This document shows positions 1 to 64,000 of a DNA stretch of 64,000 bases, piece after piece. Within the stretch, counting starts at the first letter, position 1. Each line of letters begins with the position of its first letter. Source of the stretch: Gammaproteobacteria bacterium (GTDB lineage: Bacteria; Pseudomonadota; Gammaproteobacteria; JAABTG01); assembly GCA_034522055.1 (NCBI GenBank), contig JAXHLS010000002.1:2871549-2935548 (forward strand), read 5' to 3'. The notes below the pieces were generated by a model, which made no database searches, was not told the DNA's origin, and saw nothing but the letters and a program-made list of their open reading frames with translations. A program made the position numbers and the translations under genes.

Positions 1-833
1 ACTGGATCGACGCGGCCTCCAGCCTGCGTATGGCGGACGACAGCGTCATCGTGCTGGATCCCGTCAACCGGGGCCTCGTGGACGAGGCCCTCGAGTCCGG
101 TGTGAAGACCTTCGTGGGTGGCAACTGTACGGTGAGCCTGATGCTCATGGCCCTGGGCGGTCTTTTCGAGGAGGGGCTGGTGGAATGGGTGAGTTCCATG
201 ACCTATCAGGCGGCGTCCGGAGCCGGTGCCCGGCACATGCGGGAACTCATTACCCAGATGGGCACCCTGTGGCAGGCCTCGGAGGCGCTGCTCGAGGATC
301 CGGCGAGCGCCATCCTGGACATCGACCGGAGTGTGGCCGAGACCATGAGGAGTGACGATTTTCCGCGCCAGGAGTTCGGCGTACCCCTGGCCGGCAGTCT
401 CATCCCCTGGATCGATCGGGCGCTGGAGAACGGCCAGAGCCGGGAGGAATGGAAGGGCCAGGCGGAGACCAACAAGATCCTGGGGCGCGGGTCCGATCCG
501 GTGCCTGTCGATGGTATCTGCGTGCGGGTGGGGGCGATGCGCTGCCACAGCCAGGCCTTTACCATCAAGCTTAGCCGCGATCTGCCGCTGTCCGATATCG
601 AGACCCTCATAGAGAAGGCCAACGACTGGGTACGGGTGGTCCCCAACGAGCGTGAGATCTCCATCAGGGAACTCAGCCCGGCGGCGGTCACCGGCGGTCT
701 GGCTATTCCGGTGGGGCGCCTGCGCAAGATGAATATGGGCAACGAGTACCTTTCGGCCTTCACGGTGGGTGACCAGTTGTTGTGGGGAGCCGCCGAGCCC
801 TTGCGCCGCATGTTGCGGATAGTCCTGGAATGA
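1..833 (+). CDS. asd: aspartate-semialdehyde dehydrogenase, C-terminal part
   Basis: Asd reduces aspartyl-4-phosphate to aspartate semialdehyde in the common pathway to lysine/diaminopimelate, methionine and threonine. The reading frame is already open at base 3, so the true start lies upstream of the window and roughly the last 277 residues are present. The catalytic cysteine motif [16 protein letters not shown] and the substrate-binding [16 protein letters not shown] with its active-site histidine are clear and match the gammaproteobacterial (E. coli-like) Asd type. It is followed by fimV, as in Pseudomonas and relatives. Only the missing 5' end limits the description; identity is secure. 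Confidence 0.95.
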
Positions 834-1118
834 CCCACGGTTGATAGCGGGTACCCGGGGCCCTTCAGGGTGGGGTTGGAGATTTGGGGATGGATTTCGG
901 GCCTGACTCGGAGTTGAACATACTTGAGACTTTATGAAGAAAAGGTGTTCAAATCGTTGAAATTCTGGTAAAAGCTAATGCGTAAGCTATAGTTGTCGGA
1001 TAGATGCAGGGGATATAAAGAGCTTTCCCGACCGGCTGGGGGAGGGGTTGGGAGTGTGTTTGAATTCAGGCGACCCACCATGATTCTGGGCCAGCAAAAG
1101 AAACAGGTATAGGGATCC

Positions 1119-4100
1119 GTGATGAAACTGAGAAAGGTCCTGTTGTCGGCCAGCGTGGCCGCGATTCCCGTCAATGTTCTGGCACTCGGCCTCGGCAATG
1201 CTCAGCTTTCATCGGCGCTGAACGAGCCGTTGCAGGCCCGCATCGATCTGTACTCGGTGAAGAGTTCGGAGATCGAGGACATCAAGGCGGAGTTGGCCTC
1301 TGTGGCGGACTTCCAGAAGGCCGGACTCGAGTGGTCCAGCAACCTGTCGGAACTCCGATTCAGGGTCAACACGGGCCCCGACGGCACACCCTACATCAGC
1401 ATTACCTCCCGGAAGCCCGTACGCGAGCCCTTTCTCAATTTCCTGCTCGAGGTGAACTGGCCCACGGGACGGTTGCTGCGCGAGTACACGGTGCTGCTGG
1501 ATCCCCCCGTCTATGCGGACGCCATGAAGACCACGGTGCAGCCCACGGTTACGGCGGAGCCTGCCCGCGACGCCGTCACTCCGCCTGCGACGACCGCCCA
1601 GGCACCACAACGTGCGCCGGCGCAGCCCTCCGCACCACCGTCGCGTGCCGGCGGTGTGGTGCGCGATGGCCGTTACGGCCCGGTGCAGCGCAGCGAGACC
1701 CTGTGGTCCATCGCCTCTGCGGTGCGCCCGGATGCCGGTGTGAGCGTGCAGCAGGCGATGCTCGCCCTGGTGGATGCCAACCCGGACGCCTTCATCGATG
1801 GCAACGTCAATGCCCTCAAGGAGGGCCAGGTGCTGCGCATCCCGGCGCGGGACGAGATGGCGGCGCGTAGCCAGCGGGAGGCCCTGGACGAGGTCAGGCG
1901 CCAGTATGCGCGCTGGCAGGAACAACGGCTCGGGCGTGTGCCCGACCGGGCCCCGGTGGCCGGCGCGGGACGTGCCGGCGCGCCGGCGGCGGAGGTGGAC
2001 GAAGATGCCCGCCTGGAGTTGGTAAGCCCGGGAAGCGGCGAGCAGGGTGCCGGTGCCGGTGGGGCCGACGCCGTCCGTGAGAGCCTGATGCTGGCGGAGG
2101 AGGAACTGGATTCCACCCAGGCCGAGAATGCCGAACTCAAATCGCGGCTGGCCGAGACGGAGGCCTTGCTGGAGGACTTCGAGCGTCTCCTGCAGTTGAA
2201 GAACGAGAACATCGCCGAACTGCAGCGCCGTTTACGGGCCGAGGATCAGGCCGCTGTAACGGAAGAGATGGCCGCGCCGGATGCCCCCGAAGAAGCGGCC
2301 GTTCCGGAACTGGCCGAGGCGGAAGTGGCGGAGACGGAGGCCGGGGAAGAAGGGAGCCTGGAGTGGCTGCTCGAGGGCGCGGCCGACGACACCGAGCCAG
2401 CGGAGGCGATCCCGGCGCCGGAGGAGGCAGCGGTGGCCCCGATGGAGGAGGAGGCCATGGCACCCGCGCCGGAAGAGCCCCCTGTCGCCGCGGAACCGCC
2501 TTCCGCCGTGGATACGGAAACGCCGTCCAAACCCGTTGCGGAGCCGTCCCCCACACCACCCAAGCGTGCCCCCATACTGCCACCGCCGGCGGCCTCCGAG
2601 CCGCCCGGTCTGCTGGATTCCCTGCCGGTGAGCCCGACCATCCTGGGCGCGGGACTGGGGGGCATCCTGTTGCTGTTGCTGGGTGGACTGTTCCTGCGCA
2701 AGAAGCGCGCCGCGGGTGAATCCCACGAGCCGGAGGCCCCGAAGGCGGAGGTGACGCCCGTGCCAGCGCCCGCCACCGAGGAAGCGCCGCCGGTAGAGGA
2801 TGCCGACGCCACCGCCGAGTTCGCTGCCGAAGAGACTGTCAAGGACGACCAGACCGCTCCCGAGGCCTTCAACGATACCCTGGTGCAGCAGGCCGCGAGC
2901 CGCGACGACGATGCGTTGGACGAGGTCAACGTCTATCTCGCCTATGAGCGTTACGACCAGGCCGAGCAGTTGGTACGCAAGGCCATCGCCGCCAATCCCG
3001 AACGCGAGGCCTACCATCTCAAGCTGCTGGAGATCCATCACACCGCCAAGAACACCGAAGGCTTCAGGAAGGATGCCACCGCCCTGCAGGCCCTCGTAGG
3101 GGCCGGCGCCCCGGCCATGGCCCAGGCCATGACCTGGTGGGAGGAACTGGCGCCCGGTACCCCGTTGTTCGGGGATACCGACGGAGTCGACGAGGGGGGG
3201 CTCGAGAGTGAATTCGAGAAGACCCTGGATGGCGAACAGGTCGCTGAGTCGGGCTCACTCGACGATCTCGATTTCGATTTGTCAGATGACGATGAGGCCC
3301 AGGAGTTGGCAGAGGGCGTCGCGGCAGGCGATCAGGGTGGTGCCATGGACCTCGACTTCGACCTCGGCCTCGAGGGTGATGAAGAGGAGCCGGTCACGGC
3401 GGAGCGCTCCATGGAGGGCCTCGATCTCGAATTTGACGAAGACACCGGCCCGGCGGCCGAACAGACCGCCGAGAACGATGGCCTGGATCTGGATTTCGAC
3501 CTCGGCGAGGGCGACGAAGATAAGTCTGACGGCGGGCTGGACTTCGATCTCAGCGAGGGTGATGAGGCGTCCGGCACGGCGGGGGGCGGGCTGGATCTGG
3601 ACCTGGGTGAAGGTGACGAAAAGGATGCCGGGACGAGCGCCATGGAACTCGATTTCGACCTCGGCGAGGGCGATGACGATAAGGCCGAGGGTGGCCTGGA
3701 CTTCGATCTCGGCGAGGGCGGCGAGGAGACCACCGGGCCGTCACCGTCGCCGGGTACTGCGGAGGTCGAGGCCGACGAGAGCACCGAGCAACTGAAGACG
3801 CCCTCGGACGATGATGGCATGAGCCTCGATTTCGATCTGGGTGAGGTGGACGAGGCGGAGACGAGCACCGCGGAACAGCCTGCTGGGGGGGCCAAGGCCG
3901 AGGCGCCGGAAGAGTCCGGCCTCGACTTCGACCTGAGTGCCGGAGACGACGCCGAGGAATCCGGACAGCGGGATGGCGTCCCCGATAGCGAGCGTCTCGA
4001 TACCGTGGCCCTCGACAATCTGGATATGGACCTCGATGCCAGCACCGCTGAGGACAAACCCGTGGCGGAGGACGGCGGCGTGGACCTCGACTTGGATATC

Positions 4101-4514
4101 GGAGACGGTGACGAGGCCGCCACCCCGGCCGAGTCCGCAGAGGACGAGGAGGATCTCGACTTCGACTTCAGCGACTTCGACCTGCCGGAAGACGACAGTG
4201 GCGCCGGCTCGCCGAATACCACGGAGGGGGCCGCCGCGGAGGCCACGACAGAGAAACCGGAAGACGAAGACTCCGAGATCGACTTCGACCTGGATCTGGG
4301 TTTCGACGACGACGATGAGCCGGCCCAGACCCTGGGCCTCGGCGGTGAGATGGGAGGTGAGCCCGACGAGGTGGGTACCAAGCTCGATCTCGCCCAGGCC
4401 TACATCGACATGGGCAACGCCGATGGGGCTCGCACCATCCTTTCCGAGGTGCTGAACGAGGGCGACGAGACTCAGAAGACGGAGGCCCAGACCCTCCTCG
4501 ACAAGCTGGATTGA
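1119..4514 (+). CDS. fimV: FimV-family inner-membrane hub protein
   Basis: FimV proteins organise polar type IV pilus and twitching functions through a periplasmic peptidoglycan-binding part and a cytoplasmic TPR part. The product has 1131 residues. Residues 1-23 look like a signal segment, followed by the FimV N-terminal domain (about 24-130), a Pro/Ala linker, a LysM domain (about 185-243), a coiled-coil stretch (about 325-375), one transmembrane helix (about 506-530, ending in RKKR), and a TPR-like C-terminus (about 1085-1131). Between about 700 and 1065 lie some fourteen imperfect acidic repeats of the type LDFDLGEGDE. GTG at 1119 and ATG at 1122 are adjacent start options. It lies between asd and truA as in pseudomonads. 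Domain order supports the name; length and repeats vary in this family. Confidence 0.88.
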   Translation: MMKLRKVLLSASVAAIPVNVLALGLGNAQLSSALNEPLQARIDLYSVKSSEIEDIKAELASVADFQKAGLEWSSNLSELRFRVNTGPDGTPYISITSRKPVREPFLNFLLEVNWPTGRLLREYTVLLDPPVYADAMKTTVQPTVTAEPARDAVTPPATTAQAPQRAPAQPSAPPSRAGGVVRDGRYGPVQRSETLWSIASAVRPDAGVSVQQAMLALVDANPDAFIDGNVNALKEGQVLRIPARDEMAARSQREALDEVRRQYARWQEQRLGRVPDRAPVAGAGRAGAPAAEVDEDARLELVSPGSGEQGAGAGGADAVRESLMLAEEELDSTQAENAELKSRLAETEALLEDFERLLQLKNENIAELQRRLRAEDQAAVTEEMAAPDAPEEAAVPELAEAEVAETEAGEEGSLEWLLEGAADDTEPAEAIPAPEEAAVAPMEEEAMAPAPEEPPVAAEPPSAVDTETPSKPVAEPSPTPPKRAPILPPPAASEPPGLLDSLPVSPTILGAGLGGILLLLLGGLFLRKKRAAGESHEPEAPKAEVTPVPAPATEEAPPVEDADATAEFAAEETVKDDQTAPEAFNDTLVQQAASRDDDALDEVNVYLAYERYDQAEQLVRKAIAANPEREAYHLKLLEIHHTAKNTEGFRKDATALQALVGAGAPAMAQAMTWWEELAPGTPLFGDTDGVDEGGLESEFEKTLDGEQVAESGSLDDLDFDLSDDDEAQELAEGVAAGDQGGAMDLDFDLGLEGDEEEPVTAERSMEGLDLEFDEDTGPAAEQTAENDGLDLDFDLGEGDEDKSDGGLDFDLSEGDEASGTAGGGLDLDLGEGDEKDAGTSAMELDFDLGEGDDDKAEGGLDFDLGEGGEETTGPSPSPGTAEVEADESTEQLKTPSDDDGMSLDFDLGEVDEAETSTAEQPAGGAKAEAPEESGLDFDLSAGDDAEESGQRDGVPDSERLDTVALDNLDMDLDASTAEDKPVAEDGGVDLDLDIGDGDEAATPAESAEDEEDLDFDFSDFDLPEDDSGAGSPNTTEGAAAEATTEKPEDEDSEIDFDLDLGFDDDDEPAQTLGLGGEMGGEPDEVGTKLDLAQAYIDMGNADGARTILSEVLNEGDETQKTEAQTLLDKLD

Positions 4515-4596
4515 TGGGGCTTCACCGCCTCGCGGGAGCCCCTGCGGCGGTGGCAGGCAGCAGGTGGTCATGGCGTAGTCTGTCCTGGGCCGCCTG

Positions 4597-5376
4597 ATGC
4601 GTTGGGCCCTCGGCGTCGAGTACGACGGCAGCGATTTTGTCGGCTGGGAGACCCAGCGCAACGGGCCCAGCGTCCAGGCGGCGGTCGAAGGGGCCCTTGC
4701 CGCGGTGGCGGATCACGCGGTGCAAACGGTGTGCGCCGGGCGCACCGACTCCGGCGTGCATGCCTGGGAGCAGGTGGTCCACTTCGATTCCACCGTCACC
4801 CGGACCCCGCGCTCGTGGACTCTGGGGGCCAACGCGAACCTGCCTGAGGGCGTCTCCTTATTGTGGGCACAACCCGTGCCCGATGATTTCAATGCCCGAT
4901 TCAGCGCCTTGTCCCGGCGTTATCGCTACCTCATCTACAACCGCCCCATCCGGCTCGCCAACCTGCGTCGGCGCCTGACCTGGTGGCGGCGACCCCTGGA
5001 CCTGGATCTCATGCGGCGGGCCGCGGACCATCTGGTGGGGGAGCATGATTTCTCGGCCTTCCGGGCCAGTGGCTGCCAGGCCCGTACCCCGGTGCGTACC
5101 GTTACCCGGCTGGAGGTGGCAAGGACGGGCGAGGTGGTGTCCCTGGACGTGGAGGCCAACGCCTTCCTGCATCATATGGTGCGCAACATCGCCGGTGTGC
5201 TCATGGCGGTGGGCACCGGCCGGTTCCCCCCCGATTGGGCACGCCAGGTGCTCGAGGGTCGGGACCGCCGCCTGGGCGGCGTCACCGCCCCGCCTGCCGG
5301 GCTCTATCTCTACGCCGTCCGATACCCCGAAAAATACCACTTACCCAGGGTTCAGCCGTCGCCCCTGGTCTGGTAG
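4597..5376 (+). CDS. truA: tRNA pseudouridine(38-40) synthase TruA
   Basis: TruA isomerises uridines 38-40 of the anticodon arm to pseudouridine. The 259-residue product has the normal family length and begins with the typical RWALGVEYDGSDFVGWETQ. It contains the catalytic aspartate in CAGRTDSGVHAWEQVVHF, and later the conserved FLHHMVRNIAGVLMAVGTG. It follows fimV and precedes trpF, an order shared with Pseudomonas. The gap to trpF carries a dispersed repeat, so co-transcription with the trp genes is uncertain. Start ATG 4597 gives the expected N-terminus. Confidence 0.95.
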   Translation: MRWALGVEYDGSDFVGWETQRNGPSVQAAVEGALAAVADHAVQTVCAGRTDSGVHAWEQVVHFDSTVTRTPRSWTLGANANLPEGVSLLWAQPVPDDFNARFSALSRRYRYLIYNRPIRLANLRRRLTWWRRPLDLDLMRRAADHLVGEHDFSAFRASGCQARTPVRTVTRLEVARTGEVVSLDVEANAFLHHMVRNIAGVLMAVGTGRFPPDWARQVLEGRDRRLGGVTAPPAGLYLYAVRYPEKYHLPRVQPSPLVW

Positions 5377-5383
5377 CGTTGAG

Positions 5384-5512
5384 ACTTTAACGTTAAAGTC
5401 GCGAAGCACGATCTCCCCCTCTCCCTTTGGGAGAGGGATGGGGTGAGGGAACGAGCATGGCGATACGCGCTCCGCTTTCATCATCCCGGGCGGCGCGTAT
5501 TGCCATGAGAGT
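5384..5512. repeat. 129-bp dispersed repeat R5, copy 1 (nested inverted repeats)
   Basis: This block between truA and trpF recurs almost unchanged at 30809-30937. It contains three palindromic parts in a row. The first is ACTTTAACGTTAAAGT (perfect). The second is a CCCTCTCCC/GGGAGAGGG hairpin. The third is a 15-bp arm pair, CATGGCGATACGCGC against GCGCGTATTGCCATG, with one C-to-T change that would still pair as G-U in RNA. It resembles REP/MITE-type elements. Its effect on trpF expression is unknown. Confidence 0.85.
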
Positions 5513-5530
5513 AAGGGCAGAATCACCATA

Positions 5531-6163
5531 ATGGCGAGCCCAAACCCGGTGACCCGGGTCAAGATTTGCGGTATCACGCGGCCGCAGGACGGGTGCGCGG
5601 CCGCGGCCGCGGGGGCGGATGCCATCGGCCTGGTGTTCTATCCTCCGAGCCCTCGGGCCGTGACCCTCGCCGTCGCCCGTGCCGTGGTGGCGGCCCTGCC
5701 GCCCCTGGTGGGCGCCGTGGCGCTGTTCGTGGATCCGGACCGGGCGACCGTGGAACAGGTCCTGGCCGAGGTGCCGCTGGATCTGATCCAGTTTCATGGC
5801 AACGAGTCGCCGGCCTTCTGTCGCAGCTTCCACCGGCCGTATATCAAGGCCTTGCGGGTGACGCCGGAGGTCGACGTGGAGGCGGCCCTGGCGGCCTACG
5901 GCGATGCCCGCGCCCTGCTGCTGGACAGCTATCATCCCGAACTCCCGGGCGGCACGGGCCGGACCTTCGACTGGTCCCTGGTGCCGGCCGCGTTGTGGCC
6001 GCGGGTGATGCTGGCGGGCGGCCTCGACGCGGCCAACGTGGTGGATGCCATACGCCGCTACAGGCCCGCGGCGGTGGATGTGAGCGGGGGTGTCGAGGCC
6101 TCCAAGGGCGTCAAGGACCCCATCAAGATTGCGGAATTCATGAGAGGTGTCAGAAGTGCATAA
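5531..6163 (+). CDS. trpF: phosphoribosylanthranilate isomerase
   Basis: TrpF catalyses the Amadori rearrangement of N-(5'-phosphoribosyl)anthranilate in tryptophan synthesis, in a TIM-barrel fold. The 210-residue product starts with the expected [28 protein letters not shown]. It has the family landmarks [29 protein letters not shown] and the phosphate-binding [12 protein letters not shown] with [15 protein letters not shown]. The catalytic Cys (ICGIT) and Asp (LLLDSY) are present. It overlaps trpB by 17 bases, implying translational coupling in a trpF-trpB-trpA unit. Confidence 0.95.
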
Positions 6164-7379
6164 TCCGGCAGCCATCGAACACCTGATCGGCCAGTTTCCC
6201 GACGTCCACGGCCACTTCGGCCCCTACGGCGGCCTGTTCGTCTCCGAGACGCTGATGGAGCCCCTGGAGGAACTCGCCGCCGCCTACCACCGCTACCTCG
6301 AGGATCCCGAGTTCCTGGCCGAACTCGACGATGACCTGCGGCACTACGTGGGCCGGCCCTCGCCCCTCTATCATGCCCGGCGCTGGTCGGAGCGTCTGGG
6401 CGGCGCGCGTATCCTGCTCAAGCGCGAGGACCTCAACCATACCGGGGCCCACAAGGTGAACAACACCGTGGGCCAGGCGCTGCTGGCCCGGCGCATGGGC
6501 AAGACTCGCATCATCGCCGAGACCGGTGCCGGCCAGCACGGTGTGGCCAGCGCCACCGTGGCGGCGCGCCTCGGCCTCGAGTGCGTGGTCTACATGGGGG
6601 CCGAGGATATCGAACGCCAGTCCGCCAACGTCTACCGCATGCGGCTGCTGGGGGCCCGGGTGGTGGCGGTGGAATCGGGCTCCCGGACCCTCAAGGACGC
6701 CCTCAACGAGGCCATGCGGGACTGGGTCGCCAACGTGGACGATACCTTCTACATCATCGGCACCGTGGCGGGCCCCCACCCCTATCCCGCCATGGTGCGG
6801 GACTTCCAATCGGTCATCGGTCGCGAGGTGCGGGAACAGATGCAGGCCCAGGAGGGCGGCCTGCCCGACGCCCTGGTGGCCTGCGTGGGGGGCGGCTCCA
6901 ACGCCATCGGCCTGTTCTATCCCTTCCTCGATGATCCCGACGTGGCCCTCTTCGGCGTGGAGGCGGGGGGTAACGGGGTCGAGACCGGGCGTCATGCCGC
7001 GCCGCTGTGCGCCGGCCGCCCCGGTGTGCTCCACGGCAACCGCACCTATCTGATGGAGGACGACCGTGGCCAGATCGCCCCGACCCACTCCATTTCCGCC
7101 GGCCTCGACTACCCTGGCGTGGGGCCGGAGCACGCCTGGCTCAAGGACAGCGGCCGCGCCAGCTATGTCGCCGTCAATGACGACGAGGCCCTGCAGGCAT
7201 TTCATGATCTGACCCGCATCGAGGGCATCATCCCCGCTCTGGAATCCAGCCATGCCCTGGCTTACGCCACCAAGCTGGCCCCCACCATGGGCCGGGACCA
7301 GACCCTGGTGATCAATCTGTCGGGGCGTGGCGACAAGGATATCCAGACCGTGGCGCGCCTGGACGGGATAACCCTATGA
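6147..7379 (+). CDS. trpB: tryptophan synthase beta chain
   Basis: TrpB condenses indole with serine using pyridoxal phosphate, as the beta subunit of the alpha2-beta2 complex. The 410-residue product carries [19 protein letters not shown] with the PLP lysine, the [11 protein letters not shown] loop, and the glycine-rich phosphate site [12 protein letters not shown]. The chosen GTG start at 6147 lies inside the end of trpF and yields the usual N-terminus ahead of the [17 protein letters not shown] signature. The next gene, trpA, starts at the stop codon of this one (ATGA overlap), so the two subunits are probably made in equal amounts. Confidence 0.96.
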
Positions 7380-8194
7380 GCCGCATCGCCGCGCGATTCG
7401 CCGCCCTGGGGCGGCGCAAAGCCCTGGTCACCTTCATCACCGCCGGTGACCCCGCACCGGGGATCACCGTGGGCCTGATGCACGGCCTGGTGAAGGCCGG
7501 GGCCGACATCATCGAGCTGGGGGTCCCGTTCTCGGATCCCATGGCCGACGGTCCCGTCATCCAGCGCGCCAGCGAGCGCGCCCTGGCCCACGGCGTGGGG
7601 CTGGTGGAGATCTTCGCCATGGTGCAGGAGTTCCGCCGCGCGGACGCCGACACCCCCGTGGTGCTCATGGGCTATCTCAATCCCATGGAGGCCATGGGCT
7701 ACGAGGCCTTCGCCGCCGCGGCCGCCGCCGCCGGCTGCGACGGCGTGTTGACGGTGGACGTGCCACCGGAGGAGTCTGCCGAGTTGGTGGGCGCCCTGGA
7801 GGCCCACGGCCTGGATCCCATCTTCCTGGTGGCTCCCACCACCTCGCCCCGGCGCATGGGCGCCATCGCCGGCCAGGCGAGGGGCTTCGTCTACTACGTC
7901 TCCCTCAAGGGGGTCACGGGCAGCGCGGCCCTCGATGTGGATTCCGTCGCCCGCAAGGTGGCGGAGATCCGCGAGCACACGACCCTGCCGGTGGGGGTGG
8001 GCTTCGGCATCCGCGATGCTCGGAGCGCCGCCCGGGTGGCGGAAGTGGCCGATGCCGTGGTGGTGGGCAGCGCCATCATCGGTTGCCTGGAGGCCAATCT
8101 GGGAGACAGCGGGCGCGGCGTCGCCGAGGCCGAGGCCCTGGTGCGCTCCCTGCGCGAGGGCATGGACGCGGTGGCCACCGCGGTGCCGGGTTGA
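7376..8194 (+). CDS. trpA: tryptophan synthase alpha chain
   Basis: TrpA cleaves indole-3-glycerol phosphate and channels indole to TrpB. At 272 residues it has the normal size. The catalytic glutamate lies in [22 protein letters not shown], the catalytic aspartate in [11 protein letters not shown], and the phosphate-binding region is [15 protein letters not shown] with DAVVVGSAI. The ATG overlaps the trpB stop by four bases. The accD start codon follows five bases after its stop, so trpFBA, accD and folC probably form one long transcription unit. Confidence 0.96.
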
Positions 8195-8199
8195 CCACC

Positions 8200-9081
8200 A
8201 TGAGCTGGTTCCAGCGCCTGCTACCCACCCGCATACGTACCGAGGGTGGCAACAAGCGCAATGTGCCCGAGGGGCTGTGGACCAAGTGCGCCTCCTGTGA
8301 CTCCGTCCTCTACCGGGCGGAGCTGGAGCGCAACATGGAGGTCTGTCCCAAGTGCGGCTTCCACATGCGTATCCCGGCCCGGCGGCGCCTGGACGGTTTT
8401 CTGGACGAGGATGACCGGGTGGAGCTGGGGGCCGATCTCGCCCCCGTGGACATGCTCAAGTTCCGCGACAGCAAGCGCTACAAGGATCGCCTGTCCCAGG
8501 CCCAGAAGGGCACCGGCGAAAAGGATGCCCTGGTGGCCATGCGCGGCCGGGTCAAGGGGCTGTCCCTGGTGGCGGTGGCCTTCGAGTTTCGTTTCATGGG
8601 GGGCTCCATGGGCTCCGTGGTGGGGGAGCGCTTCGCCATCGCCGCGGACGAGGCCCTGGCCCGGGAGATCCCCCTGGTGTGCTTCTCGGCCAGCGGCGGG
8701 GCGCGCATGCAGGAGGCCTTGTTCTCCCTCATGCAGATGGCCAAGACCAGCGCCGCCCTGGCGGAGCTGTCCCGCAACGGCATCCCCTACATCTCCGTGC
8801 TGACGGACCCCACCATGGGCGGGGTATCGGCCAGCCTCGCCATGCTCGGGGACATCAACCTGGCCGAGCCCCAGGCCCTCATCGGCTTCGCGGGACCGCG
8901 GGTCATCGAACAGACGGTGCGCGAGACCCTGCCCGACGGCTTCCAGCGCAGCGAGTTCCTGCTCGACCACGGCGCCGTGGACATGATCGTGGACCGTCGG
9001 GACATGCGGGCCCGCATCGCCAGCGTGCTCGCCATCCTCACCCACCAGGAGGCGCCGGTGAGCCAGCCGGCCACCACCTGA
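8200..9081 (+). CDS. accD: acetyl-CoA carboxylase carboxyltransferase beta subunit
   Basis: AccD pairs with AccA to transfer the carboxyl group from biotin to acetyl-CoA, the first step of fatty acid synthesis. The 293-residue product starts [12 protein letters not shown] and carries the four-cysteine zinc ribbon (CASC near residue 27 and CPKC near residue 49). The crotonase-type domain contains [16 protein letters not shown] and the oxyanion segment [19 protein letters not shown] chose ATG 8200 because the frame upstream of it is only trpA read out of phase; a TTG at 8191 is the one close alternative. The position before folC is conserved in gammaproteobacteria. Confidence 0.96.
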
Positions 9082-9120
9082 GGGGCCGCGCACGTCCCCC
9101 GTTCGGGCCATAGCGCCACG

Positions 9121-10425
9121 GTGAGCCAACCCATACCCCTCGACCTGCCGGCCTGGCTGCGCCTGCTGGAACAGCGCCATCCCCGCTCCATCGAGCTGGG
9201 CCTCGAGCGCTGCGCCCGGGTGCGGGACCGCCTGGGCTGGCACCGTCTGCCCTTCGCGCTCCTGATCGTATCGGGCACCAACGGCAAGGGCTCGGCGGTG
9301 GCCCTGCTGGAGGCCTGCGTGCGCGCCGGGGGCTACCGCACCGGCGCCTATACCTCGCCCCATCTGCAGCGCTACAACGAGCGTGTGCGGGTGGACGGCG
9401 AGGCGGTGAGTGACGCCACTCTGTGTGCCGCCTTCGAGCGGGTGGAGGCGGCCCGCGGGGACACGCCCCTGACCTACTTCGAGACTGGCACCCTGGGCGC
9501 CATGGCGGTGTTCCTGGAGGCGGCCCCCGAGGTTGTGATCCTGGAGGTGGGCCTGGGCGGGCGCCTGGACGCGGTGAACATGTTCGATGGCGACGGTGCC
9601 CTCATGACCTCCGTGGATCTGGACCACCGGGACTGGCTGGGGGACGACATCGCCGTCATCGGCCGCGAGAAGGCGGGGGTCTTCCGCGCCGCCCGTCCGG
9701 CGGTATGCGCGGACCCCCGGGCCCCGGCCACCGTCGCCGCCACCGCCGCCACCGTCGGGGCGCGTTTTATCCTCGCCGGCCGGGACTACCGCTGGGCGCG
9801 CAGCGGTGATACCTGGCGGTGGGCGGGTGATGGTCTGGTCCTGGAGGGCCTGCCGCCGCCGGCCCTGCCCGGGGACCACCAGCTGCGCAACGCCGCCGGC
9901 GCCATCGCCCTACTGCACGCCTTGCGGGGGCGTGTGCCCCTGCCCACCCAGGCCATTCATGACGGCCTGTCGCGGGTCCGCTTGGAGGGGCGCCTGGAAC
10001 TTCGGGACGGGCCCGTGCGCTGGCTCTACGACGTGGCCCACAATCCCGAGGCGGCCCGGGCCCTGGCGGCCTTCCTCGCCGGCCACCGCGGTGACGGGCG
10101 CATCCTCGCCATCTTCTCCATGCTGGCGGACAAGGACATCGCGGCCACCGTAGCCGCCGTCGCCGCCCTCGTGGATGGCTGGTGGCTGCCTCAGCTCGAC
10201 ACCCCGCGGGCCGCTCCCGTCACGGAGATCCTGGCCCGGGTGGCAGACGGCTGTCCCGGGGTGCCGGTGGCCGCCTTCGAGTCCCCGCGGGCGGCCCTGG
10301 AGGACCTGGGGCACCAGCTGCGGGAGGGGGATACGGTGGTGGTGTTCGGTTCCTTCATCACGGTGGCCGAGGTCAAGCGGCTTGAATCTTCGACGGCCAC
10401 ACCGGAAACTCCGAGCCATGGATGA
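9121..10425 (+). CDS. folC: bifunctional dihydrofolate/folylpolyglutamate synthase
   Basis: FolC adds glutamate to dihydropteroate and extends folate polyglutamate tails, using ATP. The 434-residue product has the Mur-ligase-like ATP site SGTNGKGSAVALLEA, the signature AYTSPHLQRYNERVRVDG, and EVGLGGRLDAVN, plus the later YDVAHNPEAARAL. Initiation is at GTG 9121, 39 bases after accD. The next gene overlaps its end by eight bases. Length and motifs agree with gammaproteobacterial FolC. Confidence 0.95.
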   Translation: MSQPIPLDLPAWLRLLEQRHPRSIELGLERCARVRDRLGWHRLPFALLIVSGTNGKGSAVALLEACVRAGGYRTGAYTSPHLQRYNERVRVDGEAVSDATLCAAFERVEAARGDTPLTYFETGTLGAMAVFLEAAPEVVILEVGLGGRLDAVNMFDGDGALMTSVDLDHRDWLGDDIAVIGREKAGVFRAARPAVCADPRAPATVAATAATVGARFILAGRDYRWARSGDTWRWAGDGLVLEGLPPPALPGDHQLRNAAGAIALLHALRGRVPLPTQAIHDGLSRVRLEGRLELRDGPVRWLYDVAHNPEAARALAAFLAGHRGDGRILAIFSMLADKDIAATVAAVAALVDGWWLPQLDTPRAAPVTEILARVADGCPGVPVAAFESPRAALEDLGHQLREGDTVVVFGSFITVAEVKRLESSTATPETPSHG

Positions 10426-11044
10426 ACGGTTGAAACAGCGGTTGGTGGGGGCCGCCGTGATCAGCGTGGTGCTGGTGGTGTTCGTGCCCCTGATCCTGGA
10501 CGACAGATCCGCCGATCCCACTCCACCCACCGCCGAGTCCATTCCCGATTGGCCGGATGACGAGCGCTTCCAGTCACGTATCCTGCCCCTCGACGAGGAG
10601 ACTCGGGACGAGTTGGCCGCAGGGCCGCCGGTCGCCTCTGAAAAGGCCGCCCCGGCCCCGGATGTGGAGCCCCCTCCGCCGTCTTCCCCGGAACCGAAGC
10701 CCGAGCCGCGGTCCGAGCCGGAGCCAAGGCCGACGCTGGCACCCGAAGCGCCGTCCCCCGAAGTGCCGTCCCTGCCTGCGGTGAAAGAGGGGGTCGACAC
10801 CCCCAAGGCGTGGTCCATACAACTCGGCAGCTTCGCGGACCGTGCCAACGCCCTCGGCCTGCGGGATACCCTGCGCAGTCAGGGCTTCACGGCCTTCGAT
10901 CGCAAGGTCGTGGTGGATGGGCGGGAGATGACGCGGGTCTTCGTGGGCCCCGAGTTGCTGCGTTCCAACGCCCAAGAGAAGCTCGAGCGCCTGGAGAAGG
11001 CCTTCGAGCTGAAGGGCCGGGTGGTGCGCCATCCCCAGGGATGA
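10418..11044 (+). CDS. dedD: SPOR-domain cell-division protein (DedD-like)
   Basis: The 208-residue product has a short cytoplasmic start, one transmembrane helix (about residues 9-27), and a long Pro/Glu-rich periplasmic linker (about 60-120). A C-terminal SPOR domain (about 125-205, beginning WSIQLGSFADRANA) would bind denuded glycan strands at the division septum. This is the architecture of DedD. The position directly after folC and before cvpA-purF matches E. coli. ATG 10418 overlaps folC by eight bases. A longer reading upstream is folC out of frame. Function is by family and synteny. Confidence 0.88.
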   Translation: MDERLKQRLVGAAVISVVLVVFVPLILDDRSADPTPPTAESIPDWPDDERFQSRILPLDEETRDELAAGPPVASEKAAPAPDVEPPPPSSPEPKPEPRSEPEPRPTLAPEAPSPEVPSLPAVKEGVDTPKAWSIQLGSFADRANALGLRDTLRSQGFTAFDRKVVVDGREMTRVFVGPELLRSNAQEKLERLEKAFELKGRVVRHPQG

Positions 11045-11075
11045 CCAGGGCTGAGGAGGCGCCGGCGGGTTGTCC

Positions 11076-11675
11076 CTATTCCTCTTCGCGCAGGCGCCGC
11101 TCGCGTAACAACGCGGCCTGGCGGCGCATCACCTCCTGCATGATGAGGTCTTCCTCGTGGTTGCCGATCAGGTCGAAATCGATGGCCAGCTGGTAGCCCG
11201 GGTGGTCGAGGCCGGCCTCGTGGGCGGGGCGGCAGCGGATGACCCGGCCGAGGGCCAGCACCCGCGCATTGGCGGCGGCGGTGATCAGCTCCACCCGCAC
11301 CGGCTGGCCGGGTGTCATGGCGGTGGGCCAGACCACGCAGATCCCGGAAGCCGACAGGTCCACGTCCACCACCTTCATGCCGGCGATGGCCTGTTCCTCG
11401 AGGAGCAGGACCCTGGCCACGGCGTCCAGCTTCTGGTTGAGGGACTGTAGATAGAGGGCCACATCGGCGTCGCGCTCGCGAATGCGGTTCAATACATGGT
11501 CCATCTGGCTGGTGGTGGCGGCGAATTTGGCCGCCAGCCCGAAGCGGGTCTCGGTGCGGTTCTCCATCTCCGCCATGAGCCTCTCGACCCCGGCGGCGTC
11601 CAGGGCCTCCAGGGTCAGAGGGACCTCGTCCCTGATGCGAAAGTAGCGGCGGCGGTCGTCGTTGGCTTCCGTCAT
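11076..11675 (-). CDS. PilZ-domain protein next to the flagellar stator genes
   Basis: This 199-residue protein begins with RRRYFRIRDEVPLTL, fitting the RxxxR half of a cyclic-di-GMP-binding PilZ motif. About 110 residues later it has DLSASGICV, fitting the (D/N)xSxxG half. A helical segment of about 75 residues separates them, so this is an atypical PilZ with an insertion. Its ATG overlaps the end of the upstream motB-like gene by four bases (ATGA), so it is the last gene of a motA-motB-PilZ operon. That context suggests a c-di-GMP-responsive brake or regulator of the motor. The ligand-binding role is inferred; strict conservation of all PilZ residues is not certain. Confidence 0.75.
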   Translation of the reverse strand: MTEANDDRRRYFRIRDEVPLTLEALDAAGVERLMAEMENRTETRFGLAAKFAATTSQMDHVLNRIRERDADVALYLQSLNQKLDAVARVLLLEEQAIAGMKVVDVDLSASGICVVWPTAMTPGQPVRVELITAAANARVLALGRVIRCRPAHEAGLDHPGYQLAIDFDLIGNHEEDLIMQEVMRRQAALLRERRLREEE

Positions 11676-12565
11676 GGTATGGGATCTTCCGCATCGGCCG
11701 GGCCCGGCAGGGGCAGGCCCCCGGCCTCCTCGGGGGCACCATCGGCGCCGGTGCGCACGATGATCTCCACCCGGCGGTTGAGGGCGCGCCCCTCGGGGGT
11801 GTCATTGGAGGCCAAGGGCGCGGCGTCGGCGTGGCCCTCCACCAGGAAGCGTTCGGGCGCCATGTTGCCATACTCGATGAGATTATGGACCACGGTGACG
11901 GAACGGGCCGCCGAGAGTTCCCAGTTGGAACGAAAGCGGGCGGTGGCGATGGGGATGTCATCGGTGTGGCCGGCCACGTAGATGTTGCCCCGGGTCTCGG
12001 CCAGCACGGCGGCGATCTTTTCCATGGTGGGCACGAAGCCGGGGGTGACGTCGGCGCGCCCGGAGGGGAAGCTGCCCTTCTCCTGGATGCGGATGAGGGT
12101 CATGCCCGGTTCGGTCTCGATCTCGATGAGGCCCTCGTGCACCTCCTCCCGCAGACTCTCCTGGATGAAGAGCTGCTGCGCGTCCGGCGCCGGTTCCTCG
12201 TCCTTTTCATGTTCCCCCTCACCCTGTTCCTTGAGGTCGGACTGGCTCCAGTCGAGGTGGTCCCGGGTCTCATCCGTGGTCTGCTGGCGCATCTCGTTGA
12301 TGACGGTGGGCTGGGGCTTACCGGGGCTGAACTCCTGGGCGATGATGGAGGTGCCCTTGGGCATGATCTTGGCTTCGATCTGTCGTTGCACGCCGAAGGC
12401 CTCCTTCATGGAGCCCGCCACCTGCTTGTACTTGATGACGTCCATCTCCGAGAAAGACAGCAGCAACACGAAGAAGCACATCAGCAGGGCCATGAGGTCG
12501 GCGAAGGTAGCCAGCCAGGGAGGCAGGCCCGTGGGACACTTCCTGGCCGGGGCGGTATCGCTCAC
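11672..12565 (-). CDS. motB: flagellar motor stator protein MotB/MotD type
   Basis: MotB-type proteins anchor the stator to peptidoglycan and carry the ion-conducting aspartate. Of 297 residues, positions about 12-38 form the single transmembrane helix with the conserved aspartate in ATFADLMALLMCFFVLLLSFSEMD. The C-terminal third is an OmpA-like peptidoglycan-binding domain (IYVAGHTDDIPI, NWELSAARSVTVVHNLIE, EGRALNRRVEIIVR). A negatively charged region rich in Asp/Glu/Gln lies in between. It sits 10 bases downstream of the motA-like gene. I cannot decide from sequence alone whether protons or sodium drive it. Confidence 0.9.
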   Translation of the reverse strand: MSDTAPARKCPTGLPPWLATFADLMALLMCFFVLLLSFSEMDVIKYKQVAGSMKEAFGVQRQIEAKIMPKGTSIIAQEFSPGKPQPTVINEMRQQTTDETRDHLDWSQSDLKEQGEGEHEKDEEPAPDAQQLFIQESLREEVHEGLIEIETEPGMTLIRIQEKGSFPSGRADVTPGFVPTMEKIAAVLAETRGNIYVAGHTDDIPIATARFRSNWELSAARSVTVVHNLIEYGNMAPERFLVEGHADAAPLASNDTPEGRALNRRVEIIVRTGADGAPEEAGGLPLPGPADAEDPIP

Positions 12566-12575
12566 CCGTTCATCC

Positions 12576-13349
12576 TCAGGCCGCTGCTTCCTGCTCGTCG
12601 CCGGTAGGCCGCTGGCTGTCCGGCAGGTAGGTATTCAGCAGGGTCTCCATGACCCGCGGATTGAGGCCTTCCTGGATGGCGTTGATGGTCTCCAGGATCA
12701 GCGACTTGTTGATGCGCTCCTCGTTACTGCGGTGGGCCAGCTTGTTGGCGATGGGGAGGGCGAACAGGTTGGCGATGATGGCGCCGTAGAGGGTGGTGAG
12801 GAGGGCGATGGCCATGGCCGGGCCGATGGCCTTGGGGTCGTCCATGCTGGAAAGCATCTGCACCAGGCCGATGAGGGTGCCGATCATGCCCATGGCGGGC
12901 GCCACGTCGCCGATGGCGCGGAATATGGCCTGGCCGCGCTCGTGGCGCTCGATACCGAGGTTGATGTCCTGGGCCAGCGTACGGCGCACGAACTCCGGTG
13001 GATGGCCGTCGATGGCGAGCTGGATCCCCCGGCGCAGGAAGTCGTTCCTGATGTCCATGTTCTCCAGGGCCAGCAGGCCGCTCTTGCGGGCCACTTGGGA
13101 CAGCTCCATGGCCTCCTGGATGAGGGTGGCGGGGGCCTCCGTCTTGCCCATGAAGGCCCGCATGGCCACCTTGAAGGAGCTGAGGAAGTGGGCCAGGGGA
13201 AACTGCATCAGGGTGGCGGCGATGGTGCCGCCCACCACGATGATGATGGAAGCAGGGTTGATGAACAGGATGACACTGCCGCCGGTGGCGATGGCACCCG
13301 CAATGACGCCGAAGCCGCCGATGAGCCCGATCAGGGTAGCCAAGTCCAC
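12576..13349 (-). CDS. motA: flagellar motor stator protein MotA/PomA
   Basis: MotA/PomA forms the ring of four-helix subunits that couples ion flow to torque. The 257-residue product has two N-terminal transmembrane helices (starting LATLIGLIGGFGVIAGAI and ASIIIVVGGTIAATL). A long cytoplasmic loop with charged residues follows, then two C-terminal helices (IGDVAPAMGMIGTLIGLVQML and IALLTTLYGAIIANLFALPI), as in PomA. The start is GTG 13349, preceded by AGGGAG at a usable distance. Together with motB and the PilZ gene it forms a minus-strand cassette placed between dedD and cvpA. Confidence 0.9.
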   Translation of the reverse strand: MDLATLIGLIGGFGVIAGAIATGGSVILFINPASIIIVVGGTIAATLMQFPLAHFLSSFKVAMRAFMGKTEAPATLIQEAMELSQVARKSGLLALENMDIRNDFLRRGIQLAIDGHPPEFVRRTLAQDINLGIERHERGQAIFRAIGDVAPAMGMIGTLIGLVQMLSSMDDPKAIGPAMAIALLTTLYGAIIANLFALPIANKLAHRSNEERINKSLILETINAIQEGLNPRVMETLLNTYLPDSQRPTGDEQEAAA

Positions 13350-13571
13350 AACATGTACTCCCTACGTCTAAAACGCGTCTAAAAGGGGGCAGTACCCTTT
13401 AGCCACCGAACACCCCGAGCACGCGGCCGAGGGGTCGCTTACAGCAAGGGTAGCGGTGTGGATAGGGCAACCTTTAATTCCCGTTCGAGGACGCGGCAGC
13501 ACTCACCGTAGCGGTGCCGGGTCTGTTAATATCCGCGCTTGGCATTCGCAGCGAATCCCTCTGGAATACCC

Positions 13572-14060
13572 ATGAATTGGGTGGACTTTTTTATACTTGG
13601 CGTGGTGCTGTTGTCGGGGGCCATAAGCCTGCTCCGGGGGTTCACCCGGGAGGCCCTGTCCCTGGCGGGTTGGATCATCGCCATCTGGCTGGCGCTGGTG
13701 TTTGCGCCGCTGTTAGCGGGGCATCTGGTGCCCTATGTGTCCATACCGGAGGTGCGGCTCGCCATCGGTTTCGTGGTGATCCTGGTGGCCACCCTGGTGG
13801 CCACGGCCCTGGTTAACCTGTTGGTGGGACGCCTGGTCAACAGCACCGGCCTCAGCGGCACGGACCGCATGCTGGGGCTGAGCTTCGGTATCGCCAGGGG
13901 GGTGTTCATCGTCGCCATACTGGTGTTGCTGGGGGGATTGACCACCTTTCCCGACAGCCCGTGGTGGCGGGATTCGCTGCTGGTGGGACACTTCCAGGCC
14001 GTCGCCGAATGGTTGCGCGGCCACCTGCCAGACGATATCGCGAGCGCGATCTCGTACTGA
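13572..14060 (+). CDS. cvpA: CvpA family membrane protein
   Basis: CvpA was named for its requirement in colicin V production and is a small polytopic inner-membrane protein next to purF; its biochemical role is not settled. The 162-residue product starts MNWVDFFILGVVLLSGAISL and shows about four hydrophobic helices. The family signature RGFTREALSLAGWIIAIWLA is present. ATG 13572 is preferred over an in-frame upstream start at 13539 because it gives the canonical N-terminus. It is 27 bases upstream of purF. Confidence 0.92.
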   Translation: MNWVDFFILGVVLLSGAISLLRGFTREALSLAGWIIAIWLALVFAPLLAGHLVPYVSIPEVRLAIGFVVILVATLVATALVNLLVGRLVNSTGLSGTDRMLGLSFGIARGVFIVAILVLLGGLTTFPDSPWWRDSLLVGHFQAVAEWLRGHLPDDIASAISY

Positions 14061-14087
14061 TGTTCAATTACAGATGAGGGTCCGGCC

Positions 14088-15602
<1,515 letters not shown>

Positions 15603-15636
15603 CACCTCTTATTGATGGCTACCAGGAGGCCCGGCC

Positions 15637-16833
15637 ATGATTGCAGATGACGACGGGACCCAGGGGGAACCTTGGGGCTTTGACACCTGGGCGGTGCGGG
15701 GCGGGCAGGTGCGCACCACCGAGCAGGAGCACAGCGAGCCTATCTTCGTCACCTCCAGCTTCGCCTTCAAATCCGCCGCCGAGGCGGCCGCACGCTTCGC
15801 CGGCGATGAACCGGGCAACATCTATTCCCGCTTCACCAACCCTACGGTGCGTACCTTCGAGCAGCGCCTGGCCCGCCTCGAAGGGGGGACCCACTGCGTG
15901 GCGACGGCTTCCGGTATGGCCGCCATCCTCGCCACTTGTCTGGGCCTGCTGAAGAGCGGCGATCATGTGGTGGCCTCGCGCAGCATCTTCGGCTCCACGG
16001 TGCAGCTCTTCAATAAAATCCTGGCCCCCTTCGGCATCGCCACCACCTTCGTGGACATGGCGGACTACGGGGCCTGGGAACGGGCCATCGGCCCCGATAC
16101 CCGGCTGCTGTTCCTGGAAACCCCCACCAATCCCCTTACCACGGTGGCCGACATCCCCCGGCTCGCCGCCCTGGCGCGGGACCGGGGCGTGCTGCTGGCG
16201 GTGGACAACTGCTTCTGCACCCCGGTGCTGCAACGGCCCCTGGAACTAGGGGCCCACGTGGTCATCCATTCGGCCACCAAGTATCTGGACGGCCAGGGGC
16301 GCTGCATGGGCGGCGCCGTGGTGTTTCCCGATGCTGAACTGTGGGAACCGGTATACGGCGTGCTGCGCACCGCCGGGCCCTCCATGAGCCCCTTCAACGC
16401 CTGGGTGTTCCTCAAGGGACTGGAGACCCTGTCCGTGCGCATGGCCGCCCACTGCGAGCGCGCCCTCACGGTGGCGCGCTGGCTGGAGGCCCAACCCGGG
16501 GTCGAGCGGGTGTTCTACCCGGGCCTCGAGTCCCACCCCCAGCACGAGTTGGCGCGGCGGCAGCAGTCCGGTCACGGCGGCATCGTGGCCTTCGAGGTGG
16601 CGGGTGGACGGGAGGCGGCGTGGCGGCTGGTGGACGCCACCCGCATGCTCTCCATCACCGCCAACCTCGGTGATACCCGTACCACCATCACCCATCCCGC
16701 CACCACCACCCACAGCCGTCTGACGCCGGAGGAGCGGGAGCGTGCCGGCATCGGCGAGGGCCTGTTGCGGGTGGCAGTGGGCCTGGAGGACCCGGCCGAC
16801 GTCATCGCGGACCTCGCCCGCGGCCTGGACTGA
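15637..16833 (+). CDS. metZ: O-succinylhomoserine sulfhydrylase
   Basis: MetZ uses PLP to make homocysteine from O-succinylhomoserine and sulfide. The 398-residue product is a Cys/Met-metabolism PLP enzyme with YSRFTNPTVRTFEQRLARLEGG, ATASGMAAI, and the PLP lysine in HSATKYLDGQGR. Late in the protein is GDTRTTITHPATTTHSRL. The position straight after purF is the same as metZ in Pseudomonas, which favours MetZ over the similar MetB or MetC. A Shine-Dalgarno-like AGGAGG lies before ATG 15637. Confidence 0.92.
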   Translation: MIADDDGTQGEPWGFDTWAVRGGQVRTTEQEHSEPIFVTSSFAFKSAAEAAARFAGDEPGNIYSRFTNPTVRTFEQRLARLEGGTHCVATASGMAAILATCLGLLKSGDHVVASRSIFGSTVQLFNKILAPFGIATTFVDMADYGAWERAIGPDTRLLFLETPTNPLTTVADIPRLAALARDRGVLLAVDNCFCTPVLQRPLELGAHVVIHSATKYLDGQGRCMGGAVVFPDAELWEPVYGVLRTAGPSMSPFNAWVFLKGLETLSVRMAAHCERALTVARWLEAQPGVERVFYPGLESHPQHELARRQQSGHGGIVAFEVAGGREAAWRLVDATRMLSITANLGDTRTTITHPATTTHSRLTPEERERAGIGEGLLRVAVGLEDPADVIADLARGLD

Positions 16834-16839
16834 GGGGGC

Positions 16840-18063
16840 GTGGACGTCGCCGCGGCACGGCAGCGCCTGCTCGCCGCCTACGCCGGGGCCCTGGAGGCGG
16901 TGGATGGGACGGCGGCGACCCGCCGGGCCCTGGTGTCCGATCGCTTCTCCTCCGCCGTCGACGTGGTGGCCGTGGGTAAGGCCGCGGTGGCCATGGCCCA
17001 CGGCGCGCGGCAGGCCCTGGGGGAGGGGGTCCGGCGCCTGTTCATCGTCACCAAGGGTGGTCACGGCGACGAGGCCCTGTTCGCCCGGCCGGATGTAACC
17101 GGCCTGGAGGCCGCTCATCCCGTGCCCGATGCCAGCAGCCTCGCCGCCGGCGCGGCACTGGTGGAGTTCCTGGCCACCGGGCCCGCGGACCGGGAGGTGG
17201 TGTTCCTCGTCTCCGGGGGTACATCCAGCCTGGTGGAGCGCCTGCGCCCGGGCCTGGATCAGGCTTTGCTGGAGCGTGCCAATGCCTGGCTTCTTGGCTC
17301 CGGCCTCGGTATTCACGACGTCAATCGCGTGCGCCGCGCCCTGTCGGCAATCAAGGGTGGGCGCCTGGTGCCCCACCTGCGGGGGCGCCCGGTCCGGGTG
17401 CTGCTCATCTCGGATGTCCCCGGCAATCGCGTCGAGAGCATCGGCTCCGGACTGCTCCATCAGGCACCCACGGACGCCCTGGACGATCTGGACCTGCCCG
17501 GATGGTTGCGGGACGCCGTGGCCGGTGGAGAACCGGTTGCGGGGTCTGCCACCGCCACCATCCCTCATCACATCATTGCGGATAATGCCCGGGCCGTGGC
17601 CGCCGCCCGGGATCGGGCCGTGGCATCGGGCCTGGAAGTGCATCTGCATGAGGAATTTTTGGAAGGCGATGCCGTGAGCCTGGGCCACGAGCTGTTGTCG
17701 GCACCGCCGGCTGCCCGCGGTCTGCACTTGTGGGGCGGTGAAACGACCGTCCGCCTCCCACCACGGCCGGGCCGCGGCGGTCGCTGTCAGGCCCTGGCCC
17801 TGGCGGCGGCGCGCGCCGGTGCGGGCCGGGATGACTGGTGCCTGCTGGCGGCCGGCACCGACGGCAGCGACGGTCCCGGCGGGGATGCCGGGGCCCTGGT
17901 GGACGGCAACACCGTGGCCCGCGGCGAACTGGCCGGCTTCGACGCCGCGGGATCCCTGGCCACCGCCGACGCCGGCACCTTCCTCGAGGCCAGCGGCGAC
18001 CTGCTGCATACCGGCCCCACAGGCACCAACGTGATGGACTTGGTGATGCTGTGGCAGCAATAG
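16840..18063 (+). CDS. glycerate 2-kinase (type 2, MOFRL family)
   Basis: This 407-residue protein has the two-domain architecture of type-2 glycerate kinases: an N-terminal DUF4147 domain (VVAVGKAAVAMA, EAAHPVPDASSLAAG, FLVSGGTSSL, NRVRRALSAIKGGRL) and a C-terminal MOFRL domain (LWGGETTVRLPPRPGRGGR, then AAGTDGSDGPGGDAGALVDG). Such enzymes phosphorylate D-glycerate, usually at C2, in glyoxylate/serine or hydroxypyruvate metabolism. GTG 16840 starts six bases after metZ, so it probably shares that transcript. Substrate is by family only. A run of MITE-like repeats begins straight after its stop. Confidence 0.88.
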   Translation: MDVAAARQRLLAAYAGALEAVDGTAATRRALVSDRFSSAVDVVAVGKAAVAMAHGARQALGEGVRRLFIVTKGGHGDEALFARPDVTGLEAAHPVPDASSLAAGAALVEFLATGPADREVVFLVSGGTSSLVERLRPGLDQALLERANAWLLGSGLGIHDVNRVRRALSAIKGGRLVPHLRGRPVRVLLISDVPGNRVESIGSGLLHQAPTDALDDLDLPGWLRDAVAGGEPVAGSATATIPHHIIADNARAVAAARDRAVASGLEVHLHEEFLEGDAVSLGHELLSAPPAARGLHLWGGETTVRLPPRPGRGGRCQALALAAARAGAGRDDWCLLAAGTDGSDGPGGDAGALVDGNTVARGELAGFDAAGSLATADAGTFLEASGDLLHTGPTGTNVMDLVMLWQQ

Positions 18064-18066
18064 CTC

Positions 18067-18492
18067 GTAGTTACCGCTTTTGATTTTTATTTATAACTAC
18101 GAAATACGCGAAAGGCGCGAAAGAAAAAAGGGCGACGTTTGGAGCGTCCAAGTGGACCTCACACGCCCCGGAGTCCATCGGGATTTCGCCCTTTACCGCA
18201 CCCGTAATCAGTATCTTTTCTGGTTCTTTCGCGTCTTTCGCGACTTTCGTAGTTACCATTTTTGATTTTTCTTTAAAACTACGAAATACGCGAAAGGCGC
18301 GAAAGAAAAAAGGCGACGTTTGGAGCGTTCAAGTGGATATCACACGCCCCGGAGTCCATCCAGATTTCGCCCTTTACCGCCCCCGTAATCAGTATCTTTT
18401 CTGGTTCTTTCGCGTCTTTCGCGTATTTCGTAGTTATCGCTTTTTTCTTTTAACGAAATACGCAAAAGAGACGAAAGCGAAAGAAACTGTCT
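18067..18492. repeat. tandem MITE-like element R1, two full copies and one partial
   Basis: Two copies of a roughly 182-bp unit lie head to tail (18067-18248 and 18249-18429), followed by a truncated third start. Each unit is an imperfect inverted repeat. An arm reading AACTACGAAATACGCGAAAG faces its complement CTTTCGCG...TTTCGTAGTT, with a spacer containing TTGGAGCGT and CCCGTAATCAGTATC. The region is visibly AT-richer than its surroundings and encodes nothing convincing. A related copy lies at 19375-19546 and a half copy at 21212-21262. Confidence 0.88.
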
Positions 18493-18514
18493 CCGGAACC
18501 CGTGAACTCCGGTC

Positions 18515-18934
18515 TCACTTCTCGCCGGCGGTCCGCTTGACTGCTTGCGCCGCCGTAAGGATGGGGATGCCCTGGAAGCTCTTGAGCACGAGCAGATCGT
18601 CATCGCCGGAGACGATGGCATCGGCTTGAGCGGCGACGGCGGTGGCGATCACGGCATCGTCGTCGGGGTCGCGGACGGTGCGTTCAATGACCGGTGCCGT
18701 GACCAGTCGGGCCAGCATGCCGTAACGCTGCATGAGGAAGGCTGGGGTGATTCCTTGAGAATCCAGCATGGTCGCGAACTTGTCGCGAGAGAGCACATCG
18801 GCTAGCTCATCGAGCAGCACGCTGCTGGTGAACAGGGTGGCCCGTCGGTCTCGTGCCTGATCGAGTAGCCGGCGCGGCACACCGCCCCAGAGCAGGCCTG
18901 ATATCACGATGTTGGTATCAAGCACCAGGCGCAC
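18515..18934 (-). CDS. PIN-domain toxin of a toxin-antitoxin pair
   Basis: The 139-residue product has the PIN-family acidic residues: the first aspartate and asparagine in LVLDTNIVISGLLWGG, a glutamate in SSVLLDELADVLSR, and aspartates in RDPDDDAVIATAVAA and DAIVSGDDDLL. These fold into a metal-dependent RNase site. It belongs to the PIN subgroup annotated as putative toxin-antitoxin toxins rather than classical VapC. Its start overlaps the end of the upstream antitoxin gene by 17 bases. The pair is enclosed by R1 repeats on both sides, which suggests acquisition as a unit. RNA target unknown. Confidence 0.87.
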   Translation of the reverse strand: MRLVLDTNIVISGLLWGGVPRRLLDQARDRRATLFTSSVLLDELADVLSRDKFATMLDSQGITPAFLMQRYGMLARLVTAPVIERTVRDPDDDAVIATAVAAQADAIVSGDDDLLVLKSFQGIPILTAAQAVKRTAGEK

Positions 18935-19163
18935 GGGGTTTTCTCTGTGCGCGTACCGCGTTCACTTCTTGCTGAATCTCGTCCATCGTCATGGGTGGGA
19001 AGTCGGCTGCGGCCAGCTTGTCGGCGGCGGCGAATAGGCCATCGACGGCGCGGCGGCGCAGGTTCTCGCGCAACATGGCCTCGATGGAACCGGCATCGAG
19101 CAGCCCGGCGTCCTGGGCCTCTTTGGCCAGCGTGTCCGGTAAATCAATGGTCAGTGTGGTCAT
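18918..19163 (-). CDS. putative antitoxin of the PIN-toxin pair
   Basis: The 81-residue product starts MTTLTIDLPDTLAKEAQDAG, a ribbon-helix-helix-like N-terminus typical of small antitoxins. It continues with an Arg-rich helix and a C-terminal tail (MTMDEIQQEVNAVRAQRK) that would wrap the toxin. ATG 19163 is preferred over an upstream in-frame start at 19244 because GAGG precedes it at the right distance and the residues upstream look non-coding. Autoregulation of the pair is expected for this class but no operator was identified. Confidence 0.8.
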   Translation of the reverse strand: MTTLTIDLPDTLAKEAQDAGLLDAGSIEAMLRENLRRRAVDGLFAAADKLAAADFPPMTMDEIQQEVNAVRAQRKPRAPGA

Positions 19164-19304
19164 GGTGTGTACCTCAACGTGCCAGTTTCGATGCGTAAAA
19201 ACTAACTCAAAGGTGCGGCCCGTCGCCACCATTTGACCATGCACACCATAAACTCTGCGCTCGCCGCGAGCAAAACAATCACCGACAGATTCTGCGGACG
19301 AGGC

Positions 19305-19550
19305 CTTTTTTCTTTCGTATCTTTCACGTGTTTCGTGGTAAAAAACTCTTAATCAGCACCTTTTCGCGTCTTTCGTAGTTGCCGCTTTTTTCTTTTTAAC
19401 CACGAAATACGCGAAATACGCGAAAGTAAAAGCGATGACAGTTGGAGCGCACAGGTGCCCCTCCAACGCCCTAAGAATCATCGTGCCTTCACTCTTTCCG
19501 CACCCGTAATCCATACCTTTTCGCTTTTTTCGTGTCTTTCGTGGTTACCG
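19305..19550. repeat. R1 MITE-like element, third full copy plus a partial copy
   Basis: The unit 19375-19546 matches the 18.1-18.4 kb elements: GTAGTT at the start, ACCACGAAATACGCGAAA as one arm, TTGGAGCGCACAGGTG in the spacer, CGCACCCGTAATCCATACC near the other arm, and TTTCGTGGTT at the end. A degenerate partial copy precedes it from about 19305. With the copies at 18.1 kb these elements bracket the PIN toxin-antitoxin genes. The stretch 19164-19679 otherwise shows no gene. Confidence 0.8.
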
Positions 19551-19679
19551 CTGTTGTTGTTCGCTTTTGTCATTCCGGCGCATGCCGAAGCCCGGGTCCA
19601 GGCGGTCCGCGGGCGGGGCTTGTTACGGTCACGGTCATGACCTAGGGTGATACCTGATACCCAACCCAGAGAAGCGGTC

Positions 19680-21203
19680 ATGACCACCATCCGTGCGGCC
19701 GATTTCATCACCAGCATCGCCGATGCCTTCCAGTACATCTCCTATTACCACCCGCCCGACTTCATCCACGCCTTGGGGGAGGCCTACGGGCGCGAGGAGT
19801 CGCCGGCGGCGAAGGATGCCATGGCCCAGATCCTGGTGAATTCCCGCATGTGTGCCGAGGGCCACCGGCCGGTGTGCCAGGACACGGGGATCGCGGTGGT
19901 GTTCGTGGAGGTGGGCATGGAGGTGCGCTGGGCAGGCGCCATGGGCATCGAGGAGATGGTGAACGAGGGGGTACGCCGTGCCTACACCGATCCCGCCAAC
20001 GTGTTGCGGGCCTCGGTGGTGGACCCGCCCATGGGGGGGCGCCGCAATACGGGGGACAACACCCCGGCGGTGGTGCATATGCGGCTGGTGCCGGGGGACC
20101 GGGTGGAGGTGCGCCTGGCCGCCAAGGGCGGTGGCTCGGAGAACAAGTCCCGCTTCACCATCCTCAACCCCGCGGCCAGCGTCGCCGACTGGGTGGAGGA
20201 GGTGGTGCCGACCCTGGGGGCCGGGTGGTGTCCTCCCGGCATGCTCGGCATCGGCATCGGCGGCACCGCCGAGAAGGCCATGCTGATGGCCAAGGAAGCC
20301 CTGATGGAGCCCATCGACCTGGCGGACCTCAAGGCCCGCGGACCGCGGGACGATGTCGAGGCCCTGCGCCTCGAGATCTACGAGCGGGTGAATGCCCTCG
20401 GCATCGGCGCCCAGGGCCTGGGGGGCCTCACCACGGTGCTGGACGTGAAGATCCGCACCCACGCCACCCACGCGGCGTCCCTGCCCGTGGCCCTCATCCC
20501 CAACTGCGCGGCCACCCGTCATGCCCATTTCGTGCTGGATGGCTCGGGGCCGGCGCGCCTGGAACCGCCGCGTCTCGAGGACTGGCCGGCGGTGACCTGG
20601 TCGGCAGGGGCCGATGCCCGCCGGGTGGACCTGGATGCCGTCACTCCCGCCGAGGTGGCCACCTGGCGGCCCGGTGATCGCATCCTGCTCAATGGCCGCC
20701 TGCTGACGGGGCGGGACGCCGCCCACCGGCGCATCGAGGGGCTTCTGGCGGCGGGGGAGGGGTTGCCCGAGGGCGTCGATTTCCGGGGCCGCTTCATCTA
20801 CTACGTGGGGCCCGTGGACCCGGTGGGCGACGAGGTGGTGGGGCCGGCGGGGCCCACCACGGCCACCCGCATGGATCGCTATACGGACATGATGCTGGGG
20901 GAACTCGGCCTGCTGGGCATGGTGGGCAAGGCCGAGCGCGGGCCCGGGGCCGTGGCCTCCATCGCGGCCCACGGCGCGGTGTACCTGATGGCGGTGGGTG
21001 GGGCCGCCTACCTGGTGTCCAGGGCCGTCCGCGAGGCCCGGGTGCTGGCCTTTCCCGAACTGGGCATGGAGGCCATCTACGAGTTCACGGTCTCGGACAT
21101 GCCCGTCACCGTGGCGGTGGACAGCCGCGGCGAGTCGGTGCACCAGAGCGGCCCCGCCGCCTGGAAGAACCGCATCGCCGGCATCCCGGTACAGACGGCC
21201 TGA
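19680..21203 (+). CDS. class I fumarate hydratase (iron-sulfur type)
   Basis: Class I fumarases interconvert fumarate and malate with an oxygen-sensitive [4Fe-4S] cluster. The 507-residue product combines the alpha- and beta-type hydro-lyase domains of this family. Candidate cluster cysteines are in RPVCQDTGIAVV (about residue 66), GWCPPGMLG and IPNCAATRHAHF. The beta part has RGRFIYYVGPVDPVG and GPTTATRMDRYTD. ATG 19680 is chosen because upstream in-frame codons from 19647 read like intergenic sequence. The protein is shorter than FumA of E. coli but normal for the pseudomonad-type enzyme. Tartrate dehydratase is the main alternative activity. Confidence 0.9.
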   Translation: MTTIRAADFITSIADAFQYISYYHPPDFIHALGEAYGREESPAAKDAMAQILVNSRMCAEGHRPVCQDTGIAVVFVEVGMEVRWAGAMGIEEMVNEGVRRAYTDPANVLRASVVDPPMGGRRNTGDNTPAVVHMRLVPGDRVEVRLAAKGGGSENKSRFTILNPAASVADWVEEVVPTLGAGWCPPGMLGIGIGGTAEKAMLMAKEALMEPIDLADLKARGPRDDVEALRLEIYERVNALGIGAQGLGGLTTVLDVKIRTHATHAASLPVALIPNCAATRHAHFVLDGSGPARLEPPRLEDWPAVTWSAGADARRVDLDAVTPAEVATWRPGDRILLNGRLLTGRDAAHRRIEGLLAAGEGLPEGVDFRGRFIYYVGPVDPVGDEVVGPAGPTTATRMDRYTDMMLGELGLLGMVGKAERGPGAVASIAAHGAVYLMAVGGAAYLVSRAVREARVLAFPELGMEAIYEFTVSDMPVTVAVDSRGESVHQSGPAAWKNRIAGIPVQTA

Positions 21204-21473
21204 GGCCGTAGTTTCTTTTTAAAAGAAAAGAGCTTAACCGCGAAAGACGCGAAATAACGCGAAAGAAACAAGCAATTTTGGCTCGTGAGTAGAATCCGTG
21301 GGTGTAGAAGAGGAGAATTTCCTCTCGCCAAGAACGCCAAGAACGCCAAGGAACCTGTTTGATTGTCGGGATAAATCCCGACCTACATTCGTGCCGCTGG
21401 AACGGGCGCTGGGGGATATTTGTAGGTCGGGCTGTAGGTCGGGCTTCAGCCCGACAGCCCGCTGCGCATTCCC
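21204..21473. repeat. cluster of unrelated small repeats (R1 half, R3, REP-like stem-loops)
   Basis: From left to right: half an R1 element (21212-21262), one R3 copy (21288-21332, AGAATCCGTGG ... TTTCCTCTCG), and stem-loops of the type GTCGGGATAAATCCCGACC (21378-21396) and GTAGGTCGGGCTTCAGCCCG (about 21434-21455). The same stem-loop family recurs near 27131 and 41430-41670, and R3 recurs at 25671 and 41370. No gene is visible here. The cluster abuts the left end of the duplicated segment. Confidence 0.75.
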
Positions 21474-21545
21474 GTGCGTTTCGATGGGGCGGTGCTCGAG
21501 CGGCTTGGAGCGACGCTGTCCTCCTATCTCGGCCACCTCATTCTG
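21474..21545 (+). pseudogene. reverse transcriptase 3' fragment (copy 1)
   Basis: Read in frame from 21474 this gives VRFDGAVLERLGATLSSYLG, followed by HL. This resembles the end of a bacterial reverse transcriptase (the L-R-A-T-x-x-S-Y-L-G-H-F type segment). The same segment ends the longer RT remnant at 27511-27798. Only about 24 codons remain because the REP-like repeats directly precede it. Confidence 0.5.
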
Positions 21546-21987
21546 GGTTTGCCCCCGGCGCGCGGCCGCGTTGCACGGGCAGGTCGAGGCGGCGCCAGGT
21601 GCGCATGTCGCCCTCCAGCTGGGTGAGGTTGGTGAAGCCGAGGTCCCTCAGGGTGGCGCGGGCGGCGCGGGAGCGGCTGCCGGTCTCGCAATAGAGGACG
21701 ATGGGGCGCCCGGGATCCGCCAGGGTCTCGGACAGCTGCCCGATGCGGCGCCCTTCCACCAGCCGCGCTCCGGGGATGTGGCCGGCCAGGTATTCCTGCG
21801 GTGTGCGGATGTCGAGCAGCAAGGGTGGGTCATGGCCGGCCATGGTTTCCATCAGCTCCTCCGGCGCGATGCGCGGGTCCTGGTCCGTCACCACGTGGCG
21901 GTTGGCGAAGGCGGCCAGCAGCAGCACCAGGGCCACCAGCATCCAGGGCATCATGGACTTCGAAGGGGTCGTGGTCTGCTCGCTCAT
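21538..21987 (-). CDS. membrane-anchored rhodanese-domain protein (copy 1)
   Basis: The 149-residue product has one N-terminal transmembrane helix (MMPWMLVALVLLLAAFANRH, about residues 11-30) and a rhodanese fold. The active-site cysteine is in IVLYCETGSRSRAA, so it could bind a persulfide or transfer sulfur, with the domain probably outside the inner membrane. ATG 21987 is preferred to an upstream in-frame start at 22029. It follows a 27-codon gene in a copper-ATPase context. A near-identical second copy lies at 27799-28248; differences include Met/Val, Ala/Val, His/Asp and Leu/Val replacements, all compatible with function. Confidence 0.85.
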   Translation of the reverse strand: MSEQTTTPSKSMMPWMLVALVLLLAAFANRHVVTDQDPRIAPEELMETMAGHDPPLLLDIRTPQEYLAGHIPGARLVEGRRIGQLSETLADPGRPIVLYCETGSRSRAARATLRDLGFTNLTQLEGDMRTWRRLDLPVQRGRAPGANPE

Positions 21988-22001
21988 GGTCGACCGGGGC
22001 T

Positions 22002-22085
22002 TCAGCCCTTGGGGCTCAGCCAGAACCACCAGACGATGAGATACATGAGTCCCACGCCCACGAGATTGACGAGGAAGTCCGTCAT
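22002..22085 (-). CDS. 27-residue single-span membrane protein (copy 1)
   Basis: A 28-codon frame starts [20 protein letters not shown] and ends FWLSPKG. It is almost wholly hydrophobic with a tryptophan-rich end, as expected for a small membrane peptide. Its ATG overlaps the stop of the copper ATPase fragment by four bases (ATGA) and it ends 14 bases before the rhodanese start codon. The second copy at 28263-28346 keeps the frame with four conservative replacements (D3E, V6I, V9A, V18A). Conservation of frame and coupling argue that it is translated. I do not recognise the family; a role with CopA or the rhodanese is inference. Confidence 0.65.
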   Translation of the reverse strand: MTDFLVNLVGVGLMYLIVWWFWLSPKG

Positions 22086-22816
22086 CGCAGGGTCTCCGTC
22101 TTGAATCGAAGCAGGCGGCTGGCGTTGCTGACCACGGTGACCGACGAGGCGGCCATGGCCGCCCCCGCCACCATGGGGTTGAGCAGCAGCCCGAAGGCGG
22201 GGAACAGCAGCCCCGCCGCCACCGGGATGCTCACGGTGTTGTAGGCGAAGGCTCCAAACAGGTTCTGGCGGATGTTGCGTACCGTGGCCCGGGACACCTC
22301 CACGGTGTCCGCCACCGCCATCAGGGAGCCGCCCATGAGGGCCACGTCGGCGCTCTCCACCGCCACGTCGGTGCCGGTGCCGATGGCCATGCCCACGTCC
22401 GCCAGGGCCAGGGCCGGGGCGTCGTTGATGCCGTCACCCACCATGCCCACCTTCTGGCCCCGGGCCTGGAGTTCGCGGATGAGTTCGGTCTTGTCGGCAG
22501 GCAGCAGCCCGGCGTGGACCTCTTCGATGCCGAGTTCGGCGGCGATGGCCTCGGCCGTGCCTCGGGCATCACCGGTGGCCATGATGACATGGAGCCCGGC
22601 GGCCTTGAGGCGTGCCACCGCCGCCGCCGCGTCGGCCTTGGGGGGGTCGGATACCGCCACCGCGCCCACCAGCCGGCCCTTCCTGGCGACATAGACGATG
22701 CTGGCGCCCACGAGGGCGGTGGTGTTCACCCCCTTCGTGGCTATGCCTTGCTCCTCCATGAGTCGCTGGCTGCCGGCGAGGACATCGTCGCCGTCGACCT
22801 GCCCCCGCACGCCGCG
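22082..22816 (-). pseudogene. copA: copper-transporting P-type ATPase, 3' fragment
   Basis: This encodes the last roughly 240 residues of CopA: part of the nucleotide-binding domain, the hinge [19 protein letters not shown], and the two final membrane helices. It is identical in protein sequence to the end of the complete gene at 28343-30571. The metal-binding domains, CPC motif and DKTGT phosphorylation site are missing. Upstream of 22816 the frame runs into unrelated sequence, so a functional pump cannot be made. It remains in frame with the downstream small gene and might act only as a leader. Confidence 0.88.
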
Positions 22817-22956
22817 TCCTCCTCGCCGAGGGTCGCGTGGGTGCCGTCGCAGAAGGGCTGGCTCGACGAGCGTCCGCAGGCGCACCACGAGTAGCGGCGG
22901 CCCTCCTCCAGGGTCACCTGGACGGGCCCGCGGGCGGCGACGCGTGGCTTCGGCAT
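22817..22956 (-). pseudogene. CDGSH iron-sulfur domain protein, 5' fragment
   Basis: Starting at ATG 22956 the frame encodes about 46 residues, MPKPRVAARGPVQVTLEEGR followed by YSWCACGRSSSQPFCDGTH. The C-x-C-x2-S-x3-P-x-C-D-G-T-H motif is that of a mitoNEET-like [2Fe-2S] CDGSH domain. Bacterial relatives usually have a second CDGSH motif, which is absent because the sequence breaks exactly where the duplicated copA segment begins (22816/22817). It is therefore a truncated gene fused out of frame to copA. Confidence 0.7.
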
Positions 22957-23256
22957 GAAAGCTTCTCTGGTTGGTAGGGCTTCTCGGAGCACAGACCCCA
23001 CTCCGCCCCCGGGGTTCGCAGCGGGCGGGGAGCTTGCGTCCCGAAGCAGATTGCGCCCCCTCCGCCACGTTCCCTCCAGAACGAAGCAGCCGGGACGGCC
23101 GGCAGCGCCCGGGACCCAATGTTCCCATGGCGGGGCGAACGCCAGAGGGTCGCCGCGTGCATGGGTGTCGGCATTCTTTACACATCAACCGATGGTGTCG
23201 CGACGACTCGCGGCGATCAGCCTATAGCTTTATGATTCTACTATATATGTTTTTAA
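22957..23256. other. intergenic stretch without recognised gene
   Basis: This stretch lies between the CDGSH fragment and the CTERM gene. Open frames exist on the minus strand but have no recognisable domain or start signal. The right half (23140-23256) becomes AT-rich and leads into a sigma-54-type promoter. A short palindrome GTCGCGAC at 23196-23203 could be part of an activator site. Confidence 0.4.
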
Positions 23257-23273
23257 TTGGCGCGAATCCTGCA
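23257..23273 (+). promoter_or_regulatory. sigma-54 (RpoN) type promoter of the CTERM protein gene
   Basis: TTGGCGCGAATCCTGCA has GG at 23259-23260 and GC at 23271-23272 with exactly ten bases between. It differs at few positions from the consensus TGGCAC-N5-TTGCA. It lies 72 bases upstream of the start codon at 23345, downstream of an AT-rich stretch. PEP-CTERM genes in other proteobacteria are known to be RpoN-dependent through PrsK/PrsR, which fits. Confidence 0.7.
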
Positions 23274-23344
23274 TTTTGTTCTGCCGAACCGGCTGTTCAC
23301 CGCTGGAGTCACGTGGAGCCACGTTGAAAAGGAGAAATCAGCTC

Positions 23345-24709
23345 ATGCATTGCCTTATTAGAACGATCACTTCCAGTCTGGCGCTCGCGCTTCTGCTCTC
23401 GGGCGGCGCGCATGCCATTATTCTGACAAACGGCACCGCTGATGGGGCCGTCGAGATCGACACGGATACATACGGGTCGTTTCGTTCAGCGTTGTTCAAT
23501 CCGGTCGGCGGAATCGAACGGGCTGATACTACATTTGACAGCTTCGTCTACGTTCCTGACTTCGGCGGCGGACGGGCTCGCACCTCGGACGTGGCCACAC
23601 GCAGCGCGACCATCGTCTCGGCATCGGACACGGAGCTGGTCACGAACTTCGGCTGGAATGCCCTCAACATCACGCTGACCCAGTCCCTGCAGGACTCGTT
23701 CGATGGCCCGGAGCGGGTGGGGACGGTGCTACGCCAGGAGTTCAGGATCCAGAACACGGGGGTCACGACCTCCTTCGACGTGGTGCGCTACCTGGACGGG
23801 GACCTCTTGTTCGACGGTTCGATTTCTGATGCCGGCGGTCGCATCCAGGTAGGAGGCTCGGAGATTCTGTTTGAGACCGACTCCACCAGCGACGGCAGCA
23901 CCGCGACCACCTTTCTCGGCATCAGCCGAACCGTGACGGGCATGACGGAGCCCGTCGATGCGCCCCGCTACGAGATCAACCAGTTCTCCGGCCTTCGCTC
24001 GAAGATTCAGTCCGGCCTGGATCTCGACAACACGATCTTCGACGACGGCGACGGCGACGGATTCACGGACGGCACCTATGACGTCACGATGGCCCAGCAG
24101 AACGATCTGCGGATCCTCGAGGGCCAGACGGTCGTCTACACCACGAACACCCTGTTCGGGAACGCGGTGCCGCCGCCGCCCGGCTCCATCGCATCTCTGC
24201 CCCTGCTTCCCGACGAGATCGGGCCCGACGGTGGCTTCAACTTTAATGTCTCGACGGACGATGTTGATCCGTTCGAGACCTTCTTCATCGATCCCGAGAT
24301 TGCAACCGGCTACACCTATACGATTACCGGAGCCGAGTTCGGGAGCGTCACTGCCCCAACCTTGGCTGCAGTCAACGACCCTGATGGATACCTCCTCGAG
24401 TTCGGCGCGACGGAGATCGCCCTGGCTCCCGGTGACTTCTACGCGTTTGCTCCCGGAATCACCGAATTCCGGATCACCGGCATCGATCCGCTCCTCGAAC
24501 TCGACCCGACGGATCCGCTTGCTTTCGTTACGGGCGTCTCCTACCAGAACGCCGACCCCACTGTCGGCACTCTGACCATCACCCAGACGCCCATCGTGAC
24601 CGACACCGATTCGAATGCCGTGCCGGCGCCTGGGTCGCTGTGGCTGATCGGGCTGGGGCTGGCTGTGTGGCGCACCCTGGGACGCAGACCGGTGACTTCC
24701 CTTGCCTGA
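23345..24709 (+). CDS. secreted PEP-CTERM-type surface protein
   Basis: The 454-residue product has a signal peptide (hydrophobic core SSLALALLLSGGAHA, about residues 10-24) and a long extracellular beta-rich region without a recognised enzymatic domain. A calcium-loop-like D-D-G-D-G-D-G-F-T-D-G segment lies near residue 232. The C-terminal tripartite sorting signal is VPAPGSLWLIGLGLAVW followed by basic residues. This resembles PEP-CTERM/exosortase signals with PAP in place of PEP. AAGGAG precedes ATG 23345 at good distance. A sigma-54-type promoter lies upstream and a hairpin terminator just after the gene. It is probably an exopolysaccharide-associated surface protein; the specific role is unknown. 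Confidence 0.82.
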   Translation: MHCLIRTITSSLALALLLSGGAHAIILTNGTADGAVEIDTDTYGSFRSALFNPVGGIERADTTFDSFVYVPDFGGGRARTSDVATRSATIVSASDTELVTNFGWNALNITLTQSLQDSFDGPERVGTVLRQEFRIQNTGVTTSFDVVRYLDGDLLFDGSISDAGGRIQVGGSEILFETDSTSDGSTATTFLGISRTVTGMTEPVDAPRYEINQFSGLRSKIQSGLDLDNTIFDDGDGDGFTDGTYDVTMAQQNDLRILEGQTVVYTTNTLFGNAVPPPPGSIASLPLLPDEIGPDGGFNFNVSTDDVDPFETFFIDPEIATGYTYTITGAEFGSVTAPTLAAVNDPDGYLLEFGATEIALAPGDFYAFAPGITEFRITGIDPLLELDPTDPLAFVTGVSYQNADPTVGTLTITQTPIVTDTDSNAVPAPGSLWLIGLGLAVWRTLGRRPVTSLA

Positions 24710-24724
24710 CCTTCAGAGCAAACG

Positions 24725-25363
24725 ATGCTGAGATCTGTTTTGGCCGCCGCCGGGGAAACCCGGCGGCCTTTTTGGATGGTGATATGCCTTTGCGTGGCGG
24801 TGGCGCTGCTGGCCTTTCCGCCGGTCGAGACACACGCTGCGGACCCGGAAGGACGTTTTGCCGTGGACGGCGTAGGAAGTCGCCAGTGCGAGGACTTCAT
24901 CAAAGCCGTGAAGTCGGAGGACGCCGTGCTGCTGCAGGCGTTCGGCAGTTGGACCAACGGCTTCTTCACGGGGGCGAACGTGTACGAGGAAGACACGTTC
25001 GACGTGACGCCCTGGCAGACTTCGGAGCTTCTCCTGGCGAAGCTTGTGAAGTACTGCGAGGCGAATCCGAAGAAGCGCTACGTGAACGCCGTCGGTCGGC
25101 TTCTTACCGCTCTGAAACCGGAGCGTCTCAGCCGGTCGAGCGAGCTGGTGTCGCCTCGGGTGGAGCAAAGGGCCGTGTTCGTTTACCGAGAGACGCTGGA
25201 ACGGGTTCGGGAAGCCCTCGTGGAGGCCGGATATGATGTGCCCGAGACAGTCGCGGAGTTCGGGCCGGAGTTCGCGGATGCGCTCGTCGCCTTTCAGCGT
25301 GATCGGAAATTGCCGCTCACCGGGCTGCCGGATCAGCCGACGCTGAACGCGCTCTTCCAGTAG
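24725..25363 (+). CDS. exported protein with C-terminal peptidoglycan-binding domain
   Basis: The 212-residue product has a hydrophobic export segment (VICLCVAVALLAFPPVETHA). A middle domain has two cysteines in SRQCEDFIKA and LVKYCEAN plus WTNGFFTGANVYEEDTFD, recalling HdeA/Rap1a-like small periplasmic proteins. The C-terminal PG_binding_1-like unit includes VREALVEAGYDVPE and ALVAFQRDRKLPLTGLPDQP, ending in TLNALF. A strong terminator hairpin (24746-24773) lies inside the first codons of this frame, so the true start may be ATG 24776, just after the T-tract; then the export signal begins immediately. Function is not known. Confidence 0.72.
   Translation: MLRSVLAAAGETRRPFWMVICLCVAVALLAFPPVETHAADPEGRFAVDGVGSRQCEDFIKAVKSEDAVLLQAFGSWTNGFFTGANVYEEDTFDVTPWQTSELLLAKLVKYCEANPKKRYVNAVGRLLTALKPERLSRSSELVSPRVEQRAVFVYRETLERVREALVEAGYDVPETVAEFGPEFADALVAFQRDRKLPLTGLPDQPTLNALFQ
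24746..24773 (+). terminator. rho-independent terminator after the CTERM gene
   Basis: A nine-pair stem GCCGCCGGG / CCCGGCGGC with a GAAA loop is followed by CTTTTT. It lies 37 bases past the CTERM stop codon at 24709. It overlaps the first codons of the next open frame, which affects the choice of its start. Confidence 0.75.
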
Positions 25364-25455
25364 GCCCGGCCGGCGCGGGTTCGCCCCGGCTCGTTTCGCT
25401 GCCCCCGGGATGCTCTTCGGAGTTGCCAGCTTCAAGATCCGCGATCAAGGCGATA

Positions 25456-25475
25456 GACTGTATGGAAATACAGTA
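25456..25475 (+). promoter_or_regulatory. SOS (LexA) box
   Basis: GACTGTATGGAAATACAGTA contains CTGT-N8-ACAG (25458-25473), a perfect gammaproteobacterial LexA core with AT-rich spacer and flanking symmetry. It lies 18 bases upstream of the start codon of the IS91-type transposase fragment at 25493, so it would have placed that transposase under DNA-damage control. Confidence 0.65.
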
Positions 25476-25492
25476 CTTCAAGGGCGGGGATC

Positions 25493-25640
25493 ATGTCTCC
25501 CACCGCCGCGGCATGCAAGGCCGAGAGGGACCGGTCGGCTGGTCGTTACCAGCGCCATCGTCCCGAGCAGGCCCTTCTCTACCAGCTCGTCGAGCAACAT
25601 TACCCCGTGTTCGCTGCCCATCTGGCGGCGCAGGGCAGGA
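25493..25640 (+). pseudogene. IS91-family transposase, N-terminal fragment
   Basis: The frame reads MSPTAAACKAERDRSAGRYQ, followed by RHRPEQALLYQLVEQHYPVF and AAHLAAQGR. This matches the N-terminus of IS91-type transposases just before their zinc-binding domain (the Y-x-x-R-x-P-E-x-x-L-Y-Q-L-V segment). After about 50 codons it runs into a purine-rich stretch and an R3 repeat, so the rest is lost. No zinc-binding cysteines or catalytic tyrosines follow. It is a decayed element. Confidence 0.65.
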
Positions 25641-25670
25641 GGAAGAAAAGGAAAAAAAGAAAAGCCTCGT

Positions 25671-25716
25671 CAGCAGAATTCGTGGGCGTTGCGAAAATAA
25701 TTTCCTCTCGCCAAAG
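25671..25716. repeat. R3 short dispersed repeat
   Basis: CAGCAGAATTCGTGGGCGTT is followed by AAAATAATTTCCTCTCGCCA. Related copies occur at 21288-21332 and 41370-41417. In each case it sits at the edge of a broken gene or another repeat, which suggests a small mobile or recombinogenic sequence. Confidence 0.7.
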
Positions 25717-25810
25717 GAGCAGCAATTCTTTTCCAGCCGATTGACGATGGGGGCCACTTTGATGCGAATGAAGTCTGTGGCCAGCCTGTCGAAAAATTTT
25801 ACACTTTGCT

Positions 25811-25850
25811 TTGCCTTGCCTTGCCTTGCCTTGCCTTGCCTTGCCTTGCA
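25811..25850. repeat. pentanucleotide tandem repeat (TTGCC)n
   Basis: Seven perfect TTGCC units and a partial eighth run from 25811 to 25850. The tract lies in non-coding sequence between the IS91 fragment and the sigma-54 promoter of the DUF1566 pseudogene. Such tracts change length by slippage, but no gene reads through this one. Confidence 0.9.
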
Positions 25851-25931
25851 AGGACCGATGAGTCATGAGTCCCGGATAAGTATTTGTTCTAAAAAATAAT
25901 CCTGCGCATTCCTGTGGCGTTTCTGTGGGTG

Positions 25932-25948
25932 GTGGCATGGGATGTGCC
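25932..25948 (+). promoter_or_regulatory. sigma-54 type promoter of the DUF1566/CTERM pseudogene
   Basis: GTGGCATGGGATGTGCC has GG at 25934-25935 and GC at 25946-25947 separated by ten bases, with TGGCA and TGC cores matching the RpoN consensus. It is 94 bases upstream of ATG 26042. It parallels the promoter in front of the other CTERM gene. Confidence 0.6.
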
Positions 25949-26041
25949 TTAACCCCCGCGGGTGCCGCGGGCCGGACTTTGGGACGAGCCGGCGGCGTGA
26001 TATCTGGGATTGGACCGGTAATGGAGAAGGAGGGGGAGAAC

Positions 26042-26797
26042 ATGGTTATTGAGCGGATAGTAAAGGGATGGGGTATGGCGGCAATGCTGATGCTGTCGGG
26101 GGCGGCAAGTGCGACGCTGTTTGACCGGGGTCGCGGTCTCATCTACGACGACGTGCTCGACATCACCTGGCTGCAGGATGCGAACTACGCGTAGACTTCC
26201 GGGTTTGATGCCGATGGCCTCATGATCTGGGCGAACGCGGTGGTTTGGGCGGACAATCTGGTTTTCGGCGGCTTCGACGACTGGCGGCTGCCCACCCTTG
26301 GTCCCATCGCCCCCCCCAACTTCAGCACGAGCCTCAGCAACAACGCCACCACGGACTGGGGCTGGGCGAAGACCACTACCGACGGCACGGACGGTGGCTG
26401 GCGCGACGGGGCCGGCAACCCGGTCTCGGAGATGGGGCACATGTTCTATGTGAACCTGGGGAACCTGGGGTTGTGTACCCCGAACGACGCTGACCCGGGT
26501 TCATGCATCACACAAACCGGCTCGGGCCTCGCCGACACCGGCCTGTTCGACAATCTTCAGTCCGGCGTCTACTGGTCCAGGTTGGAGCGTATCTCGAGCG
26601 CGTGGATCTTCAGCTTCGACAACGGAGGCCAGGGCACTAGCACTAAGATCAACGAGCGGTTCGCGTGGGCTGTTCGCTCCGGCGATGTCGCCGCGCAGGT
26701 CGTGCCGGTGCCGGCTGCGGCGTGGTTGCTGTGCTCGGGCGTGATGGTGCTGCTGGGGCTGGGCCGGCGGGCGCGGCGGCATTCGGCGCTTCGGTGA
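26042..26797 (+). pseudogene. DUF1566 (Lcl-like) protein with CTERM anchor, interrupted by a stop codon
   Basis: From ATG 26042 (preceded by GGAGGGGGAG) the frame gives a signal peptide (residues about 1-24). It then has LIYDDVLDITWLQDANYA, an in-frame TAG at 26192-26194, and continues in the same frame with DADGLMIWANAVVWADNL, FGGFDDWRLPTL, GVYWSRLERISSAW and ERFAWAVRSGD. These are the landmarks of the DUF1566/Lcl C-type-lectin-like fold. It ends VPVPAAAWLLCSGVMVLLGL plus arginines, a VPxxA-type CTERM sorting signal. Relatives have a glutamine or lysine codon where the TAG stands, so a single C-to-T change from CAG would explain it. Readthrough cannot be excluded. Confidence 0.8.
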
Positions 26798-26879
26798 TTC
26801 GGTGATTCGGGCCCTTTGGCCCTTTGGCCCTTTGGCCCTTTTCCCCTCCCCCGCCTGCGGGGAAGGCGTGAGGGGGGCA

Positions 26880-26934
26880 GGGGGAGGCCTCCCCCTGCAT
26901 CGCCCGCAGGGCGATTTGTCGGAAAATTTGACAG
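26880..26934. repeat. 55-bp direct repeat R6, copy 1
   Basis: GGGGGAGGCCTCCCCCTGCA is followed by a CGCCCGCAGGGCG hairpin and TGTCGGAAAATTTGACA. The last part is an inverted repeat TGTC-N9-GACA. The same 55 bases recur at 27365-27419 with one change. The 26798-27364 interval contains these repeats, (CCCTTTGG)-type repeats at 26811-26841, and a stem-loop GTCGGCTGC/GCAGCCGAC at 27088-27110, but no gene. Confidence 0.8.
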
Positions 26935-27364
26935 TGGCCCGCTACCGGGAGGCAGGGTCAGGTCTTCCTTTTTGCTTTTTTCAGCCAGACGGTCTCTTAT
27001 CGAAATAGGGTAGGGCAAAAGGCAAGACGTGATCCCGTGGATTACTCTCGGCAACCGACATCCGCGCCCGCAAACTGCCGAATTTCGTCGGCTGCCAAGA
27101 GCAGCCGACCTACGCCTCTCTCTGGCGCCAGGGGTCAGCCTGTAGGTCGGGATTTATCCCGACATCCAAGCCCGCCGCGCACACCCCGGGCCGGGCTGGT
27201 ATTACCCGCGGGCTCCAAGTCCTGCCGGGCTTAACCCGGCATCCAGGGCGGTGGGCGCTACGGCCAGGGGTGGTGCCTCTGGCTTGCGCGGGTGCGGCGG
27301 TCCTGGATTACTCGCTGCGCTCGCTTGCGGAGGAGGGTCGGGGAGGGGGCGCGAGGGGGTGCCA

Positions 27365-27419
27365 GGGGGAGACCTCCCCCTGCATCGCCCGCAGGGCGAT
27401 TTGTCGGAAAATTTGACAG
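27365..27419. repeat. 55-bp direct repeat R6, copy 2
   Basis: This is a near-identical second copy of 26880-26934, 485 bp downstream in the same orientation, including the GCCCGCAGGGC hairpin and TGTCGGAAAATTTGACA. It abuts the palindromic repeat at 27419-27510. Confidence 0.8.
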
Positions 27420-27510
27420 ATCGTAGGTTGGGATGAGGAACGAACCCCAACATGACCATGAAGATGGCGAATACCCGTTGGGGTTCGCAAGCTCACCCCA
27501 ACCTACGATC
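27419..27510. repeat. 92-bp imperfect palindrome
   Basis: The left end GATCGTAGGTTGGGATGAGG pairs with the right end GCTCACCCCAACCTACGATC, and AACGAACCCCAAC pairs with GTTGGGGTTCG. The spacer contains CATGACCATGAAGATGGCG. This is a REP/MITE-like element. It directly cuts into the reverse transcriptase remnant that follows. Confidence 0.82.
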
Positions 27511-27798
27511 TGGCGCGAGCGCATCGCCGCATATCTCAAAGTGAATTGGGTCCGGCGCTCGATCCCCGCGAGCGCCTGGCGCCGGTGGGCAATGGCATCG
27601 ACTTCCTCGACTTCCTCGGCTACATCGTGCGCCGCGAGCACCGGCTGGTGCGCCGGCGTGTGGTCCAGCGCCTGAAGGACAACTTGGAGGGTTTCGAGGC
27701 CGAACTGGTCTCCGAGCGGGACGGCGTGCGGTGCGTGCGTTTCGATGGGGCGGTGCCGGAGCGGTTGGCCGCGACGCTGTCCTCCTATCCCGGGCACT
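27511..27798 (+). pseudogene. reverse transcriptase 3' remnant (copy 2)
   Basis: One frame begins WRERIAAYL. After a frameshift near 27545 the next reads LGPALDPRERLAPVGNGIDF, then LDFLGYIVRREHRLVRRRVV. It ends ERLAATLSSYPGHF. This matches the C-terminal part of bacterial reverse transcriptases (the G-I-D-F-L-G-Y-I-V-R motif) related to those of diversity-generating retroelements and group II-like RTs. A nine-base tandem duplication (GACTTCCTC twice) inserts three residues into the motif. The catalytic YADD region is absent. It is truncated on the left by the palindrome at 27419-27510. Confidence 0.62.
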
Positions 27799-28248
27799 TC
27801 ATCCCGGGTTCGCCCCCGGCGCGCGGCCGCGTTGCACGGGCAGGTCGAGGCGGCGCCAGGTGCGCATGTCGCCCTCCAGCTGGGTGAGGTTGGTGAAGCC
27901 GAGGTCCCGCAGGGTGGCGCGGGCGGCGCGGGAGCGGCTGCCGGTCTCGCAATAGAGGACGATGGGGCGCCCGGGATCCGCCAGGGTCTCGGACAGCTGC
28001 CCGATGCGGCGCCCTTCCACCAGCCGCGCTCCGGGGATGTGGCCGGCCACGTATTCCTGCGGTGTGCGGATGTCGAGCAGCAAGGGCGGGTCATCGCCGA
28101 CCATGGTTTCCATCAGCTCCTCCGGCGCGATGCGCGGGTCCTGGTCCGTTACCACGTGGCGGTTGGCGAAGGCGGCCAGCAGCAGCACCAGGGCCACCAG
28201 CACCCAGGGCATCATGGATTTCGAAGGGGTCGTGGTCTGCTCGCTCAT
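27799..28248 (-). CDS. membrane-anchored rhodanese-domain protein (copy 2)
   Basis: The 149-residue protein has the same layout as the 21538-21987 copy: N-terminal membrane anchor (MMPWVLVALVLLLAAF) and a rhodanese domain with active-site cysteine in IVLYCETGSRSRAA. It is the last gene of an apparent operon copZ-copA-small membrane protein-rhodanese on the minus strand, starting 14 bases after the small gene. A sulfur-carrier or thiol-handling role in copper stress is plausible from position but unproven. Confidence 0.87.
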   Translation of the reverse strand: MSEQTTTPSKSMMPWVLVALVLLLAAFANRHVVTDQDPRIAPEELMETMVGDDPPLLLDIRTPQEYVAGHIPGARLVEGRRIGQLSETLADPGRPIVLYCETGSRSRAARATLRDLGFTNLTQLEGDMRTWRRLDLPVQRGRAPGANPG

Positions 28249-28262
28249 GGTCGACCGGGGCT

Positions 28263-28346
28263 TCAGCCCTTGGGGCTCAGCCAGAACCACCAGGCGATGA
28301 GATACATGAGGCCCACGCCGGCGAGGTTGATCAGGAACTCCGTCAT
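28263..28346 (-). CDS. 27-residue single-span membrane protein (copy 2)
   Basis: The frame encodes [20 protein letters not shown] followed by FWLSPKG. Its ATG overlaps the copA stop (ATGA), giving translational coupling to the pump. Compared with the 22002-22085 copy it has four conservative replacements and three silent changes but no frameshift. The peptide would be a single membrane helix with a Trp/Phe-rich end and a short SPKG tail. It is too short for normal gene callers. No known family is recognised. Confidence 0.68.
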
Positions 28347-30571
28347 CGCAGGGTCTCCGTCTTGAATCGAAGCAGGCGGCTGGCGTTGCTGACCACGGTG
28401 ACCGACGAGGCGGCCATGGCCGCCCCCGCCACCATGGGGTTGAGCAGCAGCCCGAAGGCGGGGAACAGCAGCCCCGCCGCCACCGGGATGCTCACGGTGT
28501 TGTAGGCGAAGGCTCCAAACAGGTTCTGGCGGATGTTGCGTACCGTGGCCCGGGACACCTCCACGGTGTCCGCCACCGCCATCAGGGAGCCGCCCATGAG
28601 GGCCACGTCGGCGCTCTCCACCGCCACGTCGGTGCCGGTGCCGATGGCCATGCCCACGTCCGCCAGGGCCAGGGCCGGGGCGTCGTTGATGCCGTCACCC
28701 ACCATGCCCACCTTCTGGCCCCGGGCCTGGAGTTCGCGGATGAGTTCGGTCTTGTCGGCAGGCAGCAGCCCGGCGTGGACCTCTTCGATGCCGAGTTCGG
28801 CGGCGATGGCCTCGGCCGTGCCTCGGGCATCACCGGTGGCCATGATGACATGGAGCCCGGCGGCCTTGAGGCGTGCCACCGCCGCCGCCGCGTCGGCCTT
28901 GGGGGGGTCGGATACCGCCACCGCGCCCACCAGCCGGCCCTTCCTGGCGACATAGACGATGCTGGCGCCCACGAGGGCGGTGGTGTTCACCCCCTTCGTG
29001 GCTATGCCTTGCTCCTCCATGAGCCGTTGACTGCCGGCGAGGACGTCGTCGCCGTCGACCCGCCCCCGCACGCCGCGCCCGGTGAGGGACTCGAAGTCCA
29101 CCACCACCGCCGGCTGGATGCCGCCCTCGGCGGCGGCCTTGACGATGGCGCTACCGAGGGGGTGCTCGGAGCCGATCTCGAGGCCGGCGGCCAGGGTCAT
29201 CACCTCTTCCTCGGCGTGTCTGCGGGCGGGGAGCACGGCGGTCACGGCGGGCCTGCCCTCGGTGACGGTGCCCGTCTTGTCCAGCACGATGGTGGTCAGT
29301 TCCCCCGCCGCCTGGAGGGCATCGCCGGTGCGGATGAGGATGCCGTGGGCGGCCGCCAGGCCGGTGCCGATCATCACCGAGATGGGGGTGGCCAGCCCCA
29401 GGGCGCATGGACAGGCGATCACGAGCACGGTCATGGCGGTGACCACCATGTAGCCGGTGACGGGCTCGGGCCCGAAGTTGAACCATATCAAGGCGGTGAA
29501 CACGGCGAACATGAGCACCGCCGGCACGAAGATGGCGGACACGCGGTCGGCCAGGCGGCCGATGGCGGGCTTGGCGGACTGGGCGCGGCGCACCTCGTTG
29601 ACGATCTGGGCCAGCACCATGTCGCGACCGATGCGGGTGGCCTTCATGAGGAAGCTGCCGCGGCCGTTCACCGTGCCCCCCACCACCTCGTCGCCGGGGC
29701 GGCGTCCCACGGGCATGGGCTCGCCGGTGAGCATGGACTCGTCCACGTCCGACTGGCCCTCCAGCAACTCGCCGTCCACCGGGATGCGCTCGCCGGGGCG
29801 GATGCGCAGGGTCTCGCCCAGGCCCACCTGCTCCACCGCTACGTCCAGTTCTCGGCCGTCGCGGATGACCCGCGCCTTCTTGGGCTGCAGGTCGAGGAGA
29901 CGGCGGATGGCCGAGGAGGTGCGCATGCGGCTGCGGGCGTCCATGGCGGTGCCGAAGTTGATGAAGGCGAGGATGAACACCGCCGCCTCGAAGTAGGCAT
30001 GGCGCGCCAGGGAAGGGACGGTGTCGGGCCAGATGGCCACCAGCATGGAGTAGACCCAGGCGGTGCCGGTGCCCAGGGCGATGAGGGTGTCCATGTTGGC
30101 GTTGTGATGGCGGAAGGCCTTCCACGCACCAATATAGTAGTGGCGTCCGCCGTAATACATGGCGGCGGCGGTGATCAGGCCCACCAGGACCCAGAAGGCG
30201 CGATTGCCGGGGTCGCCCGTGACGGCGGGCAGCAGCCCCGCCATGCCGGAGATCATGAGTTGGGCGCCCCAGGCGCCGGCCACCGCGGCCTGGATGAGCA
30301 GGGTCTCCTGATGGGCCTTCTCCCGGCGCTCCTTCTCCAGGTCGTCCTCGATGCTCACCATCTCCGCGGCGTCGTAGCCGGCATCCTTGACGGCCTTCAC
30401 CAGGGCCAGGGGCTCCACGTCCCCCTCCACCCGGGCGGTGTGTTCGGCGAAGTTGACGGTGGCGCTGCGCACGCCGTCGACGCCAGCCAGGGCCTGTTCT
30501 ACGGCGCCCACGCAGCCCGCGCAGGCCATGCCGGAGATGGACAGGTTGTATTCGCCGGGGGTATCCGTCAT
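28343..30571 (-). CDS. copA: copper(I)-translocating P-type ATPase CopA
   Basis: CopA exports Cu(I) from the cytoplasm using ATP. The 742-residue protein has one N-terminal heavy-metal-associated domain (GMACAGC near residue 14) and the P1B-1 helix arrangement. It contains the metal-path motif [10 protein letters not shown], the phosphorylation site [11 protein letters not shown], the ATP-binding SEHPLG and the hinge [16 protein letters not shown]. Its ATG overlaps the end of the copper-chaperone gene by four bases and its stop overlaps the following small gene. Cytoplasmic copper detoxification or cuproprotein supply is expected. The 3' third exists a second time at 22082-22816. Confidence 0.95.
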
Positions 30572-30783
30572 GAGCCCGCTACGGCGGCGGGATAGCCCGC
30601 GGCACTCACGGCCGCGGCCACCGCCTGGGCGTCGGCATCCCCCGTCACCACGCCGCTGCTCCCCGCGTGGTTAAAGTGGGCGTCGGTGACCCCAGGCACC
30701 TCCAGGGCGGCCTGGCGAGCCGCTGCCTCACAGCCTCCGCACTTCATGCCGCTCACGGTCAAATGGATCTCTCTCTCTGGCAT
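30568..30783 (-). CDS. copZ: heavy-metal-associated domain copper chaperone (CopZ-like)
   Basis: The 71-residue product is a single HMA domain with metal-binding cysteines in [15 protein letters not shown], the ferredoxin-like size of CopZ/Atx1 chaperones. ATG 30783 is chosen because AAGGAG lies about eight bases upstream; the in-frame GTG at 30792 would have no room for a ribosome site. It precedes copA with a four-base overlap, consistent with delivery of Cu(I) to the pump. A repeat element (R5) lies just upstream. Confidence 0.85.
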
Positions 30784-30808
30784 AGTATCCACTCCTTACA
30801 ATATCGGC

Positions 30809-30937
30809 ACTTTAACGTGAAAGTCGCGAAGCACGAACTCCCCCTCTCCCTCTGGGAGAGGGATGGGGTGAGGGAACGAACATGGCGATACGCGCTCCTC
30901 TTTCATCATCTCGGGCGGCGCGTATCGCCATGAGAGT
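30809..30937. repeat. 129-bp dispersed repeat R5, copy 2
   Basis: This is the second copy of the element at 5384-5512. Here the 15-bp arms CATGGCGATACGCGC and GCGCGTATCGCCATG are perfect, while the first palindrome has one change (ACTTTAACGTGAAAGT). Its right end supplies the ATG at 30930 that may be the start codon of the next gene. Confidence 0.85.
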
Positions 30938-32012
30938 TTATATGTGCGCGCAGATTATAACCGACCGGGGTCCGGGTAAATGGTTCTGCCGGCTGGGTGG
31001 GTGGCTGGCCTGCGTGATGGCCGCCTGCACGATGGACTTGGCGTCCCCGGCCATGGCAAGGGAGGCCTTGGGGCCCGGGGAGATCGCCGTGGTGGTCAAC
31101 GTCAGGGACGCGGCCAGCGTGCGTGCGGGTCGCTACTTCCAGCGCCGTCGCGGGTTACCGGCGGAAAACTTCATTCGTGTAAGTTTCGACCCCGGCGACC
31201 CCGTGCTGAGGCCGCGGGCGTTCGCCGCTATCAAGGCGCGCCTGGACGAGCTCACGCCACCGGCGGTGCAGGCCTATGCCCTGGCCTGGAGCAACGTCAC
31301 CCGGGTGGGGTGCATGTCCATCACCACGGCGGTGGCGGCGGGTTACGACCCGGCCTTCTGTGCCCGGGGTTGCGAGCCCACCCGTGAGAGCCCCCTCTAC
31401 AACAGCCGCAGCCACCGGCCCTACGACGATTTCGGCTGGCGCCCTGCCATGCTGTTGCCGGCAGAGGATTTCCATCTCGCCCGGGACCTGGTGGAGCGGG
31501 GCATCGCCGCCGATGCCACCTTTCCCTTCGGCGGGGCCTACCTGCTGAGCACCTCGGATGAGCGCCGCAACGTGCGGGCCGCGGAATACGCACGGGTGGT
31601 GGAACTCTTCGCGGACCTGCTGCAGGTGCGGGTGCTGGAGCAGGACGCCATCCGCGACCGGGACGACGTGCTGTTCTATTTCACCGGCAGCAAATGGGTG
31701 CGGGACATCGACAGCAACCGCTTCCTGCCCGGCGCCCTGGCGGATCATCTCACCTCCGCCGGGGGACGGTTGGAAGGCGGGAGCCAGATGTCCGCCCTGG
31801 CGTGGATCCGGGCCGGCGCCACCGCCAGCTACGGCACCGTGGTGGAGCCCTGTAACTTTCCCCAGAAGTTCCCCTCACCCCTGGTGGCCATGGACCGCTA
31901 CCTGGACGGCGACACCCTCATCGAAGCCTACTGGAAGAGTGTGGCCTGGCCGGGGCAGGGGATATTCATCGGCGAACCCCTGGCGCGCCCCTTCGGGGGC
32001 AAGGGGTCCTGA
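30930..32012 (+). CDS. TIGR03790-family protein
   Basis: The 360-residue product has an export signal (GWLACVMAACTMDLASPAMA, ending near residue 45). It is followed by a domain with VVVNVRDAASVRAGRYFQRRR, a YALAWSNVTRVGCMSIT segment, and a C-terminal EAYWKSVAWPGQGIFIGEPL. These match an uncharacterised exported family known as TIGR03790. The frame extends upstream into the R5 repeat, so ATG 30930 (last bases of the repeat) or ATG 30942 are the likely starts. The molecular function of the family is not known. Confidence 0.78.
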   Translation: MRVYMCAQIITDRGPGKWFCRLGGWLACVMAACTMDLASPAMAREALGPGEIAVVVNVRDAASVRAGRYFQRRRGLPAENFIRVSFDPGDPVLRPRAFAAIKARLDELTPPAVQAYALAWSNVTRVGCMSITTAVAAGYDPAFCARGCEPTRESPLYNSRSHRPYDDFGWRPAMLLPAEDFHLARDLVERGIAADATFPFGGAYLLSTSDERRNVRAAEYARVVELFADLLQVRVLEQDAIRDRDDVLFYFTGSKWVRDIDSNRFLPGALADHLTSAGGRLEGGSQMSALAWIRAGATASYGTVVEPCNFPQKFPSPLVAMDRYLDGDTLIEAYWKSVAWPGQGIFIGEPLARPFGGKGS

Positions 32013-32089
32013 TGCGGGGCGACAAGACGGCATCAAAGCCGGCCCCGGCCGCCGGCAGACGACGGGTACTCACCTGGGGGGTTCCTTGG

Positions 32090-32140
32090 TTAGAGCGCCG
32101 TGACGTTGTTGGCCTGCAGCCCCTTCCGGGTCGGGGCATA
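32090..32140 (-). pseudogene. cold-shock protein, C-terminal remnant
   Basis: Read on the minus strand the last codons give RKGLQANNVTAL and a TAA stop (32090-32092). This strongly resembles the C-terminus of CspA-type proteins (GPxAxNVxAL). Upstream of about 32130 the similarity ends and no cold-shock RNP motif is found. It is probably the tail of a deleted csp gene. The stretch 32013-32183 holds nothing else. Confidence 0.4.
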
Positions 32141-32183
32141 AAAACGCGGGTTGGTCGTCGCCCGGCAGGCCTTCAGCGGGCCC

Positions 32184-33740
32184 TCAGGCCGGCAGACATA
32201 CGCCGCCGCGACGGGGATCGCCGGCCCCGGACATGCGCCCATCGGCGCCATGAAAGCTGACCCCGTGGGCGCCGCCGAAGTACAGGTTCCGGGTCGGCCA
32301 TACCCGCACGTCGTCGAAGGCCTCGCCGAGGGCCGCGATGGCCGCTTCGGGGAAGCCGTCCTCGACGTTGAGGACGCCGTTCTCGTAATGGATGCGCGGT
32401 CGCTCGATGGCGGGGGCGAGGGGCAGACGATGGCGCACGATATTGAGCATCACCTGCAGCATGGCACTGCGGATGCGGTTGGAGCCGCCGGAGCCGAGGG
32501 CGTGGATGGAACCGTCGCGCTCATATACCAGGGCCGGCGCCATCATCGATGACAGGCGCTCGTCCGGCTGCCAGCGATGAAAGCCGCGGGGGTTGAGGTC
32601 CTCTTCGCCCAGCATGTTGTTCAGCATGATGCCGGTGCCGGGCACCACGTAGCCGCAACCCTCGCCGTTGGATACCGTCATGCTGGCGATATTGCCTGCG
32701 GCATCGGCCACACTGATGTGGGTGGTGCCCCTGGGGGCATGGCCGCGCCCGAGGATCTCCGCGCGGTAACGCGCCAGCCGCCGACTGTCGAATAGGTAAT
32801 CCCGCGCATCGGGGCCGCTGCGGCCCGCCGCCAGGGCATCCATGCGAGCCTTGTTGGTGAGGGCCATGGCCGTCGCCAGAGCCGTCAGCTCGGTACCGTC
32901 GTCGGGCCCCCCGGCGGATGGGATCTGGGCCAGCAGATCGGCGGCGAAGGCGATGAGCATGCCACCGCAGGAGGGCGGCGGATTGATGAACACGCGCGCA
33001 CCATCGAGCCGAAAGAACAGGGGCCGGCGTTCCGCGACGCGATAGGCTGCCAGATCCTCGAGGGTGAGACAGCCGCCCCCGGTGGCACAGGCCGCGGCGA
33101 TGGCCTGACCGATCTCGCCGCGATAGAAGAGGTCCTCCTGCTCGATGGCGAGGGTCTCGAGGGTGTCGGCCAGTTCCGGAAAGCGCAGCACCTCGCCTTC
33201 CACAGCCAGTCGCCCCGGTTGGCCCGGGCTCGCGAACAGGCGGGCCGCCTCGGGTGAGGCCAGGTAGATGGGGGACACCACCTGATGGATGTAGGCCTGG
33301 AGGGCGTTCATCCTCACGCCGTCGCGGGCGAGGGCCACCGCGGGTGCCACCACCTCGCCCATGGGCAGACGGCCGAGTTCCCGGTGGATATGAAACAGCC
33401 CCTTCACCATGCCGGGGGTGGCCGCCGCGCCGAGGCCGATGTGGAAGTCCTGGGTGGTGGAGCCGAAGTCCACGGTGACGGGGTGGAAGTCGATGGCGTC
33501 GGACGGCGCGCGGCGCGGCGTCTGGGTGAAGAAATCGTAGCAGCGGTTGGATCCGTCCCGCGCCACCCGGGCCACCATGAAGCCTCCGCCGCCCAGGGAG
33601 CACAGCACCGGCTCCGCCACGGTGGCGGCGAGGTTGGCGGCCACTACCGCGTCAAAGGCGTTGCCGCCGGCACGCAGGATGGCGCATGCCGCCTCCGCGG
33701 TCTCCGGATGGCCGGCCGCACACAGGCCGTTCGCGCTCAT
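32184..33740 (-). CDS. gamma-glutamyltransferase family protein
   Basis: Gamma-glutamyltranspeptidases are Ntn hydrolases that self-cleave before a catalytic threonine. The 518-residue protein starts GHPETAEAACAILRAGGNAF and DAVVAANLAATVAEP, has LGGGGFMVAR, and contains the cleavage-site motif GTTHISVADAAGNIASMT, where the second Thr of GTT would be the nucleophile. PGTGIMLNNMLGEEDLNP follows. No clear signal peptide is seen, so it may be cytoplasmic, as in the YwrD-like subgroup. Substrates may be glutathione or gamma-glutamyl compounds. It is transcribed divergently from the peroxiredoxin gene. Confidence 0.88.
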   Translation of the reverse strand: MSANGLCAAGHPETAEAACAILRAGGNAFDAVVAANLAATVAEPVLCSLGGGGFMVARVARDGSNRCYDFFTQTPRRAPSDAIDFHPVTVDFGSTTQDFHIGLGAAATPGMVKGLFHIHRELGRLPMGEVVAPAVALARDGVRMNALQAYIHQVVSPIYLASPEAARLFASPGQPGRLAVEGEVLRFPELADTLETLAIEQEDLFYRGEIGQAIAAACATGGGCLTLEDLAAYRVAERRPLFFRLDGARVFINPPPSCGGMLIAFAADLLAQIPSAGGPDDGTELTALATAMALTNKARMDALAAGRSGPDARDYLFDSRRLARYRAEILGRGHAPRGTTHISVADAAGNIASMTVSNGEGCGYVVPGTGIMLNNMLGEEDLNPRGFHRWQPDERLSSMMAPALVYERDGSIHALGSGGSNRIRSAMLQVMLNIVRHRLPLAPAIERPRIHYENGVLNVEDGFPEAAIAALGEAFDDVRVWPTRNLYFGGAHGVSFHGADGRMSGAGDPRRGGVCLPA

Positions 33741-34131
33741 GGACCGACCCCGTCATGGTGTGGTCGTGAATGCACTGCCTGGTCAGACTCCCATAGCGTC
33801 GTGTATGTCTGCGGAATCGCCGGAACGGGCGGCGTTTCCCGTATAGGCCGGAGCGGAGCACCCGCGCGCCGCGGGGCTGGGGCATTGTGGCGAATCCGGG
33901 AGCCGCGTACCACAGCCGGGGGCAGGACGGCCCCGGCGCGACCTTCGCGGCCGCCGTCCGGGGGCGGCCATGTCGCGCTTGCTTCCGCGTATGTTTGAAA
34001 CCATCATTACCGCCCGTTCGGTCCATACGGTCATCACGTGTGACGTCGGATCGCCACGACCCATGGCCCGCCGGAGGACGTACTGCACTACGTCGCCCCG
34101 GGGCTTCTTGCGGGTATCCGAGGGAGAAAAC
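33741..34131. other. divergent intergenic region
   Basis: About 390 bases separate the minus-strand gamma-glutamyltransferase from the plus-strand peroxiredoxin. Frames crossing it have no recognisable domain. It must contain the promoters of both genes; I cannot assign -35/-10 boxes with confidence. Confidence 0.4.
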
Positions 34132-34596
34132 ATGCTTAAAGTAGGTGATGAAGCGCCTGATATTTCCCTGCCAGATACGGATATGGAATTCCAGAGCCTG
34201 AAGGATTTCCTGGATGGCGACCTGGTGCTGTACTTCTATCCCAAGGACGATACCCCCGGTTGCACCATCCAGGCGAACGATTTCACGGACCTCGTAGACG
34301 ACTTCGAGGTGGCGGGGGCGAGGGTGGTGGGCATCAGTCGTGACGACTGCTTCAGCCACCAGGCCTTCCGCGACAAGTACGGCCTCAAGATCCCCTTGCT
34401 TGCCGATGTGGACGGGGAGGTGTGCAGTGCCTATGACGTCATTCAGGAGAAGGAGAAGGACGGCGTGCGCAAGCTGGGCGTGGTGCGCTCCACCTTCATC
34501 ATCGACCGCGACGGCATCATTAAATACGCGGAATATGGCGTCTCGCCCAAGGGCCACGCCCTGAAGATGCTGGACCTCATTCGCGACGGCGTCTGA
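34132..34596 (+). CDS. bcp: peroxiredoxin, BCP/PrxQ type
   Basis: The 154-residue thioredoxin-fold protein reduces hydroperoxides with a peroxidatic cysteine in YPKDDTPGCTIQANDFTD (about residue 44). In E. coli-type BCP a resolving cysteine sits five residues later; here that position is asparagine (QANDF). Other cysteines (RDDCFSHQAF, GEVCSAYD) could resolve the disulfide. AGGGAG precedes ATG 34132, which is chosen over upstream in-frame ATGs because the protein then starts exactly at the family N-terminus (LKVGDEAPDISLPD). Confidence 0.9.
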   Translation: MLKVGDEAPDISLPDTDMEFQSLKDFLDGDLVLYFYPKDDTPGCTIQANDFTDLVDDFEVAGARVVGISRDDCFSHQAFRDKYGLKIPLLADVDGEVCSAYDVIQEKEKDGVRKLGVVRSTFIIDRDGIIKYAEYGVSPKGHALKMLDLIRDGV

Positions 34597-34850
34597 GCCT
34601 TCTTTCCGGCCCTCGGAGCGATGTTGAAGAGGGCGGTGCATGTCGTGGGGGCCACGGGTGGACCGCACCATTTAAAATATGCGCGTCTCATCCGCGCGGG
34701 TCGGATGTCGAGGATTTGATGCGGGACGCATCGGCGTCGCATTCTCCCGGGGGCGGCCCGGCCCCATGAGGGATGATGACCCGGGGTGCCGGCCACCCCC
34801 TCCATGGCCCGTCTCGCCCGGGCCGTTCGATCCTGCCACCGGTGTCTTCC

Positions 34851-36677
34851 ATGACCGATTCACCCGCTCCCATTCATTACCGTATCCACCCCGGCGATCC
34901 GGCCGCCCATGTCTTCGAGGTGGAATGCCGGGTAGCGGAGCCGGCGGCCGCGGGCCAGGTGTTCTCGCTCCCGGCCTGGATCCCGGGCAGCTACATGATC
35001 CGGGATTTCGCCCGCAACGTTTTGAGTTTCACCGCCGCCTCCGCCGCGGGTCCTGTCGGTGTGAAGAAGCTGGACAAACAGACCTGGCAATGCGATGCGG
35101 TGGCGGGCGAGCTGACGGTGCGCTACCGGATCTATGCCTGGGAGTTGACGGTGCGGGCCGCCCATCTCGATACCACCCACGGCTATTTCAACGGTACCAG
35201 CGTCTTCATGGCGGTGGCGGGCCGGGAGGCCTCGGCCTGCACCGTGGATATCGAGGCCGGTGACCATCCGGCCTGTGATCGCTGGCGGGTGGCCACCGGC
35301 CTGCCGCGCCGCGAGGGCGAACGGGAGTGCTTCGGGCGCTTCGCCGCCGCGGACTACGAGGAGCTGGTGGATTGTCCGGTGGAGATGGGGGAGTTCCGGC
35401 TGCTGCGCTTCGAGGCCCGGGGCGTGCCCCATCGCGTGGCCATCACAGGCCGCCACCGCCTGGACGAGGCGCGCCTGCGGCGGGACCTGCGGACCATCTG
35501 CGAGCACCACATGGACTTCTTCGGTGCGCCGCCCCCCATTGCGGACTACCTGTTTCTCATCACCGTGGTGGGGGAGGGCTATGGTGGCCTCGAGCACCGC
35601 AATTCCAGCAGCCTGCTGTGCCGGCGGCAGAGCCTGCCCGCCCCCGGTGCGGTGGAGGTCAACGACGATTACCTGGAGTTTCTCGGCCTGGCGAGCCACG
35701 AGTATTTCCATACGTGGAACGTCAAGCGTATCCGGCCGGCGGCCTTCAACCCCCTGGACCTCAGTCGCGAGGTCCATACCCGGCTGCTGTGGGTGTTCGA
35801 GGGCTTCACCTCTTACTATGACGACCTCGCCCTGGCGCGCTGCGGCCTCGTCGACGAGGCCCGTTATCTGGAAGTGCTGGGACGTACCGCCACCCGGGTG
35901 TGGCGGGGGCAGGGGCGCTTTATGCAGAGCGTCGCCGAGTCCAGCTTCGATGCCTGGACCCGCTTCTACAAGCAGGACGAGAACGCCCCCAATGCCATCG
36001 TCAGCTACTACACCAAGGGGGCCCTGCTGGCCCTGGCCCTGGACCTGCGGCTGCGTCGGGACAGCGGTGGTGCCCGCAGCCTCGATGACGTCATGGCCTT
36101 GCTCTGGCAGCGCCACGGCCGGCCCGGCTTGGGGGTGGCGGAGGACGCCCTGGAGTCCCTGACCGCCGAGGTGGCGGGCAAAGACCTGGGGGACTTTTTC
36201 GCGCGCTATGTCTACGGCACCGAGGATCCGCCCCTGGCCGAGCTGCTGGCCCCCATGGGCATCGCCTTCCACACCCGTCCCGCCGCCTCCCAGGCCGACC
36301 GTGGCGGCACCGTGGGGGACGAGGCGGCGCCGTTGCGGGCGACCCTGGGGGTGCGGGTAGTGGCGGATCCCCTGGGGACCAGGGTCAGCCACGTCGTTGC
36401 CGGCCAGGCGGCGCAGCGGGCCGGGGTGGCCGCCGGCGATATCATCATGGCGGTGGATGGTCTGCGGGTGAGCGCCGACACCCTGGAGACCGAGGTCGGC
36501 GATCATGCCCCCGGGGCGGAGGTGACCGTCCACCTGTTCAGGAACGATGAACTCATGGCCTTCACCGCGGTGCTGCAGGCGGCTCCCGCCGATACCGTCT
36601 ATCTGACGGTGGATGAGAATGACGAGGCGGGGGCATTGGCACGGCGGTCCTGGCTCGGCGGGGGTGATGGGCCGTGA
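34851..36677 (+). CDS. M61-family glycyl aminopeptidase with PDZ domain
   Basis: The 608-residue protein has the M61 N-terminal beta domain (SLPAWIPGSYMIRDFARNV) and the zinc-peptidase core with GYGGLEHRNSS and the HExxH-type motif SHEYFHTWNVKRIRP. A downstream glutamate in WVFEGFTSYYDD supplies the third zinc ligand region. A PDZ domain lies at the C-terminus (about residues 495-590, VSHVVAGQAAQRAGVAAGDI). M61 enzymes release N-terminal glycine or alanine. No signal peptide is evident with ATG 34851, which is favoured over 34773. It overlaps the next gene by four bases. Confidence 0.9.
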   Translation: MTDSPAPIHYRIHPGDPAAHVFEVECRVAEPAAAGQVFSLPAWIPGSYMIRDFARNVLSFTAASAAGPVGVKKLDKQTWQCDAVAGELTVRYRIYAWELTVRAAHLDTTHGYFNGTSVFMAVAGREASACTVDIEAGDHPACDRWRVATGLPRREGERECFGRFAAADYEELVDCPVEMGEFRLLRFEARGVPHRVAITGRHRLDEARLRRDLRTICEHHMDFFGAPPPIADYLFLITVVGEGYGGLEHRNSSSLLCRRQSLPAPGAVEVNDDYLEFLGLASHEYFHTWNVKRIRPAAFNPLDLSREVHTRLLWVFEGFTSYYDDLALARCGLVDEARYLEVLGRTATRVWRGQGRFMQSVAESSFDAWTRFYKQDENAPNAIVSYYTKGALLALALDLRLRRDSGGARSLDDVMALLWQRHGRPGLGVAEDALESLTAEVAGKDLGDFFARYVYGTEDPPLAELLAPMGIAFHTRPAASQADRGGTVGDEAAPLRATLGVRVVADPLGTRVSHVVAGQAAQRAGVAAGDIIMAVDGLRVSADTLETEVGDHAPGAEVTVHLFRNDELMAFTAVLQAAPADTVYLTVDENDEAGALARRSWLGGGDGP

Positions 36678-37267
36678 AACCCTTCTCCGAGGCCTGCGAG
36701 CAGAACAAGGGACCCATCCTGGAGGTGTTGCGGGAGGCCTTTCGCGAGCGCCGTCGGGTGCTGGAGATCGGCAGTGGCACGGGACAGCACGCCGCCTTTT
36801 TCCCGGCCGCGCTGCCTCATCTCCAGTGGCTGCCCTCGGACCGGGCCGAGAATCTGGAGGGTATCCACCTGTGGGTGACGGAGGCCCGACTGGCCAACGT
36901 GGCGGTTCCCGTGGAACTGGACGTCCATGGCTCGCCATGGCCCGTGGCCGGGGTTGACGGGGTGTTCAGCGCCAACACCGCCCATATCATGGATGAGGCG
37001 ACCGTCGCCATCATGTTCGCCGGTGTGGGCCGGTTGCTGGAAGGCGGCGGTACCTTCGTGCTCTACGGCCCGTTCAACTACGGCGGGCAATACACCAGCG
37101 ACAGCAATGCCCGTTTCGATCAATGGCTGAAGGCGCGGGACCCCGCCATGGGGATCAAGGACTTCGAGGATCTGGATGCCCTGGCGACGGGCGCCGGCAT
37201 GGAACTGGCAGGCGACCATGCCATGCCCGCCAACAACCGCTCCCTGGTCTGGTGCCGGCGGGCATGA
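36674..37267 (+). CDS. DUF938 protein, predicted SAM-dependent methyltransferase
   Basis: The 197-residue protein begins with the DUF938 signature (FSEACEQNKGPILEVL) and has a Rossmann methyltransferase motif I, RVLEIGSGTGQHAAFF. An acidic residue at LPSDRAEN would contact the SAM ribose, and VFSANTAHIM and YGPFNYGGQYTSDSNARFD are conserved in the family. It starts at GTG 36674 within the stop of the M61 gene (GTGA overlap). The substrate of DUF938 proteins is unknown to me. Confidence 0.85.
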   Translation: MKPFSEACEQNKGPILEVLREAFRERRRVLEIGSGTGQHAAFFPAALPHLQWLPSDRAENLEGIHLWVTEARLANVAVPVELDVHGSPWPVAGVDGVFSANTAHIMDEATVAIMFAGVGRLLEGGGTFVLYGPFNYGGQYTSDSNARFDQWLKARDPAMGIKDFEDLDALATGAGMELAGDHAMPANNRSLVWCRRA

Positions 37268-37376
37268 TGGCCTACGACGCGGCGGCAACCCGCAGTGGGC
37301 GGCCCATGACGCGCGCCGCGGTAAATCCCTCGCCATGGCCTTAGAATAGGCCCATGCAAATCGAAGCCATCAACCC

Positions 37377-38492
37377 ATGACGGCCCCATCATCCGCCTCC
37401 CCGGACGCCGCCGACCGGCGGGACGAGGTGTTGAACGTCGAGGCCCTCGCCCAACTCGGCCACAACGAGACGGTGCGGGTGATGCCCATCCCCGATGCCA
37501 CCAGTGAGGCCTTCGACCAGACCCTGGCGGTCATCGACCTCAGGGCGGAGCACGGCGAGGTCGCCGGCCCTGACGACGCGGAGGCCCTGGCCGCGCCGCG
37601 GGACGGGGACCTGCGTACCGTCTACAAGTTCGCCAGCATCCTCGGCGGGTACGACGCTTTCAACGATCTCACGCGCAGCGATTCCCCCACCATTCGCCTC
37701 ATCGCCACCTTTCGCGAGGTGATCAAGGAACGGGATCTTACGAGCGACGAGATCGGGCGTCTGGAGGATATCCACCACCAGCTCAAGCAGGCCGTGGACC
37801 GTACCCGCCAGCGCTATCGGGAGACTCATTTCGAGGGCCTCACCACGGAGGAGATAAAAGAACTCCATGCCCTGGTGAGCCGGGCGCGGGACATGGCCAA
37901 CGAGGTGAATCTCATCATCGGCGAGAACCTCATGAAGCAGATCCGCCAGGCGGTGGAGCGCCTCAACGTCATTCGTCTCAAGGCCCTCGGCGTGGAGCGC
38001 TCCGTATCCGGCATCTTCCTGGTGGACGACGAGGTGATGTATATCCCCGAAGAGGAACTCGCCGCATCCATCAACACGATCTTCCGCGGGGTGGGCAATC
38101 CCCACCTGGCCAACAACATCGACGGCGTACTACTGCTGGCCGCCCGCAACGTGCTCATCGAGGTGGTGTCCTTCTACGCCTATTATGGCAAGCACCAGAT
38201 CTATCAGCTCTTCAAGGTCAACAGCGCGGTGGACAGGCAGCGGGTCACTCTGCGCATCCGCAACGAGATCCGTAAGATCCTGCGGGCCTGCAAGGAGGAC
38301 AACAAGCTGGTGCTGACCCGTGTCATGGCCAAGGAGGAGGAACGGCTCGACATGTCCATCGAGGCCATCATGCGGGAGGCGGAGAAGTCGGCGGTGGAGG
38401 CGGTCATCCGCATCCTGCCCCCCGAGGCGCCGCCGCCCCCACCCCGCAAGAAAAAGTGGTACCAGCGCCTGTTCGGTTGGCTGGGAGACTGA
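37377..38492 (+). CDS. unrecognised 371-residue helical protein
   Basis: I do not recognise this gene. The product is hydrophilic and largely alpha-helical by composition, with coiled-coil-like charge patterns (RLEDIHHQLKQAVDRTRQRY; ELHALVSRARDMANEVNLII). A middle region has GVERSVSGIFLVDDEVMYIP and a hydrophobic patch at LLAARNVLIEVVSFYAYYG. The end is proline-rich and then basic/aromatic (PPPPPRKKKWYQRLFGWLGD), resembling an amphipathic membrane-binding tail. There is no signal peptide. It stands 34 bases upstream of mtnB but encodes no methionine-salvage domain. Codon use looks native, so it is probably a real lineage-specific gene. Confidence 0.75.
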   Translation: MTAPSSASPDAADRRDEVLNVEALAQLGHNETVRVMPIPDATSEAFDQTLAVIDLRAEHGEVAGPDDAEALAAPRDGDLRTVYKFASILGGYDAFNDLTRSDSPTIRLIATFREVIKERDLTSDEIGRLEDIHHQLKQAVDRTRQRYRETHFEGLTTEEIKELHALVSRARDMANEVNLIIGENLMKQIRQAVERLNVIRLKALGVERSVSGIFLVDDEVMYIPEEELAASINTIFRGVGNPHLANNIDGVLLLAARNVLIEVVSFYAYYGKHQIYQLFKVNSAVDRQRVTLRIRNEIRKILRACKEDNKLVLTRVMAKEEERLDMSIEAIMREAEKSAVEAVIRILPPEAPPPPPRKKKWYQRLFGWLGD

Positions 38493-38526
38493 CGCGGGCA
38501 CCGCGCCCCCATCCGGCGGAGACACC

Positions 38527-39153
38527 ATGGATCATTTGCAAGGGGCATTCTATGAACGCGCGGCGGAACTCATCGCCGCGGGACAACGGCTCTACGAACG
38601 CGGCTGGCTGCCGGCCACCAGCGGCAACCTGTCCGCGCGGCTGGACCCCAGCCGCTTCGCCATCACGGTGTCCGGCGCCCCCAAGGGCGCCCTTACGAAC
38701 CAGGACATCATGGCCGTCAACGAGAAGGGGCATGCCCTGGAGCCGGGCGTGCGGCCCTCGGCGGAGACCCTGCTCCACGTCGCCCTGTACCTGGCGGATC
38801 CGGCGGTGGCTGCCGTACTCCACGTCCATTCCCCCGGCGCCACCGTCCTGTCCCTGGCGACCCCCGGCGACCATGTGCGGATCGAGGGCTACGAACTCAT
38901 CAAGGCCTTTCCCGGCCACGCCAGCCATGACGAGGTGCTGGACGTCCCCATCTTCGACAACGACCAGCATATCCCGCGCCTCGTGGAGGCCGTAAGGGCC
39001 CGTCTCGGCGCGAACCCGGCGGTACCGGGATATCTGATCCGCGGCCACGGTCTATACGCCTGGGGCCCCGACATCGCCCGCACCATGCACTACCTCGAAG
39101 CCTTCGATTTCCTCTTCAACTGCCAACTGCAAATGGGGGCAAGCCAGCCATGA
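38527..39153 (+). CDS. mtnB: methylthioribulose-1-phosphate dehydratase
   Basis: MtnB dehydrates 5-methylthioribulose-1-phosphate in the methionine salvage pathway. The 208-residue class II aldolase-like protein has LPATSGNLSARLD, the zinc histidines in LHVHSPGATVLS, and a later RGHGLYAWG with the third histidine. ATG 38527 with GGAG upstream is chosen; frame upstream of it is the previous gene out of phase. It overlaps mtnD by four bases, opening an mtnB-mtnD-mtnC operon. Confidence 0.94.
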   Translation: MDHLQGAFYERAAELIAAGQRLYERGWLPATSGNLSARLDPSRFAITVSGAPKGALTNQDIMAVNEKGHALEPGVRPSAETLLHVALYLADPAVAAVLHVHSPGATVLSLATPGDHVRIEGYELIKAFPGHASHDEVLDVPIFDNDQHIPRLVEAVRARLGANPAVPGYLIRGHGLYAWGPDIARTMHYLEAFDFLFNCQLQMGASQP

Positions 39154-39686
39154 CCGAGCTCAGGGTATACGACCAAGACGGGGCGTTGCGGGAGACCCAT
39201 GACGACCACGCCCGCATCGCGGAATTGTTGCTGGACGCGGGTATCCGCCTGGAACGCTGGCCCACCCGCTCCCTGGCAGCCACGGCCGGCCAGGACGAGG
39301 TGCTGGCCGCCTACGAACCGGAGGTGCAGGCGCTGGAGAACGAGTACGGCTTCCGCTCCGTGGACGTGGTGGCCCTGCGCCCGAACCATCCCGAGCGGGA
39401 GGCCATGCGGCACAAGTTCCTCGACGAGCACAGCCATGGCGACTTCGAGGTCCGGTTCTTCGTAGACGGCTCGGGCCTGTTCTATTTCCGTCTGGACGAT
39501 GGCGTCTACGGGCTGGAGTGCACCCAGGGCGATTTCATCAGCGTCCCCGCCGACACCCGCCACTGGTTCGACATGGGGCCGGAGCCGGATTTCAAGTGCA
39601 TCCGCTTCTTCACCGTGCCCGACGGCTGGGTGGCGGAATTCACCGGCGACACCGTGGCCTCCCGCTACCCCCGTTACCGTGAATGA
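39150..39686 (+). CDS. mtnD: acireductone dioxygenase
   Basis: This 178-residue cupin oxidises acireductone to 2-keto-4-methylthiobutyrate and formate with iron, or off-pathway with nickel. The metal ligands are visible in EHSHGDFEVRFFVDGSG (two His, one Glu) and VPADTRHWFDMG (His). It overlaps mtnB by four bases at its start and mtnC by eight at its end, so the three enzymes are translationally coupled. Confidence 0.95.
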   Translation: MTELRVYDQDGALRETHDDHARIAELLLDAGIRLERWPTRSLAATAGQDEVLAAYEPEVQALENEYGFRSVDVVALRPNHPEREAMRHKFLDEHSHGDFEVRFFVDGSGLFYFRLDDGVYGLECTQGDFISVPADTRHWFDMGPEPDFKCIRFFTVPDGWVAEFTGDTVASRYPRYRE

Positions 39687-40389
39687 GGCGGATGGCCGGG
39701 GCGTAGCGGCGGTCCTCACGGATATCGAAGGCACCACGTCTTCCATCAGCTTCGTCAAAGAGGTGTTGTTCCCCTACGCTCGGGAGCGCATGGAGGACTT
39801 CATCGCCCGCCACGGCGCCGAGGAGTCCGTGCGCCGCCAGCTCGATGCCGTGCGGGAGGCCGTGGGAGTGCCCCTGGAGGATCACTTGGAGGATGCCGAG
39901 GTGGCCCGGGTGCTGTGCGGCTGGATCGACGAGGACCGTAAGGCCACACCGCTCAAGGCCCTGCAGGGCATGATCTGGCAGGAGGGCTACGAGCAGGGAG
40001 ACTATCGGGCCCATGTCTACGACGACGCGGTGGCCCGCCTGCGCCGCTGGCACGCGGACGGGGTGCCGCTGTTCGTCTACTCCTCCGGCTCCGTGCAGGC
40101 CCAGCGGCTCTTCTTCGCCCACACCACCGCGGGCGACCTGACACCCCTGTTCAGCGGCTATTTCGATACCACCACCGGCCCCAAGCAGGCGCCCGAGTCA
40201 TACCACGCCATCGCCAACGCCACGGCCCGGGCGCCGGGGCAGATCCTGTTCCTCTCCGACGTGGTGGGCGAGCTGGACGCCGCCCGCGCCGCCGGCATGG
40301 CCACCTGCCTGGTGGACCGTACGGCCACCCTGACCGCATCCGACCCCCATCCCGTGGTCCACACCTTCGACGCCATTCCCTGTCCCTGA
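39679..40389 (+). CDS. mtnC: enolase-phosphatase E1
   Basis: MtnC is a HAD-family enzyme that enolises and dephosphorylates 2,3-diketo-5-methylthiopentyl-1-phosphate. The 236-residue product has the HAD motif I variant LTDIEGTTSSISFVKEVLFPY, motif II VYSSGSVQAQ, and motif III/IV FSGYFDTTTGPKQAPESY with FLSDVVGELDAARAAG. GTG 39679 is the start that gives the family N-terminus and lies inside mtnD. A separate mtnA and mtnK or mtnP must be elsewhere in the genome. An IS remnant follows directly. Confidence 0.93.
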   Translation: MNEADGRGVAAVLTDIEGTTSSISFVKEVLFPYARERMEDFIARHGAEESVRRQLDAVREAVGVPLEDHLEDAEVARVLCGWIDEDRKATPLKALQGMIWQEGYEQGDYRAHVYDDAVARLRRWHADGVPLFVYSSGSVQAQRLFFAHTTAGDLTPLFSGYFDTTTGPKQAPESYHAIANATARAPGQILFLSDVVGELDAARAAGMATCLVDRTATLTASDPHPVVHTFDAIPCP

Positions 40390-40496
40390 GGAACGCCCTG
40401 TCCCAGGTCCACCGGAGCCCCGCCTTTGCCCCGGTCGGCGACAGGCGCCCCGGGGGTGCCGGCGAAGCGCACCCCAACAGCCGAGACCAAAGCGAG

Positions 40497-40683
40497 CCGA
40501 CGCACGCTTGATGACGGTACCCCGGTGCATAGCTTCCACATGCTGGCCACCGAGCTGTCGACCATTGTGCGCAACACCTTTCGTACCCCCGATGCCGGCG
40601 CCGATGCGCCGACCTTTGACCTGACCACCGTGGCCACCGCCCAGCAGCGCGCACTGGACTTCGCCCGACAGTTCACCATGTAG
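40497..40683 (+). pseudogene. transposase C-terminal fragment (IS1634/IS4-like)
   Basis: The frame ending at 40683 reads RTLDDGTPVHSFHMLATELS, then TIVRNTFRTPDAGADAPTFD and LTTVATAQQRALDFARQF. This resembles the C-terminal tail of IS1634-type DDE transposases (the HSFxTLLxxLxTIxxNT segment). The catalytic domain is missing and the upstream frame reads as non-coding. It marks an insertion that was later deleted. Confidence 0.5.
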
Positions 40684-40768
40684 ACAGAACGCTGCACCCG
40701 CATTCAAGCTAACTGCTGGAATCGGCGAGCAAACTCGGATCGCTGGTGTAGGAACTTCAGTTTACGGC

Positions 40769-40906
40769 ATGAAGGCCACTTCCTGGTTGACGCAACGGCT
40801 ATCAAACGTGATCAAACTGGCGGCCGACGCGGGTCACGACGACCTCCGGATGCTTGCCAGATACGACCATCGCCGCGCGGGAGATCTGGCGCGGAAACTC
40901 GAATGA
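40769..40906 (+). pseudogene. possible tyrosine-recombinase C-terminal fragment
   Basis: A 45-residue frame ends LAADAGHDDLRMLARYDHRR followed by AGDLARKLE. The GH-x(6-8)-ARYDHR pattern is like the last part of phage-type integrases, where the tyrosine is the nucleophile. Nothing upstream encodes the rest of such a protein. Short and unconfirmed. Confidence 0.35.
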
Positions 40907-40940
40907 TTCTAGGCGACCTTCGCCACGGAGATGTCCTCGA

Positions 40941-41327
40941 TTACCACGCCCGCCCCAAGACCGCCAGGGCCGCAACCACGCCATCTATGCGGGAGGCATG
41001 ATCTGGGTCCACCAAGCGCCGCGCCGCACCCTCCGACACCGCGAGGCGCCGCGCCAGGTCGGCGTTGCCGACACCCTCATCCCGCATCGCGGATCGTAGG
41101 GCCAGTTTCGCCGCGACCAAGGGCACCACGAGGACCATGCGCTCCCCTCGTTTGGCGGGCGAGGGTAGCGGCACGTCCTGCCCAGCCAAAGCGTATCCCG
41201 CGAGTGCAGCGCCCAGGGCATCGCTCATGGCCTGTATCGTCTCATCCCGCGTCTTGCCATTGGTGACGGCCTCGGGCACGTCCCGCGCGGTGGCGAGGTA
41301 TTCCCCTTCGATTTTGCGCACTCGCAC
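40941..41327 (-). CDS. HicB-like antitoxin (orphan)
   Basis: The protein has a HicB RNase-H-like fold start (KIEGEYLATARDVPEAVTNG) and a C-terminal helix-turn-helix (NADLARRLAVSEGAARRLVD, then PDHASRIDGVVAALAVLG). This is the form of HicB antitoxins that bind DNA. No HicA mRNA-interferase gene is found next to it. The start is uncertain. GTG 41327 is the first usable codon; the family N-terminus would fall a few residues earlier, at an ATC preceding AGATAC, just where an R3 repeat begins. It may be truncated at both ends. Confidence 0.65.
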   Translation of the reverse strand: MRVRKIEGEYLATARDVPEAVTNGKTRDETIQAMSDALGAALAGYALAGQDVPLPSPAKRGERMVLVVPLVAAKLALRSAMRDEGVGNADLARRLAVSEGAARRLVDPDHASRIDGVVAALAVLGRAW

Positions 41328-41369
41328 GAGATAGATGTATCTGATTGGCTTGTCCTGATCAAAAAGGCT

Positions 41370-41668
41370 CCTCCGCAGAATTCGTGGATGTAGAAAGAAG
41401 AATATCCTCTCGTTAAGACAAGAAGGTCGGGCTGTAGGTCGGGCTTCAGCCCGACACCGAACGCTGGCGGGTGGTACCGACCCCGGGCAAGGTATGCGCG
41501 GCGGGTTTGAATGTCGGGATGAATCCCGACCTACATCCGTGCTAAAGGAATGGGCAGTGGGGGCGTTGTGTAGGTCGGGCTTCAGCCCGACAGCCCGCCG
41601 GTGGGGATTCCGACCCGGCGCGGGGTGCATGAGGCGGGGCCGAGTGTCGGGATGAAGCCCGATCTACA
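41370..41668. repeat. R3 copy followed by an array of REP-like stem-loops
   Basis: An R3 copy (41370-41417) is followed by at least four stem-loops. They read GTAGGTCGGGCTTCAGCCCG (about 41435, 41573) and TGTCGGGATGAATCCCGACC (about 41513, with the variant GATGAAGCCCGATC at about 41648). They alternate in orientation with spacers of 60-80 bases. The same stem-loop type occurs at 21378-21455 and 27141-27163. No gene is visible from 41328 to 41854. Confidence 0.78.
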
Positions 41669-41807
41669 TCCGTGCCAAAGGAATTTCATTCTTCATTTCC
41701 TGAAAATCCGGCGGTGGAGGTAATTCCAGATTTTTAGCCCGCTTCACCAAAGACCGATTAATGTTGAGATTCTAATCCGAATAAGGCGGGAATCGGAAAA
41801 TGTTTTT

Positions 41808-41848
41808 TTTGAGGATGGGCGGGTATACACCCGCCCGTCTATTTTTCC
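41808..41848 (+). terminator. stem-loop with T-tract
   Basis: GGGCGGGT-ATAC-ACCCGCCC (about 41817-41836) is a perfect eight-pair hairpin followed by GTCTATTTTTCCC on the plus strand. It is preceded by eight T residues. It lies just beyond the 3' end of the minus-strand gene 41855-42199, so it would terminate plus-strand transcription into that gene; for the minus strand the tract is A-rich. Confidence 0.55.
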
Positions 41849-41854
41849 CTTCGT

Positions 41855-42199
41855 TTAACGCTGGGACTCTTCCTGGTTGCCGCCGAAGGCCGAAATCGAA
41901 TCATCAGTGCCACTACCGGTTCCGACAAATTTAGCGATTTCCTCACCCGAGACATTCTCGCGCGCCTGGGTCACCGCCTGGGTCACATAGTGACCGGTCG
42001 CCGACTCGTCCTCATCCATGCAAGGATCCAAGGCCAAGTCCTCGGCGGAGACAGCGGCAGAAGCACCCGCCACAGCAGCCACGGCAGCCAAGTGAGACAA
42101 AACGCGCTTGGAACGGCTCACGGCCAGCAGTATCACGGCGGCGCCGGTCCGACGGGCGCGGTGGGGAAATGAAGCGTTGAGGTATTGACGTGCGTTCAT
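41855..42199 (-). CDS. small exported or membrane protein of unknown function
   Basis: The 114-residue product starts MNARQYLNASFPHRARRTGA. It carries two hydrophobic stretches (GAAVILLAV and LSHLAAVAAVAGASAAVSA), the second ending like a signal-peptidase site before EDLALDPCMDEDES. The rest is polar and acidic. I recognise no family. It is transcribed divergently from a winged-helix/TPR regulator 188 bases away, so it may be a target of that regulator. A GAGG sits upstream of ATG 42199. Confidence 0.55.
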   Translation of the reverse strand: MNARQYLNASFPHRARRTGAAVILLAVSRSKRVLSHLAAVAAVAGASAAVSAEDLALDPCMDEDESATGHYVTQAVTQARENVSGEEIAKFVGTGSGTDDSISAFGGNQEESQR

Positions 42200-42386
42200 G
42201 GGAGTATCCTCGGTCAGTGTCGTTGAGCAGTCTTGTCCGGGTGCCAGGGGCTCGATACGACGCTTTTTCCCTGGACCCGGGCTAGACTCTAGGCGGGGCC
42301 GAACGGATTCCCCTGACGGCGAGGTAAAGGTTGGCTCATCTTTTCCTAACGAAATTATTTCCTTTTTAATTCAGCAGGTTAACAAC

Positions 42387-44141
42387 ATGAGCGGGAGTGC
42401 GGCGGGGCGTGGGAGCGAGGCGGTTGTCACCGCCGGTGAGGGCTCGGCGCGGCTCGTCATCGATGGCTGGGGTCTGGACGAGGCCTGCCATGTGCTCCGG
42501 CGGGGCGGGGAAACCGTCAGGCTCGAGCCCAGGACCACCCTGCTGCTCGCCCACCTGGCGCGTCACCCCGGCCAGGTCCAGCGCCGCGAGGCGCTGCTGA
42601 AGGCGGCGTGGCCTGGAGTCATCGTCGGCGACGAGGCGCTGACCACCGCCATCAACAAGCTCCGCAAGGCCTTCAGTGACGAACGCCAGAGTCCTCGGAT
42701 CATCGAGACCATCCCCAAGATGGGCTACCGGCTGATCGCCCGTGTCGAGTTCGAGGAGGCAGCCGGCTCCCCGCCCTGCGTAGCGCCCGCAAATGCCGGG
42801 GCCGGATGGGGCCGCGCCATCGCGTTTGCGCTGGTCGTGGTGGCCCTGGCCGGGGGCGTCTTTCTCGTGGGCCGCCACCCGGGGCCCGGACCGGCAGGAG
42901 AACCGGGGGCCGGCCTGCCGACCGTCCCGGCGCCACAGGCCGTCACCGAGAGCCCCGTCATCCTGGTGCTGCCCTTCCGTAACGTGAGCGACGATCCGGA
43001 TGACGAGTACGTCGCGGACGGCATGACCGAGGACGTCATCACCGACCTGTCGAAGTTATCCGGCCTGCGCGTCATCGCCAGCCACACGGCGCTAAGCCTC
43101 AAGGACGCCCCCTCGGCCAGGATAGATGCCGTGGACACGGGCCGGCGGCTCGGGGTGGATTACATCCTCGACGGCAGCATGCGCAAGGCGGCAGGGCAGG
43201 TGCGGATCAACGTGCAGCTTATGGACGTGGGGGGCGGCTCGCCGCTGTGGGCGGAGCGATACGACCGCGAGCTGGCGAACATCTTTCGCATCCAGGACGA
43301 AATTACGGGGCATATTATTGAGGCGCTGGCCATCCGCCTGACCACCCAGGAGCGGGCGGCGCTGCAGGCGAGCGCCGAGGTGAGCTTCGAGGCCTACGAT
43401 ACCTTTCTTCAGGGTCAGCGCAGCTTCCACCTGCTGACCCGGGAAGGGCTGGCGGAAGCCATCTCCGCTTACCGTGAGGCCATCCGCTTGGATCCGGCCT
43501 TCGGGCGCGCCTACGGAGCGCTGTCCGTCGCCTTGGTCCGCCAGTACCTCCGTGGCTGGTCCGAGGCGCCCCAGGAGGCCCTCCCCCGCGGCCTCGAGCT
43601 GGCCCGCGAGGCGGTAGCCCTGGGCCCCTCGGTGCCCCAGGCTTACTGGGCCCTGGGCTACACGCTGCTCTTCCTCGGCGAGTACGAGGAGGCGACCCGT
43701 GCCGTGGAGCAGGCCATCGCCATCTCGCCCAGCTACGCCGACGGCTACGGTCTGCTGGCTCTCATCAATAACAACTGGGGCAGGCCCGAGGACGCCGCGC
43801 GTCAGATCGAGCGGGCCATGGAACTCAATCCCTTCTACACCTTCGACTATCCCTACAACTTGGGCAGGGCCTACTACCTGATGGGTCGCTACGAGGAGGC
43901 GGTTGAGCTCCTGACCACGGCGCTGGGCAAGAACCAGGCCGCCGGGCCGCCCCGCCTCTACCTGATCGCGAGCTACGTGAGGCAGGGGCTGATGGACGAT
44001 GCTGAGTGGGAGATGGAGCAGCTCCGGGTGCAGAGTCCGAACGCGAGCATCGCCCAGCTGCGGGATTCCATGGCTTTGACGGATCACCTCATGGGGCCCT
44101 TCTTGGAGGACCTGCGCGCCGCGGGCCTGCCCGAGCGGTGA
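42387..44141 (+). CDS. CadC/ToxR-like winged-helix regulator with membrane span and TPR repeats
   Basis: The 584-residue protein starts with an OmpR-type winged-helix DNA-binding domain (about residues 20-112, HPGQVQRREALLKAAWPGVI and ALTTAINKLRKAFSD...IETIPKMGYRLIA). One transmembrane helix (about 140-162) follows, then a domain beginning VILVLPFRNVSDDPDDEYVA and DGMTEDVITDLSKL, common in such regulators, and several TPR units (about 385-560). This is a one-component membrane-bound transcription regulator type. ATG 42387 is preferred; the frame extends upstream to 42198 without a plausible ribosome site. It probably controls itself or the divergent gene. Confidence 0.82.
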   Translation: MSGSAAGRGSEAVVTAGEGSARLVIDGWGLDEACHVLRRGGETVRLEPRTTLLLAHLARHPGQVQRREALLKAAWPGVIVGDEALTTAINKLRKAFSDERQSPRIIETIPKMGYRLIARVEFEEAAGSPPCVAPANAGAGWGRAIAFALVVVALAGGVFLVGRHPGPGPAGEPGAGLPTVPAPQAVTESPVILVLPFRNVSDDPDDEYVADGMTEDVITDLSKLSGLRVIASHTALSLKDAPSARIDAVDTGRRLGVDYILDGSMRKAAGQVRINVQLMDVGGGSPLWAERYDRELANIFRIQDEITGHIIEALAIRLTTQERAALQASAEVSFEAYDTFLQGQRSFHLLTREGLAEAISAYREAIRLDPAFGRAYGALSVALVRQYLRGWSEAPQEALPRGLELAREAVALGPSVPQAYWALGYTLLFLGEYEEATRAVEQAIAISPSYADGYGLLALINNNWGRPEDAARQIERAMELNPFYTFDYPYNLGRAYYLMGRYEEAVELLTTALGKNQAAGPPRLYLIASYVRQGLMDDAEWEMEQLRVQSPNASIAQLRDSMALTDHLMGPFLEDLRAAGLPER

Positions 44142-44285
44142 GCGGCCGGAGCTCCCGCTCCAGATAGCCGGCATGGCGTGCATGTGAGCACCGTTTATCG
44201 CGCGTATCGGCGAAGGGTGCGGAGTTCGGGTATCGACTGAAGGCCAGGGCAGGCCTGCCGCTTGGAGGGCACCCTGCCCCTATCG

Positions 44286-44609
44286 CGCCCCGCTTCGGCG
44301 GATTTTTCAATCCCGCATCGCTTGAGCGAGGTTCTTCTTTAGCTTCGCGAGGCGCCTCTTAAGTGGTCCGATTTCCCTCTCGATAGCTACGCCCCCCGGG
44401 TTGCTGGCGAGCGGTGCCTGGTGGTGAACTTCACCCTGCATCTGGACCCCGGCCTGCTCCACCTGCATCTGGATATGGGCCTGGCCTGCTTGGCCGAGGG
44501 TGCGGGCCGGCCTTGAAGAGCATGGCGGCCTTCCTGGCTGCTCTGCTGACATGGTGCTGGCACAGAGAACTTAAGCAGCTGGCGATATTCGGTAAGTGAT
44601 TGAAATTAT
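44286..44609. pseudogene. decayed right end of an earlier integrated element
   Basis: Two blocks here match the right end of the resident element. 44286-44392 matches 53985-54091 and on the minus strand still encodes EREIGPLKRRLAKLKKNLAQ and AMRD, the C-terminus of the SWIM-domain gene at 54004-54336. 44501-44609 matches 54690-54798 (TGAAGAGCAYGGCGGCCTTC). It lies immediately outside attL, as expected if a related element once occupied the same site in tandem and then mostly deleted. Confidence 0.72.
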
Positions 44610-44657
44610 TGGTCGGGGTGAGAGGATTTGAACCTCCGACCACCGCCTCCCGAAGGC
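44610..44657. other. attL core (duplicated 3' end of tRNA-Pro)
   Basis: The 48 bases starting TGGTCGGGGTGAGAGGATTT and ending CGAAGGC are identical to 54799-54846, which form the 3' part of the intact tRNA-Pro gene including the anticodon loop side and CCA. Beyond 44657 the sequences diverge (CCTTCCG versus GGTGCTC). This is the left attachment site of the integrative element. Confidence 0.9.
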
Positions 44658-44677
44658 CCTTCCGTGTGGTTTTCCCT

Positions 44678-44822
44678 TGCTTACCCAAACATGCTAGTCC
44701 TTGCTGAGGCCGCATTCCTAAGCCATAATTGCCTTACTAGGTAAGGCGGTGGTCAGGCGCTGTTTTACCCTGAATTACTGCGGCCTGCTTACCCTGTGCT
44801 TACCCAAATGGCCGGGTAAGCA
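44678..44822. promoter_or_regulatory. putative integrase arm-type sites near attL
   Basis: TGCTTACCC occurs at 44678-44686, 44786-44794 and 44797-44805, with an inverted GGGTAAGCA at 44814-44822. The palindrome GCCTTACTAGGTAAGGC lies in between. The doublet with its two-base spacer (44786-44805) is repeated exactly at 54736-54755 beside attR. Position and repetition fit integrase arm binding sites; the int promoter must also lie here. Confidence 0.6.
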
Positions 44823-44840
44823 AAACCCGAGGACGGATGA

Positions 44841-46124
44841 ATGGCGAAAATCACGAAGCGATTAGTGGACAGCACGAAGCCTGGCGCGTCGCGGCTTTAC
44901 GTATGGGACGAGGTTATCCCCGGCTTCGCGCTGGTGGTACAGACGACCGGAAAAAAATCCTACGCCTACCAGTACCGCGACCCTGCGGGGCACACGAGAC
45001 GCGCGACGATCGGGAGGCATGGCGCGTACACGCCAGACGAGGCCCGCGACAAGGCGAAGGAGTATCAACGGGCCGTCAACGAGGGTCGCGACCCCCTGGC
45101 CGAAAAGGAGGGCCGCCGGCAGGCCGTCACGGTCGGCAAGCTACTGGATCTCTATCTCGAATCGGCCGCGTTCGCGGAGAAAGCGGAGTCCACGCAGGGA
45201 TCCGACCGGGGGCGGGTGAATCGGCACCTTAAACCGCTGCTGGGGCGCAAGGTGGCGGATCAACTCAAGCCCGACGACATCCGCAAGGCGTTCGCGGCTA
45301 TCAAGGCGGGCAAGACCGCCACAACTGAGAAGACAGGCCTTCGGGGGCTGGCCCGTGTCCGCGGCGGCGAAGGCGCGGCCCGCATGTCGATCCGGTTGCT
45401 GAAGTCCGTATATGGATGGGCCATCAAGGAAGGGATGCTCACCGAAAACCCGGCTACCGGAATCGCGATAGGCAAGGACGGGCGGCGCGACCTGGTGTTA
45501 ACGCTGGATCAGTACCCGGCCCTGTTCGCGGCCATCGATGCTCTTGAAGCCGAGTTCAAGGTCTCCCGTGCAGCCGCCGCCGCCATCCGGGTGATTGCCT
45601 TGACCGGGGCGCGGCGCGGAGAGATTGCCGGCCTTCGGTGGCGGCACGTCAAGTTGAAGGAGGGTCTTGCCGAGCTTCCCGCGGAATCCCACAAGACCGG
45701 GCGGAAGACCGGAGAGACTCGAACCATAGGACTGCCGAGCGCGGCAGCGGCCATCATCTCCCAGCAACCCGAGGGGAAGGCGGATGATCTCGTATTCCGC
45801 CCCGCCAAGGGTAAAGGGGTGATCAACCTGGCGAAGCCCTGGACGGTCATCCGCAAGGAGGCCGGCCTAAATCCCTCTCTAGGCCTTCATGGTCTCAGGC
45901 ATTCACTGGCCACCGGCATGGCCGAATCTGGTAGCCAAGCCGCCCACATCATGGCGGTGCTGGGGCATCGCGACATTGCTACCAGTCAGCGGTATGTCCA
46001 CATGGCGCAGGACGTGCGGACACGGCTGGCGGAGAAGGCCGCCAGCGGCATCAGTGCGGCCCTGGAAGGGAGGAAGGCGGCAGACGTGGTGCCCATCCAG
46101 ACGGAGGGCCACAGCGATGCCTAA
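44841..46124 (+). CDS. int: tyrosine-type site-specific integrase
   Basis: The 427-residue protein has the DUF4102 N-terminal arm-binding domain (LVDSTKPGASRLYVWDEVIP; TTGKKSYAYQYRD), a core-binding domain, and the catalytic domain. The active-site arginine is in LTGARRGEIAGLRW, HxLR in LHGLRHSLATGM, and the nucleophilic tyrosine in GHRDIATSQRYVHM. It catalyses integration into and excision from tRNA-Pro. ATG 44841 begins 183 bases from attL. Its stop overlaps a 20-codon frame that in turn overlaps the next gene, so int may be co-transcribed with downstream genes. Confidence 0.95.
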   Translation: MAKITKRLVDSTKPGASRLYVWDEVIPGFALVVQTTGKKSYAYQYRDPAGHTRRATIGRHGAYTPDEARDKAKEYQRAVNEGRDPLAEKEGRRQAVTVGKLLDLYLESAAFAEKAESTQGSDRGRVNRHLKPLLGRKVADQLKPDDIRKAFAAIKAGKTATTEKTGLRGLARVRGGEGAARMSIRLLKSVYGWAIKEGMLTENPATGIAIGKDGRRDLVLTLDQYPALFAAIDALEAEFKVSRAAAAAIRVIALTGARRGEIAGLRWRHVKLKEGLAELPAESHKTGRKTGETRTIGLPSAAAAIISQQPEGKADDLVFRPAKGKGVINLAKPWTVIRKEAGLNPSLGLHGLRHSLATGMAESGSQAAHIMAVLGHRDIATSQRYVHMAQDVRTRLAEKAASGISAALEGRKAADVVPIQTEGHSDA

Positions 46125-46179
46125 GCCGCAACAGACCCCAAAGCCTGGATCCGAGGCACGCATGGAGTTGCGGCGATGA
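46117..46179 (+). CDS. 20-codon bridging open reading frame
   Basis: The frame reads MPKPQQTPKPGSEARMELRR. Its ATG lies within the last codons of int, and its TGA overlaps the ATG of the next gene (ATGA). Such a bridge could couple translation between int and the 147-residue gene. The peptide is proline/arginine-rich and not recognised; whether it is made is unknown. Confidence 0.3.
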   Translation: MPKPQQTPKPGSEARMELRR

Positions 46180-46619
46180 ACAAGGACGAATTCAAGCGGG
46201 AGGTCACCGAGCGCTTCCAGAGGAAAATTGAACGCTGGCTTGACGGCGACGGCGAGGCCGGAATTGACCTAATGCTCTATGTGCTGGCAATTACGGATCA
46301 TCCACCGATCCCAGAGGAGGCAATGAACCGGCTGCGAATTGCCTTGATGAAATGGCAGGCCGGAGAGGCGCCAAGCCTTGATCGCGCCTTCGGCGTCGAG
46401 ACAGGCAAAACCGCTCAAATGGCACGTAGGAAGCGGGAATTAGAAGCGGGAGCGAGACTGGGAGAACAACGGGCGCGCGAAGCGCTGGAGAAGCACAACA
46501 GCGGCAAGAGCCGCCGTGCCCGTCACCCTTTCGAGGGCGAAAACGATCCGCTTGAGATCGTCGCCCAGCGCTTCCGCCTGAGCCGTTCGACGTTATTTCG
46601 GTTGATCAAGGACGAATAG
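46176..46619 (+). CDS. unknown protein with C-terminal HTH-like segment
   Basis: This 147-residue protein is not assigned to a family. It is highly charged and helical. The last thirty residues (NDPLEIVAQRFRLSRSTLFR followed by LIKDE) look like a helix-turn-helix where LSRSTLFRLI would be the recognition helix. A basic segment KHNSGKSRRARHPFEGE precedes this. It lies between int and the AlpA-like gene, so a regulatory or excision role is possible. Start ATG 46176 overlaps the 20-codon frame. Confidence 0.65.
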   Translation: MNKDEFKREVTERFQRKIERWLDGDGEAGIDLMLYVLAITDHPPIPEEAMNRLRIALMKWQAGEAPSLDRAFGVETGKTAQMARRKRELEAGARLGEQRAREALEKHNSGKSRRARHPFEGENDPLEIVAQRFRLSRSTLFRLIKDE

Positions 46620-46715
46620 CGGGCCCCATTTCAAAACGGCGTTTTTTGAAACCCGCGGGGCGCGGTCACGCCCTAAGCTTCTGTCAACGTCAATCACGCG
46701 ACAGGAGCACCCAAC

Positions 46716-46934
46716 ATGACCGACCGTTATCTTTCTCGCAAAGAGGCCTCTGCCTACATCACTGCGCGAGGCCTGAGCTGCGCCGCGACCACCCTTCAAA
46801 AATACGCGACGGTCGGCGGCGGACCCCACTATAGAAAATTTGGAAAGCGCGCCGTCTATGCGGAGTCGGATCTTGATTCTTGGATCGAGTCAAAGCTCAC
46901 GGCGCCCATGGCTTCGAGCTCCGCGGCGGCATAA
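46716..46934 (+). CDS. AlpA-like DNA-binding regulator
   Basis: The 72-residue protein starts MTDRYLSRKEASAYITARGL and continues with ATTLQKYATVGGGPHYRKFG and KRAVYAESDLDSWIESKL. This is the winged-helix MerR-like fold of AlpA/excisionase-type regulators commonly found beside P4-type primases. In P4-like satellites such proteins activate int or promote excision. CAGGAG precedes ATG 46716. The region upstream (46620-46715) would hold its promoter. Confidence 0.78.
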   Translation: MTDRYLSRKEASAYITARGLSCAATTLQKYATVGGGPHYRKFGKRAVYAESDLDSWIESKLTAPMASSSAAA

Positions 46935-46936
46935 CG

Positions 46937-47194
46937 GTGGCCCGGACACGAAAGCGCCCGGCGGGCAGGCCGGGCGCCAGGGACAGCATGGATATGCGCG
47001 GGGTGCGCACTGCCGATCATAGCACCGCACCGGCTAAGCGCTCCATCATGGCCCGCCTCCGCCGGCGCCTGGCCCGGTTCACAGCCCCCAGCGACATGGT
47101 GTTCTCCTCGGAGATGTCCCTGGAGATCGATCGCCTTTTGATCGCGCTCGCGGATTGTCAGAAGCGCTTGGCAAAACTGGAGCGCCGGCAGTGA
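46937..47194 (+). CDS. small basic protein of unknown function
   Basis: The 85-residue product starts (GTG 46937) with a strongly basic region (RTRKRPAGRPGARDS) and another at MARLRRRLARFTAPS. It ends in a helical, coiled-coil-like segment (EMSLEIDRLLIALADCQKRL). It sits two bases after the AlpA-like gene and overlaps the primase start by four bases (GTGA), so the three genes are tightly linked. No family recognised; nucleic-acid binding is plausible from charge. Confidence 0.6.
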   Translation: MARTRKRPAGRPGARDSMDMRGVRTADHSTAPAKRSIMARLRRRLARFTAPSDMVFSSEMSLEIDRLLIALADCQKRLAKLERRQ

Positions 47195-49560
47195 CCACTA
47201 TCACCTCCGACCCCGCCGCCGACTTCGCAACCGCCATGCAGGCTGCTGGCGTTACCCCACCCGAGCACATGACCGCCGATGGGCGCCTGCATCGGTTCCG
47301 CGTGCCGGAAGATAAAAACGGGAGCCGGAATGGGTGGTACATCCTACATGGAGATGGCCTGCCGGCCGGCGCCTTCGGCAGTTGGAAGTCCGGCGTCGAA
47401 GGTAAGTGGTGCTCCAAGAGCGATACGCAACTCTCTCAGACCGAGCGCGACGAACTCCGCCGGCGCACCGAGAGGGCCAAAGCCGAACGCGACAAGGCAC
47501 TGGAGCAGGAGCGCACCGAGGCCCGCCAGAAGGCAGCGGCAGCATGGGAGGCCGCGCAGCCGGCGGGCACAGAGCATCCGTACCTTAAAGCCAAGGGGGT
47601 AAGGCCCCACGGACTACGCGTGCGCGATGATGGTGCCCTGCTGGTGCCCCTGCGGGACGTGGCGGGCACCCTACATTCCCTCCAGGCCATTCACCCTGAT
47701 GGCAACAAGCGGTTCCTCCCAGGTGGCGCAGTAGGCGGGCATTACCACCTCATCGACAAGCCCGACCGCGTGCTGTACGTCGCCGAGGGTTACGCCACCG
47801 CCGCCACCATTCACGAGGCCACCGACAAGGCCGTGGCCGTTGCCTTCAACGCGGGCAACCTCCGTACCGTCGCCGAGACCCTGCGGGGTGCCTATCCCAC
47901 CATCACCATAGTAATCGTCGCAGACAACGACGCCTGGACCGAGGGCAACCCCGGGGCGACTAAGGCCCAGGATGCAGCCGAGGCCACAGGGGCCCGGCTG
48001 GTGGTGCCGGAGTTCACAGACACCACAACCAGACCCACGGACATGAACGACCTGGCGACCGCGGAAGGAATAGATGCAGTGCGGGGCCAACTGGAGCGGC
48101 AGGGCGAGATTGCATCATCCGGTAACGCTCCCGCCGCTATCGACCGGGACGATGAATCGCACCCCGATCTATCCCACGACGAGCTCGCCTTGCTGCTGGG
48201 CAGCATCGGCGGATGGAACAGCCGCGCCCGTTATGTCGCCTCGTGGGACCGGTGGCTATTCTGGAGTGGGAGCCGCTGGGAAGTAGATGACCGCCTGCGG
48301 CACATGACCGAGGCGCGTCATTTTCTCCGCCAGGTGGCACGAGACCTTGAGGCCTGGGCGCGGCGTCAAGCGGAGAAGTGCCACGACGCGACCGAGGCCG
48401 AAAAGGTAGAGCGGTGGGCGCGCAACGAAGCGAAAACGCTGCGGCAGGCGGGGACGCGGACGAGCGTCGAAAGCACCGCACGCAGTAACCCCGAGCTGGC
48501 CGCTAGCGTTGAGCAATGGGACGGCTGTCTGGACCTGCTGGGCACACCCGGCGGCACCGTCGACCTACGGACCGGCGAGCTGCGCCCCGCTGCGCGCGAC
48601 GACTACATCACCAAACACACACGCATCGAGCCTGTGGCCGGCGAGCCGTCCCTGTGGCTGCGCTTCCTGGCAACGGCGATGCGGGGGGACAGTGAGATGG
48701 TGGCGTTTTTGCAGCGCCTGGCCGGGTACGCGCTCACCGGCTATACGACGGAACACAAGCTGCCCTTTGCCTTCGGCTCCGGCGGAAACGGCAAGAGCGT
48801 TTTCGCAAACACCCTACACTCGATCCTGGCGGACTACGCTGCCCGGGCGCCCGCTGAGGCCTTCCTGTCCGCGAAGGGCGAGCGCCATCCGACAGACCTA
48901 GCCGGCCTACAAGGGGCGCGACTGGTGGTTGGATCCGAGTTGCCGGCGGGACGTGCCTGGAACGAATCCGTGATCAAAGACCTGACGGGCGGCGACCCGA
49001 TCACGGCGCGGTTCATGAGGCAAGACTATTTCACCTACAAGCCGCAGTTCACGATACTGATCGTCGGCAACCATCAGCCGAGCATCGGCGCCGTGGATGA
49101 GGCAATGCGCCGCCGCCTACTGTTAATTCCCTTCACGGCCACGATCCCGGCAAGCCAGCGTGACCCCAAACTGGAAGCAAAATTGCGCGACGAACACGGC
49201 GCGATCCTACAGTGGATGATCGAGGGCGCGGTGGAGTGGTACCGGCATGGCCTGTGCGTCCCTGCGAGCGTTATAGCCGCCACGGATGACTACCTCGATG
49301 CCGAGGACTTGTTAGGCCAGTTCATGGCGGACGAGATGCGGCTCGATCCTCAGACCGACGTGCCTAGCAGCGTCGTATACGAGCGGCACCGCGACTGGTG
49401 CCGAGCCCACGGAACCCGGGAGTGGAGTCAGCGCGCTTTAACTCAAGCGCTGCGGGAGCGTGGAATCACCATTAAAAAGGACCGCGAGGCCCGCAAGCTG
49501 CAAGGGTGGAGAGTAGTCACGCTGGTGGAGTCGACGACCTCACAGAGGGATTGGAGATGA
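47191..49560 (+). CDS. phage/plasmid primase-helicase, P4 family (toprim, D5 N-terminal, SF3 helicase)
   Basis: The 789-residue protein has an N-terminal region including WYILHGDGLPAGAFGSWKSG, a toprim-like primase domain (about residues 180-290, LYVAEGYATAATIHEAT, TIVIVADND), a D5_N region (about 385-510), and an SF3 helicase. Walker A is FGSGGNGKSVFANTLH (about residue 530), with the later FTILIVGNHQPSIGAVDEAM and RRRLLLIPF. Such proteins initiate replication of P4-like satellites and prophages by binding origin iterons, priming and unwinding. Iteron-like inverted repeats lie directly after its stop. GTG 47191 overlaps the preceding gene. Confidence 0.92.
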   Translation: MTTITSDPAADFATAMQAAGVTPPEHMTADGRLHRFRVPEDKNGSRNGWYILHGDGLPAGAFGSWKSGVEGKWCSKSDTQLSQTERDELRRRTERAKAERDKALEQERTEARQKAAAAWEAAQPAGTEHPYLKAKGVRPHGLRVRDDGALLVPLRDVAGTLHSLQAIHPDGNKRFLPGGAVGGHYHLIDKPDRVLYVAEGYATAATIHEATDKAVAVAFNAGNLRTVAETLRGAYPTITIVIVADNDAWTEGNPGATKAQDAAEATGARLVVPEFTDTTTRPTDMNDLATAEGIDAVRGQLERQGEIASSGNAPAAIDRDDESHPDLSHDELALLLGSIGGWNSRARYVASWDRWLFWSGSRWEVDDRLRHMTEARHFLRQVARDLEAWARRQAEKCHDATEAEKVERWARNEAKTLRQAGTRTSVESTARSNPELAASVEQWDGCLDLLGTPGGTVDLRTGELRPAARDDYITKHTRIEPVAGEPSLWLRFLATAMRGDSEMVAFLQRLAGYALTGYTTEHKLPFAFGSGGNGKSVFANTLHSILADYAARAPAEAFLSAKGERHPTDLAGLQGARLVVGSELPAGRAWNESVIKDLTGGDPITARFMRQDYFTYKPQFTILIVGNHQPSIGAVDEAMRRRLLLIPFTATIPASQRDPKLEAKLRDEHGAILQWMIEGAVEWYRHGLCVPASVIAATDDYLDAEDLLGQFMADEMRLDPQTDVPSSVVYERHRDWCRAHGTREWSQRALTQALRERGITIKKDREARKLQGWRVVTLVESTTSQRDWR

Positions 49561-49564
49561 GTCT

Positions 49565-49664
49565 GTGACGCTTGTGACGCTTATTCCATTATTGACCGTC
49601 CTCCCAGACTCACCTCTCTTTTTACAAGGACGCCCTATATAGGGGGAAGCGTCACAAGCGTCAC
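49565..49664. repeat. iteron-like inverted repeat, candidate replication origin
   Basis: GTGACGCTT occurs twice in direct orientation (49565-49582), and its complement AAGCGTCAC twice at 49647-49664, forming 18-bp arms 64 bases apart. The spacer contains a T-rich stretch and the perfect palindrome CCCTATATAGGG (49632-49643). It lies between the primase-helicase and SSB genes, where a cognate origin could be. Confidence 0.6.
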
Positions 49665-49726
49665 AAGGCCGATAAGGCCCGGAGGATGAAGACCATGAAG
49701 CGGCGAGTGCTGGAGGTGCGGAAACG

Positions 49727-50128
49727 ATGAGCGCAACGATTGCGGCATACGGCCGTTTGGGTGCCGACCCACGGCGCGTGGCGACCAAGACGGGAAAGGC
49801 CATGGCCACCTGCAACCTTGCAGTAGACGCAGGCAAGGACGAGGACGCTGCGCCGCTGTGGCTGAAGCTGCTGGCGTTTGGCGGACGGGCCGAGCAACTA
49901 CTTGAGCACCACCGGGGCGAGGCTGTCAGCGTGTTCGGCCGGCTTGAACTAAACGCCTGGACTGGTGCCGACGGCGAGGCCCGCGAGACGCTACAGGTGA
50001 TCGTAGAAGAGCTGGCCAGCGCAAAGACCGTGAGACCACGCGCCAAGGGGAAGCGTACAGAGCAAGGCAAGAGCACCGTGGATGCAGCGAAGGACGGCAC
50101 GCCGTTCAATGACGACCTTCCGTTCTGA
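49727..50128 (+). CDS. ssb: single-stranded DNA-binding protein
   Basis: The 133-residue protein has an OB-fold core (SATIAAYGRLGADPRRVATK; LWLKLLAFGGRAEQLLEH; VSVFGRLELNAWTGADGE), a basic linker, and the acidic tip FNDDLPF used to recruit replication partners. It is shorter and more divergent than chromosomal SSB, as usual for mobile elements. A 14-codon frame (49686-49730) preceded by GGAGG ends on its ATG (ATGA), suggesting coupled translation. It presumably serves replication of the element together with the primase. Confidence 0.88.
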   Translation: MSATIAAYGRLGADPRRVATKTGKAMATCNLAVDAGKDEDAAPLWLKLLAFGGRAEQLLEHHRGEAVSVFGRLELNAWTGADGEARETLQVIVEELASAKTVRPRAKGKRTEQGKSTVDAAKDGTPFNDDLPF

Positions 50129-50238
50129 GCATGGCTGTCGCGGGTCCTCCTGGGAACTTGGCTGCGGTTGCGGGGCAGTGCAGTTCTACGCTAGCGGCTG
50201 GCGTCCCACTGTGTTGACTGTAAACACTCGGCACTGAC

Positions 50239-50616
50239 GTGGACGCCCTCGGCCCCATTCTCGGCCCCCTGGCCGCACACCTGGCGAAGGACCCTCACGA
50301 GCCCCTGCCGCCAGTGGTGGTGGCCAGGTTGCTGGAGGCCTTGCAGCGGGCCGCCACGGGTGCCTCCCTGGCCAAGGCCCTGGCTGTAGGACCGGAGCCG
50401 ACCCGGGACGCCGCTATCGTCCGTGCGGCGGATGTGGTGGGCGGATCTACTCCGTGGGAGCAGGCGCGGCGCGTGGCGGAGGCGGTGGAGGAGTACGAGC
50501 GGGGGCGGATGCCCGATGGCGAGCTGGCGCGGGCGGTGGCGTGCATCGTCACGGCACGGCGGCCGGTACGAACGCCGGAAGGTCTCTATTCCATCCTCCG
50601 AGACCTGTCTTGCTAA
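50239..50616 (+). CDS. unknown protein of the integrative element
   Basis: The 125-residue product starts at GTG 50239 (DALGPILGPLAAHLAKDPHE) and is rich in Ala, Arg and Pro with several helices (VVARLLEALQRAATGASLAK; EQARRVAEAVEEYERGRMPD). No family is recognised. It lies between SSB and the capsid gene on the same strand, ending 56 bases before the capsid start. The frame is well filled, and the residue composition is like a real soluble protein. Confidence 0.6.
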   Translation: MDALGPILGPLAAHLAKDPHEPLPPVVVARLLEALQRAATGASLAKALAVGPEPTRDAAIVRAADVVGGSTPWEQARRVAEAVEEYERGRMPDGELARAVACIVTARRPVRTPEGLYSILRDLSC

Positions 50617-50671
50617 TGGCCTCGTTAGCGCCATGCTGGTTCAAACACCACATGAACAGAGGATCAAGCGC

Positions 50672-51805
50672 ATGACCGAAAACCGCCGAGAGGCCTTTCT
50701 CACTCAACTCGCCGACCAGCGCGGCATCTCCGTGGCGCAATTTGCGAAGTTTGGATTTTCGCCCGACGAGCTGCGCCAGTACGGCGCCGATTTTATCAGG
50801 GGCCGCGCCAATGGAATCGCTGCGGATGCTTCGCCCACAGTGCGGTCCATGGTGGAGCACTTATCCTTCGGGGATTGGGTCCGTTGCCACGATCCACGCC
50901 ACGGGCAGATGGATCCTGACTCGCGGGATACCGATCAGATCCTCACCAGAGCGATGACCTCCTCCGACTTTACCGCAAGCCTGGCGAACACCATCGCCGA
51001 GATATCGGGCACCACCTTCGATCGCACCGTTGCCGGCGCCGTGAATCTCGCGCGGCCGGTTGGTGTGAGCGATTTCAAATCGACGACCCTTGCCCGGGTT
51101 GGTGTCGGCACCCTGGACACCGTTGCCGACGGCGCAGCATATGAGCGCCTGCGGGTAACGGAAGGCCAGGCACTTGAGGACGCCGGCATCGAGGAGCACG
51201 GGGGGACGATTTCTTTCTCTCGCAAGGTTTTTTACGGGGACAACGCCGGGCTTTTGCTCACCACCGCCATGGAGGCCGGCGGAGCGCAGGGGCGGACCCT
51301 TCTGACTGCTTTGACGAGCAAGCTGGAAAGTACCGCGAACCTGGCCGACGGAAGAGCCCCGTTCAACGCAACTGACGGCAATTTGGTAGCCGCCGGCGCT
51401 GCGCCTTCGACGCCGACCCTTGACGAAGCGATCCAGATACTGCGCGGCCTAACGAATCCCGCCGGTGACGTGGTAGGCGTCGGCCCTCGGTTCCTGGTGG
51501 TCCACCCCGCCCTTGAAACCGTTTCCCGCGGCGTAATCAATCATATTTGGGAACCTGGCGATCCGGCCCGCGTGGAGCTGGTGGTGCTCCCGTGGCTGAC
51601 GGACAGCAACGCGTGGTATTTGATGGGGGATCCGCAGGTTGCACCGGCGCTAACAATGCTTCACCTGGGGCAACACGCTGGCCGGCCGTTTCACGTTGAG
51701 CCGGTACGGACTAAGGCTTCGTCTTCGGGGGTAGATCTGGCTGTCACGGCTGACTTTGCCTTTCTTTGGACCGGCCGCTTTGCTGTAAAAAACCCTGGCG
51801 CTTGA
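50672..51805 (+). CDS. phage-type major capsid protein
   Basis: The 377-residue product resembles HK97-fold capsid proteins of the Mu-like or protease-capsid fusion type. After a helical N-terminal region (about 1-75) come LTRAMTSSDFTASLANTIAE, DFKSTTLARVGVGTLDTVAD and GGTISFSRKVFYGDNAGLLL. Then follow FNATDGNLVAAGAAPSTPTL, a VGPRFLVVHPALETVSRGVI beta segment and a C-terminal PVRTKASSSGVDLAVTADFA-type strand region. AGAGGA precedes ATG 50672; an upstream ATG at 50633 is less likely. No terminase, portal or protease gene is next to it. The family call rests on remembered motif patterns, so it needs structural confirmation. Confidence 0.72.
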   Translation: MTENRREAFLTQLADQRGISVAQFAKFGFSPDELRQYGADFIRGRANGIAADASPTVRSMVEHLSFGDWVRCHDPRHGQMDPDSRDTDQILTRAMTSSDFTASLANTIAEISGTTFDRTVAGAVNLARPVGVSDFKSTTLARVGVGTLDTVADGAAYERLRVTEGQALEDAGIEEHGGTISFSRKVFYGDNAGLLLTTAMEAGGAQGRTLLTALTSKLESTANLADGRAPFNATDGNLVAAGAAPSTPTLDEAIQILRGLTNPAGDVVGVGPRFLVVHPALETVSRGVINHIWEPGDPARVELVVLPWLTDSNAWYLMGDPQVAPALTMLHLGQHAGRPFHVEPVRTKASSSGVDLAVTADFAFLWTGRFAVKNPGA

Positions 51806-51809
51806 TGCG

Positions 51810-52013
51810 ATGACCACCGTAGGCATGGAGGGTGATCACCTGGTGGTGAGGAGCGGCGGTTCAACGTGGCGCCTGCAGCCGACGGCCGAAGCCGTGACCA
51901 CCTACATCTTCGACCCGCACGTCCGCCAGGCCGCCGACAAGTTCCTACGCATCCGCGCACACCAGCGCGAGGCGGGTCCGATGACAACCCCACCGGCATC
52001 GATGCGGCGATGA
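51810..52013 (+). CDS. small unknown protein after the capsid gene
   Basis: The 67-residue frame starts MTTVGMEGDHLVVRSGGSTW, four bases after the capsid stop, and ends PMTTPPASMRR. Its N-terminal half is beta-like and the middle helical (AADKFLRIRAHQRE). No family recognised. Position suggests a capsid accessory such as a head-tail joining or decoration protein, but there is no sequence evidence for this. Confidence 0.4.
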   Translation: MTTVGMEGDHLVVRSGGSTWRLQPTAEAVTTYIFDPHVRQAADKFLRIRAHQREAGPMTTPPASMRR

Positions 52014-52113
52014 GGTTTACGGGTCCTCACGGCGGGGGCAACTGCGGAGACGCAAGCCCGTGAATTGCCGCTAGCGGCTGACTTGAAATCTTGATTAATC
52101 CAAGGGACACCCG

Positions 52114-52272
52114 ATGACCACCCGACTATCTCCCTTCGTCTGGACCCCGCCCCGGCCTGACCGCGAGGGGGGCGGCTGGCGCGCTCACCCTGGGCGGTCT
52201 GTTCCCCGCAACCGGGATAGGCCGCGCCGGGAGTCCCCGCCGACTGGCTGGATGAATCCGCGACGGCCCTGA
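52114..52272 (+). CDS. doubtful small open reading frame
   Basis: A 52-codon frame from ATG 52114 (MTTRLSPFVWTPPRPDREGG) has AAGGGA about nine bases upstream. It is dominated by Arg and Pro, which is typical of out-of-frame GC-rich DNA. The rest of 52014-52670 appears non-coding and holds a terminator and a short repeat. Confidence 0.2.
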   Translation: MTTRLSPFVWTPPRPDREGGGWRAHPGRSVPRNRDRPRRESPPTGWMNPRRP

Positions 52273-52362
52273 TCGATCGGTTGGGCCGTCGCGGCCCGCG
52301 GGTGCATGGCCCCGCAAATAGCGAAAGCGGACGGGGGGTAGTTCCCCACGGTCGGCACCTTC

Positions 52363-52392
52363 GGCCTGGGGTGAAACCCGGGCCTTTTTTTT
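52363..52392 (+). terminator. rho-independent terminator
   Basis: An eight-pair stem GGCCTGGG / CCCGGGCC with a GTGAAA loop is directly followed by eight T residues. It would end transcription of the primase-SSB-capsid operon of the element. Confidence 0.8.
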
Positions 52393-52421
52393 GGGCGCCT
52401 GCTGGGCCAGGCCCCGGCGGT

Positions 52422-52438
52422 TATCAATTATTCTTGAC
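52422..52438. repeat. TCAATTATTCTTGA motif, copy 1
   Basis: TATCAATTATTCTTGAC is found here and almost unchanged at 53381-53397 and 54562-54579, each time in a non-coding gap. The flanking sequences after it (CTGGTATCGCCGCTG and GGGCACCCCTGCGGC) are also shared between the 52.4-kb and 53.4-kb copies. Confidence 0.6.
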
Positions 52439-52670
52439 GCCCACCGGCTTGCCCCTGGCCGCTGTTCACCCGTATCTGGTGTGCTGGTATCGCCGCTGAC
52501 CCGTAGGCGCCCCTGGAGGCGCACAGAAGGCCACAGGGGCACCCCTGCGGCCGATACCGTGCCCGTGGTAGCGGGGACCACAACCAAAGCAGAATCCAGG
52601 CGACGGCGCGCGATTAACCAGCGGCTTCTATACTGAGGGTCCGCGGACAGTTGCAAAAGGAGGCGCGTCT

Positions 52671-53243
52671 ATGAAGCCAAGACTCATTGTTGTCATGGCT
52701 ATGGCCATTGCGTGGGGAGGAGCAGAAGCCTTTGAAATGTACAGCTGCGAATTGCCGGATGGCCGAATTACGCGCTCAACAGTGCCCTGTGAATGCATTT
52801 TGGAAAACACAGTAGACCCTAGATGCGCACCGGCAACTGTACCTGGGTGGGTCAAGGAGCAAGAGCGGGCAAGGATTCGGGAAAAGAAGGAGGCTGACGA
52901 AGCCCAGCGACTAATGCGTAGGGCTGAAGAAACATTACGGACTATTGAGGAGGAGGCCACCGCCATCAGGAAAGGCGTGGAGGATTCCCTGAAAGAAGAA
53001 GAATCCAAGGACTGCCAGATAATATGGTGGAAGCGTGACCTAAGCCCGGAGGGCTTCCGGGCTGCTTACACGGGTCTAATCGAGCCGGACTCTGCTTCGA
53101 TAATCCACGTCGAAATCTGGGACCGGAATTCGCTTCGAGCAACTGGCTGGGGAGTTCCTAACCCCCGGGGCTATTTCGAATTCAACGTTTACTCCAATAT
53201 CCGAATCGACGAGAACGATGTTCCCGTTTTCAGTTGCGACTAG
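52671..53243 (+). CDS. exported cysteine-containing protein of unknown function
   Basis: The 190-residue product has a signal peptide (MKPRLIVVMAMAIAWGGAEA). A short domain follows with four cysteines (MYSCELPDGRITRSTVPCEC and DPRCAPA), then a long charged helix (about residues 60-105) and a C-terminal beta-like domain ending VPVFSCD. Presumably it is periplasmic or secreted with disulfides. It carries lower GC than its neighbours, as typical for cargo. No known family; in this context it could be a superinfection-exclusion or surface protein, but that is speculation. AAGGAGG precedes ATG 52671. Confidence 0.7.
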   Translation: MKPRLIVVMAMAIAWGGAEAFEMYSCELPDGRITRSTVPCECILENTVDPRCAPATVPGWVKEQERARIREKKEADEAQRLMRRAEETLRTIEEEATAIRKGVEDSLKEEESKDCQIIWWKRDLSPEGFRAAYTGLIEPDSASIIHVEIWDRNSLRATGWGVPNPRGYFEFNVYSNIRIDENDVPVFSCD

Positions 53244-53730
53244 ACGACACTGGCCCTTGGGTGTGGAAGCGCGGTAGCTGGCTATAAATGAGGATGTCCC
53301 ATGAAGGAAGGAGGTAGATGCTGCCGCCCAACTGGCTGATGCTTCTTTTCCTGCTGACGTGCCTGCCAACGCCGGGACTTTATCAATTATTCTTGATAAT
53401 TCGGCAGGATAATTCGGCAGGCCCGTCCTTGGCCGATGGCGGTAGATGTTCCATCACCACCTTGGTTACCCGCGGCTGGGCTGGTATCGCCGCTGGCCGG
53501 TGGGCGCTTCTGAAGGCACACAAGTGGCCTCAAGGGCACCCCTGCGGCTGTGCATTGTTGTGGCGGTTTACTTTTGTTGGCCGGCGGGTTTATCTTTGAC
53601 GCTAAGCCCGCAGCCGACCCGACCCAAGGCATGCGGGGGCAGAGACGCGGCACGGCATGGCATAGGTGAGCGGATTCGAGCGTGGTCGGGGTATCCGCCA
53701 TCCTCCCTTCAACCCACGAGTGAGGACGCC
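53244..53730. other. non-coding stretch with repeat
   Basis: This stretch holds the second TCAATTATTCTTGA motif (53381-53397), a local duplication of ATAATTCGGCAGG, and sequence resembling 52440-52570. Frames through it are Arg/Trp-rich and unconvincing. No RNA gene is recognised. Confidence 0.45.
53381..53397. repeat. TCAATTATTCTTGA motif, copy 2
   Basis: TATCAATTATTCTTGAT is the second instance of the motif also seen at 52422 and 54562. It is followed by a tandem ATAATTCGGCAGG (twice) and then by sequence similar to that following copy 1. Confidence 0.6.
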
Positions 53731-53955
53731 ATGCAATCGCAGCAACATTCCATTGAGGCCAGAGCCCGCCGGCTAGCAAAGCGTAACGGGTATATAGCAA
53801 CCAAGTCCCGCCGGTATTCTCCGCCTAATGATTACGGCGAGTTCATGCTGCTTGAACCCGGCATGAATGTTCCGGTATTGGGTTTCCGTTATGACGCGAC
53901 GCCAGATGAGATCATCGAGTTCTTATCTGATGAGCCCGACGAGACTCAATCTTGA
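53731..53955 (+). CDS. 74-residue protein of unknown function
   Basis: ATG 53731, with GTGAGGA upstream, opens MQSQQHSIEARARRLAKRNG and continues YIATKSRRYSPPNDYGEFML to a C-terminal GFRYDATPDEIIEFLSDEPD. The arrangement (basic helix, short beta hairpin, acidic helix) is common for small phage or ICE proteins. No function can be assigned. The frame upstream of 53731 is not plausible coding sequence. Confidence 0.6.
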   Translation: MQSQQHSIEARARRLAKRNGYIATKSRRYSPPNDYGEFMLLEPGMNVPVLGFRYDATPDEIIEFLSDEPDETQS

Positions 53956-54003
53956 ATTTACTCCGGCGCCCTATGCCGACCACGCCCCGCTTCGGCGGGG
54001 TAT

Positions 54004-54336
54004 TCAATCCCGCATCGCTTGAGCGAGGTCCTTCTTTAGCTTCGCGAGGCGCCTCTTAAGTAGTCCGATTTCCCTCTCGATAGCTACGACATCGGCGTAA
54101 ATGGTCCCTACATCCGTCCCCGGCAACCATGAACTCACAGTTTGAACTTCGGTGGTGTTATCGCTAACGATATCATCCGTAAGCCCTTCCATGATTTGAA
54201 ATCGATGCTTGCAGTACATGCCATTTTCGCCGGCCCGGCATGTGCAGTAAGCGGACAGGTTGCCCCCGTTTCTGATGAAAGTGACGCGGTACGGCTCGGG
54301 TGCTGAGCCTTGGACGTAGAACGTGATCTCTTCCAT
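54004..54336 (-). CDS. SWIM zinc-finger protein
   Basis: The 110-residue protein has an N-terminal beta region (EITFYVQGSAPEPYRVTF). It then has the SWIM-type motif AYCTCRAGENGMYCKHRFQI (C-x-C-x8-C-x-H), which binds zinc and often nucleic acids or proteins. The C-terminus is a basic coiled coil (EREIGLLKRRLAKLKKDLAQ). The last residues recur in a decayed copy at 44307-44392 outside attL, so this gene belongs to the right end of this element type. It lies downstream of a 52-residue gene on the same strand. Confidence 0.75.
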   Translation of the reverse strand: MEEITFYVQGSAPEPYRVTFIRNGGNLSAYCTCRAGENGMYCKHRFQIMEGLTDDIVSDNTTEVQTVSSWLPGTDVGTIYADVVAIEREIGLLKRRLAKLKKDLAQAMRD

Positions 54337-54350
54337 GAACGAATCCGCCT

Positions 54351-54509
54351 TTACTCGGTGAAAATGTCTCGAACTGTCGCGGGGTCTTGAACGAGCTTGC
54401 CGGTCTTCAAGAAAGTAACGAATCGCGACTCACAAGCACTCTGTTTACGTTCCAGCAATTCCGCCTTGACCACGTTCACCTCCAGGGGTGCCTCGATTCT
54501 GATCCGCAC
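54351..54509 (-). CDS. 52-residue partner of the SWIM protein
   Basis: From GTG 54509 (preceded by GGGGAAGGGA) the frame reads MRIRIEAPLEVNVVKAELLE, then RKQSACESRFVTFLKTGKLV and QDPATVRDIFTE. It ends at TAA 54351-54353, 14 bases before the SWIM gene start. The sequence looks like a real small protein rather than out-of-frame noise. The pair resembles a two-gene cassette; a toxin-antitoxin or regulatory relation is possible but not shown by any motif. Confidence 0.5.
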   Translation of the reverse strand: MRIRIEAPLEVNVVKAELLERKQSACESRFVTFLKTGKLVQDPATVRDIFTE

Positions 54510-54528
54510 TTGGTTTCCCTTCCCCCGA

Positions 54529-54553
54529 GCCCGGCCCCGCGCCGGGCTTTTTT
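54529..54553 (+). terminator. hairpin with T-tract
   Basis: GCCCGG / CCGGGC with a seven-base loop is followed by six T residues, oriented to stop plus-strand transcription. It sits upstream of the minus-strand 52-residue gene, so it may insulate that operon's promoter region. The TCAATAATTCTTGA motif follows ten bases later. Confidence 0.6.
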
Positions 54554-54561
54554 GTGCCTGG

Positions 54562-54579
54562 CGTCAATAATTCTTGATG
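54562..54579. repeat. TCAATTATTCTTGA motif, copy 3
   Basis: CGTCAATAATTCTTGATG differs by one base in the core from the 52422 and 53381 copies. Like copy 1 it stands shortly after a T-tract terminator and before GCCCCTGGCC-type sequence. Confidence 0.55.
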
Positions 54580-54735
54580 CCCCTGGCCGAGCCCGTCCCC
54601 CGCTGCGAAAGACCCCCCTGGAGGCCCTGAGCGCCGCCAGGAGCGGCTATCGGGATTCGTGGGTATGTGGACACCGGGAGCACCTGGCAGGGTGCTGGCG
54701 GGCATTGAAGAGCACGGCGGCCTTCCTTGCTGTTC

Positions 54736-54755
54736 TGCTTACCCTGTGCTTACCC
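54736..54755. promoter_or_regulatory. putative integrase arm-type sites near attR
   Basis: Two TGCTTACCC units separated by two bases match 44786-44805 exactly over 20 bases. They lie 43 bases inside attR, mirroring the cluster near attL. Confidence 0.6.
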
Positions 54756-54798
54756 GAAGGTGGAGCGCGGGTTAGGTGGTCCGTAAGTCATTGATTTT

Positions 54799-54846
54799 TG
54801 GTCGGGGTGAGAGGATTTGAACCTCCGACCACCGCCTCCCGAAGGC
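54799..54846. other. attR core within tRNA-Pro
   Basis: This is the second copy of the 48-bp attachment core, forming the 3' part of the intact tRNA gene, so integration restored a functional tRNA at this end. Confidence 0.9.
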
Positions 54847-54875
54847 GGTGCTCTACCAAGCTGAGCTACACCCCG
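54799..54875 (-). tRNA. tRNA-Pro (anticodon CGG)
   Basis: The minus strand folds as a 77-nt tRNA. The acceptor stem is CGGGGTG/CACCCCG and the D-arm GCTCAGCTTGGTAGAGC. The anticodon stem CCGCC/GGCGG holds the loop TTCGGGA (anticodon CGG, reading CCG), and the T-arm GGAGGTTCAAATCCTCT follows. The 3' CCA is encoded (54799-54801). It serves as the integration site of the adjacent element. Confidence 0.95.
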
Positions 54876-54898
54876 AGCGGTAGGGAATCAGGCGGACT

Positions 54899-55927
54899 TC
54901 AGTAGTCCCGCTCCACGGCGAATTCCGCCAGGGCGACCAGGGCATCCCTGTAGGCCGAGTCGGGAATATCCGCCAGCGCCGCGATGGCCTTTGCGGCCTC
55001 GGTGCGCGCGGCGTGCGCAGTGTATGCGATGGACCCGGTGGATTCAATCGCGGATGCCACGGCATCGATGTCCGCCAGGCCGCCATTACGCACCGCCTCT
55101 CGCAGCACCTCGCGTTGCGCCGGCGCCGACTCGCGCATGGCGTGGATGAGGGGTAGGGTGGGTTTGCCCTCTGCCAGATCGTCGCCGATGTTCTTGCCCA
55201 GCGCGGCGGCGGAGGAGCTGTAGTCCAGCGCATCGTCCACGAGCTGGAAGGCGGTGCCCAGGTGGAGCCCATAGCGGGCCAGGGCCGTCTCATCCTGCCG
55301 CGGGCGGCCCGCCAGTATGGCGCCCAGCTGGCTACCGGCCTCGAACAGCTTGGCGGTCTTGGCCTGGATCACCCGGCGGTATTGCTCCTCCGTGGTGTCC
55401 GGTTCGTGACAATTCAGCAGCTGCTGCACCTCGCCCTCGGCGATGACGTTGGTGGTGTCGGCGAGGATCTCCATGACCCGGGGGTTGCCCACGGATACCA
55501 TCATCTGAAAGGAGCGTGAGTAGAGAAAATCGCCCACCAGCACGCTGGCCTCGTTGCCCCAGATGGAATTCGCCGTTTCGCGGCCGCGGCGCAGGTTGGA
55601 GGCATCCACCACGTCGTCGTGGAGCAGGGTCGCCGTGTGGATGAACTCGATGACGGCCGCCAGGGTGATGTGATGTTCGCCGCGATAGTGACAGGCGCCG
55701 GCGCTTAGCAGCACCAGCAGCGGACGCAGCCGCTTGCCCCCGCTGTTGATGATGTAGTGGCTGAGCTGGTCGATGAGCACCACCTCGGAGCTGAGACGCT
55801 CGCGGATGGTGAGGTCGACGGCGGCCGCGTCCTCCAATACCAGGGCCCGGATCTGGTCGAGATCGAGGGATGGCTGGAGGACTGTGCCTGAGTAGGCAGG
55901 GGATATGGATTGACCCTTCTCTAGCAT
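54899..55927 (-). CDS. ispB: octaprenyl diphosphate synthase
   Basis: IspB makes the polyprenyl side chain of ubiquinone/menaquinone from farnesyl and isopentenyl diphosphate. The 342-residue protein has both aspartate-rich motifs (LLHDDVVDASNLRRGRETAN and QLVDDALDYSSS) and the early GGKRLRPLLVLLSA. ATG 55927 is favoured over a start at 56050, where the added residues have no family match. Divergent orientation next to rplU is the normal gammaproteobacterial arrangement. Confidence 0.93.
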   Translation of the reverse strand: MLEKGQSISPAYSGTVLQPSLDLDQIRALVLEDAAAVDLTIRERLSSEVVLIDQLSHYIINSGGKRLRPLLVLLSAGACHYRGEHHITLAAVIEFIHTATLLHDDVVDASNLRRGRETANSIWGNEASVLVGDFLYSRSFQMMVSVGNPRVMEILADTTNVIAEGEVQQLLNCHEPDTTEEQYRRVIQAKTAKLFEAGSQLGAILAGRPRQDETALARYGLHLGTAFQLVDDALDYSSSAAALGKNIGDDLAEGKPTLPLIHAMRESAPAQREVLREAVRNGGLADIDAVASAIESTGSIAYTAHAARTEAAKAIAALADIPDSAYRDALVALAEFAVERDY

Positions 55928-56333
55928 GGCGAATGTATGGCGAGGTGGCCCCTGAAAAATGGATGGTTCAAAGCCGGCAGCGTCGGGCACCGCCCGCGGC
56001 CGGGAAGTTAGTCGCGCCGCAGGCGTGAGCCTCCCCGAAGCCGGAGTCAATGCCTTGGTGTACCGCGGTGATCAGCACGCCGCCGGGGCCACAACCACTG
56101 CCTGACACCCCCCATGTTCCCACATTCTTTCTGGAATACCCACAATGGGGCAGCGGCCGTGGTCCGGTCTGGGCCTGGATCGGAGGGGAGGCGGGGGTTG
56201 CCCTGCAAACATAATGTCGTGTGCGGCTTTGCACGGCGTCTACCACCTTGTTTGTAAGCGTGAAACCGATTAGAATCCCGCGCTTTTCCGGCGTCCCTAA
56301 TGAGGGGCGACAACCAGTATGCGGAGCACTTCG
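55928..56333. other. divergent intergenic region between ispB and rplU
   Basis: About 400 bases carry the promoters of ispB and the rplU operon. The rplU-side promoter is assigned below. Frames on either strand have no recognisable domain. Nothing else is seen. Confidence 0.5.
56248..56276 (+). promoter_or_regulatory. sigma-70 promoter of rplU-rpmA
   Basis: TTGTTT at 56248-56253 and TAGAAT at 56271-56276 are separated by exactly 17 bases, placing a start site near 56283, about 50 bases before the rplU ATG. Confidence 0.6.
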
Positions 56334-56648
56334 ATGTACGCGGTATTTATTACGGGTGGTAAACAGTATCGGGTCAAGGAAGGGGACCGGATCCGTGTCG
56401 AGAAGCTGGTGGGCGACGAGGGTGCCAGCGTGGATTTCGACCATGTCCTGATGGTGGGTGAGGGAAGCGATGTCCGGATCGGCGCGCCCTACGTGGCCGG
56501 CGGCAGGGTGACCTGCACCGTGAAGGGCCAGGGCCGGGGCAAGAAGGTGAACATCATCAAGTTCCGGCGCCGCAAGCACCACATGAAGCGTATGGGGCAC
56601 CGGCAGGCCTATACCGAGGTCGAGATCACGGGCATCAGCGCCGGTTGA
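56334..56648 (+). CDS. rplU: 50S ribosomal protein L21
   Basis: The 104-residue protein starts [20 protein letters not shown] and contains [20 protein letters not shown], the L21 signature. Length matches E. coli L21 (103 residues). ATG 56334 is chosen over an in-frame start at 56319 because it gives the exact family N-terminus. It lies 33 bases before rpmA, as in nearly all bacteria. Confidence 0.97.
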
Positions 56649-56681
56649 ATGGTCACCGGTTGAATGGTCAGGAGAGCATAG

Positions 56682-59213
<2,532 letters not shown>

Positions 59214-59224
59214 GGCATACTCTG

Positions 59225-59340
59225 GGGAAATGGGAAATGGGAAATGGGAAATGGGAAATGGGAAATGGGGAGTAGGGAACGGTGAACAGAGAATAGTGAA
59301 TAGTGAATAGTGAATAGTGAATAGTGAATAGTGAATAGTG
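59225..59340. repeat. two adjacent heptanucleotide tandem repeats
   Basis: GGGAAAT is repeated about six times (59225-59268), followed by a different seven-base unit GAATAGT repeated about seven times (59291-59340). Both are non-coding, downstream of proB. Equal unit length with different sequence suggests independent slippage or a shared mechanism. Confidence 0.92.
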
Positions 59341-59375
59341 ATAGGGAATAGGGAAGGGGTTGGGTTGGGGCGTAA

Positions 59376-59404
59376 AAAAGCCGGCGCGGGGGCCGGCTTT
59401 TGCG
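59376..59404. terminator. bidirectional terminator between proB and rpsT
   Basis: AAAAAAGCCGGC-GCGGGG-GCCGGCTTTT is a hairpin with an A-tract before and a T-tract after, suitable for ending both the plus-strand obgE-proB transcript and the minus-strand rpsT transcript. Confidence 0.82.
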
Positions 59405-59463
59405 GGGGGCGGTGCCGCCCCCCCCATATGGCTGACTATGGCAGGCGATGGTAGACCACGGCG

Positions 59464-59727
59464 TCAGGCCATGGCCTTGATGCGGGCGTTGAGCCTGCTC
59501 TTGTGGCGCGCCGCCTTGTTGCGATGTAACAGATCCTTGTCCGCCATGCGGTCGATGATAGGCACGGCCGCCGTGTAGGCCTGGACGGCGGTCTCGCGGT
59601 CACCGGATTCGATGGCATTGACCACCTTCTTGATAGACGTGCGCACCATGGAGCGCTGTCCCTGGTTTCTGGCCCGGCGCTTCAGTGCCTGGCGTGCTCT
59701 CTTGATGGCTTGGGGGGAGTTGGCCAA
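59464..59727 (-). CDS. rpsT: 30S ribosomal protein S20
   Basis: The 87-residue protein (ANSPQAIKRARQALKRRARN; SMVRTSIKKVVNAIESGD; NKAARHKSRLNARIKAM) is S20 at the exact length of the E. coli protein. The start is TTG 59727, with AGAGGT upstream; E. coli rpsT also uses UUG, linked to its autoregulation. An upstream in-frame start would add eleven residues not found in S20. It is transcribed towards proB and away from murJ. Confidence 0.95.
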   Translation of the reverse strand: MANSPQAIKRARQALKRRARNQGQRSMVRTSIKKVVNAIESGDRETAVQAYTAAVPIIDRMADKDLLHRNKAARHKSRLNARIKAMA

Positions 59728-60001
59728 GTCGCTACCTCTCGTGAGTCCGAATAACCGCAATCAGTAAAAGGACCATTTTGAACGATTTGCCCTTTGCCGG
59801 TCAAGAGACTTTGACGCATCATGGGCACCCGGGAGTGCCGATGGATGCGGCTTGTCCAGTGGGGCCCGGGCCGGGTGCGCGGCGGTTTCGACCCGGCGGG
59901 TTCGATCCGTGATGGATCGAGAGATTATTTCGTCAGTCAATGAATTCCGGCGGTTTCATGCGGGGCCATCGCTCCCGTGACCGCCCCTCGAGGAGACGAC
60001 C

Positions 60002-61555
60002 CTGTCCAGTCGCCTTTTCCGCTCCACCCTCGTGGTCAGCGTCCTCACCACCCTGTCCCGGGTGCTGGGCTACGTCCGCGATGTGCTCTACGCCGTGCTC
60101 ATCGGTGCCAGCGCCGGGGTGGGTGCCGACGCTTTCCTGGTGGCCTTCAAGATCCCCAATTTCATGCGCCGGCTGTTCGCCGAGGGGGCCTTTGCCCAGG
60201 CCTTCGTGCCGGTCATCTCGGAGTACCGGGTGAAATACGGCCAAGGCGACGTGCGGGCCCTGGTGGCGGCGGTGAGCGGCATGCTGGGGGGCGTGCTGGC
60301 GGTGGTGACGGTGGTGGGCGTGGTGGCTGCGCCCGTGCTGGTGGCCCTGTTCGCGCCCGGGTTCATCCACCAGGAGGAGAAGTACGACCTGGCGGTGGAG
60401 CTGCTGCGCATCACCTTCCCCTATCTGCTGTTCATCTCCCTCACGGCGCTGGCCGGCGGGGTGCTGAACACCTACGGGCGTTTCGCCGTGCCGGCCTTCA
60501 CGCCGGTGCTGCTGAACCTCGCCATCATCGCCATGGCGGTGTGGGTGGCGCCCCACACCGCCCAGCCAGTGTATGCCCTGGCCTGGGGAGTGTTCTTCGG
60601 CGGTATCGCCCAGTTGCTGCTGCAACTGCCGTTCCTGGCCCGTTTGGGCCTGCTCACGCGGCCGCGCCTGGAGCCCGGCCATCCGGGGCTGCGGCGTATC
60701 GTCACCCTCATGATTCCGGCCCTGTTCGGGGTCTCGGTGGGCCAGATCAACCTGCTGCTGGACACCCTGCTGGCGTCTTTTCTCGTCAACGGCAGTGTGT
60801 CCTGGCTGTACTACGCCGACCGGCTGGTGGAATTCCCCCTCGGCATCTTCGGCATCTCGCTGGGGGTGGTGATCCTGCCGGCGCTGTCCCGGGCCTACTC
60901 CCGGGGCTCCCGGGACGTCGTGTCCCATAATCTCGATTGGGCCCTGCGCTGGGTGGTGATCATCGGCTTTCCCTCCACCCTGGGGCTGATGCTGCTCGCC
61001 GAGCCCATCCTCATCACCCTGTTCAATTATGGGGCCTTCACCATGGTGGACGTGCGCATGGCCGGTCTCGCCTTGGTCGCCTACGCCATTGGGCTGGTGG
61101 GCTTCATCCTGGTGAAGGTGCTGGCGCCGGGGTTCTTTGCCCGCCAGGACACCCGCACGCCGGTGCGCATCGCCATCATTGCCATGGTGGCGAACATGGT
61201 CATGAACCTCATGCTTATCTTCACTCTGGCCCATGTTGGGCTGGCCCTCGCCACCGCCCTGGCGGCCTGGATCAACGGCGGGCTGCTCTACGGCATGTTG
61301 CGTCGCGACGGCACCTACCGGCCGGGGGCGGGCTGGCCGCTGTTCGGGGCGCGGGTGGCCCTGGGGGTGGCGGTCATGGGGCTGATGCTGTGGCTGGGCG
61401 TGCCGGGGGTCGATGACTGGGCGGCCATGGACGTGTTCGCCCGTGCCGGCCATCTCGGCCTGTGGGTGACGGCGGCCCTGGCGGTCTATGGCGCCACCCT
61501 GTGGGCCAGCGGCCTGCGCTTCCGGGAACTCGTGCGCCCCGTGGCGGGTGCGTGA
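60002..61555 (+). CDS. murJ: lipid II flippase MurJ
   Basis: MurJ moves lipid II across the inner membrane for peptidoglycan synthesis. The protein has about 517 residues with some fourteen membrane helices. Conserved elements include SRVLGYVRDVLYAVLIGAS, FKIPNFMRRLFAEGAFAQAF and the Asp/Arg-bearing DRLVEFPLGIFGISLGVVIL. The only ATG/GTG/TTG start after the in-frame stop at 59978 is GTG 60032, inside the first helix and without a ribosome site. CTG 60002 has GAGGAG six bases upstream and gives the expected N-terminus (SSRLFRSTLVVSVLTTLSRV), so I place the start there. It is followed by ribF. Confidence 0.9.
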   Translation: MSSRLFRSTLVVSVLTTLSRVLGYVRDVLYAVLIGASAGVGADAFLVAFKIPNFMRRLFAEGAFAQAFVPVISEYRVKYGQGDVRALVAAVSGMLGGVLAVVTVVGVVAAPVLVALFAPGFIHQEEKYDLAVELLRITFPYLLFISLTALAGGVLNTYGRFAVPAFTPVLLNLAIIAMAVWVAPHTAQPVYALAWGVFFGGIAQLLLQLPFLARLGLLTRPRLEPGHPGLRRIVTLMIPALFGVSVGQINLLLDTLLASFLVNGSVSWLYYADRLVEFPLGIFGISLGVVILPALSRAYSRGSRDVVSHNLDWALRWVVIIGFPSTLGLMLLAEPILITLFNYGAFTMVDVRMAGLALVAYAIGLVGFILVKVLAPGFFARQDTRTPVRIAIIAMVANMVMNLMLIFTLAHVGLALATALAAWINGGLLYGMLRRDGTYRPGAGWPLFGARVALGVAVMGLMLWLGVPGVDDWAAMDVFARAGHLGLWVTAALAVYGATLWASGLRFRELVRPVAGA

Positions 61556-61604
61556 ACCGACCCCGCCACCGTATAATCCGACCTTTCCCAACCAAGACCG
61601 TCAC

Positions 61605-62543
61605 GTGGAACTCATTAGGGGCCTGCACAACCTGAAGGATCGACACCGCGGTTGTGCCGTCAGCATCGGCAACTTCGATGGCGTGCATCTGGGGCACAAG
61701 GCGGTGCTGGACCAGTTGGCGGTCCAGGCCCGGAGGCTGGAGGTGCCGGCCCTGGTGATGCTGTTCGAGCCCCAGCCGGCGGAGTATTTCGCGCCGGAGC
61801 GCGCGCCCGTGCGGCTCACGCGGCTGCGGGAGAAGCTGCGGGCCCTGGACGGGGACGCCGTGGACCAGGTGCTGTGCGTGCGTTTCGATGCCGCCTTCTC
61901 GCATATCACCGCCGACTCCTTCGTGCGGGACATCCTCCACCGCCGCCTGGGCGCCCGCCACGTGCTGGTGGGCGACGACTTCCGCTTCGGCAAGGGTCGG
62001 GCCGGCGACCTTGCCTTCCTCAGCGGCCTGGCGCCCGAATTGGGTTTCACCGTGGGTTGCCGTGACACCTTCGAGGTGGACGGCGAGCGTGTCAGCAGTA
62101 CCCGGGTGAGGGCGGCGCTGCAGGCGGGGGACCTGGAACTCGCCCGCCGTCTGCTGGGATACGACTACAACTTATACGGCCGCGTGGCCCATGGCGACAA
62201 GCGCGGCCGTACCATCGGCTTTCCCACCGCCAATGTCCATCTGCACCGCCTCAAGGTGCCCGTCAGCGGCGTGTTCGCGGTACGCCTGCACTGCAACGGC
62301 GCCGCGCCCTTGCTGGGGGTGGCCAACCTCGGGCATCGCCCCACCGTCAGGGGGAACGAGCCGGTGCCCCTGCTGGAGGTCCACCTGCTGGATTACGACG
62401 GCGACCTCTACGGGCGCCACGTGCGGGTGGATTTTCTCAAGCACCTGCGGGACGAGCGGCGCTTCGAGTCCTTCGATGCCCTCAAGGCCCAGATAGAGGA
62501 CGACGTAACCGCGGCCCGGCGTTATTTCGCCACGTCCCCCTGA
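61605..62543 (+). CDS. ribF: bifunctional riboflavin kinase/FAD synthetase
   Basis: RibF phosphorylates riboflavin to FMN and adenylates it to FAD. The 312-residue protein has the nucleotidyltransferase domain (VSIGNFDGVHLGHKAVL; LVGDDFRFGKGRAGD; SSTRVRAAL) and the C-terminal flavokinase domain (HGDKRGRTIGFPTANVHLH; GVFAVRLHCNG; EVHLLDYDGDLYG). The start is GTG 61605. A good -10 box TATAAT lies at 61572-61577, without a clear -35. The gene precedes ileS, the conserved order. Confidence 0.95.
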   Translation: MELIRGLHNLKDRHRGCAVSIGNFDGVHLGHKAVLDQLAVQARRLEVPALVMLFEPQPAEYFAPERAPVRLTRLREKLRALDGDAVDQVLCVRFDAAFSHITADSFVRDILHRRLGARHVLVGDDFRFGKGRAGDLAFLSGLAPELGFTVGCRDTFEVDGERVSSTRVRAALQAGDLELARRLLGYDYNLYGRVAHGDKRGRTIGFPTANVHLHRLKVPVSGVFAVRLHCNGAAPLLGVANLGHRPTVRGNEPVPLLEVHLLDYDGDLYGRHVRVDFLKHLRDERRFESFDALKAQIEDDVTAARRYFATSP

Positions 62544-62568
62544 CCCCGCCCAGCCCTAGAGAGTGACC

Positions 62569-64000
62569 TTGACCGACTACAAAGAGACCCTGAACCTGCC
62601 CGCTACCGCCTTCCCCATGCGTGCCAATCTTCCCCAGCGTGAGCCCGGAATGGTGGAGCGCTGGCAGCAGATGGGGCTGTACGCGCGTCTGCGGGAGGCG
62701 CGCCGGGAGTGCCCGAAATACGTGCTCCACGACGGCCCGCCCTACGCCAATGGCGATATCCACATCGGCCACGCGGTGAACAAGATCCTAAAGGATATCA
62801 TTGTCAAGGCCCGTACCCTGGACGGCATGGACGCCCCCTACGTGCCCGGCTGGGACTGCCACGGCCTGCCCATCGAGCTGCAGGTGGAGAAGAAGGTGGG
62901 CAAGCCCGGCGGCAAGGTGGACGCCGCCACCTTCCGGCAGAAGTGCCGCGAATATGCGGCGCAGCAGGTGGACCGCCAGCGCACCGACTTCATCCGCCTC
63001 GGCGTGTTGGGGGACTGGGACCATCCCTACCTCACCATGGACTACCACACCGAGGCCGCCATCATCCGTGCCCTGGGCAAGATCGTCGTGGCCGGGCATC
63101 TCACCAAGGGCTTCAAGCCCGTCCACTGGTGTGCCGACTGCCGCTCGGCCCTGGCCGAGGCGGAGGTGGAATACGAGGACAAGACCTCCCCCGCCATCGA
63201 CGTACGTTTCCGGCCCGTGGACGATGCCGATTTCCTGGTGCTGGCCGGCGCCGTGGGCCAGGGCCAGGTGTCCGCGAGCGAGGGCCCGGTATCCGTGGTC
63301 ATCTGGACCACCACCCCCTGGACCCTGCCGGCCAACCGGGCGGTGGCGCTGAACCCCGAGCTGGAGTACGCCCTGGTGCAGGTGGACCTGGGCTCCGGCC
63401 CGGAGCGGCTGCTGGTGGCCGATGGCCTGCTGTCCGACGTGATGCATCGTTACGGCGCCGACGATCACCGGGTGTTGGCGCGCTGCCGCGGCATCGCCCT
63501 GGAGGGCATGCTGCTGCACCATCCCTTCTACGAGCGCACCGTGCCCGTCATCCTCGGCGACCACGTCAGCCTGGAGGCCGGCACCGGCGCCGTGCACACG
63601 GCCCCCGGCCACGGCCAGGACGACTACGTGGTGGGCCGGCGTTACGGCCTCGAGGTGGATAACCCCGTGGGGCCGGACGGCCGCTTCCTGCCCGCTACCC
63701 CGTTGTTCGGCGGCGAGGAGGTGTTCGCCGCCAACGACCGGGTGCTGGAGGTGCTGCGGGAGCGCGGCGCCCTCATCCACGTGGAGAAGCTCCACCACAG
63801 CTATCCCCATTGCTGGCGCCATAAGCGCCCCCTCATCTTCCGCGCCACCCCCCAGTGGTTCATCGCCATGGACCACCAGGGGCTGCGGGAGAAGGCCCTG
63901 GAGGCCATCCGCGCGGTGACGTGGATACCGGAATGGGGCCAAGCCCGTATCGAGGGCATGGTGGCGGGGCGTCCCGATTGGTGCGTCTCCCGCCAGCGCA
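62569..64000 (+). CDS. ileS: isoleucyl-tRNA synthetase, N-terminal part
   Basis: IleS charges tRNA-Ile. The 477 residues present include [20 protein letters not shown], the HIGH motif in [20 protein letters not shown], and the zinc-free N-terminal catalytic half with [13 protein letters not shown]. The editing domain includes [16 protein letters not shown] and [19 protein letters not shown]. The KMSKS loop and C-terminus lie beyond the window. TTG 62569 gives the usual start TDYK directly; GTG 62563, two codons earlier, is also possible. It is 25 bases after ribF. Confidence 0.95.

Follow-up and report, generated by a model that had tools for sequence, protein, structure and literature searches.

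Diversity-generating retroelements (DGRs) are bacterial systems that randomly rewrite one stretch of a surface protein. Among the Pfam domains found in DGR targets, DUF1566, which has the CLec fold, is the most frequent (PMC6642488). The variable repeats (VRs) of DGRs are near-universally C-terminal, a placement that has been explained by intergenic cis-acting elements (Roux et al. 2021; PMC8144416). The other described proteins that bear on the present locus are the exosortase substrates with PEP-CTERM, VPLPA-CTERM or IPTL-CTERM tails. No paper treating DGRs jointly with PEP-CTERM proteins or exosortases was found in the literature searched, which took in few subscription papers and preprints, and the CTERM-tagged DGR arrangement described below may be new to the literature.

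The locus lies at positions 26042-27800 of the window, by which we mean the whole 64,000-nucleotide stretch of gammaproteobacterial DNA that was analysed, and is almost certainly a decayed, dead DGR. Its intact relatives share with the BPP-1 type of DGR an avd gene of the bAvd family, A-to-N changes from the template repeat (TR) to the VR, a DGR-type reverse transcriptase (RT) and a C-type-lectin-like DUF1566 target; the window differs from that type in that the RT, avd and the TR are lost or truncated. The relatives are also like the exosortase substrates in the tail and in the presence of a host exosortase, and differ from them in that the substrate includes a hypermutation target. The relic as such is ordinary; less ordinary is the clade to which it points.

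Intact relatives with CTERM-tagged targets

The intact relatives are arranged in the order target, avd (bAvd, PF22296), TR and RT, and their targets, as in the window, are DUF1566 (Lcl_C) proteins with a PEP-CTERM-type sorting signal. The DGR of a gammaproteobacterial MAG (G079; WFXF01000090.1) has its genes in the same order as the window, a target of like architecture and an RT of the same clade and, unlike the window, is intact: its 495-aa RT lies directly downstream of the bAvd gene and the DUF1566-PEP-CTERM target, and its TR immediately precedes the RT start. Between this TR and its VR, 20 adenines and a single further position are changed. In eleven more loci of the clade a TR/VR pair shows 9-21 changes, all of them at adenines, and block-shuffled loci yielded no such pairs. 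The G079 RT additionally carries a C-terminal MutS_I domain, which is lost from the window remnant. This mismatch-binding domain is seen at the C-terminus of 19 of the 22 DGR RTs tested in a wider group (L043 7009-8496 and relatives).

The preliminary description had read the locus as an inactivated DGR, and the relatives bear this out, in that DUF1566-CTERM genes adjoin RTs at 13 loci. A detectable TR/VR pair accompanies the CTERM tail in 12 of these (L054-L061, L063, L065, L066 and L070), and no pair was detected in the remaining one (L074). In L055 a frameshift precedes the tail of the target, and the target of L056 also ends in a CTERM tail. The tails match TIGR02595, TIGR03370 or TIGR04174, several of them above the cut-off, and a strong exosortase is encoded by 8 of the 9 tested host genomes with a CTERM target; for sister DGRs that lack the tag, the figure is 2 of 10 hosts. 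Wherever it could be measured, 86-144 nt of coding sequence with the CTERM signal separates the VR from the stop codon in this clade, in contrast to the near-universally C-terminal VRs described for DGRs; the target stop of most sister DGRs lies 0-60 nt from the VR. Of the 10 relatives measured, 8 have a hairpin with a stem of 8-10 bp in the interval from the target stop to avd, 116-185 nt beyond the VR. We consider that the window relic probably, though by no means certainly, belongs to an undescribed DGR sub-class of the Gamma- and Betaproteobacteria, whose exosortase-substrate lectin-like target has an internal VR and a CTERM tail, mostly with a hairpin after the stop, 116-194 nt from the VR. 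The sorting tag of these targets presumably works, and retrohoming would proceed across the tail-coding stretch.

Anatomy of the window locus

The target pseudogene occupies 26042-26797 of the forward strand, from an ATG at 26042 to the end of its stop codon at 26797. Its N-terminus resembles a signal peptide and its second half matches Lcl_C/DUF1566 at 36.1 bits, above the Pfam cut-off; from this assignment we predict that the variable domain has a C-type lectin fold. The frame is interrupted once, by a TAG at 26192-26194, and is open in the rest of its length. The VR (26561-26684, forward strand), recognised by its codon-by-codon alignment with the TRs of the intact relatives, is closed by a conserved segment, TTCGCGTGGGCTGTTCGC, which is probably IMH-like. 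Downstream of it comes a CTERM exosortase-type tail (VPVPAAAWLLCSGVMVLLGLGRRARRH; 26703-26785, forward strand), which reads VPVPAAAWLL...GLGRRARR, has the CTERM form VPVPAAAWLLCSGVMVLLGLGRRARR and follows the layout of exosortase substrates, namely a C-terminal motif, a hydrophobic helix and a basic cluster. Its matches to the Pfam and NCBIfam models are weak (PEP-CTERM, Pfam, 10.6 bits; VPLPA-CTERM, 15.3 bits; both under the cut-off), whereas the same layout scores above the curated cut-off in most relatives and in an intact target paralogue on another contig of the genome (G000:C6:269260-270105; 72% protein identity to the window target; 29.4 bits against Pfam). The host genome codes for two strong exosortases (PF09721, E 3e-78 and 1e-74).

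The two target copies of the genome differ in CTERM type, with VPVPAAAW in the window and VPEPGTLV in the paralogue (L041:7261-8109), and have an identical 3' end, GLGRRARRHSALR. Upstream of the target, the window also contains another gene for a PEP-CTERM protein (23276-24709; Pfam 18.5 bits, just under the cut-off) and a short tandem run of the pentamer TTGCC (25815-25850). The stretch 25493-25741, which by eye resembles the start of an IS91-type transposase, has no Pfam match and was discarded as such.

Behind the target lies a target-to-avd junction (26865-26946, forward strand) with 94% identity over 81 bp to the junction of the paralogue (L041:8264-8344). A hairpin with a 10-bp stem at 26877-26898 is formed by the inverted repeat GCAGGGGGAG/CTCCCCCTGC and placed between the target stop and the avd start, 194 nt beyond the end of the VR. 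The earlier statement that no avd gene is seen has to be corrected, as its first four codons, GTG GCC CGC TAC, remain at 26934-26945 on the forward strand, the sequence diverging afterwards. So short a stub is recognisable because, at the second target, the same 81-bp junction opens into an avd stub 25 codons long, where the equivalent of the avd start continues as MARYEHLPIYKQALDVAVHFEPVLA, which is 88% identical to the G079 avd. The stub in the window is followed by about 400 bp with repeat-type sequence, by a partial second copy of the junction (27348-27419, forward strand; 72 bp that match 26865-26934 at 94% identity) and by a palindromic MITE/REP-like element at 27420-27510 with the terminal inverted repeats ATCGTAGGTTGGG and CCCAACCTACGATC. 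RT homology begins right behind this element, at the TGG of 27511.

The RT remnant (27511-27800, forward strand) is cut at both ends, with the 3' cut at about 27800, and comprises about 90 codons of the thumb region without the catalytic YxDD region. Its main block, 27558-27800, corresponds to residues 275-352 of the G079 RT. A further piece, WRERIAAYLK (27511-27540), is in another frame than the main block, which locates a frameshift to about 27541-27557, and a 9-bp tandem duplication, GACTTCCTC, is present at 27600-27617. The anatomy given in the preliminary description holds in all these respects: a DUF1566 target with an in-frame TAG is followed on the same strand by an RT remnant that has suffered a frameshift, a nine-base duplication and truncation, and the CTERM tail claimed for the target is there in form, if with weak scores. 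The claim that no TR lies between the two genes also stands. A scan permitting changes at template adenines only found no TR in the window, and none was found elsewhere in the genome; the locus is therefore a relic and not a functional DGR.

A segment of 1345 bp is duplicated in tandem (21473-22816 = 27734-29077, 97.6% identity), and its two copies flank the target and two other genes. The segment holds an RT tail, a gene for a rhodanese and a portion of a P-ATPase gene of the copper type. The final ~65 bases of the RT remnant fall inside it, and the duplication has left the final ~25 remnant codons once more at 21473-21548 on the forward strand; the upstream copy keeps SSYLGH, as in intact RTs, and the downstream copy has SSYPGH. 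On the simplest reading, the RT had already lost its 3' end when the duplication took place.

Affinity of the remnant and change in the variable repeat

The remnant has 54-63% identity to the RTs of intact DGRs from other proteobacteria, at E values of about 1e-20 or better, which are not those of chance matches. The G079 RT was matched at 55% identity (E 2e-23) among 369 genomes of the class, and the closest RTs, those of L074, L055 and L058, have 62-63% identity. A wider search yielded 80 RT loci; L011 and L013 were taken as chance matches, their ORF lists being without an RT. In trees of 42 RTs of the avd/TR-linked type and three group II outgroups, the remnant nests within the CTERM-target group (L054-L058 and L074) with a support of 0.946 in the full alignment and 0.975 with the thumb only. 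The full-length tree places it outside the group II intron RTs; when the thumb alone is used, the outgroup sequences do not themselves root cleanly. This position inside the avd-linked clade agrees with the DGR affinity proposed earlier from a motif of the fragment. A 63-aa piece of the RT had no match in the plasmid tblastn, phage tblastn or PDB searches. A search of genome contigs for close relatives with the raw fragment found nothing either; when the fragment is damaged, the reach of short exact peptide words is limited to close relatives.

The VR appears to retain a pattern of change that is enriched at the TR adenines of the relatives, with TR codons AAC or AAT mostly facing window codons altered at the first or second base. 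As the TR of the locus itself is lost, the adenine test relies on eight TRs, all from other species, over 80 aligned bases. Relative to the L058 TR, the window VR is changed at 14 of 28 A sites and 8 of 52 other sites (P=0.0013), and relative to that of L057 at 14 of 29 A sites and 7 of 51 others (P=0.001). The excess has a P below 0.05 with six of the eight TRs and is not significant with those of L055 and L063 (P 0.06 and 0.09), the eight tests not being independent, because they share one VR and the TRs are related. The VR of the C6 paralogue, compared with the L058 TR, is changed at 18 of 28 A sites and 10 of 52 others (P=8e-5). Between the two VRs of the genome, positions with A in every TR are only suggestively more variable (8 of 19, against 10 of 45 elsewhere; P=0.096). 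Codon differences between the window target and the paralogue are 23 nonsynonymous and 3 synonymous-only in the VR, as against 33 and 33 in the part of the target upstream of it (P=4.5e-4).

Alternative readings, proposed history and implications

A target gene of this kind is by itself not diagnostic of a DGR, as G019 has a stand-alone DUF1566-PEP-CTERM gene with no RT nearby. The host genome of the window likewise contains a third DUF1566 gene (C4:29083-29376) without DGR features, and an ordinary DUF1566-PEP-CTERM pseudogene could have come to lie beside an unrelated RT fragment. Such a coincidence is nonetheless very improbable in the face of the adenine bias and nonsynonymous excess of the VR, of an avd start in its expected place with the target and the RT on either side, and of the fact that the RTs nearest to the remnant lie directly downstream of homologous DUF1566-CTERM targets. 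We give hardly any credence to a derivation of the fragment from a group II intron or another class of RT, which would be the least probable of the readings weighed here. The genome does have about 40 RVT_1 matches on contigs C2, C3, C4 and C6, many of them near-identical and apparently, for the most part, group II intron proteins, and the remnant matches phrog_1423 (E 9e-5), a profile that matches the intron RTs of this genome too. However, blastp against 18 sampled intron-type loci of the same genome gave no group II match at E 1 or below, whereas identity to avd-linked DGR RTs is 50-63%, and the tree position points the same way. No curated NCBIfam family was matched by the remnant, and the sole retron comparison made, a PADLOC scan, returned RT_UG17 at the noise level of E 0.08.

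The C6 target has an open frame and a VR strongly unlike that of the window, as would be expected if it were still diversified in trans by machinery elsewhere. This we regard as very improbable too, slightly more so than the coincidence, since the genome, which is 98% complete, has no bAvd above the cut-off, no TR, and neither another RT of this DGR clade nor any intact DGR RT. A PF05635 match at C6:190013 was rejected as an avd candidate, being far below the bAvd cut-off and amid nuo-like genes. A 23S_rRNA_IVP four-helix-bundle gene is located there (L042 5978-6358; G000:C6:189977-190357), between nuoM-like and nuoN-like genes. With bAvd, the TR and a further clade RT all missing, both targets appear frozen, and the C6 target, being without an RT, should now be a fixed protein. 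Behind it come the shared junction and the avd stub, beyond which a serine-recombinase-like gene stands on the opposite strand. In the genus and family relatives tested (G001-G004), the target has no homologue with an E value of 1e-8 or less, and a convincing match to the RT is likewise absent.

Under the reading of a decayed DGR, a TR transcript from between avd and the RT gene would have been copied in the ancestor by an Avd-RT complex with errors at adenines, and the mutated cDNA would have replaced the VR of the DUF1566 target gene lying upstream. In this way, a C-type-lectin-like binding surface may have been randomised over about 15-20 codons. The target would have been exported and its CTERM tail handled by an exosortase, with many receptor variants possibly placed at the surface or released. 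During decay, avd, the TR and most of the RT would have been deleted or replaced by short repeats and the palindromic element; the window target would have acquired its stop codon, and the C6 copy would have stayed open in frame, with a frozen VR variant of its own. Observed directly are the remnants, the gene order and TR/VR pairs of the relatives, the adenine bias and the absence of a TR, avd and RT from this genome, whereas the activity of the ancestor, the sequence in which its parts decayed and the position of the target at the surface are inferred.

The locus confirms the loss of a DGR by decay inside a genome, with two frozen target copies remaining. The clade to which it points breaks the reported rule of the C-terminal VR and offers a natural test of the cis-element explanation. 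If our assignment is true, retrohoming must cope with coding sequence that separates the VR from any intergenic cis-acting element, and a diversified receptor would pass through the exosortase pathway. The loci of the clade further suggest that hypermutated recognition proteins can occur among the exosortase-sorted proteins, a class whose roles are poorly understood.
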